From Bulleidia sp. zg-1006 (GTDB taxonomy: Bacteria > Bacillota_I > Bacilli_A > Erysipelotrichales > Erysipelotrichaceae): DNA of 64,000 nt. This document shows, piece by piece, positions 1 through 64,000 of the stretch. The first letter of the stretch is position 1. Each line of letters opens with the position of its first letter. A model generated the notes under the pieces. That model was not told where the DNA came from and ran no database searches. It worked only from the letters and a program-made list of their open reading frames with translations. The DNA lies in NCBI RefSeq assembly GCF_016812035.1, contig NZ_CP069178.1, positions 186,001-250,000 on the forward strand, read 5' to 3'. The translations under genes were made by a program, and so were the position numbers.

Positions 1-1
1 T

Positions 2-223
2 GTTTCTCTTGGTGGTATTGGCGGTGTCTTAGTCAATGCAAGTCAACAAGTTATCAAGGAAAATGGTACGGTTATCAGGGGTTTGTATGCGGCAGGGAAT
101 GAAATTGCTGAACAATACAACAACTCCTATCCATTAGTGGAAGGTGTATCCATGATGTTTGCTTTAGTAGGCGGACGCATGGCTGGTCAACAAGCGGCGA
201 AGTACGTAGGGAACTCGAAATAG
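2..223 (+). CDS. C-terminal end of an FAD-dependent flavoprotein (fumarate reductase/succinate dehydrogenase-like)
   Basis: Only the last 73 codons are present; the gene begins before the window. The fragment holds a Gly-rich stretch (SLGGIGGV), then GLYAAGNEIAE and a glycine/alanine-rich helix ending GRMAGQQAAKYV. This arrangement is typical of the C-terminal part of FAD_binding_2 flavoproteins, where 'G-L-Y-A-A-G-E' contacts the flavin. The substrate cannot be told from this fragment. A terminator overlaps the stop codon, so this is the end of its transcription unit. Confidence 0.65.
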   Translation, partial: VSLGGIGGVLVNASQQVIKENGTVIRGLYAAGNEIAEQYNNSYPLVEGVSMMFALVGGRMAGQQAAKYVGNSK

Positions 224-233
224 TTCCCTTTTT
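209..233 (+). terminator. Intrinsic terminator of the flavoprotein gene
   Basis: A 7-bp perfect stem (GGGAACT / AGTTCCC) with a 6-base loop is followed by TTTTTC. The stop codon lies in the loop and second arm. Confidence 0.8.
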
Positions 234-253
234 CTTTGTGCTAAAATAAAAAT

Positions 254-1339
254 ATGGATGTATTTGAACTTGTTTATCAATGTGAAACGCTTGAGGCTTA
301 TATCAATGCGGTTGCTAAAGAAATCCAATGTCCAATGTGGCTGATGGATGAATATTTTCAAGTATTAGCGATATCTAACTATAAAAACGCTAGTCAATAT
401 CTCAAAAGGATACAAGAAAGTGCCACTTGGCTAGAAGTGCTGGATCAATGGAATAATACTTTATCCAATCGTAGCTTAGAAGAAGAGTACCAATCCTTTG
501 AAGATTATTTTTTTCATGTGCAAACCTATGCTCTGGATGTTCGCCAAGGGAAGAAACGGATTGGTCGTTTAACGATTATGAATGTAGATGGTGTTCCTAT
601 TCCATCCTCTGTTTTAAAACAAATTGTACAAGGAGCCTCGATTTATCTTCGCAAACAAAAAGAACAACTTCCTTTTTCTTCAAAAGAATATTATTTATAT
701 CAATTGCTCCATCGCTCTTCAGATGTTACACCGAATAAATTACCTTGGCATCGTTCTTATCGTTTATGGTTAGTGGAGATGGTTGAGAACAATAGTAATG
801 CCCAAGCGTATTTATGGAATTGGTTGAAGCAAATTCCTGAACCGAAGATTGCCTATGTGCAACAAGAACAAGCTCTTATTTTAAGCAACCAATCAATTGT
901 TTTGGAAAAGGAAATGATTTCCGGATCTTCTTTTTATTACGATGATTTACAGTATTTGCCAGAAGCGTATCAGCAAGCCTCTTTCGCTCTTTCTAAAAGG
1001 AAACATATTCTCCATTTTGAAGATGTGTATTGGGAATTTATTTATCAAAGCTTGAATGAAAAATATAATGGTCAGGCTTTTATTCTTCCATCATTATGGC
1101 GAATGAAACATTATGACAACCAATACCACAGTGACTATTGTCAAACCTTAGAGGCTTATATTCAAGGCAATTATTCTAAAAGTGAATGTGCTCGGCTATT
1201 AAAGCTTCATTTAAATACTGTTAAATACCGCTTCAAACAAATGGAAGAACTGTTTGGGCTGGATTTAAAGAAAGAAGAGCCCTTGTTAGAGCTTAGTTTA
1301 CGATTTATGCACTATCAAGAAAAAAACCAAGATGATTAG
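254..1339 (+). CDS. PucR/CdaR-like transcriptional regulator
   Basis: The protein has 361 residues. Its last 70 residues (about 290-340) contain a helix-turn-helix of the PucR C-terminal type (HTH_30): a conserved helix (LEAYIQGNYSKSECAR) followed by LHLNTVKYRFKQMEELFG. The long N-terminal part has no motif I recognise and probably senses a ligand. The start at 254 lies only 30 bases from the preceding stop with no convincing Shine-Dalgarno, so the exact start is uncertain. The gene converges with ftsH, the two reading frames overlapping by 4 bases at their stops. Its target is unknown. Confidence 0.7.
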   Translation: MDVFELVYQCETLEAYINAVAKEIQCPMWLMDEYFQVLAISNYKNASQYLKRIQESATWLEVLDQWNNTLSNRSLEEEYQSFEDYFFHVQTYALDVRQGKKRIGRLTIMNVDGVPIPSSVLKQIVQGASIYLRKQKEQLPFSSKEYYLYQLLHRSSDVTPNKLPWHRSYRLWLVEMVENNSNAQAYLWNWLKQIPEPKIAYVQQEQALILSNQSIVLEKEMISGSSFYYDDLQYLPEAYQQASFALSKRKHILHFEDVYWEFIYQSLNEKYNGQAFILPSLWRMKHYDNQYHSDYCQTLEAYIQGNYSKSECARLLKLHLNTVKYRFKQMEELFGLDLKKEEPLLELSLRFMHYQEKNQDD

Positions 1340-1349
1340 TCTTGGTTTT
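1323..1349. terminator. Bidirectional terminator between the regulator and ftsH
   Basis: AAAACCAAGA / TCTTGGTTTT form a perfect 10-bp stem with a 7-base loop. The A-rich and T-rich flanks let it work in both directions, and both converging stop codons lie inside it. Confidence 0.8.
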
Positions 1350-3189
1350 CGTCTGTTTGGACTTGTCCACTTGTTCCATTCAAGATATTCATGAATTCTT
1401 CACCGGTAATGGTTTCTTTTTCATAAAGGAATTGAGCTAGTTTATCTAGGTCTTGTTTATGTTCGGTTAATAAGGATTTTGCTAAATCGTGTTGCTTCTT
1501 AACCAAAGCAACGACTTTCTTATCAATTTCACCAGCTGTCGCATCGGAGCAAGCTATAGATGTATCGCCACCTAGGTATTTATTCTGCACGGTTTCCATC
1601 GCCACCATATCAAAATCAGACATACCGTAACGAGTAATCATGGCTCTAGCTAATCGAGTGGCTTGTTCAATATCATTGGAAGCTCCGGTTGTAATTGAAC
1701 CAAACGCTACTTCTTCAGCGGCACGACCACCTGTTAAAGTCGCGATTCTTTCTTCCAATTCTTCTTTAGTGTATAGAGGATGGTTTCCTTCTTCCACTTG
1801 CATGGTATAACCAAGAGCACCGGAAGTACGAGGGATAATCGTAATCTTTTGCACAGGGGAGCTATGTGTTTGTAAAGCGGCCACTAGGGCATGACCTATT
1901 TCATGGTAAGAAACAACCAACTTTTCTTTGTCCGTTAAAATCGCATTCTTCTTTTGATAACCGGCAAAGACAACTTCGATACTTTCCTCTAAATCTCTTT
2001 GACTAACGGCTTGACGATGTTCACGAACAGCTCTTAAAGCGGCTTCGTTAATGATATTCGCCAGTTCAGCACCAGAAGCACCGGAAGCCATACGAGCAAT
2101 GATGTTGTAATCAATATTTGGTTCTGTTTTTACCTTCTTAGCATGAACCTTTAAAATATCTTCACGACCTTGCAGGTCCGGTAATTCAACAGGCACACGG
2201 CGGTCAAAACGACCTGGACGAAGTAAAGCCGGATCAAGGTTTTCCGGACGGTTTGTGGCAGCTAGGATAACCACCCCATTATTGTTTTCAAAACCATCCA
2301 TTTCCGTTAGTAATTGGTTCAGAGTTTGTTCACGCTCATCATTACCGCCAATGTTACCGGAGCGTTTACCGCCAACCGCATCAATTTCATCAATGAAGAC
2401 GATACAAGGTGCTTTTTCTTTCGCTTTTTTAAACAAATCACGAACTTTGGAAGCTCCCATACCAACAAACATTTCAATAAACTCAGAACCGGAAATAGAG
2501 ATGAATGGCACATTGGATTCACCGGCAACGGCTTTCGCTAACATGGTCTTACCCGTTCCTGGAGGACCAACTAAGAGAATGCCCTTTGGCATCGTAGCAC
2601 CAATGGATTTGTATTGGTTTGGATCATGTAAGTAGTTGACGATTTCTTGTAAGTTTTCCTTGGCTTCATCTTCCCCGGCAACGTCTTTGAAGCGAATATC
2701 TTCTTTGGATTTCTCATGTACACGTGCATTGGATTTACCAAAGTTAAATATTCCACCACCAAGAGGGGAATTGGAACCATTCTTAGTGGCATTTCGCATC
2801 AACATACGAACAAAGAAAGTGGCGATTAGAATCGGGAATATCCAAGCTAATAGAATGTCTATCCAAGTATTACTTGCTTCTTTGATGGTGGAAGAAAAAT
2901 CTACTTTGTGTTCATAAAGACGTTGCGTTAATTGTGGATCATGGATAACCCCTGTTTTATAAATGGTTTTATCGTTTTCAACTTCGTAATAGATTTGATT
3001 TTGTTCGACACGGACTTTCTTAACTTGATTATTATTGGTTTTCTCAATGAAAGTGGTGTAGGATGTTTCCTTGATATTTTGTTGCTGGACAATTGGTCGC
3101 AAGATTAAATTCATGGAAATCAGCACTAACATAACCAAAGAGTAGTAATACAACAACGGTTTTCGTTGTTTGTTATTGTTATTATTCAT
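1336..3189 (-). CDS. ftsH: ATP-dependent zinc metalloprotease FtsH
   Basis: A 617-residue membrane-anchored AAA+ protease that degrades misassembled membrane proteins and short-lived regulators. In order: transmembrane helix at about 12-31, external domain, second helix at about 108-130, AAA module with Walker A GPPGTGKT (208-215), Walker B IVFIDEID (263-270) and arginine-finger region RPGRFDRR, then the peptidase with HEIGH (429-433) and the downstream aspartate in NDIEQAT near 506. Length and order match the family. The start has a good Shine-Dalgarno (GAGGTG). A CIRCE-like operator just upstream suggests heat-shock control by HrcA. Confidence 0.97.
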   Translation of the reverse strand: MNNNNNKQRKPLLYYYSLVMLVLISMNLILRPIVQQQNIKETSYTTFIEKTNNNQVKKVRVEQNQIYYEVENDKTIYKTGVIHDPQLTQRLYEHKVDFSSTIKEASNTWIDILLAWIFPILIATFFVRMLMRNATKNGSNSPLGGGIFNFGKSNARVHEKSKEDIRFKDVAGEDEAKENLQEIVNYLHDPNQYKSIGATMPKGILLVGPPGTGKTMLAKAVAGESNVPFISISGSEFIEMFVGMGASKVRDLFKKAKEKAPCIVFIDEIDAVGGKRSGNIGGNDEREQTLNQLLTEMDGFENNNGVVILAATNRPENLDPALLRPGRFDRRVPVELPDLQGREDILKVHAKKVKTEPNIDYNIIARMASGASGAELANIINEAALRAVREHRQAVSQRDLEESIEVVFAGYQKKNAILTDKEKLVVSYHEIGHALVAALQTHSSPVQKITIIPRTSGALGYTMQVEEGNHPLYTKEELEERIATLTGGRAAEEVAFGSITTGASNDIEQATRLARAMITRYGMSDFDMVAMETVQNKYLGGDTSIACSDATAGEIDKKVVALVKKQHDLAKSLLTEHKQDLDKLAQFLYEKETITGEEFMNILNGTSGQVQTDENQD

Positions 3190-3201
3190 ATTGTCACCTC
3201 T

Positions 3202-3228
3202 TTAGCACTCTTAATGAAAAAGTGCTAA
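3202..3228. promoter_or_regulatory. CIRCE-like HrcA operator upstream of ftsH
   Basis: TTAGCACTC, nine spacer bases, then AAGTGCTAA. This matches the CIRCE consensus (TTAGCACTC-N9-GAGTGCTAA) at 17 of 18 arm positions with the exact spacing. It lies 13 bases before the ftsH start codon, overlapping the expected untranslated leader. HrcA binds CIRCE as a heat-shock repressor; no hrcA gene is in this window. Confidence 0.85.
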
Positions 3229-3388
3229 AACTATTTTATCATCCCCAGTTGAATTGTAAAGCAGGTTGATTATGTGAAGTTGTGTGTTGACAGACGGTCA
3301 CTTATTTATTCGTCAAAAAGAGTGGCTTTATATTATAATAAGTAAGATTTTGGCTTAGAAATAGAAACAGAGCTAAGGGGTTGAATGA

Positions 3389-4603
3389 ATGAAGAAAATA
3401 AAAATTGATTTTTCAAAGAAAATGATCAAAATTGCGACACTTATTTTTGCACTGTTGATGCTTGGGGCAATCGTCTCTGGTGGAATGGGTTACCAAAAAT
3501 TAAATGCCAAGGTGGGTGAAACCAAATACGTTGGTCAACTAGAAATGACAAGAGATAAAGAAAGTGAAGATTTCAGTGAAGATGCGACGGTATTTGATGT
3601 GGTTTACCGACAGGGTGAACAAAAGATGATTGTGAATTATTCCAAAGAGGAATACGACCATTTGAAAAAGGATACCATTCAAGCCCATCAATACAAAAGT
3701 CAAGATGGTACGAACTTATTCTTTACAGAGAAAAATCCTAATTTAGAAAAAATACAGGCTACTTATAAAGAAAAGATGGCTGAAAAAACAATGTTCTTTT
3801 TTAATCTATGTTCAGCCTTAACAATCTTATCCATTTCATTATTGATTATGATTGTCTTTGGACAAATGTTTACGACCTACGAGAAGTCGTGGTTCTTATC
3901 GATTATGGTTTTAGCGACGATAGTCGCCATCGTCTCTCCATCGGAAAGTGCGAATGGGGTGAATGGAATTATCATTATGTGGTTGTACCTCATGGATACT
4001 TTCCTTAATATCTTATGTGAACTATTAATATCGAAACAAAGTAAATACAATTTCCTTGTCTCGATTGCAGTGGAATTGGTTGAAATAGCGATTAGCTTGG
4101 TCTTGATGTATCGCTTTGCGTCTATGGTGGTTACATTGTTGTTCTGGATACCGATTGATATTTTAAGCTTTATCAATTGGTCGAAACATGAAGATAGGGA
4201 AGATGAAGATTTAACCATTGTGCGCCGTTTGACTGGTTGGCAAGAAGTTTTAGTTATTAGCGGTATTGTGGTCTTTACAGTTGTAGTTGGCTATTTTATT
4301 AGTGGCTTAGATATTCAAACTGACTTTGTGATGAATCGTACAGTAGCTACTTGGCTTGCGTATTTAGATGCTTGCGCAACAGCGGTTGGTATAGCGAATG
4401 GTTTATTCATTTTCTTTCGCTTTCGTGAACAATGGTTGGCGTGGTTTATCAGTGCTATTTTAGAGGCAACGATGAATATTATGTTAGGACAATACGTCTT
4501 ATTGGTATTGAAGCTTGGTTATTTAACCAATTCAACCTATGGCTATATTAAGTGGACAAAGTATATTAAGTCTCATAAAGAAGAGAGACTAACAGTTTTC
4601 TAA
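3389..4603 (+). CDS. PnuC-like nicotinamide riboside/mononucleotide transporter with extra N-terminal region
   Basis: The 404-residue protein has an N-terminal membrane anchor (about 12-32), an outside-facing soluble stretch to about 135, then a multi-helix region. The C-terminal half (from LTGWQEVLV onward) looks like PnuC, ending with the characteristic last helix and tail (YGYIKWTKYIK). PnuC proteins import the NAD precursor nicotinamide riboside, and canonical members are about 240 residues, so the front third is an addition. A GGGG-containing Shine-Dalgarno precedes the start, and TATAAT at 3334-3339 is a plausible -10 box. Substrate is inferred from family only. Confidence 0.65.
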   Translation: MKKIKIDFSKKMIKIATLIFALLMLGAIVSGGMGYQKLNAKVGETKYVGQLEMTRDKESEDFSEDATVFDVVYRQGEQKMIVNYSKEEYDHLKKDTIQAHQYKSQDGTNLFFTEKNPNLEKIQATYKEKMAEKTMFFFNLCSALTILSISLLIMIVFGQMFTTYEKSWFLSIMVLATIVAIVSPSESANGVNGIIIMWLYLMDTFLNILCELLISKQSKYNFLVSIAVELVEIAISLVLMYRFASMVVTLLFWIPIDILSFINWSKHEDREDEDLTIVRRLTGWQEVLVISGIVVFTVVVGYFISGLDIQTDFVMNRTVATWLAYLDACATAVGIANGLFIFFRFREQWLAWFISAILEATMNIMLGQYVLLVLKLGYLTNSTYGYIKWTKYIKSHKEERLTVF

Positions 4604-4675
4604 GAGAAGCTTCATTGCGTGAATGACTTGAAAAGGCTAGAATTAGTGTGAGTAGAATTGATTTAGGAGGATACT

Positions 4676-5233
4676 ATGGCAATTTTAGCAGGTGATTTTA
4701 AGACGGGATTAACCGTATTAGTGGATGATGATCCATGGGTTGTTCTGGATTTTCAACATGTGAAACCAGGTAAGGGAGCAGCTATTTTAAAAACAAAGAT
4801 GAAGAATCTCAAAACAGGATCGACGCAAGAGAGAAACTTCAACGCTTCAACAAAGTTTGAAGCGGCGATGATTGAAAAGAAGAATGCACAATATTCATAT
4901 AATGATGGTTCTATTTACTATTTCATGGATCAAGAAACTTATGAAATGTATGAATTGGATGATGCGCATGTTGGTGACAGTAAGAATTTCTTAGTGGATG
5001 GTATGGAAGTCACATTGATGTTCTTTGATGGCAATGTGTTATCCATTGATTTACCAGATAAGGTAACGTTAACCGTCGTGGAAACAACACCGGCAATTAA
5101 GGGTGCTCCTTCAACGCAATCAAAGGATGCGACTTTGGATACAGGAATCACAATCCGCGTTCCTCAATTTATCGAACAAGGGGAAAAGATTCTTGTGTCT
5201 ACCGCTGATGGTAAATATGCAAGTCGTGCCTAA
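4676..5233 (+). CDS. efp: Translation elongation factor P
   Basis: A 185-residue EF-P, which relieves ribosomes stalled at polyproline stretches. The N-terminal KOW-like domain carries the loop KPGKGAA with the tip lysine at about 33, the residue modified in many species. The middle and C-terminal OB folds follow, with the conserved VDLPDKVTLTV-like and GITIRVPQFIEQGEKI segments. Length is exact for the family. GGAGG stands 7 bases before the ATG. The next gene overlaps its last codons, suggesting coupled translation. Confidence 0.97.
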   Translation: MAILAGDFKTGLTVLVDDDPWVVLDFQHVKPGKGAAILKTKMKNLKTGSTQERNFNASTKFEAAMIEKKNAQYSYNDGSIYYFMDQETYEMYELDDAHVGDSKNFLVDGMEVTLMFFDGNVLSIDLPDKVTLTVVETTPAIKGAPSTQSKDATLDTGITIRVPQFIEQGEKILVSTADGKYASRA

Positions 5234-5972
5234 GATTGCTTTAATTACAGGGGCCGCTAAAGGGATTGGTAAAGCAATTGCTATGACATTGGCGAAGCAT
5301 CAATACGCTGTGGTGATTAATTATCAACACTCAAAAAAAGAAGCGTTGGCTTTAAAAGAAATGTTAGATAAGGAGTGTCCTATGCCTTGTCTGGCCATTC
5401 AAGCGGATGTTTCTAAGGAAGATGAAGTGGATGCGATGGTCAGCCAAGTTGAAAAAGAGTTAGGTTATATCGATATTCTAATCAACAATGCAGCGATTGA
5501 TTTATCTAATTTATTCCATTTAAAGACAGCTGAAGAATTTCGTCGGACTTTGGATGTGAATGTGGTGGGGGCATACAATTGCGCAAAGAGAGTATATCCT
5601 CATATGATTGAAAAAGAGTATGGTAAGATTATCAATATTTCTTCTACTAATGGAATGAATAGTTATTATCCTATGAGTTTTGACTACGATGCTTCGAAAG
5701 CGGCTTTGATTTCTTTAACCCATAACCTAGCATGGCAGTGTTCGCCATACGTGAATGTGAACGCAATTGCACCTGGTTTTATTGGTACAGAGAGTGAGCT
5801 GGATGGCTACGATGAGGATTTCTTGCAAAAGGAATGTGAAAAGATTCTAGTTCAGCGCTATGGTAAACCGGAAGAAGTCGCTAATTTGGTTCGTTTTTTA
5901 ATTAGTGATGAAGCAAGCTACATCAATAATACGGTCATTCGTATCGATGGTGGACAAATGGGAAGTTGTTAG
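5217..5972 (+). CDS. Short-chain dehydrogenase/reductase (FabG-like SDR)
   Basis: From ATG 5217 the product has 251 residues, the classical SDR length. It shows the NAD(P)-binding TGAAKGIG motif (11-18), the NNAA motif (about 90-93), catalytic Ser near 142-143 and the Y157-x-x-x-K161 pair. The frame is open back to 5103 but that start lies deep inside efp; ATGs at 5208 and 5217 and a GTG at 5226 are the realistic choices, all overlapping the end of efp. It could be the 3-oxoacyl-ACP reductase of fatty acid synthesis, but no other fab genes are nearby, so the substrate stays open. Confidence 0.85.
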   Translation: MQVVPKIALITGAAKGIGKAIAMTLAKHQYAVVINYQHSKKEALALKEMLDKECPMPCLAIQADVSKEDEVDAMVSQVEKELGYIDILINNAAIDLSNLFHLKTAEEFRRTLDVNVVGAYNCAKRVYPHMIEKEYGKIINISSTNGMNSYYPMSFDYDASKAALISLTHNLAWQCSPYVNVNAIAPGFIGTESELDGYDEDFLQKECEKILVQRYGKPEEVANLVRFLISDEASYINNTVIRIDGGQMGSC

Positions 5973-6056
5973 TGAGAAATGACGGATTATTTTTTAAGAC
6001 TCTATGTCAAATGTTGGAGTAAGCAAAAATTTGTAGATTGAAAAACATATAAAAAC

Positions 6057-6106
6057 AAGGCACTAGCTGATGCAGGGAAAGACCTGTACACTAGTGCTTT
6101 CTTTTT
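6057..6106 (+). terminator. Terminator downstream of the SDR gene
   Basis: AAGGCACTAG pairs with CTAGTGCTTT (one G-U), enclosing a second small hairpin (CAGG/CCTG), and is followed by CTTTTT. It is the last element of the efp-SDR unit. Confidence 0.7.
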
Positions 6107-6173
6107 AGGGAAATGGTATAGTTGGCAAAAATCAACCAAGCCTTTTTGATAATTTCTGGTATCTTGGAAACAA

Positions 6174-6193
6174 AAAACCCGTTGTAACGGGTT
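6174..6193 (-). terminator. Terminator of the methionine gamma-lyase-like gene
   Basis: AACCCGTT / AACGGGTT form an 8-bp perfect stem with a 2-base gap, read on the minus strand and followed by a T run. It overlaps the stop codon of the gene ending at 6192. Confidence 0.8.
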
Positions 6194-7451
6194 ATTGGAT
6201 AGTTGTGTTCAATTTGGATAAAGCTAGAAGAATGGATAGCTTACCATATTCTAAGGATAAACCACCTTGTAGGTAGAGTGTATAAGGTGGAACAACAGGT
6301 GCATCAGCACTTAATTCAATGGTACTACCTTGGGTAAATGCCCCACAAGCCATAACCTCATCAAAGGGATAACCGGGCATTGTGGCCGGTAGTACTTTCA
6401 CATAGGAATCGATTGGTGAGGTTTCTTGAATGCCTTGGGTGAAATTTATTAAGTTTTCTTTTGTTTCTAACTCGACGGTTTGGATAATATCAGTGCGACA
6501 TTCATTGTATCTTGGGGATACGTTTTTATAATGTAGCTTTTCCAGCATATAGGCAGTGAATATTTGTGTCTTTAAAGCATTTCTTACCACACTTGGTGCC
6601 ATAAAAATGCCCTTAAAGAAAGAATTGTTGGTGTTAAAGTTCGCTCCCAGTTCTTTACCAATACCAGGAGCGGTTAAACGGTCGGCGATACTTTGAATGA
6701 TGTCTTTTTTACCAGCTACATAACCACCGGTCGAAGCAATTCCTCCACCTAGATTCTTCATTAAAGAGCCAACAACCACATCGGCTCCAATATGACCAGG
6801 TTCTTGTTTTTCAACCAACTCGCCATAACAATTATCCACCATGATTATTACCTCTTGGTTTACTTCACGGATTTTCTGAATTACATGAGCAATCTTATTC
6901 AAACAAAGAGAATCACGAGAAGAGTAACCCCTAGAACGTTGAATTTCGACCAATCGAACATTAGGTGTTTTTAAACGAGTAATAATTTTTTCTTCGTCCA
7001 ACTCATTGTTAATTAAATCGATTTGTTCATAAAGTACACCATTGGCTCTTAGGGATTGACTGGAATTACCACTTAAACCAATCGTTTCTTGCAAAGAGTC
7101 ATAGGGTGTTCCGGTTAGGGAAATCATCGTATCTCCATGTTTTAAAAGGGCAGAAAAGGTTAGATATAAAGCGTTGGTGCCTGACATGATTTGTGGGCGA
7201 ACCAAGGCATCCTCACAACCAAGAACACGAGCAAAGATGCACTCTAATTTATCTCGACCTTCATCGTAGTTACCATAACCGTTAATGTCCGCAAAATCGG
7301 AATAAGAAACCTTGTTTTCAATAAAAGCAGAAAGAATACGATCGGAATTATAAAGACAGACATCGTCAATGTGTGCATAAATTTCTTTTAAATCAATATC
7401 GGATTGTTTGGCTAGTTTGAATAGTTCTGGTTTAATTTGATTTTGAATCAT
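6192..7451 (-). CDS. Methionine gamma-lyase-like PLP enzyme (Alum_res/YnbB family)
   Basis: From ATG 7451 the protein has 419 residues. It is a fold-type I PLP enzyme: SGTNALYLTFSAL (about 90-102) binds phosphate, MVDNCYGE (about 204-211) holds the conserved Asp, and SLMKNLGGG (229-237) carries the Schiff-base lysine, K232. This matches the family once named 'aluminium resistance protein', now annotated as methionine gamma-lyase-like. The frame is open to 7481, but AAAAGGAG lies 9 bases before 7451, which decides the start. The gene stands alone and its substrate is unproved. Confidence 0.85.
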   Translation of the reverse strand: MIQNQIKPELFKLAKQSDIDLKEIYAHIDDVCLYNSDRILSAFIENKVSYSDFADINGYGNYDEGRDKLECIFARVLGCEDALVRPQIMSGTNALYLTFSALLKHGDTMISLTGTPYDSLQETIGLSGNSSQSLRANGVLYEQIDLINNELDEEKIITRLKTPNVRLVEIQRSRGYSSRDSLCLNKIAHVIQKIREVNQEVIIMVDNCYGELVEKQEPGHIGADVVVGSLMKNLGGGIASTGGYVAGKKDIIQSIADRLTAPGIGKELGANFNTNNSFFKGIFMAPSVVRNALKTQIFTAYMLEKLHYKNVSPRYNECRTDIIQTVELETKENLINFTQGIQETSPIDSYVKVLPATMPGYPFDEVMACGAFTQGSTIELSADAPVVPPYTLYLQGGLSLEYGKLSILLALSKLNTTIQ

Positions 7452-7548
7452 CTTATAAAACTCCTTTTCTGCGCTTATCATTATACTCTAGTATTAAGTA
7501 AGAAAGAATGCGTGCTATGATGATAGAGAAAATAATGAAGAGGTTGAA

Positions 7549-8697
7549 ATGAAAGATAGTAGTTCATTGGTATTTACAGGTGATATCGGTTTTGATAAAC
7601 ATATGAATCATAAATGGGAAGATGAGGATTTGATTGATTCAGAAATAATGGCTTTTTTGCATGAGGCTGACCATGTGGTTGTGAATGTGGAAGGAGCCTT
7701 GGTTGAACAGAAAGAAAGCGACCGTGAATTGGTGCATACGATGAATCCGAAAGCTATTTCCGTATTGAAAAAGATGCGGACTGATATTTGGAACCTCTGC
7801 AACAATCATATTATGGATGCAGGTGAAAAAGGAATTGAAAATACCTTGAAATTAGCTCGTCTGCATCAGGTTCAGACAATTGGCGCAGGAATGAATATAG
7901 CCGAAGCCAGAAGACCTATTTACTTAAATGAAGCTGGTGGTATTGGTATTTTCAGTTTGGGTTATCGTAGAGGCTGTAAACCGGCCGGCGAAAATAAAGC
8001 GGGTTGTTATTTATGGAATGAAATGGAATTGATTCAAGAAAGTATCCAGGAAATTAAGAAATCGTGTAAGTGGTGTGTGCTGGTGGTTCATGGAGGGGAA
8101 GAATTTACTTCTTTACCTTCTCCCTATACTCGTAATCGTTATTTGACTTATTTGGATATGGGAGCAGATGTGATTGTGGCTCATCATCCGCATGTACCAA
8201 TGAATTATGAGATAGTAGGTGATAAGATGATTTTCTATTCTTTAGGGAATTTCATTTTTGATACAGATTATCAACGTAGTCAGTTCAATACAGAGTTTGG
8301 TGAGGTGGTTCGCTTATATTTCACGAAAGAAAAAATGACTTGGGAGGCAAAGGGAATTTTCATCAATCGCAAGACAGGAAGAATTGAAGCTTGCCCTTTA
8401 CCATCTATTTTTCAGAATGTGAATGAAAAGGAGTATCGTTTATTACTTCCTTTGGCGGCGAAAATGATGGTGGCGGCTTATAAGCGTCAATTGTTGTATC
8501 AAAAGCCAGATGAATTTAAAAATGCTAGTGAAGAAAAGTGGAAAAAGAATTTTTTACAGGAAAAGAGAAGTGGTCGTGTTCCCGGTGAGGTCTTGGATTT
8601 TCAAATCATTTATCCTTTGTCTTTAGAAGCAGAAAAGAGGGAGTGGGAAAAAAGTTCTTTGGAAGATGTGAAGAAGTATATCTTGGAACAACTTTAA
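7549..8697 (+). CDS. CapA/PgsA-family metallophosphatase-like protein
   Basis: 382 residues with the family's metal-site motifs in order: FTGDIGFDKHM (9-19), NVEGAL, LCNNHIMDAGEKGIENTL, VVHGGEEF, AHHPHVPMNYEIV and FYSLGNFIFD. CapA-type proteins are calcineurin-like and linked to poly-gamma-glutamate or capsule attachment, though many stand alone as here. There is no signal peptide at the chosen start (GAGG Shine-Dalgarno 6 bases upstream), so it may act in the cytoplasm. It is the last chromosomal gene before the conjugative element. Confidence 0.8.
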   Translation: MKDSSSLVFTGDIGFDKHMNHKWEDEDLIDSEIMAFLHEADHVVVNVEGALVEQKESDRELVHTMNPKAISVLKKMRTDIWNLCNNHIMDAGEKGIENTLKLARLHQVQTIGAGMNIAEARRPIYLNEAGGIGIFSLGYRRGCKPAGENKAGCYLWNEMELIQESIQEIKKSCKWCVLVVHGGEEFTSLPSPYTRNRYLTYLDMGADVIVAHHPHVPMNYEIVGDKMIFYSLGNFIFDTDYQRSQFNTEFGEVVRLYFTKEKMTWEAKGIFINRKTGRIEACPLPSIFQNVNEKEYRLLLPLAAKMMVAAYKRQLLYQKPDEFKNASEEKWKKNFLQEKRSGRVPGEVLDFQIIYPLSLEAEKREWEKSSLEDVKKYILEQL

Positions 8698-8768
8698 GAT
8701 TTAGTTTAGACATTCGCAAAAATAACGGTTTCCCTTTGAAAATAAAATTAGTTCGCAATATGTGTTGA

Positions 8769-8786
8769 AATTTTTCGATAAATATG
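8769..8786. repeat. Left direct repeat of the element (attL candidate)
   Basis: AATTTTTCGATAAATATG, identical to 35656-35673. It lies 72 bases after the capA-like gene and 79 bases before the first element gene. Confidence 0.65.
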
Positions 8787-8864
8787 TAAATTTTAAAATA
8801 AATGCAGAAAGATATAAAAATGTATCGTCTGCATTTTTTGTTTCTTTGAAAGGAGAAGGGATAA

Positions 8865-9122
8865 ATGGAAATTACACATAAAAGGGGAAAAAATGATCGC
8901 ATTAAATTAGAAGAAAGATACTGTATTGCCAAGGACATACAAAAGTTTGGGTGGAGTAATTTAGATTTAATTTTAAAAAAATATAATCGCCATCATCTGT
9001 CTGTCAAATCAGCTTTAAAGCAATTTAGAACGGAATATCTTTTTTACAAAAAAATCATTGAAAATAATGAATTTCCTGAATTTGAAAATTTATCGGAACT
9101 TATTTCAAATTTGGAGAAATAA
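8865..9122 (+). CDS. Hypothetical protein, first gene of the element
   Basis: 85 residues, basic and strongly helical, with no family I recognise. The middle (AKDIQKFGWSNLDLILKKY...LSVKSALKQF) could be a small DNA-binding helix bundle. AGGAGAAGGG lies close before the ATG, so it is very likely translated. A small protein next to a recombination end might be an excisionase-like factor, but that is guesswork from position. Confidence 0.6.
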   Translation: MEITHKRGKNDRIKLEERYCIAKDIQKFGWSNLDLILKKYNRHHLSVKSALKQFRTEYLFYKKIIENNEFPEFENLSELISNLEK

Positions 9123-9126
9123 AAAA

Positions 9127-9143
9127 GAAGCAGAAACTGCTTC
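9127..9143 (-). terminator. Small hairpin after the first element gene
   Basis: GAAGCAG-aaa-CTGCTTC. On the minus strand it is followed by a run of T, so it terminates better leftward; on the plus strand there is no T tract. Confidence 0.5.
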
Positions 9144-9162
9144 TAATCAACCAACAAGCACA

Positions 9163-9388
9163 TTAATTAATGAACTGACAATTCATTAATTAAAAATCTA
9201 AGAATAGATTTATTAAGAATACCTAAGTCGCCTCATCCACCTTATTTATTCTTAATGGCTTACAAGGTAATTCTAAATGAAAGGATACTATTTATCAAGT
9301 TAAATTAAATTTATTATTTTCAAAAAACGGATAAATATTTCATGATTTTGAATAAATCAAAATTTAAAAACAACATAGGAAACCTATG
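9163..9388. repeat. Cluster of perfect inverted repeats upstream of the possible rep gene
   Basis: No gene fits between 9123 and 9417. The stretch holds three perfect dyads: TTAATTAATGAA / TTCATTAATTAA (9163-9193, 7-base loop), ATTAAGAATA / TATTCTTAAT (9212-9221 and 9247-9256) and CATAGG / CCTATG (9374-9388, AAA loop). Such density before a rep/par block suggests a replication origin or control region, but no iterons were seen. Confidence 0.5.
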
Positions 9389-9417
9389 ATGTGTAGTTAA
9401 TTGAATAAAGGAGTCTT

Positions 9418-10452
9418 ATGGAAGTATTTTTAAATCGAAGCAATATTTATGATGATTTACAATCGGTTGTAAGCATTTCTGATTGGATGGCAGGAAATAT
9501 TGGTGAACTTGTTTTAGATGCGACGGTTTCAACGATTGGCTGTGTTGAGTTCTTCCGCTTGTTAGAGAAGTTTGAACTTAGTCGAGCCGGTAAAAGAATC
9601 ATGACAGCTAATATTCAAGCTAAGAGCCTTACCATTTTACTTCCACAAAGTTTGCAAGATATTCGTGGCTTTGTTAAGGAAGTGATGAAGGAAGTGTTTG
9701 GAAAGGAAGCGGCTTTGCCTTATGCGGCTTGGTTAGTGAAAAAAGGAGCCGGTCGATATGTTCACATTCTTATCTCTGAACGTTATTACAGTTCAGAAGA
9801 AGTAGAATATGTTGATTATTGGAAAACAGCTAGGTTTCAAAATAGAACTACCGGAAAATTGTGTAAGGCGACTGATCCTGAAGCGAAACAAATTGTAAGT
9901 CCTGGTGATGTTAGAAAGACTTGGAAATCACACTTCAGTTTAAAGAGTAGATTGTTTTCAGCAGATGGGTTTGCTAGAAAGAACAGGGATAGAAAAAAGC
10001 GTATTGGTTTTGATCGATTGTTAAATCATATCCGTCAGTGTATTGTTGCGGCGTTGGTGAAGATGAAAATTTCATTTTCTAAATCCTTTAGCATTCCAAG
10101 ATTGAAAAGACATTCTTGGTTGAATAAATATCAAAACATAAATTTAACCAGAATTAACACGGCTATCCGACATATTGAACGAGAAATTCAACAAGGGTGG
10201 ATTGCTGTTAGAGATGGGTATTTTTATCAAGATTTGAAAACATATGATCGATTTATGACGCTATCTAAGAAATATCTAAATCGCATGAAAAAAGGATTTT
10301 ATACAAAAGTCTTATCAGGAAACAGAAAACTAAAATTATCTTTTTCAATTTTTATGAATGTGGTTCGAGTGCAAGAAAATTTAGATAGTTTGATAGAAGA
10401 TTTTGATACTGAAATGAATGAATTTCTAATGAAATACATATGTGGAATCTAG
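9418..10452 (+). CDS. Unknown protein upstream of parA, possible replication or nucleic-acid protein
   Basis: 344 residues, not recognised. The first 165 residues look like a folded domain including RYVHILISERYY, which faintly recalls the 'H-I-L-x-x-R' strand of Mob/Rep HUH enzymes, though no H-x-H pair is present. The rest is very basic and helical. GGAG stands 5 bases before the ATG. It is followed after 15 bases by parA and parB-like genes, the usual place of a replication initiator in rep-par modules. That context is the only argument for a replication role. Confidence 0.5.
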   Translation: MEVFLNRSNIYDDLQSVVSISDWMAGNIGELVLDATVSTIGCVEFFRLLEKFELSRAGKRIMTANIQAKSLTILLPQSLQDIRGFVKEVMKEVFGKEAALPYAAWLVKKGAGRYVHILISERYYSSEEVEYVDYWKTARFQNRTTGKLCKATDPEAKQIVSPGDVRKTWKSHFSLKSRLFSADGFARKNRDRKKRIGFDRLLNHIRQCIVAALVKMKISFSKSFSIPRLKRHSWLNKYQNINLTRINTAIRHIEREIQQGWIAVRDGYFYQDLKTYDRFMTLSKKYLNRMKKGFYTKVLSGNRKLKLSFSIFMNVVRVQENLDSLIEDFDTEMNEFLMKYICGI

Positions 10453-10467
10453 GGAGGGTGAAAAGAA

Positions 10468-11238
10468 ATGATTCGATCGATTATAAATATCAAAGGTGGT
10501 GTAGGAAAAACCACTACAGCTTTACAACTATCAGAAGGCTTTGCTAAGGAAGGGAAAAAGACTTTATTAGTTGATTGTGATGGGCAAGGAAATGCGACTA
10601 ATTATTTACTGCCAAATTTAAATTTTGACGAAGATGAAACAATCAGTCGTAGAAACTTAGCTGGGCTTTTGATGAAAAAGGAAGAAGTACGTGACTGTCT
10701 TTGGAAAAGTGATTTTGAAAATTTATACGTTTTGCCAGCTTCGTTGGAATTGTTCAATGTAGCGTATACGTTACAGTCTAATTCAGCGAATGGATTACCT
10801 CAATTTTCACTGAATAAAATTCTAAAGAGTTTAGATTTTGATGAGATTGTCATTGATAATAACCCGGCTCTAAACTTAATGACCATTAATTCTATTTATG
10901 CTGCGGATGAGATTATTATTGTTTCTAATATTGATCGCAATTCATTTAAAGGGGTCAAAGATACATATACCAATACAATTAATGCTTTAAATGAATTACC
11001 TAGAGAAAACCCTGTAAAAATTAGAATACTAATAACCATGGTAAATAGAAATTCAACAGAAAAGGAGGCGTTAAGACAATTAAAAGAAATCTATGGAGAT
11101 GTGGTTTATAACCAAACTATTCGCTATCAAGCAAAAGCTATTAGGGAAACATATTTCCTCCATACATCGCTTTTGGATTATAAAAAAGCAAACGTAGCAG
11201 AAGATTATAGAAATTGGATTGAGGAGGTACAAGAATAA
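10468..11238 (+). CDS. parA: ParA-family partition ATPase
   Basis: 256 residues with the deviant Walker A motif KGGVGKTT (9-16), the A' motif LLVDCDGQGN (about 34-43) and a Walker B-like EIVIDNNPAL (about 130). ParA ATPases move or segregate DNA on the nucleoid with a ParB partner, here encoded next with a one-base overlap of stop and start. In a conjugative element this suggests a plasmid-like extrachromosomal stage. Confidence 0.93.
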   Translation: MIRSIINIKGGVGKTTTALQLSEGFAKEGKKTLLVDCDGQGNATNYLLPNLNFDEDETISRRNLAGLLMKKEEVRDCLWKSDFENLYVLPASLELFNVAYTLQSNSANGLPQFSLNKILKSLDFDEIVIDNNPALNLMTINSIYAADEIIIVSNIDRNSFKGVKDTYTNTINALNELPRENPVKIRILITMVNRNSTEKEALRQLKEIYGDVVYNQTIRYQAKAIRETYFLHTSLLDYKKANVAEDYRNWIEEVQE

Positions 11239-11999
11239 TGACTAGTTTTGATATTAAGGGAATTGTTGGTTCATCTAATAGTCAATTAGAAGTTGCTAAT
11301 TTAACCAAGGTATTTCTAAAACCATTAGATTTGGTTTTGGGAAATTCAGAAAATCCTTTTGAACTGACAGATATTGAATTATTGGAAAGAAATATTGAGG
11401 AACAAGGACTAGAAGAAGTCCTAACCGGCTATTTGAATTCAGATGGAAATGTAGTTCTATATTCAGGTCACAGACGATTGCAAGCTCTTAAAAACCTTTT
11501 CTTAGATGAAAAATCTTATCGATATCATGGCAAAGATATAACCGGGTCTGTTCCAATACTGATTCAACCTAAGATTGAAAATCACGATGAAGAGATTTTA
11601 AAAATCATCGGAGCAAACAATCATAGAGATCTCACTAAGGAAGAAAAGGAAAGGATTATTGATTTATCCCTAGAAGTAATTAAAAAAAAGTATGGATTCG
11701 GAAGGGTAAGAACTAGGGTTGCCACATTAACTGGTATTAAGGAAGCGTTTGTTGGAAATTATCTATCCAGCAAGAATAAAAAATCCATAGGTGATTCAAA
11801 AGTAGTAGATGAACCAAAGGAAAAAGATGACACAGTTTTAACTGCTACCAAGTTTGGAAAAAAACTTTTCCAGGCAACAAAAAAACTTTATCGCTTATCA
11901 GAAGAGTATACAGATCTTTATTTGAATAAATTAGAAGTAGAAAAATTAATGGATATTATGACAATGATTGAAGAAATATCATCCAACATGAAAAAGTAA
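11238..11999 (+). CDS. ParB-like partition/DNA-binding protein
   Basis: 253 residues. The N-terminal ParB/sulfiredoxin-type domain includes the box VVLYSGHRRLQAL (about 74-86) and NNHRDLTKEEKERIIDLSLEV (about 130-150). A helix-turn-helix-like RTRVATLTGIKEAFVGNYL (about 158-176) and a helical tail follow. The start codon overlaps the parA stop. It should bind a centromere-like site and stimulate ParA. The element's repeated 25-bp palindromes are one candidate site, which is inference. Confidence 0.8.
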   Translation: MTSFDIKGIVGSSNSQLEVANLTKVFLKPLDLVLGNSENPFELTDIELLERNIEEQGLEEVLTGYLNSDGNVVLYSGHRRLQALKNLFLDEKSYRYHGKDITGSVPILIQPKIENHDEEILKIIGANNHRDLTKEEKERIIDLSLEVIKKKYGFGRVRTRVATLTGIKEAFVGNYLSSKNKKSIGDSKVVDEPKEKDDTVLTATKFGKKLFQATKKLYRLSEEYTDLYLNKLEVEKLMDIMTMIEEISSNMKK

Positions 12000-12011
12000 A
12001 GGTAAGAAGAT

Positions 12012-12350
12012 ATGGACTTCACTAAATTAGAAGAAACAATAGAATTAGATATTTCAAGACTAGAACAATTTGAAAAGGAAAATAGCTTGTTTAAGTATTT
12101 AGGATTAGCCTCTCACTTTTCTTCTTTGAAATACAAAGTAAATAGAAATCTAGTCAATAGTTTCACTCAAAAAAAGCTTGTCATTCATTATTTGAAAACT
12201 GCCGGTAAGAAAGAATTAATTCAATTAGTCAACGATCTTCAAAATGAAAAGAGACTTAAAGTAACTCTAAAAGATTTAGAAAATAAACAGATTGGAGATG
12301 AATTAATGAATGGAATCTTGGAATTGATCACAAAAAACCAATTGGTATGA
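12012..12350 (+). CDS. Hypothetical helical protein in the par operon
   Basis: 112 residues, charged and helical, no recognised family. It follows the parB-like gene by 12 bases with GGTAAGAAG as a weak Shine-Dalgarno. Its last codons (Q-L-V-stop) are made by the element's palindrome: the TGA lies in the left half of the 12340 copy. Confidence 0.6.
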   Translation: MDFTKLEETIELDISRLEQFEKENSLFKYLGLASHFSSLKYKVNRNLVNSFTQKKLVIHYLKTAGKKELIQLVNDLQNEKRLKVTLKDLENKQIGDELMNGILELITKNQLV

Positions 12351-12362
12351 ATTATACCAATT
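12340..12362. repeat. Element palindrome, copy 1 (over a stop codon)
   Basis: AATTGGTAT-GAATT-ATACCAATT. It overlaps the end of the 112-residue gene, including its stop, and lies 17 bases before the next start codon. Confidence 0.85.
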
Positions 12363-12378
12363 AGAAGGGAGAATAAAA

Positions 12379-12987
12379 ATGAGAAGCTATTACGACATAT
12401 TCAGTGACTCATCAGCTAACAGCTATGAAGAAAGATTGAATCACCTAATGATAGATATCATCGAAGAAAATAATCAATATTCTCCCAAATTAATTGTGTT
12501 CAATGAGGAATATCTATTCTCTCTTAATCCTTCGGCTTGGAAAAATAATGTGCTGGTTCGGGCAATCTCCTATGAAAAGAATGATACAAGCTCACAATCT
12601 ATCCCAATTGATAAAAATCAATTAATGATTAATGAAGAAATTACTTATCAAAGAAGGGTTAAGATTTTTATGGATCAGTTTAACCAATTAGAAAAAATGG
12701 AAAGACTGATGTTTATTCACAAATATTTTAATTCCTATTTAAATAAGTCATTGGAAGAATTGGCTAAGGATTTATCTGTCAGTAAAAAAACGCTTTCAAA
12801 ATATAAGAAAAGGGCAATCGAAAAAATGATAACATCTTGCTGGTTAGATATGTGGTCAACAATGGAATATGGAAATTTTGTCCAGGGATCTAATGAAATT
12901 GAAGATGATAGGCGAGAGAGGTGGGAAAAATTAGGGCTAACCTACCACCGTATTTTTGAGAGAGTGGAATTTGACTGGGAAGAATAA
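12379..12987 (+). CDS. Sigma-factor region 4-like HTH protein
   Basis: 202 residues. The segment about 95-155 (QLEKMERLMFIHKYF, then SLEELAKDLSVSKKTLSKYKKRAIEKM) has the layout of a sigma-70 region 4 or ArpU-type helix-turn-helix. No region 2 is present. AAGGGAG precedes the ATG. It lies upstream of the long transfer operon and may activate it; that role is inferred from position and fold. Confidence 0.65.
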   Translation: MRSYYDIFSDSSANSYEERLNHLMIDIIEENNQYSPKLIVFNEEYLFSLNPSAWKNNVLVRAISYEKNDTSSQSIPIDKNQLMINEEITYQRRVKIFMDQFNQLEKMERLMFIHKYFNSYLNKSLEELAKDLSVSKKTLSKYKKRAIEKMITSCWLDMWSTMEYGNFVQGSNEIEDDRRERWEKLGLTYHRIFERVEFDWEE

Positions 12988-13029
12988 GAAAGATAGAATC
13001 AAAGAGGTAAATATTACGAAGGAGAGATT

Positions 13030-13350
13030 ATGAAGACAACCACGTTTATTTTCAAGAAGAATATTGAAAAAAATATTTATGATTACTGGAAAGAAGAAAT
13101 TGAAGCTTCATTTAATAACAAAATAGGGAAATTGAGTAACAAAAGCACCACTCTTAAAGAACTGATGTTTATTGCTAAAAATCAAAAAGAATATGAAACT
13201 CTGTTATACGCTAATGTACAATTAGGATATAAAAAGGAGTTGTTAGAGCTCTTAGATAGTTGGAAAACGACTAATGAAGAAGATCCTGAAGAAAACACAG
13301 ATGATCTTGCATTAAGTATGAAGCATTTAAAAAAAATAGGTAGGTTTTAG
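13030..13350 (+). CDS. Hypothetical protein upstream of vapD (possible antitoxin partner)
   Basis: 106 residues, acidic C-terminal third, no recognised fold. GGAGAG lies close to the start. Only 3 bases separate its stop from the VapD-like gene, the arrangement of a toxin-antitoxin pair, but no known antitoxin motif is visible. Confidence 0.5.
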   Translation: MKTTTFIFKKNIEKNIYDYWKEEIEASFNNKIGKLSNKSTTLKELMFIAKNQKEYETLLYANVQLGYKKELLELLDSWKTTNEEDPEENTDDLALSMKHLKKIGRF

Positions 13351-13353
13351 TGT

Positions 13354-13737
13354 GTGTCCAGGAAACAAATAGCGTTTGATTTAGATACAGAGTTACTAGA
13401 TTCATATTATCCATCAAAAAGTTGGCGAAATGCTTATTCTGATATTAAAAGATATATGGAAGAAAATGGCTTTGAATGGAATCAAGGTTCCGTGTATATT
13501 TCAAAAAAAAGTATCACTAATCGAGAGGCAATTGAAATTTTTCAAGACTTATTAAATGAATATGACTGGCTAAACCTAGCTAATAGAGAAACCACATTAA
13601 CAACGGCTAAAGATAGTGAACTGGACTTAACGAAGTTTTGCAATAGGAACATTGAATTAGTCTATCATCCTTGGGAACAAGAGGAAGAGATCGAAGAATC
13701 GGAGGAAAAGATAGAGAATAAGGGAATGATGATGTAA
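13354..13737 (+). CDS. vapD: VapD-like endoribonuclease
   Basis: 127 residues starting at GTG. The N-terminus (KQIAFDLDTELLDSYYP...WRNAYSDIKRYMEENGFEWNQGSVYIS) matches the VapD family, which shares the Cas2 ferredoxin-like fold and cuts mRNA; the early Asp in FDLDT is the conserved acidic residue. An acidic tail of about 30 residues extends beyond the usual 90-100. VapD often sits on plasmids and islands as a toxin or stress RNase. The preceding small gene may be its partner. Confidence 0.8.
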   Translation: MSRKQIAFDLDTELLDSYYPSKSWRNAYSDIKRYMEENGFEWNQGSVYISKKSITNREAIEIFQDLLNEYDWLNLANRETTLTTAKDSELDLTKFCNRNIELVYHPWEQEEEIEESEEKIENKGMMM

Positions 13738-13780
13738 TCATACCCTTTTTAGTTGATGTGGCTCATACTAATCAACAAAA

Positions 13781-13864
13781 ATGTAAGACGCTTACATAAC
13801 TTGTGAAGAAATTAATTAATTTTCTTTTTTTCTGAAAATATCAATGTAAGAATCCTTCACAAGT
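13781..13864. repeat. Inverted-repeat cluster before the transfer promoter
   Basis: No gene was found between 13738 and 14232. ATGTAAG-acg-CTTACAT lies at 13781-13797 with another ATGTAAG at 13844-13850. ACTTGTGAAG (13799-13808) is mirrored by CTTCACAAGT (13855-13864), a perfect 10-bp dyad around an AT-rich core. This could be a regulator site or an origin-like structure. Confidence 0.5.
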
Positions 13865-13934
13865 GGCGTATACCCTATTAAATACTGGATTTATAAGGGT
13901 TCGAAAATCGAAAAAACAGTGATTTTTCACAAAA

Positions 13935-14010
13935 AAGTTTCCAAAAAAGGGGTTGATTTTGGAAACTTACTTGACATACAATATGGATGTAGTTAAAAGT
14001 GCGTTTAACT
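13935..14010 (+). promoter_or_regulatory. Transfer-operon promoter with two dyad operators
   Basis: A perfect 12-bp dyad (AAGTTTCCAAAA / TTTTGGAAACTT, 13935-13968) directly precedes TTGACA (13971-13976). A weak -10 (TAAAAG) follows at a 17-base spacing, overlapping a second perfect dyad, AGTTAAA-N6-TTTAACT (13991-14010). A repressor bound at either site would block polymerase. An attenuator-like hairpin follows at 14056. Confidence 0.55.
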
Positions 14011-14055
14011 ATAAGTCAAAAGAAATTAACGTTTTAATTATTTCATTCTCTAGCG

Positions 14056-14089
14056 AAAGTTGGTCTTCAGGGATCAACTTTTATTTTTG
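14056..14089 (+). terminator. Terminator or attenuator in the leader of the transfer operon
   Basis: AAAGTTGGTC / GATCAACTTT (10 bp, one G-U) with a 6-base loop, then TTATTTTT. It lies after the promoter and about 145 bases before the first operon gene, so most transcripts should stop unless read-through is promoted. Confidence 0.7.
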
Positions 14090-14232
14090 GGGATGGAGAT
14101 AGATTAATAGTAAAACGGAGAAGAAGTATCAAGGAAAAAGGAGATTAAAAAAACATGGAGAACAAAAAAATGAATTGGTAGGAAGGGATAGGAAAAATAA
14201 AAAGAAAGAGATAAGATAAAGGAGAGGTTAAT

Positions 14233-14907
14233 ATGAAAAAGATAAATGCGTTAGGAATGAGTGCTTTAGTGGCGGTCATGTTACTGAATGGTTGCGGTAC
14301 GAAACAAAGTGCAACTGTTGCTGAAAAGAATGATGGACAAACGGAAACCATCACCACTTCAAATTCAAAACCACAACCGGAAATAACGAAAAAGGAAGAA
14401 GTGAAACAATCAGAAAAGAAAGTGGAAGCTAAGGAAACAGCTCCGGCTCAAAAGGAAGTTTCCACGAAAAAAGAGGAAGTCTCTAAAGTATCCACTTCAA
14501 CTTCAACTAAGAAGAACAATAGCACAGCAGCTAAAGTGAAAAGTTCTAAATCCAATGTTCAAACGAAGAAGTCTACTTCTAATACAAACTCGAAAGGGAA
14601 GAATACAAACAAAGGGAATACATCTTCTAATTCCAAAGGCAAAACAAAGCCAGTTAAAAAACCATCTGGGGCAACGAATACTTCCAAACCAAAACCAAAG
14701 GCTTGTCCATATAAAAATTATGATGCGGATGGCAATTGTGAAACACATAAAAAAGTATGTATGACTAGTGAACAGGTCTATCAAAAATATGTGGAATGGG
14801 CTGAAAAGCATAATCACTACGGAAGATTTACATATGGAGATTCCGACTTTGATGGTTGCCATGTGATATTTACAAACGATGGCTCATTCAAAGCTGGAGA
14901 AGATTAA
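14233..14907 (+). CDS. Lipoprotein with Lys/Ser/Thr-rich linker
   Basis: 224 residues. A signal peptide ends in the lipobox LLNGC, giving lipid-anchored Cys21. Residues about 35-150 are low-complexity (K, S, T, N, P), probably a wall-spanning linker. A small C-terminal domain carries several Cys (ACPYKNYDADGNC, KKVC, DGC) and may be disulfide-bonded or metal-binding. GGAGAGG precedes the ATG. It is first in the long transfer operon and likely acts at the cell surface. Confidence 0.75.
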   Translation: MKKINALGMSALVAVMLLNGCGTKQSATVAEKNDGQTETITTSNSKPQPEITKKEEVKQSEKKVEAKETAPAQKEVSTKKEEVSKVSTSTSTKKNNSTAAKVKSSKSNVQTKKSTSNTNSKGKNTNKGNTSSNSKGKTKPVKKPSGATNTSKPKPKACPYKNYDADGNCETHKKVCMTSEQVYQKYVEWAEKHNHYGRFTYGDSDFDGCHVIFTNDGSFKAGED

Positions 14908-14916
14908 TCAATAAAA

Positions 14917-14940
14917 AGGCGGACTTTTCCGTCTTTTTTT
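14917..14940 (+). terminator. Hairpin with T run after the lipoprotein gene
   Basis: AGGCGGA-ctttt-type loop-TCCGTCT (one G-U) followed by seven T. Confidence 0.7.
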
Positions 14941-14953
14941 GTATCGAAGTGGT

Positions 14954-14970
14954 GGGGGCGAAACGCCCCC
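14954..14970 (+). other. Very GC-rich hairpin in the leader of the adhesin gene
   Basis: GGGGGCG-aaa-CGCCCCC, a 7-bp all-GC stem in an otherwise AT-rich stretch, without a T tract. It may protect or pause the transcript. Confidence 0.6.
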
Positions 14971-14986
14971 AAGAAAGGAAAAAGAA

Positions 14987-15025
14987 ATGATGAAGAAAAA
15001 ATTTCTAAAAGGTATTCCACCTTAG
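14987..15025 (+). CDS. Possible 12-residue leader peptide (MMKKKFLKGIPP)
   Basis: A short frame with AAAGGAAA just upstream, ending before the terminator at 15053. The order leader peptide, terminator, large gene recalls attenuation, but no regulatory codons are evident. Confidence 0.3.
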   Translation: MMKKKFLKGIPP

Positions 15026-15052
15026 AGATAGAAAATAAAAAGAGAATTATTT

Positions 15053-15078
15053 AGACGGATAAAATTCCGTCTTTTTTG
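15053..15078 (+). terminator. Terminator directly before the adhesin gene
   Basis: AGACGGA-N6-TCCGTCT, 7-bp perfect stem, then TTTTT. It ends about 20 bases before the adhesin start codon, so it lies in the leader of that gene. Confidence 0.75.
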
Positions 15079-15097
15079 ATGAAAAAGGAGAAAAAAG

Positions 15098-17893
15098 ATG
15101 AAAAATAAATTTAAAAAACTATTCAGTTTAATTTTTGCGACCATGATGATGATTACAACCATGTGGACAGTCAAGACCACCGTACAAGCTGCTACGGTAT
15201 CAGATGGCGGCTATTCAGGTTATTGGGTTCGTGTTAAAAACACGACATTAACGAATGGGAATAAGATTCTTCCACAAAGACTGCATTTCCATAATGGAAC
15301 ACCAGCTTACTGTATTGAGCCAAAGAAAGCGATGAAAATAGGACAAGATGTATATGCGACATCTTCTTTAGAAGACTATAAATCCTTATCAGCTTCTACT
15401 AAACAAAAGATTTCGGCAATTTCTTATTTTGGATATGGTCATAACGGAAGGAAAGAGCCAATTCACTACATTGCAACACAGATATTAATTTGGCAAACCC
15501 TAGATTCCAAGTATAAAGATTCGGAGGTTCATTATTTACCAAATAATCCGCAATATGGTCATTTATCGAACGCTAATAAAGTAACGGATAAAGTTAAAAC
15601 AATCAAAGCAGCCATTTTAAAGGATGTGAATCGTTATGAAGCTAGTCTAGGTGAACCTAATTTTCAGATTTATGGTGAGAATGGAAAAAAAGTAGGGAAG
15701 ACAGGACAGCACGCTAAATATGAAAATGGTATTGTTGGTAAGACTTATACCGTTGTGGATCAAAAAAATGTTTTGAAATATAAGAACTTGACGAAAAACA
15801 CATTTTCTAATGCCAAAGTATCTGGAAACAAAGTAACGATTACTTTAACAGAAAAAGATTTAAATACTAATCATACAATGAGTTTTAGAGGTAAAGAACA
15901 TAAAATTGGGGTTCGACCAATTATCCTATATGGGTCTGCTCAAAACGTGATTGTTCGAGGTGATTTAAATGATCCAGGTAATGGTTCTATTACCATTCGT
16001 GCCATTGGACGTACAGCTAAAATCCAAAAACTCACAGAAGGACAACTTGCTTTAGCTGGAGCTAAATTAGGTTTGTATGAAGATGTAAACAAGAATGGAA
16101 AGTATGATGTCGGAGAACCAAAGGTCAAAGAGTTTACGACCACAGAAAAAGCCACTGCAATTGAAGGCTTAGTACCGGGTAAAAAGTATGTCTTACATGA
16201 ATTAAAAGCGCCTAAGGGTTATGTTAGAGCTGAAGATGTTGCTGTAGCCATCAAAGATAAAGATGTAACCATCAAGATGATGGATAAAGCCATGGATGTC
16301 GTCGTTAAAAAGGTGACGGATAAGGGCGATAAAGTCGCTGATGTAACCTTAACTATCTTAAATGAAGATGGCTCTGTCGCAACGGATAAAGATGGAAATA
16401 AAGCTGTCTATAAGACCAAAGCTGATACAGATTGGAATGTTTCTAAATACCTGCAAGAAGGAAAGAAATATATTCTAAGAGAAACAGAAGTGGTTGCCGG
16501 TGTGCATATTGCAAAAGATGTGATGTTTACAGCTCCTAAAAAGGGAGATAAGACTTTGAGTGTTACGGTAACTATGGTCGATAAAGAAATAGATGTCATC
16601 GTTAAAAAGGTAACAGAAAAGGGAGATCGTGTCGCTGATGTAACCTTAACTATCTTGAATGAAGATGGTTCAGTCGCAATGGATAAAGATGGAAATAAAG
16701 CTATCTATAAGACCAAAGCTGATACAGATTGGCAAGCCGGTAAGTATCTACAAGAAGGTAAAAAGTACATCCTAAGAGAAACAGAAGTGGTAGCCGGTGT
16801 TCATAAGGCTAAAGATGTGATGTTTACAGCTCCTAAAAAGGGAGATAAGACTTTGAGTGTTACGGTAACTATGGTCGATAAAGAAATAGATGTCATCGTT
16901 AAAAAGGTAACAGAAAAGGGAGATCGTGTCGCTGATGTAACCTTAACTATCTTGAATGAAGATGGTTCAGTCGCAATGGATAAAGATGGAAATAAAGCTA
17001 TCTATAAGACCAAAGCTGATACAGATTGGCAAGCCGGTAAGTATCTACAAGAAGGTAAAAAGTACATCCTAAGAGAAACAGAAGTGGTAGCCGGTGTTCA
17101 TAAGGCTAAAGATGTGATGTTTACAGCTCCTAAAGCCGGTGATAAGACGATGAATGTTACAGTCACCATGGTGGATAAAACAATGAAGGTCTTAGTAGAT
17201 AAGATAGACAACCATGGAAAGCCAGTACCTGGAGCTGTTCTTCAAGTTTTAGATGAGCACAAAAAAGTCGTGGCTGAATTTAAAACAGAAGGAAAGGCAA
17301 TGGATATTTCTAAATACTTACAAGAAGGAAAGAAATATAGCCTTCATGAAAAGGAAGCTCCTTTCGGATATGAAATCATGAAAGATATTGAGTTCGAAGC
17401 AAAAGGAACACAAGAACAGCCACAAGTGATTAAGGCTGTTGATGGGCGAAAGAAGTATTATGTGGCGGTGGAGAAAGTAGATGCTCAAAATCCAAACAAA
17501 AAGCTAAAAGGAGCTGAAATCACTTTATTTACGAAAGACGGCAAGATTGCTAAAGACGTGAATGGTAAAGATTGTGTAGCCTTAACAGATGAAAAAGGAA
17601 TGGTTGTTTTTGAGGTTGAGTATAACGAAGATATGGGTGGCTATTATGCCAAAGAAACCAAAGCACCTCTAGGCTACCGTATCAATTCTCAGCAACATAA
17701 AGTTGTCTTATCCGAAGATTACAATTTTGCAAAAGAAAATCCAGTCAAGATTGTAGTGAATGATGAAGCCTTGCCTATCATTAAAAAGACAGTACATACT
17801 GGGGATTCAACCAGTTTAACAGTATGGTTAGTTGGCTTATTGATTGGCTTAGCAGGTATTTCTATCGTTATTTATAAGAAAAAAAGCCAATAA
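15098..17893 (+). CDS. Cell-wall adhesin with thioester domain and Cna-B (SpaA-like) repeats
   Basis: 931 residues. Signal peptide (1-32, cut near VQAA), then a thioester domain: Cys72 in AYCIEPK and Gln128 in IATQILIW would form the internal thioester used for covalent host attachment. From about 310 it is a chain of prealbumin-like Cna-B domains. Three 99-residue repeats begin at about 400, 499 and 598, with diverged units near 697 and 788. The C-terminus has VHTGD (899-903), one membrane helix and KKKSQ: a sortase-type anchor with V-x-T-G-D rather than LPxTG. It probably mediates contact with recipient or host cells. Confidence 0.88.
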   Translation: MKNKFKKLFSLIFATMMMITTMWTVKTTVQAATVSDGGYSGYWVRVKNTTLTNGNKILPQRLHFHNGTPAYCIEPKKAMKIGQDVYATSSLEDYKSLSASTKQKISAISYFGYGHNGRKEPIHYIATQILIWQTLDSKYKDSEVHYLPNNPQYGHLSNANKVTDKVKTIKAAILKDVNRYEASLGEPNFQIYGENGKKVGKTGQHAKYENGIVGKTYTVVDQKNVLKYKNLTKNTFSNAKVSGNKVTITLTEKDLNTNHTMSFRGKEHKIGVRPIILYGSAQNVIVRGDLNDPGNGSITIRAIGRTAKIQKLTEGQLALAGAKLGLYEDVNKNGKYDVGEPKVKEFTTTEKATAIEGLVPGKKYVLHELKAPKGYVRAEDVAVAIKDKDVTIKMMDKAMDVVVKKVTDKGDKVADVTLTILNEDGSVATDKDGNKAVYKTKADTDWNVSKYLQEGKKYILRETEVVAGVHIAKDVMFTAPKKGDKTLSVTVTMVDKEIDVIVKKVTEKGDRVADVTLTILNEDGSVAMDKDGNKAIYKTKADTDWQAGKYLQEGKKYILRETEVVAGVHKAKDVMFTAPKKGDKTLSVTVTMVDKEIDVIVKKVTEKGDRVADVTLTILNEDGSVAMDKDGNKAIYKTKADTDWQAGKYLQEGKKYILRETEVVAGVHKAKDVMFTAPKAGDKTMNVTVTMVDKTMKVLVDKIDNHGKPVPGAVLQVLDEHKKVVAEFKTEGKAMDISKYLQEGKKYSLHEKEAPFGYEIMKDIEFEAKGTQEQPQVIKAVDGRKKYYVAVEKVDAQNPNKKLKGAEITLFTKDGKIAKDVNGKDCVALTDEKGMVVFEVEYNEDMGGYYAKETKAPLGYRINSQQHKVVLSEDYNFAKENPVKIVVNDEALPIIKKTVHTGDSTSLTVWLVGLLIGLAGISIVIYKKKSQ
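16295..17185 (+). repeat. Three tandem 297-bp repeats in the adhesin gene
   Basis: Units start at 16295, 16592 and 16889. Units 2 and 3 are almost identical at the DNA level over most of their length, while unit 1 differs at many bases, so the last duplication is recent. Each unit encodes one 99-residue Cna-B domain. Confidence 0.9.
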
Positions 17894-17910
17894 AAATTAG
17901 GACAAGAGAA

Positions 17911-17934
17911 AAGAGGACATCTGTCCTCTTTTTC
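17911..17934 (+). terminator. Terminator after the adhesin gene
   Basis: AAGAGGACA-tc-TGTCCTCTT, a 9-bp perfect stem, with a T run. Confidence 0.85.
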
Positions 17935-17991
17935 CTTTTCGTGAAAATGACAATATTTTAAAAGTGGAAAGGGCAAAAAGGAGTTATCTTT

Positions 17992-18048
17992 ATGCAACAA
18001 GTAAAGGATAAAAAGAAAACGAAAGAGATTGAAGAAATCGAACGATAA
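17992..18048 (+). CDS. 18-residue charged peptide (MQQVKDKKKTKEIEEIER)
   Basis: A short frame with AAAAAGGAG 8 bases before the ATG, between two terminator hairpins. Lys/Glu-rich and helical. A gene this short may be a leader peptide or chance, but the Shine-Dalgarno is strong. Confidence 0.4.
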   Translation: MQQVKDKKKTKEIEEIER

Positions 18049-18071
18049 GAAGGACAGATGTCCTCTTTTTT
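18048..18071 (+). terminator. Hairpin with T run before the beta-helix gene
   Basis: AGGACA-ga-TGTCCT followed by CTTTTTT. The stem repeats the AGGACA/TGTCCT core of the terminator at 17911, and the next Shine-Dalgarno follows within about 10 bases. Confidence 0.65.
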
Positions 18072-18087
18072 GTAGAAAGGAGAAGGA

Positions 18088-18762
18088 ATGAAAAAGAAGA
18101 AATATGAATTAACATCCGAAACTAAGATGGTTGGGGGAAGGAAAGTATACAGAATCAAAGCTTTAATTGATTTTGGAAATGTAAAGGCTGGAGACTTAGG
18201 TGGTTTTGTAGAAAAGGAAGAAAATTTAAGCCAAAAAGATAATGCTTGGGTTAAAGATAACGCTGTGGTTACAGATAATGCGGTGGTTACAGGCAGTGCG
18301 TGGGTCGGTGGGAATGCTTTGGTCTATGGAAACACAAGGGTTACAGGTACTGCTTCGGTCAAAGATTGTGCGGTGGTCAGAGATAATGCTTTGATTGAAG
18401 GGAATGCCGTGGTTAAAGGAAACGCAAGGGTTACAGGTAAGGCTTGGGTCTTTGGTGAAGCGGTGGTCAAAGATAATGCCTTAGTTAAAGATAACGCTGT
18501 GGTTACAGGGAATGCTGTGGTTAAAGATTACGCAGTAGTAAAAGATGACACCGTGGTTACAGATAATGCTGTGGTCAGCGATTATGCTTTGGTTGAAGGG
18601 GATGATGTGGTTGATGGAGATTTTGTGGTTGTCGGTCTGACTTGGAAAAATTCAAAAGATGAAAAATCATTAAATCTAAATTATTTAAAAGAAACGGCTA
18701 AAGAAGAATATAGCCAAAAGGAAAATTATATTCCTAAAAAAGAAAAACAAATAGAAAGATAG
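18088..18762 (+). CDS. Left-handed beta-helix (hexapeptide-repeat) protein
   Basis: 224 residues. After a 40-residue cap (KYELTSETKMVGGRKVYRI...GDLGGFV), about 25 hexad repeats of the pattern x-N-A-x-V-x (DNAVVT, GNAWVK, DNALVK) run to about 180. This predicts a left-handed parallel beta-helix like that of YdcK-type proteins. The tail is charged. No transferase active-site histidine was seen. The cap and helix closely resemble the N-terminus of the ArdC fusion at 18918, so the two are paralogues in one operon. Function unknown; a DNA-mimic or scaffold role is possible. Confidence 0.75.
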   Translation: MKKKKYELTSETKMVGGRKVYRIKALIDFGNVKAGDLGGFVEKEENLSQKDNAWVKDNAVVTDNAVVTGSAWVGGNALVYGNTRVTGTASVKDCAVVRDNALIEGNAVVKGNARVTGKAWVFGEAVVKDNALVKDNAVVTGNAVVKDYAVVKDDTVVTDNAVVSDYALVEGDDVVDGDFVVVGLTWKNSKDEKSLNLNYLKETAKEEYSQKENYIPKKEKQIER

Positions 18763-18763
18763 G

Positions 18764-18785
18764 GTGGTCAAATGACCACTTTTTT
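18764..18785 (+). terminator. Hairpin with T run between beta-helix gene and next small gene
   Basis: GTGGTCA-aa-TGACCAC, 7-bp perfect stem, then TTTTTT, ending 4 bases before the next AAAGGAG. Confidence 0.8.
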
Positions 18786-18802
18786 AGAAAGGAGAAACTC
18801 AA

Positions 18803-18913
18803 ATGAGAAAAGAAGTGATTTTTGATACAACAGACGAATTAACAGAAGATGATTTAAAAGCTTTATTTGAAGATAAAGAATTTGTAGAGATGGATGCGGA
18901 AAGAAAGGAATAA
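18803..18913 (+). CDS. Small acidic protein (36 residues)
   Basis: A short frame with AAAGGAG 9 bases before the ATG. It is Asp/Glu-rich and helical (TDELTEDDLKALFED). It ends 4 bases before the ArdC-fusion start and overlaps nothing real. No family recognised; small acidic proteins in conjugative operons are sometimes DNA mimics. Confidence 0.5.
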   Translation: MRKEVIFDTTDELTEDDLKALFEDKEFVEMDAERKE

Positions 18914-18917
18914 AACT

Positions 18918-20837
18918 ATGGAAAAGAAAAAATATGAATTAACATCAGACTACAAGATAGATTTTGAGACTAAAGTATACAGAATAAAAGCTTTGACTTC
19001 TTTTGGAGATGTAAAAGCTGGGGATTTAGGCGGCTATATTCAAAACGAAAGAAATTTAAGCCAAACAGGTAATGCATGGGTCAAAGATAATGCCGTGGTC
19101 AAAGGAAAAGCAAGGGTTACAGGTAATGCATGGGTCAAAGATAATGCTGTGGTCAAAGATAATGCGAAAGTCAGAGATAATGCTTTGGTTACAGATAATG
19201 CTGTGGTCAAAGATAATGCGAAAGTCAGAGATAATGCTTTGGTTACAGATAATGCTGTGGTCAGAGATAATGCGGTGGTCGAAGGCAACGCATGGGTCTA
19301 TGGAAACGCTGTGGTTAAAGATTACGCCGTGGTACAAGAGTTCGGTCGGGTTGAAGGGCATGATGTGGTTGATGGAGATTTTGTGGTTGCCGGTCTGACT
19401 TGGAAAAATTCAAAAGATGAAAAATCATTAAAGCTAAATGATTCCTTAGAAGCTCCTAAAGAAGAATATAGCCAAAAAGGAAGTCGTAAGGATGAATTCA
19501 GAAAAGGTCTTGCCAAGCAATTTTTGAAGTTGCTGGATTCAGAAAACGTAGAAAAAAGCTTCAGTTGGATTAAAGGTTGGCGAATGAACGGTGGGCAACA
19601 AAATCTAAATAGTGGGAAACATTATCGAGGCATTAATCGCCTTGTTCTGGCATTAAAGGCTTATGAAAAAGGGTATTCAGATCCAAGATGGATCACCTTC
19701 AATGGATTAAAAGATTATGAAGGAGCCTATATCAAAAAAGGAGAACATGGTACTAAAGTAGAATATTGGGCAGCCGTAAAAGATGAACCCATTTATGATC
19801 CGGTCACCAAAAAAGAGAAGAAATTTTTTACCATTTCAGAAATGAGCCAATATATAGTAACACTTCCTTTAGGAGGGGATGATTTTAAAATATTTCCTAA
19901 GTATGCCACAGTGTTCAATGCAGAGCAGTGTGTAGGACTGCCTGAATATGTCAAACAGGTAACGAATAGTGAAGTAACACAAAGTGAACTTGTTACAAAG
20001 ATTTCTGAAAGTATGGGGGTCAAGATTGTCCACCATAAGGGAAGTGATAAGTGTTATTATTCTCCCTTGGAAGATGTCATCCATTTGCCACAACAGACTG
20101 ATTTTAAGGATGACTATGCCTATAATGCAACAGCTTTACATGAGTTGGCACATTCCACAGGAGCAACAAACCGATTAGATCGCAATCTTCAGAACTATTT
20201 TGGAACGGTTGATTATGCCTTTGAGGAATTGGTGGCAGAAATGACCGGTGCCCTAGTATCTACTTCTTTACCCGGTACGGAAGAAGACTTAGATAGTTAT
20301 TTAAAGAAACATTCTGAAAACCACAAAGCATATATAGCAAGCTGGATAGATCATATTCAAAAAGATGTGGATGTATTACCGAGAGCTTTAAAGCTGGCAG
20401 AACTGTCAGCAGACTTTTTGGAGCTACATGGTGGCTTGATGAGTTTGGAAGAATATAATAAACGTCATCAATATGAAAAACCGGTGATTGCAGATGAAAC
20501 AACGGGTAAATTGTTTATAGCGAAAAAAGAATATGCTCATGATGAATTGATAGATGAATTCAATGAATGTTTAGAAGTGGCTGTTAGTCAACCTAAAGGG
20601 GACTGGGCAGAAACGGAAAATGCTTTAATTAAAGAAGGATATTCGCTTCTAAATCATAAAGATTCTAGGGGAGAATTAGAAACACACTATGGAGTTAAAA
20701 CACTAGAAAAAATGGAAAATCTCATTTATGAAGCCATGGAAAATCACGATATTCAATTAGGAACAGTGGATCGGGTTAATGAACAATTAACAAATAAAGT
20801 CATCCAAACAAAAGGGTTTCAAATAGAAACGGAATAG
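18918..20837 (+). CDS. Beta-helix / ArdC-type anti-restriction fusion protein
   Basis: From ATG 18918 the protein has 639 residues; the frame is open to 18894, but AAAGGAA lies before 18918. Residues about 40-165 are hexad repeats (DNAVVK, DNALVT) of a left-handed beta-helix. From about 205 it matches ArdC: an ssDNA-binding domain (KHYRGINRLVLAL...ITFNGLKDYEGAYIKKGEHG), then a zincin-like domain with HELAH (408-412) and a downstream FEELVAEMTGALV helix giving the third ligand. ArdC proteins protect incoming conjugative DNA from restriction. The beta-helix fusion is unusual. Confidence 0.85.
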   Translation: MEKKKYELTSDYKIDFETKVYRIKALTSFGDVKAGDLGGYIQNERNLSQTGNAWVKDNAVVKGKARVTGNAWVKDNAVVKDNAKVRDNALVTDNAVVKDNAKVRDNALVTDNAVVRDNAVVEGNAWVYGNAVVKDYAVVQEFGRVEGHDVVDGDFVVAGLTWKNSKDEKSLKLNDSLEAPKEEYSQKGSRKDEFRKGLAKQFLKLLDSENVEKSFSWIKGWRMNGGQQNLNSGKHYRGINRLVLALKAYEKGYSDPRWITFNGLKDYEGAYIKKGEHGTKVEYWAAVKDEPIYDPVTKKEKKFFTISEMSQYIVTLPLGGDDFKIFPKYATVFNAEQCVGLPEYVKQVTNSEVTQSELVTKISESMGVKIVHHKGSDKCYYSPLEDVIHLPQQTDFKDDYAYNATALHELAHSTGATNRLDRNLQNYFGTVDYAFEELVAEMTGALVSTSLPGTEEDLDSYLKKHSENHKAYIASWIDHIQKDVDVLPRALKLAELSADFLELHGGLMSLEEYNKRHQYEKPVIADETTGKLFIAKKEYAHDELIDEFNECLEVAVSQPKGDWAETENALIKEGYSLLNHKDSRGELETHYGVKTLEKMENLIYEAMENHDIQLGTVDRVNEQLTNKVIQTKGFQIETE

Positions 20838-20846
20838 GAGAAAAGT

Positions 20847-21188
20847 ATGGAAACAAATAAATATAAGAGTTTATTTTTGCCAAGTTCACTTTTAGTGGCA
20901 GAAACAGAAAAGGCAAAATTATGGAAATTGCCTGATATGGAAGGTGAAACAGAAAAGTTCTTTTGGGTAAATGGAAAATTCGTTCACAAAATCGGAAAAG
21001 ATTATGTGGTAAGTTATTCTGATGAATATCCATATACAGTTTTTGAGCAAGAGAAAGATGAAAACGGTAAATTTCTCCAGGTAAACCCACAAGCAATCAC
21101 AGGGGATGAAATGGTGGGTATCTTTATTAAGTATCATACTGTTATTCAAAAAAACTACTTAACATGGAAAGAAAAGAACAATAAATAA
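20847..21188 (+). CDS. Hypothetical protein in the transfer operon
   Basis: 113 residues, mixed alpha/beta, no recognised domain, no membrane segment. AGGAGAAA precedes the ATG, 9 bases after the ArdC gene. It ends just before a palindrome copy. Confidence 0.6.
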   Translation: METNKYKSLFLPSSLLVAETEKAKLWKLPDMEGETEKFFWVNGKFVHKIGKDYVVSYSDEYPYTVFEQEKDENGKFLQVNPQAITGDEMVGIFIKYHTVIQKNYLTWKEKNNK

Positions 21189-21190
21189 GG

Positions 21191-21215
21191 GAATTGGTAT
21201 GAATCATACCAATTC
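21191..21215. repeat. Element palindrome, copy 2 (perfect, with T run)
   Basis: GAATTGGTATGA, central A, TCATACCAATTC, followed by CTTTTTC, so it can also act as a terminator-like hairpin. The next about 18 bases (caatagaaaggaa) are identical to those after the 29916 copy, so the repeated unit here is about 43 bases. Confidence 0.95.
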
Positions 21216-21241
21216 CTTTTTCAATAGAAAGGAAAAAGAGA

Positions 21242-22369
21242 ATGATTGAATTACCAAAAAAATACCTAGAACAGGGATTTTCTACTTTTCAAAAGAAAGA
21301 AATAGAACTTGGTTTTCAACATGGTTTAGATGAAGAGCAAGTAGATAGATACGCAAAAATAGAGTTTGATAATCTACAAATGAAGCAAATCCGATTAGCC
21401 ATTGAAGATGGTTTTAGTGATGTTCAGTTATCTACTTTTTCAAGATCTGAAATAGATTGGGAAATGATGGAACATGCCAGAGAAAATATCAAAAATGGCA
21501 ATGTGATAGATGAAACCAAAATAGCTGATTTAAGGAGAAAAAACTTAAAGATTGTTTTCATTATCACCGGCATTCTGATTGTCTTGCTACTGGGTGGTAT
21601 GGCTTTTTTCTTCTCCAAAGACTCCTTGCAACAATTATTTCAAAAATTGGAATTATCGTTTATAACAGAAAAACCCATCGAAATCGAGTATGGATCAGGA
21701 TTTAATCCTCAAGACTATATTAAAAGTTATACCAAAGATAAGAATGTTGAATTGGTATTACCTAATGCCTTAGATACTACGGCATTAGGAAAACATACAT
21801 TAACCTTCACTTTAAAAAATAAAAAGAAATCTATTAGTAAAGAATTAGAAGTTGATGTAGTAGATAAAGAATCTCCAGTATTGAAGTTAAAACAATATAG
21901 CTTAACTTTAGAAAGAGGAATAAATACTACTTTTTCTTGTAAGACCTATATTCAAAGTGCAAACGATAATGTAGATGGAGATTTAACAAAGAAAGTGGAA
22001 TGTTCTAAATTCGATTCCAATAAGAATCAGCAAGAAATTCAATATTCCGTTAAGGATTCTTCCGGAAATTCATCCAAAGAAATCTTAAAGTTAACTTTAA
22101 AAGAAAAAGAAGTGGTAAAACCTGAAGAGAAAATTGTCTACATTAAAACACCTACAAATGCAAAAGGGCATCCAATTTATCCTAAAAACGCAAAAGGAGT
22201 TGGGGGTACAGATATAACTTTAAATAAATATTTCATGTTTAAAGATGGTTACACACTGGATTCCGGATATAAAGCTTGCGTTTTAGAAGGAAGTAAGTAT
22301 GGAGCCTATACTTGTTCTCCATTAAAAGACAAGGATGGCATTTACACCGGCTATCACTTAACAAATTAG
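21242..22369 (+). CDS. Single-pass membrane protein with Ig-like domain
   Basis: 375 residues. About 95 cytoplasmic residues (two short helical repeats, FSTFQKKEIELGFQHGL and MKQIRLAIEDGFSD), one membrane helix at about 101-122, then an outside region. It includes an Ig-like DUF5011-type fold (IEYGSGFNPQDYI...DKESPVLKL...DNVDGDLTKKV...YSVKDSSGN) and a C-terminal segment with two Cys. The architecture suits a surface component of the conjugation machine. Shine-Dalgarno AAAGGAAA. Confidence 0.65.
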   Translation: MIELPKKYLEQGFSTFQKKEIELGFQHGLDEEQVDRYAKIEFDNLQMKQIRLAIEDGFSDVQLSTFSRSEIDWEMMEHARENIKNGNVIDETKIADLRRKNLKIVFIITGILIVLLLGGMAFFFSKDSLQQLFQKLELSFITEKPIEIEYGSGFNPQDYIKSYTKDKNVELVLPNALDTTALGKHTLTFTLKNKKKSISKELEVDVVDKESPVLKLKQYSLTLERGINTTFSCKTYIQSANDNVDGDLTKKVECSKFDSNKNQQEIQYSVKDSSGNSSKEILKLTLKEKEVVKPEEKIVYIKTPTNAKGHPIYPKNAKGVGGTDITLNKYFMFKDGYTLDSGYKACVLEGSKYGAYTCSPLKDKDGIYTGYHLTN

Positions 22370-22381
22370 AGAGGAAGAAAA

Positions 22382-22660
22382 ATGATTCATAAAAAAACAA
22401 GGTTACTCTTAGAGTATCTAATTGAAATAAAACCATGGCTGGAAATCTATCGAAAAGGGTTGGAAAAATTTATCTATTTAGAAATTCAAGAACAAAAAAT
22501 AGAATCTAAGACGTTTGAAGGACTTTCAGACCATTTCCTTTTGGATTTTTGTTATGAACCTGAAGAAAATGACAGACTAATGATTGGCGGATTGTATTTG
22601 AAAGATAAAGTATTTATCTTTCAAAAAAGAAATCAAGAAATCATGTATAGATTAGAGTGA
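22382..22660 (+). CDS. Hypothetical protein in the transfer operon
   Basis: 92 residues, soluble, no recognised family. GAGGAAG precedes the ATG; its stop overlaps the next start (TGATG), so translation is probably coupled. Confidence 0.6.
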   Translation: MIHKKTRLLLEYLIEIKPWLEIYRKGLEKFIYLEIQEQKIESKTFEGLSDHFLLDFCYEPEENDRLMIGGLYLKDKVFIFQKRNQEIMYRLE

Positions 22661-22956
22661 TGGCAAAGAATATGAAATTGTTAATAAAAACATGGTTATT
22701 AAGAATAGAAATATTGGATGAAGATTTAGCAGAAATCTGGATAGATTCACAAGAATACTTTATTGTTCCAAAAAAGGAACTCATAAAAATAGAAGGAACA
22801 GAATATCTTGTTTTAAAGACAGAAAAAGCGGATATTTTGATTTTTAATGATCAAAAATCAAGTGCAAGATTGGTTCAAACCGCCTTGTTATTTAAACGAA
22901 TTGAAAATTATCAAACAAGATTAGAAAGAGGAATTAAAGATGAATACAACACATAA
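22660..22956 (+). CDS. Hypothetical protein in the transfer operon
   Basis: 98 residues starting at the ATG that overlaps the previous stop; an in-frame GTG one codon upstream is less likely. Beta-rich N-terminal half, no recognised family. Its 3' end overlaps the next gene by 17 bases. Confidence 0.55.
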   Translation: MAKNMKLLIKTWLLRIEILDEDLAEIWIDSQEYFIVPKKELIKIEGTEYLVLKTEKADILIFNDQKSSARLVQTALLFKRIENYQTRLERGIKDEYNT

Positions 22957-23248
22957 AGGGATGACTTATTTGTTAACCAGTTCAACAGGAGTTCATGTCA
23001 AAGCGGCTATTGATACAATGGCTGCCAAACAATGGCTAAAATCTTGGTTAGATCCAATAACAACATTGTTATTATGGCTAATTCCAACAGTGGCGATTAT
23101 TTCTATGTTGATTGCCTTTGTTGGCTGGTATGGAAAAGATGAAAGAGAAAAACAGCAACAGCCTTTTTTTAAGATAGCGAAAACTCATATTATCGTATTG
23201 GTGATTGCAGAATCTTTAACCACCATTTTAAAAATTCTTGGACTGTAA
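22940..23248 (+). CDS. VirB2/TrbC-like small membrane protein
   Basis: 102 residues with two membrane helices (about 43-64 and 80-100) separated by a short charged loop (YGKDEREKQQ). Small two-helix proteins just before the VirB6-like gene are typically the pilin-like VirB2/TrbC subunit of Gram-positive type IV systems. GAGGAATTAAAG precedes the ATG. Assignment rests on topology and position. Confidence 0.55.
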   Translation: MNTTHKGMTYLLTSSTGVHVKAAIDTMAAKQWLKSWLDPITTLLLWLIPTVAIISMLIAFVGWYGKDEREKQQQPFFKIAKTHIIVLVIAESLTTILKILGL

Positions 23249-23269
23249 TTAATATGGTTTATACCAATT
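23247..23269. repeat. Degenerate element palindrome
   Basis: The right half (ATACCAATT) is intact; the left half is AATTAATAT. It overlaps the stop codon at 23246-23248 and lies just before an AAAGGAG. Confidence 0.5.
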
Positions 23270-23285
23270 TAAGAAAGGAGAAAGA

Positions 23286-24722
23286 ATGTTTGTATTAGAA
23301 GCCACCAATTTTTTTAGAGGAATTTTGTGGTCAATTACAAAAGCCTGCTTAGGAATTTGTGACTATTGTTATGGAATGTTAAAAACCATGATGGGTTTAA
23401 AAATGGAAAACCTAGAATGGTTTTGGAAAATGTATCAATTTCTAGTTCTTCTCGTTATTTTATTTGTCTTAGCTAGGCTCTTGTTTATGTATTTAAAAAG
23501 TACCTATGACGAAACGGTATTTCAAAGAATATCGGGATTAGGAATGAGTGCAAGAGTAGTGATGATTGCCTTTATTCTATCCGCTACACCAATTTTAATG
23601 CCCTTAGCGTTTAATTCCATGACCACACTAACCACTAAACTTCCTAGTTTAATCACTAATGGGAATGATGTAACCATATCGCAAGTAATCACTGATGCTT
23701 CTTTGAATGGATTTGCAAAAGAAGGAAGTGCAACGTCAATTACGAAACAAAAAGTAGATATCGTCAATAACATGAAGGAAAAGGGTGGTGAAGAAATTCC
23801 CACTGACCTACCTTCGGTAGATGATAGCAATAAAAAGTACTTAAATATCTACAAATTAGCCACGAATAATATCAATGCAAGACAAAAACACAACGCAGAA
23901 AGCTATTATTTCTTTAATGATATAGTAGGAATTATTTTAGCCTTAATCATGGGTGGTATTTGTGCCGTCCTTATTCTTTATATATCTTTTCAAGTTGCAC
24001 AAAGATATATTTCCCTTCTGTACAAGATTCTATTAACTCCTTATGCAGTCAGTGGATTGATTAATCCTACTGATAATGGAACTTCTACTTGGTTTAAATT
24101 ATGTATAGCAGATATTTTAGGCAACTTTTTTCAAATGCTGTTTGTTTGGCTATCTCTTGTAGCTACTGCAATGTTTGATCAATACGGTTTGGTAAAGGCA
24201 ATATTTTTTATTGCTAGTTTAATTGGAATCCTCAATGCACCGCAAGGGATAGCTCAAATACTTGGATCAGATATTGGAGCTACCAGTGGTATGCAAGGAA
24301 TTAGGCAGGCTATGCAATTTGGAACGGCTGCTTTGGCTGGCACAAAACTAGCTACTGCCGGGGTAAAATATGCTGGTGGAAAAGTCGGATCGGTTGCCGG
24401 AACTACCGTTGCTGTTGGATCCTATGCTGGGGCAAGGGCATTAGGCATGGATCTCCTTCAATCAGAACCATCAGAAATGGAATCTAGGATAGGAGCCACT
24501 CCATTAAGAAGTGATAGTTATTCTAATCCGGGTGGGCAATCTTCACCAAGAGCCTCTTCACAAACTTGGAAAGTTGGATCCAAAGGGCAATTCTTATCCA
24601 ATACTTATCGAACAAGTGGGTTTGGTCAATCCATGGTCGGTGGTATGGTTAGAAATTTTGTAAATAGTCAAATTTCAAAGGGAAATGCTATTTTGCATGG
24701 TTCAAGACCAAAAAAGAACTAA
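23286..24722 (+). CDS. VirB6/TrbL-like conjugation channel protein
   Basis: 478 residues with about six membrane helices (near 55-75, 95-115, 210-240, 275-300, 305-325), a loop outside, and a glycine/alanine-rich region (340-400) before a Ser/Gly-rich tail. This is the layout of TrbL/VirB6 inner-membrane channel proteins. It is placed, as usual, between the pilin-like gene and the VirB3-VirB4 pair. Shine-Dalgarno AAAGGAG. Confidence 0.75.
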   Translation: MFVLEATNFFRGILWSITKACLGICDYCYGMLKTMMGLKMENLEWFWKMYQFLVLLVILFVLARLLFMYLKSTYDETVFQRISGLGMSARVVMIAFILSATPILMPLAFNSMTTLTTKLPSLITNGNDVTISQVITDASLNGFAKEGSATSITKQKVDIVNNMKEKGGEEIPTDLPSVDDSNKKYLNIYKLATNNINARQKHNAESYYFFNDIVGIILALIMGGICAVLILYISFQVAQRYISLLYKILLTPYAVSGLINPTDNGTSTWFKLCIADILGNFFQMLFVWLSLVATAMFDQYGLVKAIFFIASLIGILNAPQGIAQILGSDIGATSGMQGIRQAMQFGTAALAGTKLATAGVKYAGGKVGSVAGTTVAVGSYAGARALGMDLLQSEPSEMESRIGATPLRSDSYSNPGGQSSPRASSQTWKVGSKGQFLSNTYRTSGFGQSMVGGMVRNFVNSQISKGNAILHGSRPKKN

Positions 24723-24983
24723 AAATTTTAGAGTACAGAAAAAAAGGCTCATTTTAAAAGCAATCTAGGGTAGTTCTCTTAAAAGTTTGATATTCCATTC
24801 ATTCTTTTAAAGAAACGCCTAAAAACGCTTAAAAATGGGCTTTTTCTGCAACTCACACAAAAAAAGAGAAAAGTACGCTTTTGCAAGGCTTGTTTCTATT
24901 GAAAATCATAACTTTTCTCTGATGAAGTATTTGAAGTGATGGAAGAAATAGAAATGCTTCAAAAAAATGAAAGGATTTAAAAA
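24723..24983. other. Non-coding gap within the transfer operon
   Basis: 261 bases with no clear gene. Two long-range dyads: GGCTCATTTT near 24745 against AAAATGGGC near 24832, and AGAGAAAAGT (24865-24874) mirrored exactly by ACTTTTCTCT (24911-24920). A short open stretch just before 24980 (encoding VMEEIEMLQKNERI) may be the tail of a lost small gene. Confidence 0.45.
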
Positions 24984-25322
24984 ATGGAATTTATTGTACC
25001 TAAAAACTTCAAGAGTGGGCGGTTGATTATGAATCGCTTTAAACCTATTGATTTAACACTATTAATATCAACTTTGATATTTAGTTTTTTAACATCTATA
25101 ACCTATGTTGCGATGGTCGGGAATCTTGTTCATGTAGAAGTAATTGTGTTTTTGATTCTTCCAAGTGCTATTGTTTTTTTTCTAACGATGCCTTTTGGAA
25201 TCAATCATAATTTATTCATTTTTTTAAGAATTGTAATTTTGTATATCAAGAAGAAAAAAGAATACTATTGGGAGGGAATAGCTCGTTATGAAGTTAGAGA
25301 AGATGAAAAGGAAACTGACTAG
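24984..25322 (+). CDS. VirB3/PrgI-like membrane protein
   Basis: 112 residues with two close membrane helices (about 23-45 and 52-72) and a basic tail. The small size, PKNF/GR N-terminus and overlap of 35 bases with virB4 fit the PrgI (VirB3-like) family of Gram-positive type IV secretion. Confidence 0.75.
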   Translation: MEFIVPKNFKSGRLIMNRFKPIDLTLLISTLIFSFLTSITYVAMVGNLVHVEVIVFLILPSAIVFFLTMPFGINHNLFIFLRIVILYIKKKKEYYWEGIARYEVREDEKETD

Positions 25323-27891
25323 CTTTGAAAAAAAAGAAGTTGTTCGCTTTAAAAAACAACAAAAAGAAGTGCAGAAGATCAGAAAAAAAATGGCAAGCAC
25401 AGTATCTTGGATGGATATTGATGAAGTTCAGGATAATATGATTATTTTAAAAAGAGGGTCTAAAACAGAATATGTTATGGGGTATAAAATTCTTCCTCAT
25501 AACATTTTTATAGATGAAACAAATGCCTTTTTCAGAAGAATTCAAGCAGTAAGAAGTTGTTTTAATCAATCTCCAGGAAATTTATATTTTCAATTTGTGT
25601 ACAGCCCAGTCAATGCTGATCAATATATCAATAATGTGAATAATCTTTTGAATGAAGAAGATGATAAAGTTGTCAAAAAAATGTTAGAAGCTGATTTGGA
25701 TAAAATGGAATCCTTCCAACAATCTTTTAAAGAATTAGAATTTTTTGTCCTTATTAAGAGTTCTGAACCAAGAAAACTTGAGAAGGACATGGATGATTTA
25801 TACGGTGCTTTGCAAGCAGGATTATTTTATCCTGAAGAATTAAATAAGCGTGATTTTTTCAATTATATTTCCTATGCGTTTGAAAACAATTCAATTAATG
25901 ATTATATGTTTGGAAGAGGAATCCTTTCCTATTTAAATCAAAAAATTAAATACAATGAAGCAAAGGACAAGTTGGAAAAGACTGATTCAACAGAAGATTT
26001 TTCTAAGTACGGCACTCCAATTTATAATATTCGACCAGCCATCAAGAGAATTGAAAAGAGTAAGTTAGCTCCAACAGGCTTTGGAGTAAAAAATAATTAT
26101 CTAATCATAGGCAATAAATATGTTTCCAATTTGCTGGTTGAAAAGTTTACCACTCATTTTACGGAAGGCTTCTTGTGTGAATTTTTAAATGATCCAAGAA
26201 TAAAATTATTCATGTTGGATCGTCATTTAAAAGGCGTGAATATGGCACAAATGCTTAGAAGAGATTTAGCTGAAATGCAACAAAGATATAAAAAGAGTAC
26301 CGATCGAATGGTATTGGCTAGAATTCAAAAAAATTTAGAATCTCAAGAACAGTATATTGAACAGGTTATTAGAAATAACGATAGAACACATGATGTTGTT
26401 CTGGTTTTGCAAGTGTGGTCGGACGAATTGGAAGAATTAGAACAAGTAAGATTGGATTTAATGAGTAGAGTATCTACTTACGGCTTAACCTTATCAAAGG
26501 CTAATTTTATCCAAGAAGAATTGTTTAAATTGGTCAATCCATTATGGATTGATATTAATCTTCCAGGAGTTGTGCTAGAACAGTTTGGACAACCTATGCC
26601 TTCTACTACTGTGGCTGGTTTATATCCGTGGGTATTTGATACTTTAAAAGATGAAAAAGGATTCTTGTTTGGTCATGAAAAGCAAAACGGGGGGATAGTT
26701 TTGTTTGATCCGGCATACTATATGCACAATCCTAAAGAAGCTCCTAAAGACAATAGAGTGAATGGCAACATGGTTGTTTTAGGAAAAGCCGGATCGGGGA
26801 AGACAACTGCCGTAAATCTTAATATCAGAAACTTTATTAGAAATAAGTGGAAGATTATTTGGATTGATCCTGAAAACAAAAACAATCGTATTACCAAAAA
26901 GTATAGCGGTACTTTTGTGAACTGGGGGCAACGAGATAATATTATTAATATTTTTGATTTAAAACCTATTTCTACTGATGATGATGAAGATGATTTCAAG
27001 ATGTGGGATACTGAATTAGCTATTTTTAACGTTATTGAAGACTTGAATTTGCTGTTGCGGTATTTATTTCCAAGCATATCAGAAAATAGCCTGGCTCTTG
27101 TTGGGAATCTAGTTAAAAAGACTTATGAAGAGGTGGGTATTTCTAAAGATAAGGATGGCAAATATGAATCCTTCAAGGATAAGACTTATGAAGATATGCC
27201 TACTTTTTCAGATTTCAATAGAATCTTAGAAGCTAGAATGAGATTGCTAAACAGTTCCAATAAGGAACAGTATAAAAAGGAAAGTGAATATCTAAATGAT
27301 CTTCACATGAAGTTACAAAGACTTTTAAATGAATGGTCGATTTATTTTAACGGTCATACAACGGTTAAGCTACCTGATGAACAAGGCAGACAAATCATTT
27401 CTTTTGGAACAAAAAAATTATTCAATCTATCAGATAATCTTCAAACGGCTTTGTACTATGTCATGTTTACTTATGCCTGGTCATTGTGTTTGGATGAAAC
27501 GCAAGAATCGGCTTTTATTATAGATGAAGCTCATACGATGATTTTAAAAGGCAAGACAGCTGAATTAGTAGCGCAATTTTATCGTCGATCGAGAAAGTAC
27601 AAGAATATTATATGTACGATAACTCACTCTCCAAGAGATTTCGCTGATGATAAAGTCCTTACTCACGGGAAAGCAATATTTCAAAATGCGGTTTACAAGA
27701 TTATTATGAATTTGGATAAAGATGGTGTAACTGATGTTGCTAAACTTGACTCTTTAAATGATAATGAGCAGTTATTAATTCAAGATTTAATGCAAGGAGA
27801 TAGCTTGTTTATTTGTGGATCTAAGAGATTACCTATTCATATTTTAGCAACAGATAATGAATTAGTTGAAATGGGAGCTGGATATGATTAA
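25288..27891 (+). CDS. VirB4-like conjugation ATPase
   Basis: 867 residues. The N-terminal CagE/VirB4 domain is followed by a RecA-like ATPase with Walker A GKAGSGKT (499-506) and Walker B AFIIDEAH (about 742-749). Further motifs include the WIDPENK strand, RRSRKYKN and TITHSPRDF. VirB4 powers assembly of, and substrate passage through, the mating channel at the membrane. Shine-Dalgarno GGGAGGG. It overlaps the PrgI-like gene, as is common. Confidence 0.92.
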   Translation: MKLEKMKRKLTSFEKKEVVRFKKQQKEVQKIRKKMASTVSWMDIDEVQDNMIILKRGSKTEYVMGYKILPHNIFIDETNAFFRRIQAVRSCFNQSPGNLYFQFVYSPVNADQYINNVNNLLNEEDDKVVKKMLEADLDKMESFQQSFKELEFFVLIKSSEPRKLEKDMDDLYGALQAGLFYPEELNKRDFFNYISYAFENNSINDYMFGRGILSYLNQKIKYNEAKDKLEKTDSTEDFSKYGTPIYNIRPAIKRIEKSKLAPTGFGVKNNYLIIGNKYVSNLLVEKFTTHFTEGFLCEFLNDPRIKLFMLDRHLKGVNMAQMLRRDLAEMQQRYKKSTDRMVLARIQKNLESQEQYIEQVIRNNDRTHDVVLVLQVWSDELEELEQVRLDLMSRVSTYGLTLSKANFIQEELFKLVNPLWIDINLPGVVLEQFGQPMPSTTVAGLYPWVFDTLKDEKGFLFGHEKQNGGIVLFDPAYYMHNPKEAPKDNRVNGNMVVLGKAGSGKTTAVNLNIRNFIRNKWKIIWIDPENKNNRITKKYSGTFVNWGQRDNIINIFDLKPISTDDDEDDFKMWDTELAIFNVIEDLNLLLRYLFPSISENSLALVGNLVKKTYEEVGISKDKDGKYESFKDKTYEDMPTFSDFNRILEARMRLLNSSNKEQYKKESEYLNDLHMKLQRLLNEWSIYFNGHTTVKLPDEQGRQIISFGTKKLFNLSDNLQTALYYVMFTYAWSLCLDETQESAFIIDEAHTMILKGKTAELVAQFYRRSRKYKNIICTITHSPRDFADDKVLTHGKAIFQNAVYKIIMNLDKDGVTDVAKLDSLNDNEQLLIQDLMQGDSLFICGSKRLPIHILATDNELVEMGAGYD

Positions 27892-27947
27892 TATCTAGCT
27901 TCATTTTTAGAAATTATGGAGGAATTTCAGGAAAGAAGGTATTTCTT

Positions 27948-28172
27948 ATGAAAGTGGCAACGACAACGATTCGCCTAGATGAATCAACAAAAGAAAAATT
28001 AGAATATCTAAAACAAGCCAGTGGTAGAACATCGACTACGGAGCTTTTAGAAAAGCTGATACAGGAAGAATATGAAAGAAGTTTTTTAAATCATAACAAT
28101 GATTATATTTCAAAAGTGGTAAGAAGAGAGCTGTCAAATATTCTTCAATTATATTGGAAAGAAATAAAATAA
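27948..28172 (+). CDS. Ribbon-helix-helix DNA-binding protein
   Basis: 74 residues. ATTTIRLDESTKEKLEYLKQASGRTSTTELLEKLIQEEYE is a CopG/Arc-type ribbon-helix-helix: beta strand TTTIRLD and two helices. Likely a dimeric regulator or relaxosome accessory factor. Two palindrome copies lie right after it. Confidence 0.75.
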   Translation: MKVATTTIRLDESTKEKLEYLKQASGRTSTTELLEKLIQEEYERSFLNHNNDYISKVVRRELSNILQLYWKEIK

Positions 28173-28181
28173 TAAATAATT

Positions 28182-28206
28182 GAATTGATATGAATTATAG
28201 TATTTC
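28182..28206. repeat. Degenerate element palindrome
   Basis: Left half GAATTGATATGA is close to consensus; the right half is decayed (ATAGTATTTC). Confidence 0.5.
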
Positions 28207-28216
28207 AATAAAAATA

Positions 28217-28239
28217 GATTGGTATAAACCATACCAATC
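28217..28239. repeat. Element palindrome, variant with T run
   Basis: GATTGGTAT-aaacc-ATACCAATC followed by TTTTT, 11 bases before the next Shine-Dalgarno. The outer base pair differs from consensus on both sides, so symmetry is kept by a paired change. Confidence 0.85.
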
Positions 28240-28263
28240 TTTTTAGAAATGAGGTGATCTAAT

Positions 28264-28896
28264 CTGAAAATAGTAAAAAAATTAGTTAGTATTGTTTTTG
28301 GAATAATGGGACCCTATGTTTTGTTAATCATGTTATTGATGATTCCGATATTAGCATTGCTGAATACTCATCCTAAAGTAAGTTTAGGAACAGAAGTATC
28401 TGCCGGTTATACCGGATCTTCTAATATTACCATCAAGGAAGGAACATACTATTCAGGAAGTGATCCGGCAAACTATAGGATTTGGGATTCAATCTTTGCT
28501 AATGGAAATCCTTTTCCAAAATATCCTGGAAGTTATGATGGAAGACAATGCACCGCTTTTGCATGGGGCAGATTCTATCAAACCTACCATGTTTCATCGG
28601 GTGCTAGAGGTGATGGAAAAGTGAACGCAAAAGAAATTGTGTTGGCACATCCTGAACAATTTGTTCTAAGTAGTACGCCAGCTCCTAATTCTGTGTTTAG
28701 TTCTGAATGGACGTTGGGGAGCCCCGTCCATGGTCATGTCGGTTATGTAGAATCTTTTGATGGTCAATCTATATGGATTAGTCATGGGAATACACAAACT
28801 CCAGGCGGGATTCAATTGAATTGGAAGTACAGTTGGCAAGATTTCAAAAATCATTTTTGCAAAAGGGGTTGTTCTTTTGCAGTTCCAAAAAAATGA
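28264..28896 (+). CDS. CHAP-domain peptidoglycan hydrolase (VirB1-like)
   Basis: 210 residues from a CTG start at 28264. That codon lies 7 bases after GAGGTG and restores a complete basic N-terminus and membrane helix (MKIVKKLVSIVFGIMGPYV, then LLIMLLMIPILALL); the first ATG (28306) would lack both the Shine-Dalgarno and the basic start. The outside part is a CHAP amidase/endopeptidase: catalytic Cys in QCTAFAWGR, His in GHVGYVE, then WISHGN. It would open the cell wall for the mating channel. Confidence 0.8.
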   Translation: MKIVKKLVSIVFGIMGPYVLLIMLLMIPILALLNTHPKVSLGTEVSAGYTGSSNITIKEGTYYSGSDPANYRIWDSIFANGNPFPKYPGSYDGRQCTAFAWGRFYQTYHVSSGARGDGKVNAKEIVLAHPEQFVLSSTPAPNSVFSSEWTLGSPVHGHVGYVESFDGQSIWISHGNTQTPGGIQLNWKYSWQDFKNHFCKRGCSFAVPKK

Positions 28897-28919
28897 ATTG
28901 GTATGAATCATACCAATTC
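28895..28919. repeat. Element palindrome, copy at the CHAP gene stop
   Basis: Perfect 25-bp form. Its first two bases (GA) are the end of the TGA stop of the CHAP gene; the next gene's Shine-Dalgarno starts about 5 bases later. Confidence 0.95.
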
Positions 28920-28933
28920 AAAAAGGGGTAATT

Positions 28934-29161
28934 ATGAAAACAAGAAGACTTGAATTTAGGTTGAGTGAAAATGAGTATAATAAATTTTCTTATCTAACCG
29001 AACAATTGAAAAAAAGTAATACAGCGTTATTTCAAGAAATGCTATCTTCTTATTATTTGAAATATGAAGATAAGAGTAATGAAAACATATTGGATAATGA
29101 CACAAAAAAGGAAATCCATGAAATATATTGCTTGCTGAAGAAGATGGAGAAATTGGTATAA
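28934..29161 (+). CDS. Small mobilisation-type protein (possible ribbon-helix-helix)
   Basis: 75 residues: RRLEFRLSENEYNKFSYLTEQLKKSNTALFQEMLSSYY resembles the MobC/ribbon-helix-helix pattern of relaxosome accessory proteins. It ends K-L-V-stop, with the stop made by the next palindrome copy. Placed two genes upstream of the probable oriT. Confidence 0.6.
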   Translation: MKTRRLEFRLSENEYNKFSYLTEQLKKSNTALFQEMLSSYYLKYEDKSNENILDNDTKKEIHEIYCLLKKMEKLV

Positions 29162-29173
29162 ATTATACCAATT
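29151..29173. repeat. Element palindrome, copy over a stop codon
   Basis: AATTGGTAT-AAATT-ATACCAATT. The TAA of the preceding gene is read from TTG-GTA-TAA in its left half, exactly as TTG-GTA-TGA in the 12340 copy. Confidence 0.9.
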
Positions 29174-29190
29174 TTGGAAAGGAATGAAGA

Positions 29191-29517
29191 ATGAAAGAAA
29201 ATTTAAATATCCGAATTGATAAAGAAATAAAACAAAACTTAAAAACATTGGCTACACAGGAAGGGCTGAATATTACTGACTTTGTTGTTAAGTTGATTAA
29301 AGAATATCAAGTAGATTCAAAAGGAATTGGTATGAATCATACCAATTCAGATTCAAAGTTGCATACAGAGGATAAAATAAATGCTTTATTGGTTATGAAT
29401 TTACTAACCTTGAAGCAACAATTTCCTTCATTGGACATTAATAAAATAAGCTTTGAAATGGATAGAATCATTGAAGAAAAGATTTACGAAAAATTATCAA
29501 AAATTGACTATCAATAA
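29191..29517 (+). CDS. Ribbon-helix-helix protein with palindrome-encoded insert
   Basis: 108 residues. ENLNIRIDKEIKQNLKTLATQEGLNITDFVVKLIKEYQ is a clear ribbon-helix-helix (RelB/MobC-like). It is followed by G-I-G-M-N-H-T-N-S, encoded by a full palindrome copy, and then a helical C-terminal domain of about 55 residues. The palindrome thus acts as an interdomain linker. Likely a relaxosome accessory or repressor next to the oriT candidate. Confidence 0.7.
   Translation: MKENLNIRIDKEIKQNLKTLATQEGLNITDFVVKLIKEYQVDSKGIGMNHTNSDSKLHTEDKINALLVMNLLTLKQQFPSLDINKISFEMDRIIEEKIYEKLSKIDYQ
29324..29348. repeat. Element palindrome, in-frame copy inside the RHH gene
   Basis: Perfect 25-bp form, translated G-I-G-M-N-H-T-N-S at about residues 45-53 of the protein. 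Confidence 0.95.
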
Positions 29518-29559
29518 GTTTAAAAATGTACGGATAAAAAAACGAAAAAAAAATGAAAT

Positions 29560-29890
29560 TACCTAGTATTTACTTGTGTAGACGATGGCAACACATATCC
29601 GTACACGAAACCAAAAAAATAGCCGATTTGTATATCAAAACGTGTAGATGATAGCAACACACTAAAATATCGATGAAATCTAGCTTTGCTAGATTGTCCG
29701 AAGAGATTGGACGATGAAAAACACGAGTTTTGAATACAATCTCCTTATCTTGCTTTCTTATTTACGAAATTTAGCGGGAATTTATTCATAAATGAAGCTA
29801 AATCATGAAAAAAATCATGGTAAATAAGGAAGTGAATTGAGTATTAGGAATGAATAATAACTAATGAAAGTCTCAATTCATAAAAAATAA
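29560..29890. other. Candidate origin of transfer (oriT)
   Basis: No gene between 29518 and 29965, directly upstream of the relaxase. Two near-copies of GTGTAGAYGATRGCAACACA occur at about 29576 and 29642, each with GTGT/ACAC ends. ATCTAGC-ttt-GCTAGAT follows near 29677. A nested dyad pairs CTTATTTAC (near 29756) with GTAAATAAG, enclosing ATTTAGC/GCTAAAT. TGAATTGAG (29833-29841) is mirrored by CTCAATTCA (29872-29880). Dense structured repeats beside a relaxase gene are what oriT regions look like; the nick site is not known. Confidence 0.6.
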
Positions 29891-29915
29891 ATTGAATAGT
29901 TGGAACAAAATAATT

Positions 29916-29940
29916 GAATTGGTATGAATCATACCAATTC
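29916..29940. repeat. Element palindrome, copy before the relaxase gene
   Basis: Perfect 25-bp form followed by CTTTTTC and then AAAGGA of the relaxase. Palindrome and trailer match the 21191 copy for over 40 bases. Confidence 0.95.
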
Positions 29941-29965
29941 CTTTTTCAATAGAAAGGAATAATCT

Positions 29966-31312
29966 ATGGCTATTCTTAAAAGTACCTTTTTAAAATATGG
30001 AACTTTAGCTCCGCCTAATTCAAATTTCAAAGGAGTTATTGATACCAATTCCATCTTTGGAGAAAAGGGCTTATTCAAATATCACAAAAGAGAATCAGCA
30101 ATCAAAAAAAGTGGAGACTCAAAAAAAGATTATTCATTTTTTGATTATACACAAAGAGCCTATGCGGTTAATTCGTCTGAACGAAAAGAAATTTACTATA
30201 CTTATTCTGATAATGGCTTTTTAACGGATAAAAAAGAAAAAGAATGGCTTCGGGAAGCAAAAGAATCTTTTAGTAAAAAAGGCAATTTATTATTTCAAGA
30301 AATGTTATCTTTCGAAAATTATGAAGAAGCGAAATCTTACGGATTAAATAGCCAATCTGATTTTGCTACCTTAATGGACAAATGTATGCCAAAAATTGCT
30401 AAGGCAATTGGTATGAATTATACCAATTTAATGTGGTGGATGGATTACCACACAAACACAAAGCACCCTCATATCCATTTTAATTTTTTTGAAAAGGAAC
30501 AAACACTGACAAAAGGCAAGATTGATAAGAGAAAATTGGATCGGGTAAAAAGAATTATCTATACAGAGCTTTATGATCGAAAGCGAACTTTAGAACAAAG
30601 AAGCTCCTTGGAATTTAAACAAGAGATTGATTTAAGAAAAAAAGAAATTCTGGATTCTATTTCAATTAAGAACAAGCATTTAAATTACATGACAATCAAT
30701 AAGATCTTCAATTTATACATTCGCTTGGAAGATACAGGGAGATTGCAATTTCATTCAATTCATCAGAAATCCAAACGAAAAGAACTATTAGAAATATCTG
30801 AAATGATATTAAAAGATACAGTTGGGAAGGAAGATTATCAAAATTTTCTAAAACTGCTAAAAGACAATGATAAAGCTTTAAATTCAGTCGCAAAAGAAAA
30901 TGTATTCAATAATGCACTGACTAATCTTTATGATTTGAAAATCAAAATTGCAAATATGGTTTTGAAGGCTTATAAGGATGATGAAACAAAAGAAGCAATT
31001 GGTATGAATCATACCAATTCAAAAAAAGATGATCTGATGAATGATTATAATGTTCAAAAGATTAAAAAGAGAAGAGAAAAATATTTATCTGAAAACGGCT
31101 TCTCCAATAATGTAAAAGGGAAAAACTATGTTTTGAATAAGAGTGAAAAAAGTAGCTTTGCTTTTCGTTTAAATAGCCAATTTAGAAAGAATGTTGATCC
31201 TGAAATTAGGCAATACCTTTCTAATTCAAAATCAGAAATTAATGCCTATCTAAGAAATACGGATGAACTTGTTAATGTAGTGGATGATTTTGAAATTATC
31301 CAAAGTTTATAA
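29966..31312 (+). CDS. Conjugative relaxase (MobL/MobP-like)
   Basis: 448 residues. The relaxase core has an N-terminal region with possible catalytic Tyr (FDYTQRAY), then WWMDYHTNTKHPHIHFNFFE, where H167, H169 and H171 form the metal-binding motif. This resembles MobL/MobP enzymes, which nick oriT and pilot the strand. Two palindrome copies lie in frame: one encodes AIGMNYTNL just before the His motif (about 149-156), the other AIGMNHTNS near 345 in the C-terminal part. Shine-Dalgarno AAAGGAA. Confidence 0.82.
   Translation: MAILKSTFLKYGTLAPPNSNFKGVIDTNSIFGEKGLFKYHKRESAIKKSGDSKKDYSFFDYTQRAYAVNSSERKEIYYTYSDNGFLTDKKEKEWLREAKESFSKKGNLLFQEMLSFENYEEAKSYGLNSQSDFATLMDKCMPKIAKAIGMNYTNLMWWMDYHTNTKHPHIHFNFFEKEQTLTKGKIDKRKLDRVKRIIYTELYDRKRTLEQRSSLEFKQEIDLRKKEILDSISIKNKHLNYMTINKIFNLYIRLEDTGRLQFHSIHQKSKRKELLEISEMILKDTVGKEDYQNFLKLLKDNDKALNSVAKENVFNNALTNLYDLKIKIANMVLKAYKDDETKEAIGMNHTNSKKDDLMNDYNVQKIKKRREKYLSENGFSNNVKGKNYVLNKSEKSSFAFRLNSQFRKNVDPEIRQYLSNSKSEINAYLRNTDELVNVVDDFEIIQSL
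30406..30428. repeat. Element palindrome, in-frame copy in the relaxase core
   Basis: AATTGGTAT-GAATT-ATACCAATT, translated I-G-M-N-Y-T-N. Here the peptide sits where relaxases of this type usually have a conserved 'G-x-x-x-x-N-x-x-W' stretch, so it is part of the enzyme core. Confidence 0.9.
30997..31019. repeat. Element palindrome, in-frame copy in the relaxase C-terminal part
   Basis: AATTGGTATGA-A-TCATACCAATT, translated I-G-M-N-H-T-N, in a charged linker-like region. Confidence 0.92.
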
Positions 31313-31316
31313 AAAC

Positions 31317-31341
31317 CAATTGGTATGAATCATACCAATTG
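31317..31341. repeat. Element palindrome, first of a tandem pair before virD4
   Basis: CAATTGGTATGA-A-TCATACCAATTG: the outermost pair is C/G instead of G/C, again a paired change that keeps perfect symmetry. It begins 5 bases after the relaxase stop. Confidence 0.93.
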
Positions 31342-31354
31342 AATAGAAAGGAGA

Positions 31355-31378
31355 GATTGGTATGAATCATACCAATTC
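31355..31378. repeat. Element palindrome, second of the pair, carrying a start codon
   Basis: Core ATTGGTATGA-A-TCATACCAAT, 38 bases after its neighbour. The ATG in its left half (31362) is correctly spaced from AAAGGAG at about 31347. Confidence 0.92.
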
Positions 31379-31400
31379 AGATTATGAAATTAAGATATAA
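31362..31400 (+). CDS. Palindrome-encoded leader peptide (MNHTNSDYEIKI)
   Basis: The 12-codon frame starts at the ATG in the palindrome, about 9 bases from a good Shine-Dalgarno, and stops at 31400. It overlaps the virD4 start (31384) in another frame, so virD4 may be translated by coupling to it. Whether the peptide is made is untested. Confidence 0.4.
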   Translation: MNHTNSDYEIKI

Positions 31401-33942
31401 ATTTTTGTTAATTGTTACCTGGTTTCCCTTATTATATTTGTCGGTTACGCAGATTGCATACTTTTTAAGTTTTCATTATGATTTGCTTGCTTGGAGTAAG
31501 CAGCAAAAATTCTTACTTCCCTGGTCGGTGGTTTACTGGCAAGGAAACAGTGACTATTTTAGATTAAGCCTAATCTTTTCCGGTTTACTGACTTTCTTTT
31601 TCCTTTTAACTTTGTTTTCTCCAAACAAAAGCGAAAGAGAAAGAAGAAGAGCTGAAAGAAGATTGACGGCTGAAGAAAGACTAGAGTATAAGCACTTATC
31701 AACAAAGAAGGAAACAAGAGTAGGACTGCAAAGATTAAATTTCACCGATGAAGCTGTATTGAATCATTTGAAAGAAGATAAGCTACAAAGTGCTATTGGT
31801 TATTGGTCAATGTTGCTAACTTTAATAAGTGTTCTAGCAATAATGGTCGGAGCCACCATTGGGACAATTACATATGCGGTTAGTAAGTTAAAGAACATCA
31901 AGACAATGTATAACATATATTGTATACCATTTATAAAGATATGGATTGCTTTTCTTCTGATTGGAATATTTGTATTTGTGTGTTCCTTTATAGTCAATGT
32001 TCAAAAAAGTTTATCAAACCGGCAAGAAGGAGAAAGATTCACCTGGGATTATTTTAGAGATTATTGTAATTATTGTTTCAATGAATCTAAAAAGAGAGCA
32101 AACAAGCTAATGGACTTCCTAAAAATGAATAAAGACTTCCGCTTTACCACCTTGAAAAAATGGAATATTAACAGAGAGGAGACTTACTTTAGATCGGGTA
32201 TTCCGATAGAAACATTTAAAAATAAAATGTATGTAGATGCTTCCGATAGTCATAATATTGTAGTCGGAACTACCAATTCAGGTAAAACGCAATCACAAAT
32301 TAATCCTATGATTATGGGATCCATGATGGCTGGGGAAAGTATGATTATCAATGATATTAAAGGGGAATTAATGCCCACTTTTTACCATAAGTTAAAAGAA
32401 AAAGGCTACACTATCATTTCCGTTAATTTTATTGATCCTGAAACATCTTCATTATGGAATCCGTTAAGTATTGTCATTAAAAAATACAGATCGATTGAAA
32501 AAAATTATGAAGAGAAGATTTTAAGCACAGTAGGAACTGAAAAGGAAGCCTATTTAGCGTATAAAAAAGAATACTTAGGTTTGATTAAAGAATTTAATTC
32601 CCTGATTCACCTGCATAAATTATGCACTTCAACAACGGGAATAATTCACTTTGCAAAATTAGGATTCAAGAATGTCAAGCCTTTAGTGGAATCCGCAAAA
32701 GAAATTTTGATTAGGGGAAAGCCCTTAGATCAGCAGTTGCAAAACATGTATGTCTTCGAGAAATTGCTAGATAGATTTAAAGAAAAGAAAATCCAAGTGG
32801 AAATGAAGAAGAAAACATCACTTCCACCAATTGATTTTTCTGAAGCACTAGAATATCTAAGAGATATTTCTAATACCTTGTTTCTGGAAAAAGATTCGAA
32901 AAATTCTTTCTTTTGGCAACAAGCGCAATTCCTTTTTGAAGGAATTATTCTGTTCATGTTGGAATATGAATACCTAGATCAAGATGAACAAGGGGAATAT
33001 ATCCTCAAGAAACTAGATGATAATCAGATTAATTTCAGAACAATAAAACTTTTTCGAGATGAAATGGTTACTACAGAAGCGTTTTTTAGAAACGATGAAA
33101 TTATCAATCATTTCTTAATGTTAAAATCATCAGAAGATTTCTCCATGCAAAGAATGAAGGGCGTATTGGATCAACCGGAAAATACTAGATCCAATATTTT
33201 AGGAACATTCGACACAAAGATTAGTATTGGTACACTCAATGAATCCATAGCGAAAATGACAAGTCAATCTAATATTGATTTTCATGATTTAGGAACAAAG
33301 AAAACAGCGTTATTTATTGGTGTGCATGATGAAAAAGAAACCTACTATCCATTCGTGTCAATGTTAATTAAACAAGCGTATGAAGAGTTGGTTAAAACGG
33401 CTCGTGAAGATATTGATCAAAGGTTACCGATTCCATTAAATATTATCTGGGATGAGTTTGGGATTTCACCGGCATTAAAAAATATAGATAACATGTTATC
33501 GGCTATGCGATTTCGTGGAATTAGAATGACTATGGTTATTCAAGACTTTTCACAATTGGATGAAAAATATGGAAAAAATACAGCTTCATCCATTAAAAAT
33601 AATGTTATGAATACTATTTACTTATTAGCCGGGGAAAAATCAACTTTAGAAGACATATCGTATAAGGCAGGTCATCGATTAAGTTGGAATAAAGAACTAA
33701 ATAGATTTGATAAAGTACCAATCATGCCTGCGGAAAGACTTAGTCGCTTTCAATATGGAGAAGCATTGATTTTATCACAAAGGAAAAATCCTATTTATAC
33801 CCATCTTAGGGAGTTTAAAAAATATGGCTACTATAAAAAATTAGGGAAACCATCCGCCGATTTAATGGATCGAAAGCTTCCTGAATTGAATTGGTTTTTA
33901 CTAACGAAAGAATGGCAGAGAATACAAGATTTTAAATTTTAA
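31384..33942 (+). CDS. VirD4/TraG-like coupling protein
   Basis: 852 residues. Membrane helices at about 5-30, 55-78, 140-165 and 175-200, then the cytoplasmic ATPase with Walker A GTTNSGKT (295-302), IINDIKGEL, and Walker B IIWDEFG (D690). TraG-family coupling proteins bring the relaxase-DNA complex to the channel. Between Walker motifs there is an insert of over 150 residues, longer than in minimal VirD4. Its ATG lacks a close Shine-Dalgarno; see the leader peptide at 31362. Confidence 0.92.
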   Translation: MKLRYKFLLIVTWFPLLYLSVTQIAYFLSFHYDLLAWSKQQKFLLPWSVVYWQGNSDYFRLSLIFSGLLTFFFLLTLFSPNKSERERRRAERRLTAEERLEYKHLSTKKETRVGLQRLNFTDEAVLNHLKEDKLQSAIGYWSMLLTLISVLAIMVGATIGTITYAVSKLKNIKTMYNIYCIPFIKIWIAFLLIGIFVFVCSFIVNVQKSLSNRQEGERFTWDYFRDYCNYCFNESKKRANKLMDFLKMNKDFRFTTLKKWNINREETYFRSGIPIETFKNKMYVDASDSHNIVVGTTNSGKTQSQINPMIMGSMMAGESMIINDIKGELMPTFYHKLKEKGYTIISVNFIDPETSSLWNPLSIVIKKYRSIEKNYEEKILSTVGTEKEAYLAYKKEYLGLIKEFNSLIHLHKLCTSTTGIIHFAKLGFKNVKPLVESAKEILIRGKPLDQQLQNMYVFEKLLDRFKEKKIQVEMKKKTSLPPIDFSEALEYLRDISNTLFLEKDSKNSFFWQQAQFLFEGIILFMLEYEYLDQDEQGEYILKKLDDNQINFRTIKLFRDEMVTTEAFFRNDEIINHFLMLKSSEDFSMQRMKGVLDQPENTRSNILGTFDTKISIGTLNESIAKMTSQSNIDFHDLGTKKTALFIGVHDEKETYYPFVSMLIKQAYEELVKTAREDIDQRLPIPLNIIWDEFGISPALKNIDNMLSAMRFRGIRMTMVIQDFSQLDEKYGKNTASSIKNNVMNTIYLLAGEKSTLEDISYKAGHRLSWNKELNRFDKVPIMPAERLSRFQYGEALILSQRKNPIYTHLREFKKYGYYKKLGKPSADLMDRKLPELNWFLLTKEWQRIQDFKF

Positions 33943-33952
33943 GGAGGAAAAA

Positions 33953-34411
33953 ATGAAATTTGTACAAGAGATAGATTTAAGAAATCAATTTTGGAAGAGA
34001 TATGGATATAGGAAGAATATTATCCGTTATCAATTTGAGTGCCAAGCAAGGCATGGAGCGATGGACCTAGTTACAATCGATAAAGTACTATCTAAAGATG
34101 ACAGACAACCTCATTATGAGGTGTGCAGCTTTGAGTTTAAGCTTACAGATATTGATAAAGCTTTTGCACAGGCTTACGAAAATTCAAAATACTGTCATAA
34201 AAATTTTATTGTCGTTCCTATGAATAAAAAGAAAACAATATTGGATCGATATTCAGATTATTTTGGTAAATATCCAAGCATCGGATGTATTGCAGTAGAG
34301 CATCCGGAAGATGGTGGGAATTGGGAAATATTCCACAAAGCTAAGGCTAAAAAGGATGATGAATTAGTATTTAATCAAAGTTTAATAAAATTATCTATGA
34401 AAGAATTATAA
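33953..34411 (+). CDS. Hypothetical protein with a possible PD-(D/E)xK-type fold
   Basis: 152 residues. MKFVQEIDLRNQFWKRYG, then AMDLVTID and CSFEFKLTDIDKAFAQAYEN, could form the Asp...Glu-x-Lys arrangement of restriction-nuclease-like folds, with a helix pairing like that of phage and plasmid nuclease-like proteins. AAGGAGG precedes the ATG. It ends the transfer operon. Activity is unproved. Confidence 0.5.
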   Translation: MKFVQEIDLRNQFWKRYGYRKNIIRYQFECQARHGAMDLVTIDKVLSKDDRQPHYEVCSFEFKLTDIDKAFAQAYENSKYCHKNFIVVPMNKKKTILDRYSDYFGKYPSIGCIAVEHPEDGGNWEIFHKAKAKKDDELVFNQSLIKLSMKEL

Positions 34412-34466
34412 GTTTTTAATCTGTATTGATGATACTTTATTTATGAAAGAAAAAGGAGTTTTTATT

Positions 34467-35495
34467 ATGAGACACTTTTCCCATTTAAGCTATTACAAAA
34501 GATTAAGAATTGAAAACTTACTAAAGGAAAAGGTAAAACCATGTGAAATAGCTAAAATACTTAATGTACATAATTCAACGATTTATAGAGAACTAAAAAG
34601 AGGGAGATATATTCACTTGGATACCCACTTACAAGAGGTGGAGGGATATAGTCCAATTATCGCTGAAGAAAGTTATAGAAATAATTTAACAAACAAAGGA
34701 GTATCAATTAAGTTAGGAAAACATCATGAATTTGCCAAATATATAGAAGATAAAATAGTAAGAGAACATTATTCACCAAAAGCGGTTTTGGAAGAGATAA
34801 AAATGAAAAAATTGTTTCAAGAAGTGTCTATATGTACGACAACCATTTATAACTATATTAAAAAAGATATTTTTTCAAAATTAGAGATGAAGAAGCTTCC
34901 AATGCCGAGAAGAAAAAAGAAAAGAAAAATAGTACCAAGAAAATGGATAAATCTAAAAGGTACAACGATTGAAGAAAGAGATAAGTCAATTTTATCCAGA
35001 AAAGAGTTTGGTCATTGGGAAATGGATAGTGTGATAGGAAAAAGAAACAAGAAAGTGTCATTATTAGTTTTGACCGAAAGAAAAACCAGGATGGAGTTAA
35101 TTTTTAAATTAAAAGAGAAAAATGCTAGTAATGTAGTTAAAATGGTCAATCGGATTGAAAGGAAATTAAAATCTAAATTCAGTAAGATATTCAAAACAAT
35201 TACGGTGGACAACGGCATAGAATTCTCTTATTTCAATGAAATAGAAAAGTCGTGTTTGTATGCAGGTAAAAGGACTAAGCTTTACTATTGTCATCCTTAT
35301 TCAAGCTTTGAAAGAGGGTCGAATGAGAATGCCAATAGATTAATCAGAAGATGGATACCGAAGTACACAGATTTCACAAATATTAGTGAAAAGAAAATTC
35401 GAGAAATAGAAAATTGGATTAATCATTATCCTAGGGAAATATTAAATTACGATACTTCGTTTCACGCTTATCAAAAAGAATTAGAAAAAATATAA
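34467..35495 (+). CDS. IS30-family transposase
   Basis: 342 residues from ATG 34467; the frame is open to 34443, but AAAAGGAG lies 8 bases before 34467. The N-terminal HTH (RHFSHLSYYKRLRIENLL...CEIAKILNVHNSTIYRELKRG) is the IS30 type. The DDE domain follows: GHWEMDSVIGK (first Asp), ITVDNGIEFS (second Asp) and SFERGSNENANRLIRRW (Glu). No clear terminal inverted repeats or target duplication were found around it, so it may belong to the element rather than be an independent IS. Confidence 0.88.
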   Translation: MRHFSHLSYYKRLRIENLLKEKVKPCEIAKILNVHNSTIYRELKRGRYIHLDTHLQEVEGYSPIIAEESYRNNLTNKGVSIKLGKHHEFAKYIEDKIVREHYSPKAVLEEIKMKKLFQEVSICTTTIYNYIKKDIFSKLEMKKLPMPRRKKKRKIVPRKWINLKGTTIEERDKSILSRKEFGHWEMDSVIGKRNKKVSLLVLTERKTRMELIFKLKEKNASNVVKMVNRIERKLKSKFSKIFKTITVDNGIEFSYFNEIEKSCLYAGKRTKLYYCHPYSSFERGSNENANRLIRRWIPKYTDFTNISEKKIREIENWINHYPREILNYDTSFHAYQKELEKI

Positions 35496-35591
35496 GTCTC
35501 ATAGCTTGTTTTCTAATAACTTGTTTTTAGTGTGTTTAAAAGTAGGATAAGCGTTTTAAAATAGCGTTAAAATCAGTTATTTATGAAAAAA

Positions 35592-35613
35592 GTTAGTTGA
35601 AAAATCGACTAAC
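35592..35613 (+). terminator. Terminator-like hairpin after the transposase gene
   Basis: GTTAGTTG-aaaaat-CGACTAAC (one G-U), followed by an AT-rich stretch with a T run about 15 bases later. 35496-35655 holds no gene. Confidence 0.5.
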
Positions 35614-35655
35614 CAATTTTATAAAAATTTTTTCGCATTAAATCTTGACATTCTC

Positions 35656-35673
35656 AATTTTTCGATAAATATG
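35656..35673. repeat. Right direct repeat of the element (attR candidate)
   Basis: AATTTTTCGATAAATATG, identical to 8769-8786, ending 9 bases before the -35 box of the tRNA operon. Confidence 0.65.
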
Positions 35674-35682
35674 AAAAAAATG

Positions 35683-35711
35683 TTGACGGATAGGTAGGGG
35701 CGTGTTAGTAT
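35683..35711 (+). promoter_or_regulatory. Promoter of the tRNA cluster
   Basis: TTGACG, 17-base spacer, TAGTAT, about 20 bases before the first tRNA. Confidence 0.7.
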
Positions 35712-35732
35712 AACTAAGCAGTAAATAGCTGT

Positions 35733-35808
35733 GGAGGTTTAGCTCAGTTGGGAGAGCATCTGCCTTACAAGCAGAGGGTCAGCGGTTCGAGCCCGTTAAC
35801 CTCCACCA
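35733..35808 (+). tRNA. tRNA-Val (anticodon TAC)
   Basis: Complete cloverleaf: acceptor GGAGGTT/AACCTCC, anticodon loop CTTACAA, T loop TTCGAGC, and encoded CCA end. Confidence 0.97.
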
Positions 35809-35821
35809 TTTTTTTCTAAAT

Positions 35822-35897
35822 GCCGACTTGGCTCAATTGGCAGAGCAATTGATTTGTAATCAATAGGTTGTAGGTTCGATTCCTATAGTCGGCACCA
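35822..35897 (+). tRNA. tRNA-Thr (anticodon TGT)
   Basis: Acceptor GCCGACT/AGTCGGC, anticodon loop TTTGTAA, T loop TTCGATT, CCA encoded. Confidence 0.97.
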
Positions 35898-35901
35898 TGT
35901 T

Positions 35902-35986
35902 GGAGGCGTAGCGAAGTGGCTAAACGCGGCAGACTGTAAATCTGCTCCCTATGGGTTCGGTGGTTCGAAACCACCCGCCTCCACCA
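35902..35986 (+). tRNA. tRNA-Tyr (anticodon GTA)
   Basis: Acceptor GGAGGCG/CGCCTCC, anticodon loop CTGTAAA, long class II variable arm (CTCCCTATGGGTTCGG), CCA encoded. Confidence 0.97.
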
Positions 35987-36021
35987 TTTTATTTGTTGTG
36001 TTTATCGCAATGATTTCGGAT

Positions 36022-36093
36022 TGGGGCATAGCCAAGCGGTAAGGCAAGGGACTTTGACTCCCTCATGCGTGAGTTCGAATCTCGCTGCCCCAG
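36022..36093 (+). tRNA. tRNA-Gln (anticodon TTG)
   Basis: Acceptor TGGGGCA/TGCCCCA, anticodon loop CTTTGAC, discriminator G. The genome has CCT rather than CCA, so the end must be added or repaired. Confidence 0.95.
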
Positions 36094-36111
36094 CCTTTTC
36101 TTTATTTATAT

Positions 36112-36184
36112 GACTCGGTAGCTCAGACGGTAGAGCAACTGACTTTTAATCAGTGGGTCGAGGGTTCGAGTCCCTTCCGAGTCA
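36112..36184 (+). tRNA. tRNA-Lys (anticodon TTT)
   Basis: Acceptor GACTCGG/CCGAGTC, anticodon loop CTTTTAA; CCA not encoded (CCT follows). Confidence 0.96.
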
Positions 36185-36192
36185 CCTCTTAT

Positions 36193-36263
36193 GCGCGTGT
36201 AGTTCAATGGTAGAACGGCAGCCTTCCAAGCTGCATACGTGAGTTCGATTCTCATCACGCGCT
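36193..36263 (+). tRNA. tRNA-Gly (anticodon TCC)
   Basis: Acceptor GCGCGTG/CACGCGC, anticodon loop CTTCCAA; CCA not encoded. Confidence 0.96.
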
Positions 36264-36271
36264 CTTATTTT

Positions 36272-36298
36272 AAAAGTCCCGGTGAAATGGGCTTTTTT
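36272..36298 (+). terminator. Terminator of the tRNA cluster
   Basis: AAAGTCCC / GGGCTTT pair with one bulge or mismatch and are followed by TTTTTT. Confidence 0.7.
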
Positions 36299-36372
36299 GA
36301 TTTCTTGACATACTTTTTGGCCATTAAATTTTGACATTCTTCAATCAATTTATTTAAAAAAATGACTAAGAG

Positions 36373-36841
36373 ATAAACATCCCTAGTCGCTCTTTTTATT
36401 CTTTTGGTATTGCTCTTTAATCTTGTTGAAGGTTTGATTGCTTAAATCGTGCTCAATTTTATGTGCGTCGTGATAAGCAATATCCGGATCAACTCCTAAT
36501 TGTTTAAAATAACCGGTCAACACAGTATTTCGTTCATGAATTTTTTCAGCAATCGCAAGACCTGTTTCCAATAATTCTAAAGAACCATCTTGGTTCATTT
36601 GAATATATCCATTTTCTCTTAATTTTTTCATAGCGATAGAAACACTCGCCTTGGAATATCCGGTTTCTTCCGCCACATCAATAGAATGACAAATACCTTT
36701 TCTTTCTTTAATCACTAAAATAGCTAATAGATAATCCTCACCCGATTCGTAAATAGACATTTAAACTCCTTTTCAACCATTATACCTGATTTTTAATTTC
36801 GAGGAATAACAATACTTTTGTAAGCCCTCTTTTAGTATTAT
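36373..36841. repeat. 469-bp direct repeat, copy A (regulator gene and promoter)
   Basis: Nearly identical to 46084-46552 at a constant offset of 9711 bases. Contains the complete small regulator gene plus about 80 bases upstream. Differences are few, e.g. CTAGTCGC here against CTAGTCAC in copy C. Confidence 0.9.
36383..36760 (-). CDS. DtxR/MntR-family metal-dependent regulator, copy A
   Basis: 125 residues. The N-terminal winged HTH (GEDYLLAILVIKERKG, then HSIDVAEETGYSKASVSIAMKKLRENGYI) and a dimerisation helix pair with HERNTVLTGYFKQLGVD and HDAHKIEHDLS match MntR, where His77 and Glu-x-x-Glu-His bind manganese. AAAAGGAG precedes the ATG. An identical protein is encoded at 46094. TATAAT on the minus strand just upstream is its likely -10. 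Target genes are not evident nearby. Confidence 0.8.
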   Translation of the reverse strand: MSIYESGEDYLLAILVIKERKGICHSIDVAEETGYSKASVSIAMKKLRENGYIQMNQDGSLELLETGLAIAEKIHERNTVLTGYFKQLGVDPDIAYHDAHKIEHDLSNQTFNKIKEQYQKNKKSD

Positions 36842-37019
36842 GAACATTATAAATGTTTAGTGAAACAAAATAGAAATCATGGAGATGTAAAATACCAATA
36901 ATAAAATGCCAAGGGAACGATGCTTTTCAAGTTAAAAGTACATTCTTGCTTGTATTTGCTTCGATAATATATAAAGTTGAAAACCGGTCTTTGTTAAATG
37001 TAGTCAATTTCTATATAAT
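36623..37019. repeat. 397-bp direct repeat left of the IS1634-type element
   Basis: From TTTTTTCATAGCG to CTATATAAT, matching 38972-39368 at a constant offset of 2349 bases with only a few substitutions (two seen near 36962-36975). It ends exactly where the IS begins: a long target duplication. Confidence 0.88.
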
Positions 37020-37044
37020 CCTAAATTTGACAGTTTTAAAAAGA

Positions 37045-37094
37045 TAAAGATGAAAAAACGCTCTATTTAAGCCTTTTTTTCATCTTTTTTCTTT
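37045..37094 (-). terminator. Terminator of the IS1634-type transposase gene
   Basis: AAAGATGAAAAAA near 37045 pairs with TTTTTTCATCTTT near 37075, with an AGCG-type inner stem; read on the minus strand it ends in T-rich sequence. Confidence 0.5.
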
Positions 37095-37114
37095 ATTCAA
37101 AATGTAATAATATT

Positions 37115-38830
37115 TTAACTTTTGGTCTTCTTATTAATTTCATTTAAGCTTTTAAAACTCATAATCTCATAGTCAGTATTAAACTTAAAAACATCGTGTA
37201 ATTTATCAGTTATTACTGTTCTAGTATAAGCAGGAATGTATTGTTTATTGCCTATCTCACATAATTGCATACTTCTTAAGGTTGTTATAATTTCTTTTGT
37301 GGTGTATTGAACTAAGTTTTTTTCAATAATCCTTTCAACTAACAATGCCATAAAGCAAGTTAAAAAGTGTGAGTATATTCTACTTTCTCTACTAAGATAT
37401 ACCGGTCGTGCTTTAAATTCACTTTTTAATATTCTAAAACTTTCTTCAATCTTCCATCTTTGACGATGTACTTGTAAGATAATCTTGATATTATCTTCTA
37501 AATTAGTGCTAATACAGTATAAACCATCCCATTTGCTTTCTTCAGCTATTTTTTCACTATTTAAGGATAGATGTTGTTCTTTTGCGGATACTCCATCTTC
37601 ATTGGTATAGTCAATGGCTATTAATCGTTTAAAATCTGTTGCTTTTTGATGATTTCTTAATTTCTTATTACTTGAAATGACTGCTTCTGCTCTGATTATT
37701 TGTTTGGATCTAAGATGTTCCTGATAACCGGCGTATTCCGGCGAATAACTTACAATGATTCTTTCTTCAACACCATTTTCCTTAATCCATCTTTCTTTAT
37801 AATAGATATGATAGTCATTTTCTAATTCTTTTATTTCTGATAATCGAAAAACTTTACCATCACCATCTCTTTTCCAACCACTATCTTCAAATACCCAATC
37901 TTTAATTACTTGTTTTGCCTTTTTAAGTGAATAAGTCATAATAAAACCACGATTAGTGATATCATTGAATTTCTTATTAGTACAACTATTTAAACCGGCA
38001 TCACAACAGATAATCACTTTATCTAATCCATAGTCTTTAATAATTTTTTGTTCGATAGGTTTTAGAGAAGCTTGTTCGTTTTTATTGCCTTGAAAGATAT
38101 CAAAAGCAAGGGGTAAACCATACTGATCTAAAAATAAGCCCATTTGCACAATCGGATTAGGTCGATGTTCTTTAGATAATCCATATTGTCTAATTCCTTT
38201 TTCTTCTTCAATTTCAAAAAAGTAGTTAGTACAATCATAATATAAGATAGATGAATTGCGTTTAAAGTTATTGTGGGTTGTTTGGTATAAACTTTCTTGA
38301 ATAAAATCTTTGTATTCATACATTTTTTCTAAAGTACGATATACATCGTGTAAAGCGAAATTTGGGGCTTCAAAGAAATGCTTTGAAAACTCAAAAGTGG
38401 ATAGTTTAGAACTGGGTGCTAAAATCCTACTCGCAACAAGATAACGCATAATTTGGTTTAAATCAAATTTGAATTGTCCTTCTTTTTTGATTTTATCACT
38501 AATCTTAGTTAAACCACAGTCCTTTAATATTTTTTGGATAAAGAAATAACCAATATGCACATGACGAATTGTTTTATGATTAATTCGATTAGCAGGTGCA
38601 AAAGAAACAGTAATTCTTTCCTTATCTTCTTTCATCTCTAAAGTTTTTTGCTTAGCATATGCTTTAGTCCAAGTATCAACATCAAGATTAGGGTCACCCA
38701 CCTTTTTACGAATATCATCAGCACTTCCAAGGGCTTCAAAGATATGGGTAGAAACTTTTTTACCGGTTCTTTTAGAATAGGCAAGATAATAAAAGGTCGA
38801 GTTTTTAGATTTCGATTTAGTGATAAACAT
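37115..38830 (-). CDS. IS1634-family transposase
   Basis: 571 residues from ATG 38830, which lies 7 bases after GGAGG; a GTG two codons upstream is less likely. DDE residues fall in YYDCTNYFFEI (first Asp), IICCDAGLNS (second Asp) and WKIEESFRILKSEF (Glu), as in the IS4-type IS1634 group, whose transposases are about 550-600 residues. It appears intact. Confidence 0.9.
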   Translation of the reverse strand: MFITKSKSKNSTFYYLAYSKRTGKKVSTHIFEALGSADDIRKKVGDPNLDVDTWTKAYAKQKTLEMKEDKERITVSFAPANRINHKTIRHVHIGYFFIQKILKDCGLTKISDKIKKEGQFKFDLNQIMRYLVASRILAPSSKLSTFEFSKHFFEAPNFALHDVYRTLEKMYEYKDFIQESLYQTTHNNFKRNSSILYYDCTNYFFEIEEEKGIRQYGLSKEHRPNPIVQMGLFLDQYGLPLAFDIFQGNKNEQASLKPIEQKIIKDYGLDKVIICCDAGLNSCTNKKFNDITNRGFIMTYSLKKAKQVIKDWVFEDSGWKRDGDGKVFRLSEIKELENDYHIYYKERWIKENGVEERIIVSYSPEYAGYQEHLRSKQIIRAEAVISSNKKLRNHQKATDFKRLIAIDYTNEDGVSAKEQHLSLNSEKIAEESKWDGLYCISTNLEDNIKIILQVHRQRWKIEESFRILKSEFKARPVYLSRESRIYSHFLTCFMALLVERIIEKNLVQYTTKEIITTLRSMQLCEIGNKQYIPAYTRTVITDKLHDVFKFNTDYEIMSFKSLNEINKKTKS

Positions 38831-38971
38831 AGGCACACCTCCACTAATATTATATCAGATATTACATATTATTACAAACGAAATCCCCTGAATTTGACAT
38901 GAAAACAGCAAAAAAGCTAGTATTTACTAGCTTTTTAAGAAAATATAAAATTCAAAACTGTCAAATTCCCG

Positions 38972-39109
38972 TTTTTTCATAGCGATAGAAACACTCGCCT
39001 TGGAATATCCGGTTTCTTCCGCCACATCAATAGAATGACAAATACCTTTTCTTTCTTTAATCACTAAAATAGCTAATAGATAATCCTCACCCGATTCGTA
39101 AATAGACAT
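38972..39109 (-). pseudogene. Truncated copy B of the DtxR/MntR-like regulator
   Basis: Only the first 46 codons remain, identical to copies A and C up to MKK; the frame then runs into the IS end and stops. It is a by-product of the IS1634 target duplication. Its promoter region is intact, so a short peptide might still be made. Confidence 0.88.
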
Positions 39110-39368
39110 TTAAACTCCTTTTCAACCATTATACCTGATTTTTAATTTCGAGGAATAACAATACTTTTGTAAGCCCTCTTTTAGTATTATGAACATTATA
39201 AATGTTTAGTGAAACAAAATAGAAATCATGGAGATGTAAAATACCAATAATAAAATGCCAAGGGAACGATGCTTTTCAAGTTAAAAGTACATTCTTGCTT
39301 GTATTTGCTTCAATAATATATGAAGTTGAAAACCGGTCTTTGTTAAATGTAGTCAATTTCTATATAAT
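38972..39368. repeat. 397-bp direct repeat right of the IS1634-type element
   Basis: Second half of the target duplication. 39110-39633 as a whole has no complete gene; after the repeat only an imperfect hairpin (AGGAGA/TCTCCT near 39434) was seen. Confidence 0.88.
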
Positions 39369-39633
39369 TGGAGTAGTCATAGCGAGTATAATTACGTATT
39401 TCATATTTTCTAATAGATACCATACAAGAGAATAGGAGAGATATTTTTTCATTTTCTCCTAAGTTATGAAGAAAGAAAAGAAAATGAACAATTCATTCTC
39501 AAAATGCAGATCTATCCATATATGCACAATATACACTTTGGGAATAGCTTAGCAGGAAAGTCAAAGTAGAATCGTCTATATCAATAAAACTATCTATAAG
39601 ATTATAGAATAAAATTAAGACAGGAGTTTATAT

Positions 39634-40104
39634 ATGAAAATCGATATAAAAAAATCTATTCAATACAGATTTATTGGATATGTATTTAAGAAAAAGTGTC
39701 TAAAGAATGAATCTTTAGAAAGTTTAAGTCAAAATGATAAAGATCGAATCTGTATGGAGTCTGCTCAAAAGACGAGAAAATTCACTTTGATTTTTATTCC
39801 ATTTTATATCATGGCGATGTTGATTTTTTTCATTGGCTTTATTATGAATCCGGAATATAGGAAGAATGATTTTGTGATATGGTATCAGGGTATTTTGGAA
39901 TCCGTATTCCCATTGATTAGTGGAGATTGGGGAAGTGCCATGTATGAGAAAAGGGCGACAGTTATTCTTATCGCCATTAAATTGATTCCAGTATTGATGA
40001 TTAACGGAATTCCACTTTTAGGACTTATTTTAATAATGGGACATCGATTTTTGGAAAAGCGAATAAAGGATGAGCTTTTTGAAAATGATAGATTGTACAA
40101 CTAA
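39634..40104 (+). CDS. Hypothetical membrane protein
   Basis: 156 residues with two or three membrane helices (about 49-70, 108-150). No family recognised. AGGAG lies upstream of the ATG. It stands alone between the IS duplication and the PTS operon. Confidence 0.5.
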   Translation: MKIDIKKSIQYRFIGYVFKKKCLKNESLESLSQNDKDRICMESAQKTRKFTLIFIPFYIMAMLIFFIGFIMNPEYRKNDFVIWYQGILESVFPLISGDWGSAMYEKRATVILIAIKLIPVLMINGIPLLGLILIMGHRFLEKRIKDELFENDRLYN

Positions 40105-40236
40105 ATGAGACAGCTTTAGTAAGTAAAAACTCATATTAACTTCGTGTAAAATATTTTTATAGTGATTCATATTTTCTCTTGTTTTTAGTTATCTTTACAA
40201 ACACTATTTTATCAGAAAACTATGAATCATTTTTTA

Positions 40237-40253
40237 TTGCACTTAGAGTGCAA
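40237..40253. promoter_or_regulatory. Dyad operator candidate before the PTS operon
   Basis: TTGCACT-tag-AGTGCAA, a 7-bp perfect dyad about 65 bases upstream of the likely -35. ATGCAC and ATGCAA half-like words recur near the promoter (40325, 40344). It may be the site of the operon's PRD regulator. Confidence 0.45.
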
Positions 40254-40316
40254 ATTCAATAATTAAACATTTACTTTTTGTCACCATGCTTCAACAAAAG
40301 TTGATTTCAATTAATA

Positions 40317-40345
40317 TTGGTTTAATGCACTTCTGATTTTATAAT
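40317..40345 (+). promoter_or_regulatory. Promoter of the PTS operon
   Basis: TTGGTT, 17-base spacer, TATAAT. The -35 is weak, as expected for an activated promoter. Confidence 0.55.
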
Positions 40346-40380
40346 GCAAATAGATAAATGATACCGGAAAGGGTGAAGCC

Positions 40381-40845
40381 ATGATTAGTGATTTTTTTGA
40401 TAAAAATTTAATTCAATTAAATGTCGAAGCAAAGAATAGAGAAGAGGCAATTCGTATCGCCGCCCAACCCTTAGTCGACTATAAAAAAATTAGTACAGAT
40501 TATGTTGATAACATCTTAAAGGTCTTGGAAAAAACGGGTCCGTACTTCGTCCTTTTACCTCAGGTGGCCTTACCGCACGCTCGTTCGGAAGAAGGGGCAC
40601 TTGAGAATGCGATAGGAATCACGACTTTAAAGCATCCGGTTGAGTTTAAAAGCGAAACAAATGATCCGATCAAATATTTGTTTGTCATTAGTGCCATTGA
40701 TAATAATGTTCATTTAGGTGCTTTATCAATGTTAGCGGAGTTGTTTGAAAAAGCCTCATTTTTTGAATTTCTGGATAATGCAACTTCTCCAAAGGAGATT
40801 TTAAATTATCTAAAAGATGTAGAAAGGAGTTGGACAGATGTATAA
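40381..40845 (+). CDS. PTS EIIA component, ascorbate/fructose type
   Basis: 154 residues of the PTS_EIIA_2 fold. His66 in LPQVALPHARSEEGAL is the phosphorylated residue. It accepts phosphate from HPr and passes it to the IIB encoded next. First gene of the operon; its last codons overlap the IIB start by 8 bases. Sequence around the His closely resembles the EIIA domain at the end of the operon's regulator (43258). Confidence 0.88.
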   Translation: MISDFFDKNLIQLNVEAKNREEAIRIAAQPLVDYKKISTDYVDNILKVLEKTGPYFVLLPQVALPHARSEEGALENAIGITTLKHPVEFKSETNDPIKYLFVISAIDNNVHLGALSMLAELFEKASFFEFLDNATSPKEILNYLKDVERSWTDV

Positions 40846-41122
40846 GGCATTGGTTGCGTGTCGAGCGGGTATGGGATCCAGTTTATTATTGAAAATCAAA
40901 GTAGATCAAGTGATTAAAGAAAATAACTATCCCATTGAAACTGAACACGGGAATTTGGATTCTTTAATCGGGTATACCGGTGATTTGTTTATTTCGATGG
41001 AAGATCTGGCTGAAGAGCTAAGAGATACAGTGAAATATGCTATTGGTATTCGAAACATTGTAGATAAGAACGAAATTCAATCTAAATTGGAAGAATATTT
41101 AAACTTTGAATCAAATCAATAA
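40838..41122 (+). CDS. PTS EIIB component, ascorbate type
   Basis: 94 residues. Cys8 in ALVACRAGMGSSLL is the phosphocysteine of the lactose/ascorbate IIB fold. AAAGGAG within the end of the IIA gene serves as Shine-Dalgarno. It phosphorylates the sugar as it passes through the IIC. Confidence 0.9.
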   Translation: MYKALVACRAGMGSSLLLKIKVDQVIKENNYPIETEHGNLDSLIGYTGDLFISMEDLAEELRDTVKYAIGIRNIVDKNEIQSKLEEYLNFESNQ

Positions 41123-41144
41123 TTAAGCGGAAGGAGAGAGAATA

Positions 41145-42437
41145 ATGATAGAAGCTTTATTAGGTCAAGTTAGAAATACTGCCCTTATTATTGGATTAGT
41201 CGCCTTAGTTGGGCTACTACTTCAAAAGAAAAAATCTTCAGAGGTCATATCTGGAACAGTTAAGACAATTATCGGATTTATGATTTTCAATATTGGCTCC
41301 GGTGCCATGTCCGGAGTTGTCAATAACTTCTCAAAGTTATTTAATCTAGGTTTTGGTGTTGAAGGAGTCACAACTCAAGTTGAAGTTGCAACCGCCTTAG
41401 CTTTAAACGAGTTTGGAACAGAGGTGGCTTTAGTTTTTGTTTTAGGTTTTATATTTAATCTAATCATTGCTAAATTCACTAAATTTAAAGCTATTTTCTT
41501 AACAGGACAACATTTCTTATATTTTGGAGCAGTGTTGGCACTTGTGTTTATAGCTTTGGGGTCCCCAATGATTGTAACCGTATTAGTTGGAGGTTTAGTT
41601 TTAGGTTTTGCCGGAGCAGCCCTCCCTTCATTAGCTCAACCATTCATGAAGAAAATTACAGGATCTGATGACATTGCGATGGGTCATTTTAACTTAATAG
41701 GTTATACTTTTGCGGGATGGGTAGGAAAGCTATTTGCTAAATCTGCTGAAAAAGAAGAAAGTGATTCTTCAGATGTTAATTTACCTGACTTCTTAAAATT
41801 ATTTAGAGATTTTGTTTTCTCTGTCGCTGTCTTTATGATGGTATTATTCTATGTCGCAACCATTGCTTGTGTTGTCAATGGACATATGGATGTAGTTAAA
41901 AAAATGGCGATGAATGATATATGGTTTATCTGGCCATTATTACAAGGATTACAATTTGCGGCAGGAATGAGTGTATTAATTTATGGGGTTCGTCAATTTA
42001 TTGCAGAAATTACGGCAGCATTTGTTGGTATTTCAGAAAAATATATTCCAGATGCAAAACCTGCAGTGGATTGCCCGGCCGTCTTCCCATTTGCGCCTAA
42101 TGCAGTCTTAATTGGATTTGTCGGAGCTTTGCTTGGAGGATTCTTGGGAATGTGGTTAATGATTATGTTTAAGAGTCCGGTTGTACTGATTCCGGCAGCA
42201 GGGATTGCCTTCTTCTCTGGAGGAACAGCAGGTGTCTTTGGTAATGCATATGGTGGATGGAAAGGTGCCTTAGTTGGTTCATTCTTGGTAGGAATTGGAC
42301 TAGTTGTGTTACCACTTGTTCTCTATCCGGCATTTGCTCAATTAGGAATTGCTGAAGCATCATTCCCAAACATTGACTACAATATTTTTGGTGCGGTAAT
42401 TTATGCAATTATAAACTTTATGAAAGGATTGTTTTGA
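41145..42437 (+). CDS. PTS EIIC permease, UlaA (ascorbate) family
   Basis: 430 residues with 10 or more membrane helices. GFMIFNIGSGAM (about 44-55), LTGQHFLYFG and the glycine-rich C-terminal segments match the UlaA/SgaT family, in which IIC, IIB and IIA are separate proteins. The transported substrate may be L-ascorbate or another sugar acid. The usual ulaD, ulaE and ulaF genes are absent. Confidence 0.85.
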   Translation: MIEALLGQVRNTALIIGLVALVGLLLQKKKSSEVISGTVKTIIGFMIFNIGSGAMSGVVNNFSKLFNLGFGVEGVTTQVEVATALALNEFGTEVALVFVLGFIFNLIIAKFTKFKAIFLTGQHFLYFGAVLALVFIALGSPMIVTVLVGGLVLGFAGAALPSLAQPFMKKITGSDDIAMGHFNLIGYTFAGWVGKLFAKSAEKEESDSSDVNLPDFLKLFRDFVFSVAVFMMVLFYVATIACVVNGHMDVVKKMAMNDIWFIWPLLQGLQFAAGMSVLIYGVRQFIAEITAAFVGISEKYIPDAKPAVDCPAVFPFAPNAVLIGFVGALLGGFLGMWLMIMFKSPVVLIPAAGIAFFSGGTAGVFGNAYGGWKGALVGSFLVGIGLVVLPLVLYPAFAQLGIAEASFPNIDYNIFGAVIYAIINFMKGLF

Positions 42438-42455
42438 TTCTAAGAATAGAGTGTC

Positions 42456-42483
42456 ATTAGAGCAAGGGTTGCCTTGCTCTAAT
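42456..42483 (+). other. Strong intercistronic hairpin
   Basis: ATTAGAGCAAGG / CCTTGCTCTAAT, a 12-bp perfect stem with loop GTTG, between the IIC and aldolase genes. There is no T tract, so it is more likely a stability or processing element than a terminator. Confidence 0.7.
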
Positions 42484-42500
42484 TCATAATAGGAAAGAAC

Positions 42501-43247
42501 ATGAAAAATTTAAATAAAAAATATTTCGGATTGTTTGTAAAACTAGTGACTAATCCAGCCATGCTTGTCATGTCCAAAGACGCAGGGTTAGATTTCTTGT
42601 TTTATGACAATGAACATAACTCATTTTCTAAATCAAAATTACACGATTTATTCTTGTTTGGTAACAATATAGGTTTGCCAAGCTTTATCAGAGTAAGTGA
42701 ACTTAGCCGTAGAGAAATCGGACAAGCCCTTGATAATGGTGCAGTCGGTATAATGGTACCTATGATTGAAACGAAAGAACAAGCTGAACGATTAGTTGAA
42801 TTTAGCAAGTACCCGCCAATTGGTCTTAGAGGTTATTCCAGTGGGGCTCATACCAATTATGGTCCTAGTGGAAATCATCAGGGGAATATGGAACTTAAGA
42901 ATAAAACAGTAGTTACTATTGCTCAAATTGAAACGGAACGAGGGGTTAAAAATGCTGAAGAAATCCTAGAGACCCCGGGTATTGATGCCTGTATCATTGG
43001 ACCGGTCGATTTAAGTATATCTTTAGGCGTGACGGACAATATTATGGATAAAAAAGAATTAGAGACCATCACTAAAGTTATTAGCGTGAGTAAAAAACTG
43101 AATAAACCGGTTGGAATTATTGGAGCGAATGAAATTCTTGAATATTTTAAAGATGATTTAAATTATTTTATTTCAGCGAATGATTTGAGTATTCTAAGAT
43201 CCGGTTTGCATAATGCAGTTGCAAAATATAAAGAAATAACAAAATAG
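42501..43247 (+). CDS. HpcH/HpaI-family class II aldolase
   Basis: 248 residues. FYDNEHNSFS, ISLGVTD-type and the core segments PMIETKEQAERLVEFSKYPP and IAQIETERGVKNAEEIL (metal-binding Glu) followed by DACIIGPVDLSISLG (Asp) match 2-oxo-acid aldolases such as GarL and HpcH. These split or form 2-keto-3-deoxy sugar acids with pyruvate and a divalent metal. In this operon it should act on the product of the imported sugar phosphate. Exact substrate unknown. Confidence 0.8.
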   Translation: MKNLNKKYFGLFVKLVTNPAMLVMSKDAGLDFLFYDNEHNSFSKSKLHDLFLFGNNIGLPSFIRVSELSRREIGQALDNGAVGIMVPMIETKEQAERLVEFSKYPPIGLRGYSSGAHTNYGPSGNHQGNMELKNKTVVTIAQIETERGVKNAEEILETPGIDACIIGPVDLSISLGVTDNIMDKKELETITKVISVSKKLNKPVGIIGANEILEYFKDDLNYFISANDLSILRSGLHNAVAKYKEITK

Positions 43248-43257
43248 AAGGTTATAG

Positions 43258-45342
43258 ATGGATAGAGAAATACTTCAACTGTTACAACTTATCATTAAAA
43301 GGTCACAATCAACGTTATTGGATGCAGAAAGGGAAAGTCAAGCGACACGAAGACAAATATTATATCGATTAGACAAACTTAATGTGTTAATTGAAGAGAG
43401 TCAACACGAAACAATAAAAATTGGGCAAGATAAAGAGTTTATTGTCGATTTAGCAACGAGAGATTTTCTGATTAAATCCCTGTTTTCTTCTACTGGCGAT
43501 AAAACCTATTATTTAAATAAAAACGAAAGAAAAATATTTCTCTTTTTATGCGTATTTGTGTCAAACGAATATCTCTCATCAAATCACTTCACGGATTATC
43601 TTACCATCAGTAAATCAACGATTTTTCAAGATTTAAGTGAATTGTCATTTGATTTGGAAAAAGAACATATCAGGTTGGATTATAATCGTGTCGATGGTTA
43701 TTTTCTAACCGGTAATGAAATGGACATTCGACGCTATATGATGATGACTGTGATTTCACTTATTTCTCAAGAAACAACACATCAAGTGCTTGATATGGTT
43801 ATTGAGAAGCTTCATCTTTATACGTTTGAATTTTCAAAATTAATTATTCAAGAATTATCTGAAAAACATAGAATTTCATTTGTTGAAGATCGATTAAAAG
43901 AATTTATTTATATTTTTATTTTTGTCACTCATCGCATTATTGCTCACAGTCACCAACAAATAGTGGACGATTTACCAAAAGTGGAAATGATGCCTACCTT
44001 TAAAGAATACGATTTTGTAGATGATTTGGTCAATTTCTTCCCATTTAGAATGAAAATGAAAAAACAAGATCGAGAGTATTTAAGTTCTTGGATTTTAGGG
44101 ATTTCATTTGGAAATGTCTTAGATGACACAGAAGATTGTTTGTTAATTGCTAAATTAGTTTCTAAAATTATGACTCGCTTTGAAATTCTCAGTGGAATTC
44201 ATTATGACAACATTGAAGATAAATTTAAGCATCTTTATGCTCATTTTAGACCGGCATATTATCGTTTGCTGTTTAAGTTACCCATATATAATCCGTTAAA
44301 AGATAAAGTCAAAGAACAATATCCGGCTTTATTTAATTTGGTTAGGGAAACCATGAAACCGATGAGTAATCTTTTTAATCAAGATATTAATGATGATGAA
44401 TTAACGTATCTGACGATGCATTTCGCTTCAATTTTCATTGATGAACCTTCTAAAGAAATTATTAAAAAGAAACGAGCCTTGATTGTTTGTCTTAATGGAA
44501 TAGGTTCATCGGTGATTCTGCACAATGAGTTGAAATTATTATTTCCTAGTATTGAGTTTTTAAAACCAATTGAAGTCAGCCAATTTGATCCGAATCGTTT
44601 TGATGTTGATATTATTTTTACAACTAGCATATTCAAAGAAATTGCTGAATCATCGATTCCTGTCGTCAAAGTAAATCCAATTATGGATGACGATGAAAAA
44701 TTTATCGTATTAAAAGAGGTTAAGGCTCACTTAGGCAATTTACATAATACGATGGTTGTCGCAGATGATATTTTATCTATTCTTAGAAATCATCTAGGTA
44801 ATATCAGTGAAGAAAATCGGTTGGTTTCAGACTTAGTTGGATTATTTTATAGTACAAATTCTAAGGAGACGACAGAAACTCAACCTAAACGATTAGTGGA
44901 CATCTTATCGAAACAATTCATTATGACTCAAGTTGAGTGCAGTAGTGATCTTGAAGCGGTGAAACTGTCTCTTTTACCTTTAATGAAAAATAAGATGATT
45001 ACAAAAAATTATCAGAATAGCGTGGTTCGTTTGCAAAAACAAAGTCCTTCATATTTTGCGATTACACCACATATCGCCTTGCCTCATACAAAATCCTCGG
45101 AAGGAGCTTTGGAAAATGGCATTTCAATCGTAACACTTAAAACCCCTTTGAATTTTGGTGAAAGTCCCAATAATCCTATTAAATATTTGTTCGGATTGTC
45201 AGCCGTTGATAATGAGTCACACATGAAAGCTATGTCAGATTTACTCATTTTATTGAATGATAAAGATTTTTTGAAGTTGTTAGACCAAGAGACAAATTCA
45301 AATAAAATTATGAACTATATCGTAAATTATGATTGGAGATAA
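43258..45342 (+). CDS. PRD-containing BglG/MtlR-type regulator with EIIB- and EIIA-like domains
   Basis: 694 residues. N-terminal HTHs (about 1-60 and 85-120), two PTS regulation domains with conserved His (about 170-400), an EIIB-like domain (RALIVCLNGIGSS, Cys about 410) and a C-terminal EIIA domain (TPHIALPHTKSSEGALENG, His about 600). Such proteins sense PTS phosphorylation and activate their operon. Placed after the aldolase gene, it should control this PTS cluster. Confidence 0.85.
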   Translation: MDREILQLLQLIIKRSQSTLLDAERESQATRRQILYRLDKLNVLIEESQHETIKIGQDKEFIVDLATRDFLIKSLFSSTGDKTYYLNKNERKIFLFLCVFVSNEYLSSNHFTDYLTISKSTIFQDLSELSFDLEKEHIRLDYNRVDGYFLTGNEMDIRRYMMMTVISLISQETTHQVLDMVIEKLHLYTFEFSKLIIQELSEKHRISFVEDRLKEFIYIFIFVTHRIIAHSHQQIVDDLPKVEMMPTFKEYDFVDDLVNFFPFRMKMKKQDREYLSSWILGISFGNVLDDTEDCLLIAKLVSKIMTRFEILSGIHYDNIEDKFKHLYAHFRPAYYRLLFKLPIYNPLKDKVKEQYPALFNLVRETMKPMSNLFNQDINDDELTYLTMHFASIFIDEPSKEIIKKKRALIVCLNGIGSSVILHNELKLLFPSIEFLKPIEVSQFDPNRFDVDIIFTTSIFKEIAESSIPVVKVNPIMDDDEKFIVLKEVKAHLGNLHNTMVVADDILSILRNHLGNISEENRLVSDLVGLFYSTNSKETTETQPKRLVDILSKQFIMTQVECSSDLEAVKLSLLPLMKNKMITKNYQNSVVRLQKQSPSYFAITPHIALPHTKSSEGALENGISIVTLKTPLNFGESPNNPIKYLFGLSAVDNESHMKAMSDLLILLNDKDFLKLLDQETNSNKIMNYIVNYDWR

Positions 45343-45344
45343 GC

Positions 45345-45950
45345 ATGAATGATTTAAATATATATATTAAAACAATACAGGAAGAACTTGAGGCACATAT
45401 TGATGCCATGAATCAAGAAAATTTAAAGCAGGCGAAAGATTTGATTTTGAACCAGGAACAAAGTGGTAAAAGAGTTCATGTTACTGGTATTGGAAAACCA
45501 AGTTATGTTGCAGGATATATTGCTTCTCTTCTATCTTCAATTGGAACTAAAGCCTATTTTCTTGATGGGACTGAAGCAGTTCATGGCAGTGCGGGACAAG
45601 TTGATGTGGGGGATGTTGTTATCGCTATTTCAAATAGCGGTCAAACTTCTGAGTTAAGGTATACCGTTGAAACATTAAAATCCAATGGAGCGAGAATAAT
45701 TGCTGTTTCAGGTAATGAAGAATCCTGGTTAGCTAAAAACTCAGATGTCTTTCTAAAAGCAACGGTTTCTAAAGAAGGCGATGGCTTAAACAAGCCTCCG
45801 CGAGCATCAATTTTGGTTGAAATGTTCACATTACAATGCTTATCTATATTATTACAAGCCGAAAGAAATCTTGATTCTCAAAAATATGTGAAGTGGCATC
45901 CTGGTGGAGCTTTAGGTGCTTCAATCAGTCAAGATAAAAATACGGTGTAA
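45345..45950 (+). CDS. SIS-domain sugar phosphate isomerase (KpsF/GutQ-like)
   Basis: 201 residues from ATG 45345, which follows GGAG by 6 bases; an in-frame TTG at 45333 is less likely. VTGIGKPSYVAGYIASLLSS, AISNSGQTSELRYTVETLKSNGARIIAVSG and WHPGGALGASI are the hallmarks of the arabinose-5-phosphate isomerase N-terminal domain; the CBS pair is missing. It probably isomerises an intermediate of the imported sugar. It ends the operon. Confidence 0.85.
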   Translation: MNDLNIYIKTIQEELEAHIDAMNQENLKQAKDLILNQEQSGKRVHVTGIGKPSYVAGYIASLLSSIGTKAYFLDGTEAVHGSAGQVDVGDVVIAISNSGQTSELRYTVETLKSNGARIIAVSGNEESWLAKNSDVFLKATVSKEGDGLNKPPRASILVEMFTLQCLSILLQAERNLDSQKYVKWHPGGALGASISQDKNTV

Positions 45951-46029
45951 TGTAGTAAGACATAGGTTGTCGATAGGAAAAAAATTGTACTGGACAATTC
46001 AAACAAAAATAAAAGGAAAGGAGAATAGT

Positions 46030-46082
46030 AAAATGGATCCTATATAGTAGACAATTAAAAAGTCTATTATAGGAGCCATTTT
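46030..46082. repeat. Near-palindromic 53-bp unit abutting copy C of the regulator
   Basis: AAAATGGATCCTATATAG/TAGAC against GTCTATTATAGGAGCCATTTT: about 21 paired bases with a few mismatches and a short AT loop. It could terminate the PTS operon, or be a pair of facing IS ends or a miniature element. It directly touches the start of the 469-bp repeat. Confidence 0.55.
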
Positions 46083-46083
46083 A

Positions 46084-46552
46084 ATAAACATCCCTAGTCA
46101 CTCTTTTTATTCTTTTGGTATTGCTCTTTAATCTTGTTGAAGGTTTGATTGCTTAAATCATGCTCAATTTTATGTGCGTCGTGATAAGCAATATCCGGAT
46201 CAACTCCTAATTGTTTAAAATAACCGGTCAACACAGTATTTCGTTCATGAATTTTTTCAGCAATCGCAAGACCTGTTTCCAATAATTCTAAAGAACCATC
46301 TTGGTTCATTTGAATATATCCATTTTCTCTTAATTTTTTCATAGCGATAGAAACACTCGCCTTGGAATATCCGGTTTCTTCCGCCACATCAATAGAATGA
46401 CAGATACCTTTTCTTTCTTTAATCACTAAAATAGCTAATAGATAATCCTCACCCGATTCGTAAATAGACATTTAAACTCCTTTTCAACCATTATACCCGA
46501 TTTTTAATTTCGAGGAATAACAATACTTTTGTAAGCCCTCTTTTAGTATTAT
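46084..46552. repeat. 469-bp direct repeat, copy C
   Basis: Matches 36373-36841. Recombination between the two copies would delete the 9.7 kb with the IS and PTS operon. Confidence 0.9.
46094..46471 (-). CDS. DtxR/MntR-family metal-dependent regulator, copy C
   Basis: 125 residues, identical in sequence to copy A (36383). See that entry for domains. It is divergent from the gene at 46563 and its promoter region ends within about 10 bases of that start, suggesting this is the ancestral location. Confidence 0.8.
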   Translation of the reverse strand: MSIYESGEDYLLAILVIKERKGICHSIDVAEETGYSKASVSIAMKKLRENGYIQMNQDGSLELLETGLAIAEKIHERNTVLTGYFKQLGVDPDIAYHDAHKIEHDLSNQTFNKIKEQYQKNKKSD

Positions 46553-46562
46553 TATAACAGTT

Positions 46563-47108
46563 ATGAAGAAAATTTTAATGTATAGTCCAAACAAAGAAAG
46601 AATCGCTATTTTTAAAGAAGTGGCGCAACAGTTCCACTCTGTTTTTGTGCAAATAAGTGATGAACAACTAAAACTAACCGTAAATTTGGTGTTTCTTTTA
46701 GAAGAAGATAAAGATGGGTCTCACCGTGAGTTTGAAAATGAATATATCTTAATTGATGGGATATCGAAAGAAGAATTATCTATTCTATTTGAAGCGGTGA
46801 ATGAAAAGATAGAAACAGATGCGATGATTACAATAATCAAAACAGTGCATAACCAAAACTGGCTTTTATCCGATTTATTCCTTGAAACAAAAGAGGAAAA
46901 AGAGTTGATGGAAAAAGTGTTAGAATTAGAGAATATCTTATTACAAAGTAATCAATTGGATTTGAATTCTTTTGAAGAAGGTCAAAAAGGAGATATTAAA
47001 AATGCGTTGATGATGGCTTATATGACACTGATGCAAGGAAAATTTGAAAAAGAACAAATACAAAAACAATTAGATGAATTAAAGCGATTATTAAGGAGAA
47101 AGCGATGA
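46563..47108 (+). CDS. DUF3783-like protein
   Basis: 181 residues. The N-terminal half has the short alpha/beta pattern I associate with DUF3783 proteins; the C-terminal half is a charged coiled-coil-like helix (FEKEQIQKQLDELKRLLRRKR). No enzymatic motif. Its stop overlaps the psuK start (ATGA-type), so the three genes to psuG form one unit. Confidence 0.5.
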   Translation: MKKILMYSPNKERIAIFKEVAQQFHSVFVQISDEQLKLTVNLVFLLEEDKDGSHREFENEYILIDGISKEELSILFEAVNEKIETDAMITIIKTVHNQNWLLSDLFLETKEEKELMEKVLELENILLQSNQLDLNSFEEGQKGDIKNALMMAYMTLMQGKFEKEQIQKQLDELKRLLRRKR

Positions 47109-48040
47109 AAAAAATATGTGTTGTAGGAGGAGCGAATATTGATATTTGTGGATCTAGTTTGGAGCCACTTCGTCAATACGACTCTAATCCCGGAGAAATC
47201 AATTTAAGTTTTGGCGGGGTTGGTCGTAATATCGCCCAAATTTGTGCTTTATTAGGGGAAGAAGTGCAATTCGTTACTTGTTTTTCTTCGGATCCTTACG
47301 CCAAAATGTTACAAGAAGATTGCCGAAGGTTAGGAATGGATATTTCTAAAAGTTCAATCACAAAGGATTACCCAAGTTCTATTTATTTGGCTATCTTAGA
47401 TCAAAATCGAGATATGAAAATTGCGATGAGTGACATGCGCATTTTAAGAGCGATGGATACAGCTGTTCTTGATAAAGCGCTAGAGGATTTAGATGAAGGG
47501 GATGCTTTAATTCTGGATGCTAATTTAGATTTAAATAGTATTGAATATTTAACAAAACACGCGAAATCTTTTTTGGTGGCTGATCCTGTATCCGTTCAAA
47601 AATCAAAGCGCTTAGTACCTATTCTACCGTACTTAAATGTATTTAAGCCAAATCAATATGAAGCCGAGGCGTTAACCGGTATCTTTGTGAAAGATAAAGA
47701 GACGGCTAGACAATGCCTTACTTGGTTTTTAAATCAAGGAATGCAAGAAATTATTGTGTCATTAGCCGATCAAGGTGTTATACTTGGAAGTTCAGAAGGT
47801 ATGTTCCGGTATCGTCATCGTCCAATTCATCTTTCTAATGCAACGGGAGGCGGTGATTCCTTGTTAGGAGCGTATGTTTCTGAAAGAATTCGAGGTGTAA
47901 GTCCTTGCGAGGCTATTCGATTTGGTCTTAGTGCAGCGGTTGTTAGTATTGAACAAGACGCTGTGCGACGTCGTAGTTTAGAAAGGGCAAAAGTGCGCGA
48001 GTGTATGGAAAGCATGAATATACAGGAGGAAAAGTTATGA
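47105..48040 (+). CDS. psuK: Pseudouridine kinase (PfkB family)
   Basis: 311 residues. GGANIDICG near the start, NLSFGGVGRNIAQICALLG (PfkB signature 1 region), FKPNQYEAEALTG and the C-terminal ATGGGDSLLGAYV (anion hole and catalytic Asp). PfkB kinases with psuG next to them phosphorylate pseudouridine from RNA turnover. AAGGAG precedes the ATG. Confidence 0.88.
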   Translation: MKKICVVGGANIDICGSSLEPLRQYDSNPGEINLSFGGVGRNIAQICALLGEEVQFVTCFSSDPYAKMLQEDCRRLGMDISKSSITKDYPSSIYLAILDQNRDMKIAMSDMRILRAMDTAVLDKALEDLDEGDALILDANLDLNSIEYLTKHAKSFLVADPVSVQKSKRLVPILPYLNVFKPNQYEAEALTGIFVKDKETARQCLTWFLNQGMQEIIVSLADQGVILGSSEGMFRYRHRPIHLSNATGGGDSLLGAYVSERIRGVSPCEAIRFGLSAAVVSIEQDAVRRRSLERAKVRECMESMNIQEEKL

Positions 48041-48942
48041 AAGTAAGAACAAGTCAGGAAGTTGCGAAGGCTATTGCTGAAGGGAAACCGGTCATTGCGT
48101 TAGAATCGACTATTATTTCCCATGGTATGCCTTATCCACAAAATGTAAAAACAGCTTTAGAGGTTGAAAAGATTATTCGTGAAAATAGTTGTATTCCTGC
48201 AACGGTTGGTATTATCGAAGGTGAACCGGTTGTTGGTATGTCGGCGGAAGAAATTGAAGAATTTGGTAAGCGTGGTTTATCCATTCCTAAAGTGTCTCGT
48301 CGTGATATCCCAACGATTGTTGCCAATAAGGATTGGGGTGCTTCAACAGTTGCAACAACGATGATTTTTGCGGCCATGGCAGGCGTTGAGTTTTTCGTAA
48401 CTGGTGGTATTGGGGGCGTTCATCGTGGTGCTGAGTTAACGTTTGATGTCAGCGCTGATTTAGAGGAGTTAGGTAATACAAATGTAACGGTTATCTGCGC
48501 GGGGGCAAAAGCAATTTTGGATTTACCTAAGACCTTAGAGGTGTTAGAAACAAAGGGCGTTCCGGTGTTTGGTTATCAAACGGAGGAATTACCGGCTTTC
48601 TACACAAGAACCTCGGGTCTAAAAGTAGACCATGCTTTAAAAGATGCCAGTGAAGCCGCATCGATCATCCACGCTAAGAGAGAATTGGGCTTAAAAGGGG
48701 GTGTATTGATTACAAATCCTATTCCTGAAGAATACAGTATGGATTCAAAGGCAATCAATAAAGTCATTGACCAGGCCATTGCTGAAATGGATGAAAAGGG
48801 TGTTCATGGTAAAGAAGCAACGCCCTTCTTGTTAGCCAAGGTAGCTGAATTAACTGATGGTGAATCCTTGAATTCCAATATTCAATTGGTGTTCAATAAC
48901 GCAAAAGTAGGCTGTGCAATTGCCAAGGAGTACTATAAATAA
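48037..48942 (+). CDS. psuG: Pseudouridine-5'-phosphate glycosidase
   Basis: 301 residues from ATG 48037, which follows AGGAGG and overlaps the psuK stop (ATGA). VIALESTIISHGMPYPQN, GGIGGVHRGAE and NPIPEEYSM are diagnostic of PsuG. It splits pseudouridine 5'-phosphate into uracil and ribose 5-phosphate. The frame is open to 48001, but that start has no Shine-Dalgarno. Confidence 0.95.
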   Translation: MKVRTSQEVAKAIAEGKPVIALESTIISHGMPYPQNVKTALEVEKIIRENSCIPATVGIIEGEPVVGMSAEEIEEFGKRGLSIPKVSRRDIPTIVANKDWGASTVATTMIFAAMAGVEFFVTGGIGGVHRGAELTFDVSADLEELGNTNVTVICAGAKAILDLPKTLEVLETKGVPVFGYQTEELPAFYTRTSGLKVDHALKDASEAASIIHAKRELGLKGGVLITNPIPEEYSMDSKAINKVIDQAIAEMDEKGVHGKEATPFLLAKVAELTDGESLNSNIQLVFNNAKVGCAIAKEYYK

Positions 48943-49751
48943 TGCATGATACCGAACTTTCTGAAGTATTAACAAAAGGAAAATTAATTTCCGGTTTACA
49001 AATGTTAGGAATTACGGGAAGCCAAATATTAGAAGTACATACCAAAATGTCTGCTTTTAATTATGTGATTGGTGGTGCGAAAACTATCGTGGATGGTCTT
49101 TTGGAGTTATGTCAAAATGGAGGAACGATTTTAATGCCAACACAAGTAGCGGACAATAGCGAGCCTAGTGATTGGAAAAATCCGCCAATTTCACCAGAAC
49201 TTTGGAAAACAGTGCGCCAGGAAATTCCTGTCTTTGATTCGGAAAGTTCGGATACGCACTACATGGGTTCTGTTGTTTTGAATTTTCAGCATCGAAAAGG
49301 CGTGGTGAGTTCCGGCCATCCAAGTTATTCCTATGCGGCTTGGGGCAGATATGCGAAACTGTTGGTTAATGGTCAATCCATGCATTTTCCATTGAGTGAA
49401 GAAAGTCCAGCCGCTCGTCTTTATGAATTAAAAGGCTATGTGTTATTGATGGGAGTAGATTTTTCCAGCTGTACGGCTTTGCATTTAGCGGAATATCGTG
49501 CTGATTGTCGTCCGGTTGAAATTCAAGGGGCTATGATTGAAACGAAAGATGAACATAAATGGAAAGAATATTTAAATCTCCAATTAGATAGTGATGATTT
49601 TGTGAGGGTCGAACAAATCCTGCGAAAAAAAGAGCTACTACGAGAAACCACGATTTGTGGATGCCCAGTAATGCTTTTTTCAGCTGTAGCCGCCATCGAT
49701 GAAGCGACACGTTATTTAGAAAATGCAAGTGTGTTTGACTTATACCGTTAG
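48942..49751 (+). CDS. AAC(3)-family N-acetyltransferase
   Basis: 269 residues. LEVHTKMSAFNYVIGGAKTIVDGLL, GTILMPTQ, SSGHPSYSYAAWGRYA and LLMGVDFSSCTALHLAEYR match the Antibiotic_NAT (AAC(3)/YokD) fold, using acetyl-CoA. Its ATG overlaps the psuG stop by one base. Many chromosomal members do not confer resistance; the link with pseudouridine salvage suggests another substrate. Confidence 0.85.
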   Translation: MHDTELSEVLTKGKLISGLQMLGITGSQILEVHTKMSAFNYVIGGAKTIVDGLLELCQNGGTILMPTQVADNSEPSDWKNPPISPELWKTVRQEIPVFDSESSDTHYMGSVVLNFQHRKGVVSSGHPSYSYAAWGRYAKLLVNGQSMHFPLSEESPAARLYELKGYVLLMGVDFSSCTALHLAEYRADCRPVEIQGAMIETKDEHKWKEYLNLQLDSDDFVRVEQILRKKELLRETTICGCPVMLFSAVAAIDEATRYLENASVFDLYR

Positions 49752-50197
49752 AACCAATGGTGTTTTTGAACGGCTTTCTCATATAAGGAAGCAATCAAGG
49801 ACACCTTTTTTTCATCTTCTTCTGTAAAGCGATTTTCAATGGGTGCATCAATATCAATCATGCCAATACATTCGTTGTCCTTCATAATAGGAACACAGAG
49901 TTCGCTTCGTGAATCCGAGTCACAAGCGATGTGATCTTGAACTGCTAACACATTTGGAACGTTCAATAGTCTTTTTTCACGATAGCATTTCCCACAAACG
50001 CCTTTTTCAAAAGGGATATGAGTGCAAGCCACCTTACCTTGAAATGGACCCAAAACCAATTCACCATTTTTAACGAAATAAAAACCAGCCCAATTAATAT
50101 TAGGAAGTAATTGGTTGATATACGCTGTCAAGTTGCTCGTTGCAGCTAAGAAGTCTACCTCTTCTAAAAGAGATTGTGTTTGTTGCAAGATAATCAT
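49748..50197 (-). CDS. msrC: Free methionine-(R)-sulfoxide reductase (GAF domain)
   Basis: 149 residues from ATG 50197. NWAGFYFVKNGELVLGPFQGKVAC (Cys58), GVCGKC (Cys68) and HIACDSDSRSELCVPI (Cys92) are the three catalytic or resolving cysteines of fRMsr, the enzyme that reduces free methionine-R-sulfoxide. The frame extends to a TTG at 50233, but family length favours 50197. Neither start has a clear Shine-Dalgarno. It converges with the AAC(3) gene, sharing 4 bases. Confidence 0.88.
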   Translation of the reverse strand: MIILQQTQSLLEEVDFLAATSNLTAYINQLLPNINWAGFYFVKNGELVLGPFQGKVACTHIPFEKGVCGKCYREKRLLNVPNVLAVQDHIACDSDSRSELCVPIMKDNECIGMIDIDAPIENRFTEEDEKKVSLIASLYEKAVQKHHWF

Positions 50198-50279
50198 ATT
50201 TATAGTGTACTTCAAGAATGCACGTTTCGACAATTTGCATGGTTTGGAGTAAAATAAAAAACGGAAAAAAGGAGATTAG

Positions 50280-50813
50280 ATGAATCCAAAAGTAAAAGAT
50301 ACAGTCTATGTCCAATCTTTTAAACACGATGGTTCTTTACATAGAACTTGGTGTAAGGCTTTTGTTTTAGAGGCGGATGAAGAGAAAATAGTGGCAGTCA
50401 CGGATCGAGCTTGGGTGATTGAATCAGATGGTCGCAAATGGATAACCAGAGAACCGGCGGTCTGTTTCTTTTATAAAAAGAAATGGTTTAATGTGATATC
50501 CATGATTCGCCATAGTGGTATTTATTACTATTGCAACTTAGCTTCCCCGAGTTTATATGATGGAGAGGCAATTAAGAATGTAGATTATGATTTAGATGTG
50601 AAATTATTTCCCGATCGAAGCTATGTGATATTAGATGAAGATGAATATCGAGAACATGGTGAGGAATATGTGTACTCTGATGATTTGAAGGAAGTTGTCG
50701 AGAAATCAATGACATCTTTAATTGGCATGATGGAACGGGAAGAAGAACCTTTTCAAAAAGAATGCATCAATAAGTACTATCAATTGTATTTGAATTTAAA
50801 AAAGGAATTCTGA
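50280..50813 (+). CDS. DUF402 nucleoside tri/diphosphatase
   Basis: 177 residues, the exact length of the NtdP/YgaC group. YYYCNLASPSLYDGEAIKNVDYDLDVKLFPD and DEDEYREHGEEYVYSDDL contain the Asp/Glu metal site of DUF402 phosphatases. AAAAAGGAG precedes the ATG. Confidence 0.82.
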   Translation: MNPKVKDTVYVQSFKHDGSLHRTWCKAFVLEADEEKIVAVTDRAWVIESDGRKWITREPAVCFFYKKKWFNVISMIRHSGIYYYCNLASPSLYDGEAIKNVDYDLDVKLFPDRSYVILDEDEYREHGEEYVYSDDLKEVVEKSMTSLIGMMEREEEPFQKECINKYYQLYLNLKKEF

Positions 50814-50819
50814 TGATGA

Positions 50820-51010
50820 TGTGACCCCAAAGTTAGACTTTTAAATTTAGATATGGCAAACTCCAAATTTTTCAAAAAAAGTATGAATAATAGGCTTGCC
50901 ATAGGAGGGATGAGATGATATTATAACTGGGCACTAGAGAGCAGTACAAAAGACAATGGCAGAGCTTTTTGGAAGAGGGAAGAAGGTATAAAGTACTCAA
51001 AACAAAGGGG
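50820..51010. other. Possible remnant of an IS3-type element
   Basis: TGTGACCCCAAAGTTAGAC at about 50820 looks like the terminus of IS3-family elements. The next 170 bases include a decayed, partly open frame encoding a basic stretch (REQYKRQWQSFLEEGRRYK). No intact gene; the rest of 50814-51042 shows nothing else. Confidence 0.3.
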
Positions 51011-51042
51011 AAAAGAAAGCGAGAAAAGTCGAAAAAAAGTAA

Positions 51043-51071
51043 TTGACAAAGTCAGAAGGTATTGGTATTAT
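51043..51071 (+). promoter_or_regulatory. rrn promoter
   Basis: TTGACA, 17-base spacer, TATTAT. It is followed by a small hairpin (CACGCT/AGCGTG) and a boxA-like leader (GATCTTTGAAAACTGAATAG) that recurs before the 23S gene. Confidence 0.88.
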
Positions 51072-51197
51072 AGTCAAGCACGCTTGAAGAGAGCGTGAGA
51101 GATCTTTGAAAACTGAATAGGAATTAAAAACATTACAGAACAACGTCAACGAAATAAGAAAGAAGTAGCCAAAGAGCTACGGAATAAAGAGTCAATC

Positions 51198-52723
<1,526 letters not shown>

Positions 52724-52937
52724 AAGGAGAAAGATGTACACAAGAAAGAAGTTGGAGTAATAAATTCCTATTTAGTTTTGAGAGATTTCGGAAAAAGACT
52801 CTCAAGAGCAGTTCTTTGAAAACTGAATAACAGAAGAAGACAATAGATAGGTCTTTTTCGTAAAGTTGTGATAACAAGATTAACAGAAAAAGTTGAAAGA
52901 CAAAAAGTTAACAGTTCTCGTACAAACGCAAAAAAGA

Positions 52938-55837
<2,900 letters not shown>

Positions 55838-55919
55838 CGAAGAGAACGCCAATTTTACGAAAAGACAGAAAATGTCTTCTAAGCTGTTATTTAGTTTTCA
55901 GAGAATTGACTCTGAAAAG

Positions 55920-56029
55920 ATCCGGTGACGATAGCGAAGTGGCCACACCTGTTCCCATCCCGAACACAGAAGTTAAGCACTTCAGCGGCAAAAATAGCCC
56001 TTTGGGTGAATCGAGCTCGTTGCCGGGTC
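55920..56029 (+). rRNA. 5S ribosomal RNA
   Basis: TCCGGTGACGATAGCG... to CGTTGCCGGGTC, with CCATCCCGAACACAG and the closing helix formed by both ends. Ends +/-5 bases. Confidence 0.93.
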
Positions 56030-56040
56030 TATTTTTTTTA
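56018..56040 (+). terminator. Terminator of the rrn operon
   Basis: The 5S closing helix runs directly into TATTTTTTTT, so termination occurs right after the 5S. Confidence 0.5.
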
Positions 56041-56066
56041 TCCTTTTTTTACTTTATAATAAACAT

Positions 56067-56825
56067 ATGAATTTACTGCAAAAGAAATACATGGCTATCC
56101 TTTTAAGTTCTTTAGTTGGTATTAGTGCTTGTTCATTTTTATTATTAAACATGAAATCAAGTTCATCTAAAGTTCCGGAGGTTATACATCATGGACAAGC
56201 AAAGGATCAATCAAATATTCCAACGTCTGAAAGCAATTCTTCTATACAAAAAAAGACCTATTCTTTTAATAAGTTAGGGTCTGTTAGTTTCTACTTAAGT
56301 AAAAAAAATCCTATTCCAAGGGATTATAAACCAAGTGATTTAGTGAAAGTAAATGTTCAATCCTTAAGAGAGGAACAGTTGAGAAGAGAAGCGAGTGATG
56401 CCGTACAAACATTATTTAAGGCGGCTAAACATGATGGTTATTCTTTACAACTAATTAGCGCTTATCGTTCTTATGAGTACCAGCAAAAGCTATACAAAAG
56501 CTACCTAAAAAAATCTAGTAAATCTGATTTGGATAGAATTGATAATTTACCGGGAAAATCCGAACACCAATTAGGATTAGCCATTGATTTAGGAGATGAA
56601 AGCAGAAAGTACCTATTAAAAGAAAGTTTTGCGAATACGGACTTGTTCAAATGGTTGGAAAAAAATTCGTATAAGTATGGCTATATCCTTCGGTATCCGA
56701 ATGGAAAAGAAGATGTAACGGGTTATAAATTTCACCCATGGTCTTTTCGTTATGTTGGTAAAGAATTGGCTCTTGAGATTTATAAAAGTGGTTTAACTTT
56801 TGATGAATTTGTTCAGAAAAAGTAA
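56067..56825 (+). CDS. VanY/LAS-family D-Ala-D-Ala carboxypeptidase, lipoprotein-like
   Basis: 252 residues. Signal peptide with a lipobox-like ISAC (Cys22). The LAS peptidase site is SEHQLGLAIDL (zinc ligands H167 and D174) and HPWSFRYVG (H223). These enzymes trim the last D-Ala from peptidoglycan stem peptides, outside the membrane. No van regulatory genes are nearby, so it is housekeeping rather than resistance. Confidence 0.88.
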   Translation: MNLLQKKYMAILLSSLVGISACSFLLLNMKSSSSKVPEVIHHGQAKDQSNIPTSESNSSIQKKTYSFNKLGSVSFYLSKKNPIPRDYKPSDLVKVNVQSLREEQLRREASDAVQTLFKAAKHDGYSLQLISAYRSYEYQQKLYKSYLKKSSKSDLDRIDNLPGKSEHQLGLAIDLGDESRKYLLKESFANTDLFKWLEKNSYKYGYILRYPNGKEDVTGYKFHPWSFRYVGKELALEIYKSGLTFDEFVQKK

Positions 56826-56908
56826 TGTTTACTGCAAGTTTTACAATTGCAAAGGCATTTAAAAAGTAGTAAATTATTAAAGGTTTAAAATTATAAAAGG
56901 AGAACAGT

Positions 56909-57214
56909 ATGGTAAAGACGATTCGATTATTTTGTGCGGCTGGCATGTCCACAAGCTTATTAGTGAATAAGATGAAGGAAGCTGCCCAAACAGCCGGTAA
57001 GGATTATGATATCGCTGCATTTTCATTAAACGAATTCGAACAGCATGCGGCTGAAGCGGATGTTTGCTTGTTAGGACCTCAAGTTCGTTATGCTTTGGCT
57101 AAATTACAAGCTGAATACCCAAATTACAAGATTGCGGATATTCCGATGCAGATGTATGGCATGATGGATGGTAAAGGTGTTATCAGTGTCGCTGAGAAGC
57201 TAATGGGTGAGTAG
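56909..57214 (+). CDS. PTS EIIB component, lactose/cellobiose type
   Basis: 101 residues; Cys9 in RLFCAAGMSTSLLVNKM is the phosphorylated residue. It is followed by the matching IIA but no IIC permease is in the window. AAAGGAG precedes the ATG. Confidence 0.9.
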   Translation: MVKTIRLFCAAGMSTSLLVNKMKEAAQTAGKDYDIAAFSLNEFEQHAAEADVCLLGPQVRYALAKLQAEYPNYKIADIPMQMYGMMDGKGVISVAEKLMGE

Positions 57215-57216
57215 TA

Positions 57217-57525
57217 ATGGAAAGCACAGAATTAGTTGCTTTTAATATTATTGCGTCTGTTGGTACAGCTCGCTCTAGTTACATTGCGGCAATTGATGCG
57301 GCTTCGGAAAAGGATTTTGATGGAGCTGAGAAGCTGATTGCGGAAGGACAAGATGCGTTTAATCAAGGTCATGAAGCGCACGCAAAATTATTAACAGCCA
57401 TGGCACAAGGAGAAACCGTAACGATGGATTTACTTCTTACCCATGCTGAGGATCAGCTGATGAGTGCAGAAGCTTTTGGGATTTTAGCTGAAAAGTTTGT
57501 GAACTTATACAAAAAATTGAAATAG
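57217..57525 (+). CDS. PTS EIIA component, lactose/cellobiose type
   Basis: 102 residues, three-helix bundle; His76 in LLLTHAEDQLM is the phosphorylated residue. Separated from IIB by 2 bases. The IIC partner must be encoded elsewhere. Confidence 0.9.
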   Translation: MESTELVAFNIIASVGTARSSYIAAIDAASEKDFDGAEKLIAEGQDAFNQGHEAHAKLLTAMAQGETVTMDLLLTHAEDQLMSAEAFGILAEKFVNLYKKLK

Positions 57526-57530
57526 ATAAG

Positions 57531-57550
57531 AAAGGCTTCCGCCTTTTTTT
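57531..57550 (+). terminator. Terminator after the PTS IIB-IIA pair
   Basis: AAAGGC-ttcc-GCCTTT followed by seven T in total. Confidence 0.85.
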
Positions 57551-57675
57551 CTTCTTTTTAAAAACTAGTGTTTTTGAATTAAAAATGATAAAATATAACG
57601 GATTTCCAGTTAATTTTTTAGATAACTCACAAGGGCTTATTAATAGTCCTTTGTTGTTTATGGAAGGAGGAACAA

Positions 57676-59433
57676 ATGATTAAAACTTTAGTAAAAAGCT
57701 TACGTGAATATAAATTTCCGACCATTTTAACACCATTATTCGTTGCTGGCGAAACACTGTTAGAAGCTTTAATTCCTTATGTAATATCATTATTGGTTAA
57801 TGATATTAAAGCAGGATCAGGATTACCAATTATTTTTAGCTATGCGTGGAAGTTGATAGCCTTATCCTTGATAGCACTTTTGTTTGGCTATTTAGCAGGT
57901 ATCTATTCAGCCAAGGCATCGACAGGCTTTTCCAAGAATTTACGTCATGATGTGTTTGAGAACATTCAAAATTTCTCGTTTAACAATATTGATAAATTCT
58001 CAAGTGCTTCCCTAGTGACTCGATTGACCACCGATATTCAAACCGTTCAAATGGCGGTTATGATGATTATTCGTATGGCGGTTCGTGCTCCATTGAATAT
58101 TATTTTCTCATTTACACTGGCTTATGTGATGGGTGGATCGATGGCTCTTATTTTCTTGTTTGTGGCACCGATTCTATTTTTCGGCTTAATTCTAATTATT
58201 AAAATTGTTATGCCGATATTTAAAAAAGCTTTCCCTAAGTATGATGATTTAAACCACTCGGTTGAAGAAAACATTCTCGGAATTCGTGTTGTTAAGTCAT
58301 TTGTTCGTGAAGATGAGGAAATTAAGAAGTTCAATGTTTCTTCGGAAAACATTCGTACTTTATTTACAAAAGCGGAACGAATTTTAGCTTTGAACAACCC
58401 ATTAATGTCCATTTCTATTTATATTGTTGTGATTTTTGTCATGATTGTTGGATCGGAAAGAATTATCACAACCGGTGGTCAAGCCTTGGATATTGGTCAG
58501 TTTGCGACCTTGTTGACATATAGTTTCCAAATCTTAGTTTCATTAATGATGCTATCGATGGTATTTGTGATGCTAACATTCTCAGAAGAATCAATGGAAC
58601 GTGTTTCTGAGGTTTTGTTAGAAAAGAGCGATTTAGTTTCGCCTGAAAATGCGATTGAACAAGTTCAGGATGGCTCAATTGATTTTGAGCATGTTTCCTT
58701 CTCCTATTCAAAAGATGCCAATGAAAAAGTTTTAGAAGACATCAATGTACATATTAAACCGGGGGAAGTCATCGGTATTATAGGTGGAACCGGTTCTTCA
58801 AAATCTTCGTTAGTACAGCTAATTGCTCGTTTGTATGATGTGAACGAAGGTTCGGTTAAAGTCGGTGGTGTGGATGTTCGGAATTACAATCTTTTTAGTC
58901 TACGTGAAGAAGTAGCGATGGTCCTACAAAAGAATGTCTTATTCTCAGGCACGATTGCGGATAACATTCGTTGGGGAAATAAAGATGCCAGTTTAGAAGA
59001 AGTAAAAGAGGTTTGTCACTTAGCCTGTGCAGATGAATTCATTGATCAAATGCCTAAGGCTTATGATACATGGATTGAACAAGGCGGTACGAATGTTTCT
59101 GGTGGTCAGAAGCAGCGTTTATGTATTGCCAGAGCTTTATTAAAGAAACCAAAGATATTGATTTTAGATGATAGTACTTCTGCTGTAGATACAAAGACAG
59201 ACGCTTTAATTCGTAAGGCGATGCGAACTTATATTCCTGAAACAACGAAGATTATCATTGCTCAAAGAACATCATCCGTAGAAGATGCAGACCGTGTGAT
59301 TGTCCTTGAAGATGGTCGTATCAATGCGATTGGAACAAGTGAAGAATTGCTTAAGACAAACGAAATTTATCGTGAAGTTTATCTATCACAGAATAAACAA
59401 GGGACAGAAACCATTAGTGAGGAGGTGGCTTAA
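57676..59433 (+). CDS. ABC exporter subunit 1 (half transporter with degenerate catalytic site)
   Basis: 585 residues: six membrane helices (to about 310), then a nucleotide-binding domain with Walker A GGTGSSKS (370-377), signature VSGGQKQR and Walker B ILILDDSTS. Asp499 replaces the catalytic Glu. That is typical of one subunit in heterodimeric drug or lipid exporters (BmrC/LmrC type). GGAGG precedes the ATG. Paired with 59435. Confidence 0.9.
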   Translation: MIKTLVKSLREYKFPTILTPLFVAGETLLEALIPYVISLLVNDIKAGSGLPIIFSYAWKLIALSLIALLFGYLAGIYSAKASTGFSKNLRHDVFENIQNFSFNNIDKFSSASLVTRLTTDIQTVQMAVMMIIRMAVRAPLNIIFSFTLAYVMGGSMALIFLFVAPILFFGLILIIKIVMPIFKKAFPKYDDLNHSVEENILGIRVVKSFVREDEEIKKFNVSSENIRTLFTKAERILALNNPLMSISIYIVVIFVMIVGSERIITTGGQALDIGQFATLLTYSFQILVSLMMLSMVFVMLTFSEESMERVSEVLLEKSDLVSPENAIEQVQDGSIDFEHVSFSYSKDANEKVLEDINVHIKPGEVIGIIGGTGSSKSSLVQLIARLYDVNEGSVKVGGVDVRNYNLFSLREEVAMVLQKNVLFSGTIADNIRWGNKDASLEEVKEVCHLACADEFIDQMPKAYDTWIEQGGTNVSGGQKQRLCIARALLKKPKILILDDSTSAVDTKTDALIRKAMRTYIPETTKIIIAQRTSSVEDADRVIVLEDGRINAIGTSEELLKTNEIYREVYLSQNKQGTETISEEVA

Positions 59434-59434
59434 T

Positions 59435-61327
59435 ATGAGAAATAAGACAGCAAATCAAATTTTAATGGTGAAACGTGTCATTAAGATGTTGCTTGAATTC
59501 TATCCAAAATTATTACCGATTATTTTAATACTAACTATTGCGAATGCGGTATTGGCTTCATTGCCGGCTATTTTCCAACAAAATATTGTTTCTGTTTTAC
59601 AACAGGCTTGGGATAATGGCCGGACTTGGGAAGCTACGAAGCCACTTGTAATGCAAGTGGTGTATGGTTTACTATTTGTGTACGCTTTAGCTTTAATAAT
59701 CAACTTTACCAATCAACAACTCATGGCTATCTTTACTCAAGGAAGTTTGGATAAGATGAGAAAGAAGATATTTAATCATATGGAACATTTACCAATTCGC
59801 TTCTTCGATCAAAATCAGCGTGGGGATATTATGTCGTATTATACGAATGATATTGAAGCAATGCGACAGATGATTTCACAAAGCTTACCGCAGTTATTGG
59901 TATCTGCTATTTCATTAGTAACGATTTTAGCGATTATGCTGTATTATTCCATTCCATTAGCACTAGTCATTCTTTTAGGTGCCTTCGTGAGTGTTAGTGT
60001 AACGAGTAAGGTGGGTGGCTTGTCAGCGAAGTATTTCGTTGCTCAACAAAAAATGACAGGACAAACAGAAGGTGTCATTGAAGAAATGATTAATGGTCTA
60101 AAAGTCATTAAAGTATTCAATCATGAACAAGAGGCACAAGAAGCTTTTGACAAAGCGAATAATGAATTGTTTGAGGCTAGCCATATCGCAAACCGTTATG
60201 CAAATACATTAATGCCTATTTTGAATAATATTAACTATATTGTATATGCGCTAGTAGCGGTTATGAGTGGTATCTTTATTGAAACAAAATTCCCTAATTT
60301 TTCCATCTCAGGACTTGGCTTTTCAATTGCGGTTGCGGTTCCTTTCTTACAAATGTCTCGTCAATTTGCTGGTGCTATCCAACAAATTTCTCCCCAAATT
60401 AACGCAATGGTTATGGGTTTGGCAGGAGCACAACGAGTCTTTTCTCTATTAGATGAAGAAGTAGAGGAAGATGAAGGTAGCTATGAACTGGTGAACACTC
60501 GTGAGGAAAATGGAGTACTTGTTGAAAGCTCAGAAAAGACGAAACAATGGGCTTGGAAGGTAGAGCATAATGGCGTGACGGAATTGCTTGCTTTAAAGGG
60601 AGATGTCAAGTTTAAGAATGTGGATTTCTCCTATTCCCCTGATAAACAAATTCTTTATGATTTAAGCTTATACGCAAAGCCGGGGCAAAAAGTGGCCTTT
60701 GTTGGAGCAACGGGAGCTGGTAAAACAACCATTACTAACTTAATTAACCGTTTTTATGATATTGAAAAAGGACAAATTCTTTATGACGGCTTAGATATTA
60801 AGAAGATTAAGAAGTCTTCTTTGCGTAAGTCTTTAGGCATTGTTCTTCAGGATACGGTCTTATTTACAGCAACAGTTATGGAAAATATCCGCTATGGAAA
60901 TTTAGATGCGACGGATGCGGAATGTATTCAAGCTGCTAAGTTGGCTGGTGCTCATGAATTCATCAAACATTTACCACAAGGCTATCAAACTGTCTTACAT
61001 GGTGGAGCTTCTAATTTATCGCAAGGACAAACACAGTTATTGGCGATTGCTCGAGCGGCAGTCAATAATCCACCAGTTATGATTTTGGATGAAGCAACTT
61101 CATCCATTGATACACGTACAGAACAAATCGTTCAAACCGGTATGGATAACTTAATGGAAGGACGAACAGTGTTTGTGATTGCCCACCGTTTATCGACCGT
61201 TAAGAATTCCAATGTCATTATTGTTTTAGATCATGGTCATATTATTGAACGTGGTACACATCAAGAATTATTGAATCAAAAAGGTCAGTATTATCAGTTA
61301 TATACAGGTGCCTTTGAACTTGAATAA
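59435..61327 (+). CDS. ABC exporter subunit 2 (canonical catalytic site)
   Basis: 630 residues from ATG 59435, which follows AGGAGG; an upstream frame opening at 59300 lies inside subunit 1. Six membrane helices, then an insert of about 50 residues before the ATPase, Walker A GATGAGKT (424-431), degenerate signature LSQGQTQ and Walker B VMILDEATS with catalytic Glu553. One canonical and one degenerate site per dimer is expected for this exporter class. Confidence 0.9.
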   Translation: MRNKTANQILMVKRVIKMLLEFYPKLLPIILILTIANAVLASLPAIFQQNIVSVLQQAWDNGRTWEATKPLVMQVVYGLLFVYALALIINFTNQQLMAIFTQGSLDKMRKKIFNHMEHLPIRFFDQNQRGDIMSYYTNDIEAMRQMISQSLPQLLVSAISLVTILAIMLYYSIPLALVILLGAFVSVSVTSKVGGLSAKYFVAQQKMTGQTEGVIEEMINGLKVIKVFNHEQEAQEAFDKANNELFEASHIANRYANTLMPILNNINYIVYALVAVMSGIFIETKFPNFSISGLGFSIAVAVPFLQMSRQFAGAIQQISPQINAMVMGLAGAQRVFSLLDEEVEEDEGSYELVNTREENGVLVESSEKTKQWAWKVEHNGVTELLALKGDVKFKNVDFSYSPDKQILYDLSLYAKPGQKVAFVGATGAGKTTITNLINRFYDIEKGQILYDGLDIKKIKKSSLRKSLGIVLQDTVLFTATVMENIRYGNLDATDAECIQAAKLAGAHEFIKHLPQGYQTVLHGGASNLSQGQTQLLAIARAAVNNPPVMILDEATSSIDTRTEQIVQTGMDNLMEGRTVFVIAHRLSTVKNSNVIIVLDHGHIIERGTHQELLNQKGQYYQLYTGAFELE

Positions 61328-61328
61328 G

Positions 61329-61350
61329 AACTCTTTAGGGAGTTTTTTTT
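61329..61350 (+). terminator. Terminator of the ABC exporter operon
   Basis: AACTC-N6-GAGTT followed by TTTTTT. Confidence 0.7.
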
Positions 61351-61461
61351 AATAAGATTAGAACTTTAAGTTTACAATACAAAACTTTTTAGATGAATCC
61401 GAAAAGAGAAATTGGGGACTACTACCAGAGGATACTTTACGACAATACCATTTTTAGTACA

Positions 61462-61490
61462 TTGACATTATAGGTAGGAAGACCTATAAT
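61462..61490 (+). promoter_or_regulatory. cadA promoter with a dyad in the spacer
   Basis: TTGACA, 17-base spacer, TATAAT: near-perfect boxes. ATTATAGGT-N6-ACCTATAAT is a perfect 9-bp dyad from the end of the -35 through the -10, an obvious place for a metal-sensing repressor. Confidence 0.85.
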
Positions 61491-61491
61491 A

Positions 61492-61513
61492 CATTTGAAT
61501 AGTTGTTCAAATG
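61492..61513. promoter_or_regulatory. ArsR/SmtB-like operator before cadA
   Basis: CATTTGAA-N6-TTCAAATG, a perfect 8-bp dyad over the transcription start, resembling the TTGAA...TTCAA sites of CadC, CzrA and SmtB. It overlaps the Shine-Dalgarno region. The regulator is not in the window. Confidence 0.6.
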
Positions 61514-61523
61514 AGGTGGCAAG

Positions 61524-63806
61524 ATGGAAATCAAGGCTTATAAAATTGATGGTTTAGATTGTGCAGAATGTGCAGCAAATTTAGAAAAGAAGATTTCGCA
61601 GCTAGACAATGTTAATAAAGCTCAAGTCAATTTTGTAAAAGGGACTTTAAAAGTGGAATATAGTGAAGAAGAGAAGCTTGTATTTCCAAAGATTCTGGAG
61701 GTCGTGTTGAAAGAAGAGGAAGAAGCTAGTGTTTATCCACTGAATGAGGAAGTTATTTCAGTTGGTATTGAAGGAATTGATGATGTAGATTGTGCGGATT
61801 ATTTAGCGAAAGAAATTGTAAAGTTACCTTATGTCAGTCATGCAGAAGCCTATTTCATGCAAGAGAAAATCAATGTTCAATTGGATAAACGTTATTTAGA
61901 ACAAGCGAAGCAAGAAATTAAAACAATTATTCTTAACCACGAACCAGAGGTGCATGTGACTTTTGGAAGGGGAAATGAGCAAGTGAAAAAATCATTGGAT
62001 TGGATGCTTGTGCGTTTGATTGTTGGATTTTTGTTGTTTATTGGTTCGATGGTAACGAATGGATATGTGGAAATTGGTGTCTCTTTATTGGGCTATATGG
62101 TCTTAGCCTATGACATTTTATACAAAGCATTTCGCAATATCATTAAAGGAAAAGTCTTTGATGAGAATTTTTTAATGGTTGTTGCAACAGTGTCTGCTTT
62201 ATTTCTACAAGAATGGCGTGAAGCAATAGCGGTTATTTTGTTCTATCAGGTGGGGGAATATTTCCAAGATAAAGCGGTGAATCATTCGCGTAAATCCATT
62301 GGTGAATTGATGGAAATTCGTCCTGAAGTGGCCATGGTTAAAAGAGCTGATGAATTTAAGATGGTTGCACCGGAAGAGGTTCAAATTGGTGATTTAGTTC
62401 GTGTATTACCTGGGGAAAGAATTCCGGTGGATGCGAAGATTGTAGAAGGTAGAAGTAGTTTAAACATGACTTCTTTAACAGGGGAAAGTGCCTGGAAGGA
62501 TGTTGAGGCCGGCGATGAAGTAATGAGTGGAGCAATCAATCAGAATGGTACGTTAATGGTAATTTGCACCAATCGCTATGCGGATTCTACAGTAGCTAAG
62601 ATTTTAGATTTGGTAGAAAATAATGACCAAGTTAAGTCCAAAGAAGAACGGTTTATTACAAAATTTGCGGAAGTATATACACCAGTGGTAGTCTTCTTAG
62701 CGGTATTAGTAGCAGTTGTGGTAAGTCTACAATTAAGAGATTATCAAGAGGGTATTCGTAGGGCTGGTACTTTCTTAGTTATTTCTTGTCCATGTGCTTT
62801 GGTTATTTCCATTCCCTTATCTTTTTTCTCGGGAATTGGGGGTTTATCAAAGGAAGGAATTTTAGTTAAAGGAGCGAATGTCTTTGAAAAAATCAATCGT
62901 ATTCAAAGAATGGTTTTTGATAAAACAGGTACCTTAACTAAAGGGGAATTTAAGGTTGAAAAAATTATTTCTGAATGTCCGGAAGAAGTATTAAAATATG
63001 CGGCAGCCTTGGAAGTACAGTCCAATCATCCATTATCAAAAGCAATTTTAGCGAAGAATGAGCTTGATGTTGGTGCATGGGATGTAAGAAATGTCAAAGA
63101 GGTGGCCGGTAGAGGACTAGAGGGATTCGTTAATGGGGAAATAGTTCGTGTGGGTAATCAAAAGCAGTTGAGAGAAGTTGGTATTTTGACTCCGACTATT
63201 GATGAAATTGGCACAAAGGTCTTTGTTTCTAAAGGGAATGAGTATTTAGGTTGTCTTATCTTAAATGATCAATTAAAGAAGCATGCTACGAGTTTTATTC
63301 AATATTTAGATGAAAAGAAGATTGATACAAAAATTATTTCCGGTGATGAAGAAAAGATAGTCGCAAAGGTAGCGAAAGAGTTAAATATAAAGACTTATCT
63401 AGCGAATCAGCTACCAGTGGATAAGGTAGAAGCTTTGGTGCAGGAAATGAAAAAAGGCTTTACTTGTTTTGTAGGAGATGGTACGAATGATGCACCTGTT
63501 TTAAGTCGAGCTGATGTATCGATTGCGATGGGTGGTGTTGGTTCTGATGCGGCGATAGAGGTGGCTGATGTTATTTTGATGGATGATGGTATACTTAAGG
63601 TGGAAAGCCTTTTGGTACAATCGAAAAAGGTAATCCGAATTGCATTGGAAAATATTTGGTTTGCGATTGGTATTAAGGTACTTGTTTTAGTACTTGGTGC
63701 TTTAGGTTTTGCGAATATGTGGATGGCTATTTTCGCTGATACAGGGGTGGCTATTTTATGTGTTCTTAATTCTTTACGTTTACTAAAAGTTCATGATGTT
63801 CAGTAA
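61524..63806 (+). CDS. cadA: CadA/ZntA-like P1B-type metal-exporting ATPase
   Basis: 760 residues. An N-terminal HMA domain with DCAEC (Cys13, Cys16) and a second, degenerate one with only one Cys (DDVDCADYL). Then membrane helices, TSLTGES, the ion-binding CPC (422-424) in ISCPCAL, phosphorylation site DKTGT (Asp466), GDGTNDAPVL hinge. The CPC and family pattern indicate export of Zn2+/Cd2+/Pb2+. GAGGTGG precedes the ATG; the promoter carries two dyads. Confidence 0.93.
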   Translation: MEIKAYKIDGLDCAECAANLEKKISQLDNVNKAQVNFVKGTLKVEYSEEEKLVFPKILEVVLKEEEEASVYPLNEEVISVGIEGIDDVDCADYLAKEIVKLPYVSHAEAYFMQEKINVQLDKRYLEQAKQEIKTIILNHEPEVHVTFGRGNEQVKKSLDWMLVRLIVGFLLFIGSMVTNGYVEIGVSLLGYMVLAYDILYKAFRNIIKGKVFDENFLMVVATVSALFLQEWREAIAVILFYQVGEYFQDKAVNHSRKSIGELMEIRPEVAMVKRADEFKMVAPEEVQIGDLVRVLPGERIPVDAKIVEGRSSLNMTSLTGESAWKDVEAGDEVMSGAINQNGTLMVICTNRYADSTVAKILDLVENNDQVKSKEERFITKFAEVYTPVVVFLAVLVAVVVSLQLRDYQEGIRRAGTFLVISCPCALVISIPLSFFSGIGGLSKEGILVKGANVFEKINRIQRMVFDKTGTLTKGEFKVEKIISECPEEVLKYAAALEVQSNHPLSKAILAKNELDVGAWDVRNVKEVAGRGLEGFVNGEIVRVGNQKQLREVGILTPTIDEIGTKVFVSKGNEYLGCLILNDQLKKHATSFIQYLDEKKIDTKIISGDEEKIVAKVAKELNIKTYLANQLPVDKVEALVQEMKKGFTCFVGDGTNDAPVLSRADVSIAMGGVGSDAAIEVADVILMDDGILKVESLLVQSKKVIRIALENIWFAIGIKVLVLVLGALGFANMWMAIFADTGVAILCVLNSLRLLKVHDVQ

Positions 63807-63817
63807 GGAGAGTGTTT

Positions 63818-64000
63818 ATGTCATTTTTTGTTCATCTGGCGGCTAAGGTGTTCTCCCTTTGGCTAATGGAATATTTGTTTCATTTGGTGAAATTTAGAAG
63901 CTTTGGAAAGTTAATCGTCACTGCATTTGTGCTAATGGTGTTAAATAGTGTTTTAAAACCAATTCTGCATTTTTTGGCACTACCCATTACAATCTTGACA
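63818..64000 (+). CDS. YvlD-like/phage-holin-family membrane protein (start only)
   Basis: First 61 codons; the gene leaves the window. Hydrophobic helices and VLNSVLKPILHFLALPITILT match the start of the four-helix 'phage holin family IV' (YvlD-like) proteins. AAGGAG precedes the ATG, 11 bases after cadA. Confidence 0.7.
   Translation, partial: MSFFVHLAAKVFSLWLMEYLFHLVKFRSFGKLIVTAFVLMVLNSVLKPILHFLALPITILT

Follow-up and report, generated by a model that had tools for sequence, protein, structure and literature searches.

Probable replacement of RadC by a YdcK-type solenoid in a polyvalent ArdC protein of a Bulleidia conjugative element

The gene at positions 18918..20837 (+ strand) of the 64,000-nucleotide stretch of Bulleidia sp. 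zg-1006 DNA that we analysed (the window) encodes a 639-aa protein in which a YdcK-type solenoid, a linker, an ArdC-N domain, a zincin-like metallopeptidase and a C-terminal region follow one another, confirming that the fusion of solenoid and ArdC module in one chain is real. The fusion gene is part of a conjugative element that also carries genes for ParA, a surface protein, a TrbL-like protein, VirB4, a relaxase and VirD4. On balance we favour the reading that it encodes a polyvalent ArdC protein in which a YdcK-type cassette has replaced RadC, with the solenoid serving as a non-catalytic module tethered to ArdC. By sequence comparison the YdcK-ArdC combination appears to be new, within the known class of polyvalent ArdC proteins, and it ties ArdC to the YdcK solenoids, a family found in phages and plasmids as well as in conjugative elements.

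The open reading frame is uninterrupted from an upstream ATG at 18894 to the stop at 20837 (18894-20837, +; 647 aa), and the start at 18918, which yields the 639-aa form, has a better Shine-Dalgarno sequence (AGAAAGGA) than that at 18894. On the + strand, the conserved YdcK N-terminal cap (KKYELTS..KVYRIKALTSFGDVKAGDLGGYIQNERNLSQ; 18918..19061), defined by alignment with six paralogues and viral relatives, is followed by a hexapeptide beta-solenoid of about 17 hexads (19062..19367), recognised by its hexad signature, predicted structure and a tandem repeat, and by a linker (19416..19481) that was identified by its match to a tail profile (E 2.6e-4) and by DNA alignment. Profile matching then places the ssDNA-binding ArdC-N domain (PF08401) at 19554..19790, ahead of the zincin-like metallopeptidase (PF18818; 19998..20387) with HELAH at 20139-20153 and EELVAE downstream. 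The C-terminal region (20508..20834), mostly helical in a low-confidence model, extends the protein by about 105 residues beyond the ArdC module and is not shared with the 69%-identical orthologue of a same-genus genome (locus L287, see below); its helices (aa 535-636) gave structural matches (Z 5-8) no better than generic helical bundles give, and these were set aside.

Residues 190-511 constitute the ArdC module, as this half matches ArdC-N (PF08401, E 3e-19), MPTase-PolyVal (PF18818, E 2e-30) and the ArdC structures PDB 6SNA/6I89 (E 1e-23), and its AlphaFold model superposes on 6SNA with a Z score of 24.5 (2.9 A over 259 residues). The HExxH motif is intact and the zincin residues H408, E409, H412, E436, E437 and E441 are invariant in a 25-row alignment. 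The ArdC protein of R388/pSa (PDB 6I89, 6SNA; PMC7213743) has the two-domain fold and HExxH zincin in common with the fusion protein (29% identity over 259 residues), whereas at about 300 aa it has neither the N-terminal solenoid nor the C-terminal extension. ArdC-N, zincin and T4SS neighbourhood are also common to the polyvalent ArdC-N/MPTase-PolyVal proteins described by Iyer et al. 2017 (PMC5512222), notably RadC-ArdC-MPTase, and the fusion differs from the RadC-ArdC-MPTase proteins of conjugative elements in carrying a YdcK-type solenoid where RadC stands. We assign it to the polyvalent ArdC proteins because it joins disparate domains in one frame beside VirB4, VirD4, TrbL and relaxase genes. 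Its ArdC-N domain, which in such proteins is usually but not necessarily N-terminal, is internal, with about 185 aa before it, as is also the case in the RadC-ArdC relatives.

Residues 1 to about 165 form a YdcK-family module consisting of a cap and 16-17 successive V-x-x-N-A-x hexads. This part matches the NCBIfam model YdcK_fam (NF040481; E 1e-22, 80.2 bits, below the equivalog cut-off of 350 bits), the YdcK structures PDB 2F9C/2PIG (E 2e-20) and phrog_5070/7964 (E about 1e-50), and Pfam PF18836 matches the fusion weakly. Family membership follows from the presence of both the conserved N-cap and the hexapeptide solenoid, on comparison with 2F9C, the phrogs and the paralogue alignment: YdcK (PDB 2F9C, 2PIG; NF040481; PF18836) and the phrog_5070/7964 proteins likewise combine the N-cap VKAGxxGGxhxxExNLSQ with a hexapeptide solenoid. 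These relatives are stand-alone proteins, whereas the solenoid of the fusion gene is joined to ArdC; moreover, the fusion protein lacks the C-terminal domain (CGCFxGT.EEF) with which viral members often terminate. At the DNA level the solenoid includes a tandem repeat of 54 bp (19065-19274; 3.9 copies, 90% matches), and 54 bp correspond to 18 aa, that is, to one three-hexad coil. The AlphaFold model shows strand pairs at each six residues from about 45 to 145 (block pLDDT 74-93 over 51-140), and the isolated YdcK module (model pLDDT 62) gave YdcK as its top, albeit weak, Foldseek match (E 0.037). Judging from YdcK homology and the hexad signature, the coil is presumably left-handed. Profiles, PDB matches and the predicted model thus bear out the initial annotation, which had proposed a hexapeptide solenoid ahead of ArdC-N and zincin; its regular N-terminal beta-helix can now be placed in a known YdcK-type family that is common in phages and has a solo paralogue just upstream (18088-18762).

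The origin of the fusion can be traced by comparison with related elements. In a genome of the same genus (G577) the orthologue at L287 is a RadC-ArdC-MPTase protein of 573 aa that shares 69% identity with the fusion protein over 350 aa. RadC also stands before ArdC in a second G577 element (L288), in G591 (L290) and, with a MuF-C domain following, in RUG054/G597 (L182/L289); RadC-ArdC occupies the orthologous locus in 4/4 related elements examined, all four of them collinear in the gene order ArdC - Ig-like - TrbL - VirB4. Blastn comparison with L287 revealed homologous, collinear flanks at 18781-18879 (79%) and 19474-20516 (71%), and between them a replaced segment of 594 bp (18880..19473, +) without homology to L287, which between the same flanks has 663 bp comprising the end of a 66-aa ORF and the RadC domain. 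The left breakpoint falls in a small upstream ORF: the 66-aa ORF directly precedes the L287 gene, and its first part matches a 36-aa ORF (18803..18913, +; 78% identity over 27 aa) that is its truncated relative. The right breakpoint separates the YdcK tail from SRKDxFRK, with which the ArdC module begins, and it coincides with the end of a partial YdcK tail, as the linker (19416-19481) corresponds to positions 1-22 of the 34-aa tail with which the solo YdcK copies in this genome terminate. The collinear flanks, the 594/663-bp replacement and the partial tail therefore identify the fusion as a RadC-to-YdcK domain swap, and this traceable exchange at a polyvalent-ArdC locus takes the place of the purpose-built two-way defence that had been suggested for the protein. 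RadC is taken as ancestral by majority, from four relatives rather than a rooted tree, and nearby solo YdcK genes are likely donors of the cassette. The ArdC half is more alike between the two elements (69%) than is VirB4 (47%), and the exchange of ArdC itself may therefore postdate that of the backbone. The swap shows that conjugative elements can exchange the part ahead of ArdC, and here both breakpoints are readable against a same-genus relative.

Around the fusion gene, all on the + strand, lie a stand-alone YdcK paralogue of 224 aa with the full C-terminal tail (18088..18762) and, downstream, a membrane/Ig-like protein (21242..22369) whose orthologue follows RadC-ArdC in 4/4 related elements (40-41% identity), a TrbL-like T4SS protein (23286..24722) syntenic with related elements, a VirB4-type conjugation ATPase (25288..27891; 47% identity to L287), a MobP/MobL-type relaxase (29966..31312) assigned by profile matches and a VirD4/TraG-type coupling protein (31384..33942). 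Upstream, the surface protein (15098-17893) combines a thioester domain with repeated SpaA-type domains and has a close version in the second element of the genome. The 1.545-Mb genome has seven YdcK places besides the fusion. Its more distant YdcK genes lie at about 813-831 kb in that second element, at 838 kb and, within a prophage region, at 1,168 kb, and several of them have extra domains at either end. One such gene (L034 13455-14438) has a different N-terminal partner domain of about 120 aa and represents another type of YdcK fusion in the same genome.

To our searches the fusion was unique. YdcK and ArdC shared one frame only once among the 198 ArdC and 88 YdcK distinct frames in the matches listed, which included five distinct RadC-ArdC frames. 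Among plasmid and phage records none matched over 80% of the fusion protein, and a scan of genome contigs with the fusion gave no match. Scanning contigs with an ArdC alignment uncovered at least 80 ArdC loci, none with YdcK among the matches listed, and no YdcK-ArdC fusion was seen, again among the matches listed, at 51 viral YdcK loci or in phylum and family genome samples. YdcK-ArdC was therefore not found to be a common annotated architecture in the matches listed. The combination was said at the outset not to have been described, and we likewise found no description: the survey of polyvalent proteins (PMC5512222) does not use the terms 'YdcK', 'solenoid' or 'hexapeptide' in its main text. 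Since the frame counts cover the matches listed, the rarity of YdcK-ArdC is supported by these comparisons, not proved.

What might the protein do? R388 ArdC binds ssDNA and is required in the recipient against HsdRMS, with its protease activity being dispensable (PMC7213743), and by analogy the ArdC half of the fusion would bind the entering single strand and lower restriction in the new host. The solenoid would then be an elongated, non-catalytic module that ArdC keeps on or near the entering DNA, as the tethered partner in RadC's stead. Catalysis is less likely than self-association or binding to a protein, because the hexads lack histidine and acyltransferase models match weakly; the most likely role of the solenoid is to bind a protein of the host or the element, or to multimerise. 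The solenoid probably acts early after entry, because solo YdcK genes of phages sit in early regions beside genes for Gam-like and annealing proteins, SSB and replication, and it would probably do in cis what solo YdcK does in trans at that stage; the linker and zincin may allow the halves to separate. Whether the protein is delivered with the DNA is uncertain, since R388 ArdC works when expressed in the recipient and export is not needed (PMC7213743). ArdC-N has been proposed as a 'header' joining cargo domains to transferred DNA (PMC5512222), a proposal that concerns N-terminal ArdC-N; the internal position of the domain in the fusion and its RadC relatives counts against such a role here. 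If the solenoid acts in cis like solo YdcK in trans, the function of YdcK could be read by mating, with RadC-ArdC, YdcK-ArdC and bare ArdC compared in the face of defined restriction systems.

The alternative that fares best, although we consider it distinctly less probable than a tethered module, is an accidental neutral fusion in which frequent copying of YdcK cassettes in this genome put one before ArdC; ArdC would then be the part that counts, with the solenoid as its passenger. A single instance could indeed be neutral or decaying, and the seven other YdcK places of the genome, the tandem YdcK arrays elsewhere, the uniqueness of the fusion among the frames listed and the whole-coil duplication in the repeat are all in keeping with such an accident. 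However, the frame is open across 17 hexads with a conserved cap, the cassette DNA is 20-25% different from the adjacent solo copy and the replaced domain is present in 4/4 related loci. The open frame together with the 20-25% divergence indicates that the reading frame of the cassette has been maintained over some time.

It is unlikely, though conceivable, that ArdC serves as a delivery tag, such that transferred ArdC carries a solenoid effector to the recipient while solo YdcK uses the same T4SS through the shared tail, of which the fusion would have lost half. This 34-aa tail (SLxLNxLKxxAKxEYxxKxxxIPxKEKEIER) is the C-terminal end of unrelated proteins from two conjugative elements of the genome, namely YdcK and proteins of 222, 267 and 52 aa (18661-18762 in the window; L034 13455-15116 and 18157-19023; L035 2754-2912, 9767-10435 and 13813-14616), and possibly constitutes a T4SS secretion signal or a cassette mark. 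The main reading stands without the idea of a T4SS signal. Synonymous change exceeds amino-acid change between tail families (pS 0.44-0.74, pN 0.22-0.36), a comparison of three families only; this speaks for the delivery reading, and on this small sample it disfavours a Shine-Dalgarno or coupling artefact. The ArdC-related TraC1 is moreover transferred along with DNA, according to PMC5512222 and PMC7213743. Yet the tail is absent from a known T4SS substrate, the relaxase of the second element, it was not found in 394 other sampled genomes of the class (395 with this one), and R388 ArdC, as noted, does without export. More doubtful again is the broader idea that YdcK solenoids form a general class of early-acting proteins of mobile elements, sent to the recipient in two ways, by the 34-aa T4SS tail and by ArdC fusion, with the gene described here switching from the first to the second.

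DNA mimicry, which the initial annotation had put forward for the helix, is very improbable. It would have the solenoid imitate B-DNA and titrate restriction enzymes, with ArdC coating the transferred strand, as might suit an ArdC half from an anti-restriction family. MfpA/Qnr proteins offer a precedent, being right-handed, acidic pentapeptide-repeat solenoids and known DNA mimics, and DNA-mimic proteins are strongly acidic. The solenoid of the fusion, also a repeat protein, is in contrast a hexapeptide one and neutral at the sequence level, with a net charge of +1 over the 98-aa helix core and 0 over the 177 aa of the whole YdcK part, and its charges are arranged as adjacent basic and acidic ladders (hexad position 2 sums to +7, position 3 to -11). 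Even among 40 viral YdcK helices the median charge is just -4.6 per 100 aa. We therefore rejected mimicry on charge, as the helix, at the sequence level, lacks the negative pattern on which the proposal had in part been made to depend. Least probable of all is a sugar- or acyl-transferase activity, as in the automatic label 'putative acyltransferase' of relatives, for although a Hexapep Pfam match lies slightly below threshold, the acyltransferase-model matches are far below their cut-offs, hexads 1-16 have no His for the usual catalytic role, and the best relatives, YdcK and phrog_5070/7964, are without known function, as is, to our knowledge, every member of the YdcK family.

Beyond the fusion, the prophage YdcK proteins (L045, L047, L051, L054, L059, L084 and L086) share the same cap and C-terminal end, with coil number varying and lengths from 159 to 420 aa, which suggests rapid gain and loss of whole coils. 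Clustered YdcK-like genes were also seen on plasmids of distant hosts, S. salivarius pIKMIN-B502 (L041 2326-7256; 13 matching places) and Bartonella pBT01 (L042; 5 matching places), where they are annotated as polymer-forming cytoskeletal or hypothetical. Elsewhere in the window, two copies of a 125-aa gene with matching ends and one fragment of it (36383-36760, 38927-39109, 46094-46471) lie around a DDE transposase gene. Finally, many stop codons in both elements have short hairpins (ggtggtcaaatgaccacc, aaggacagatgtcctt) and then T runs directly 3' of them (18762-18785; L034/L035).
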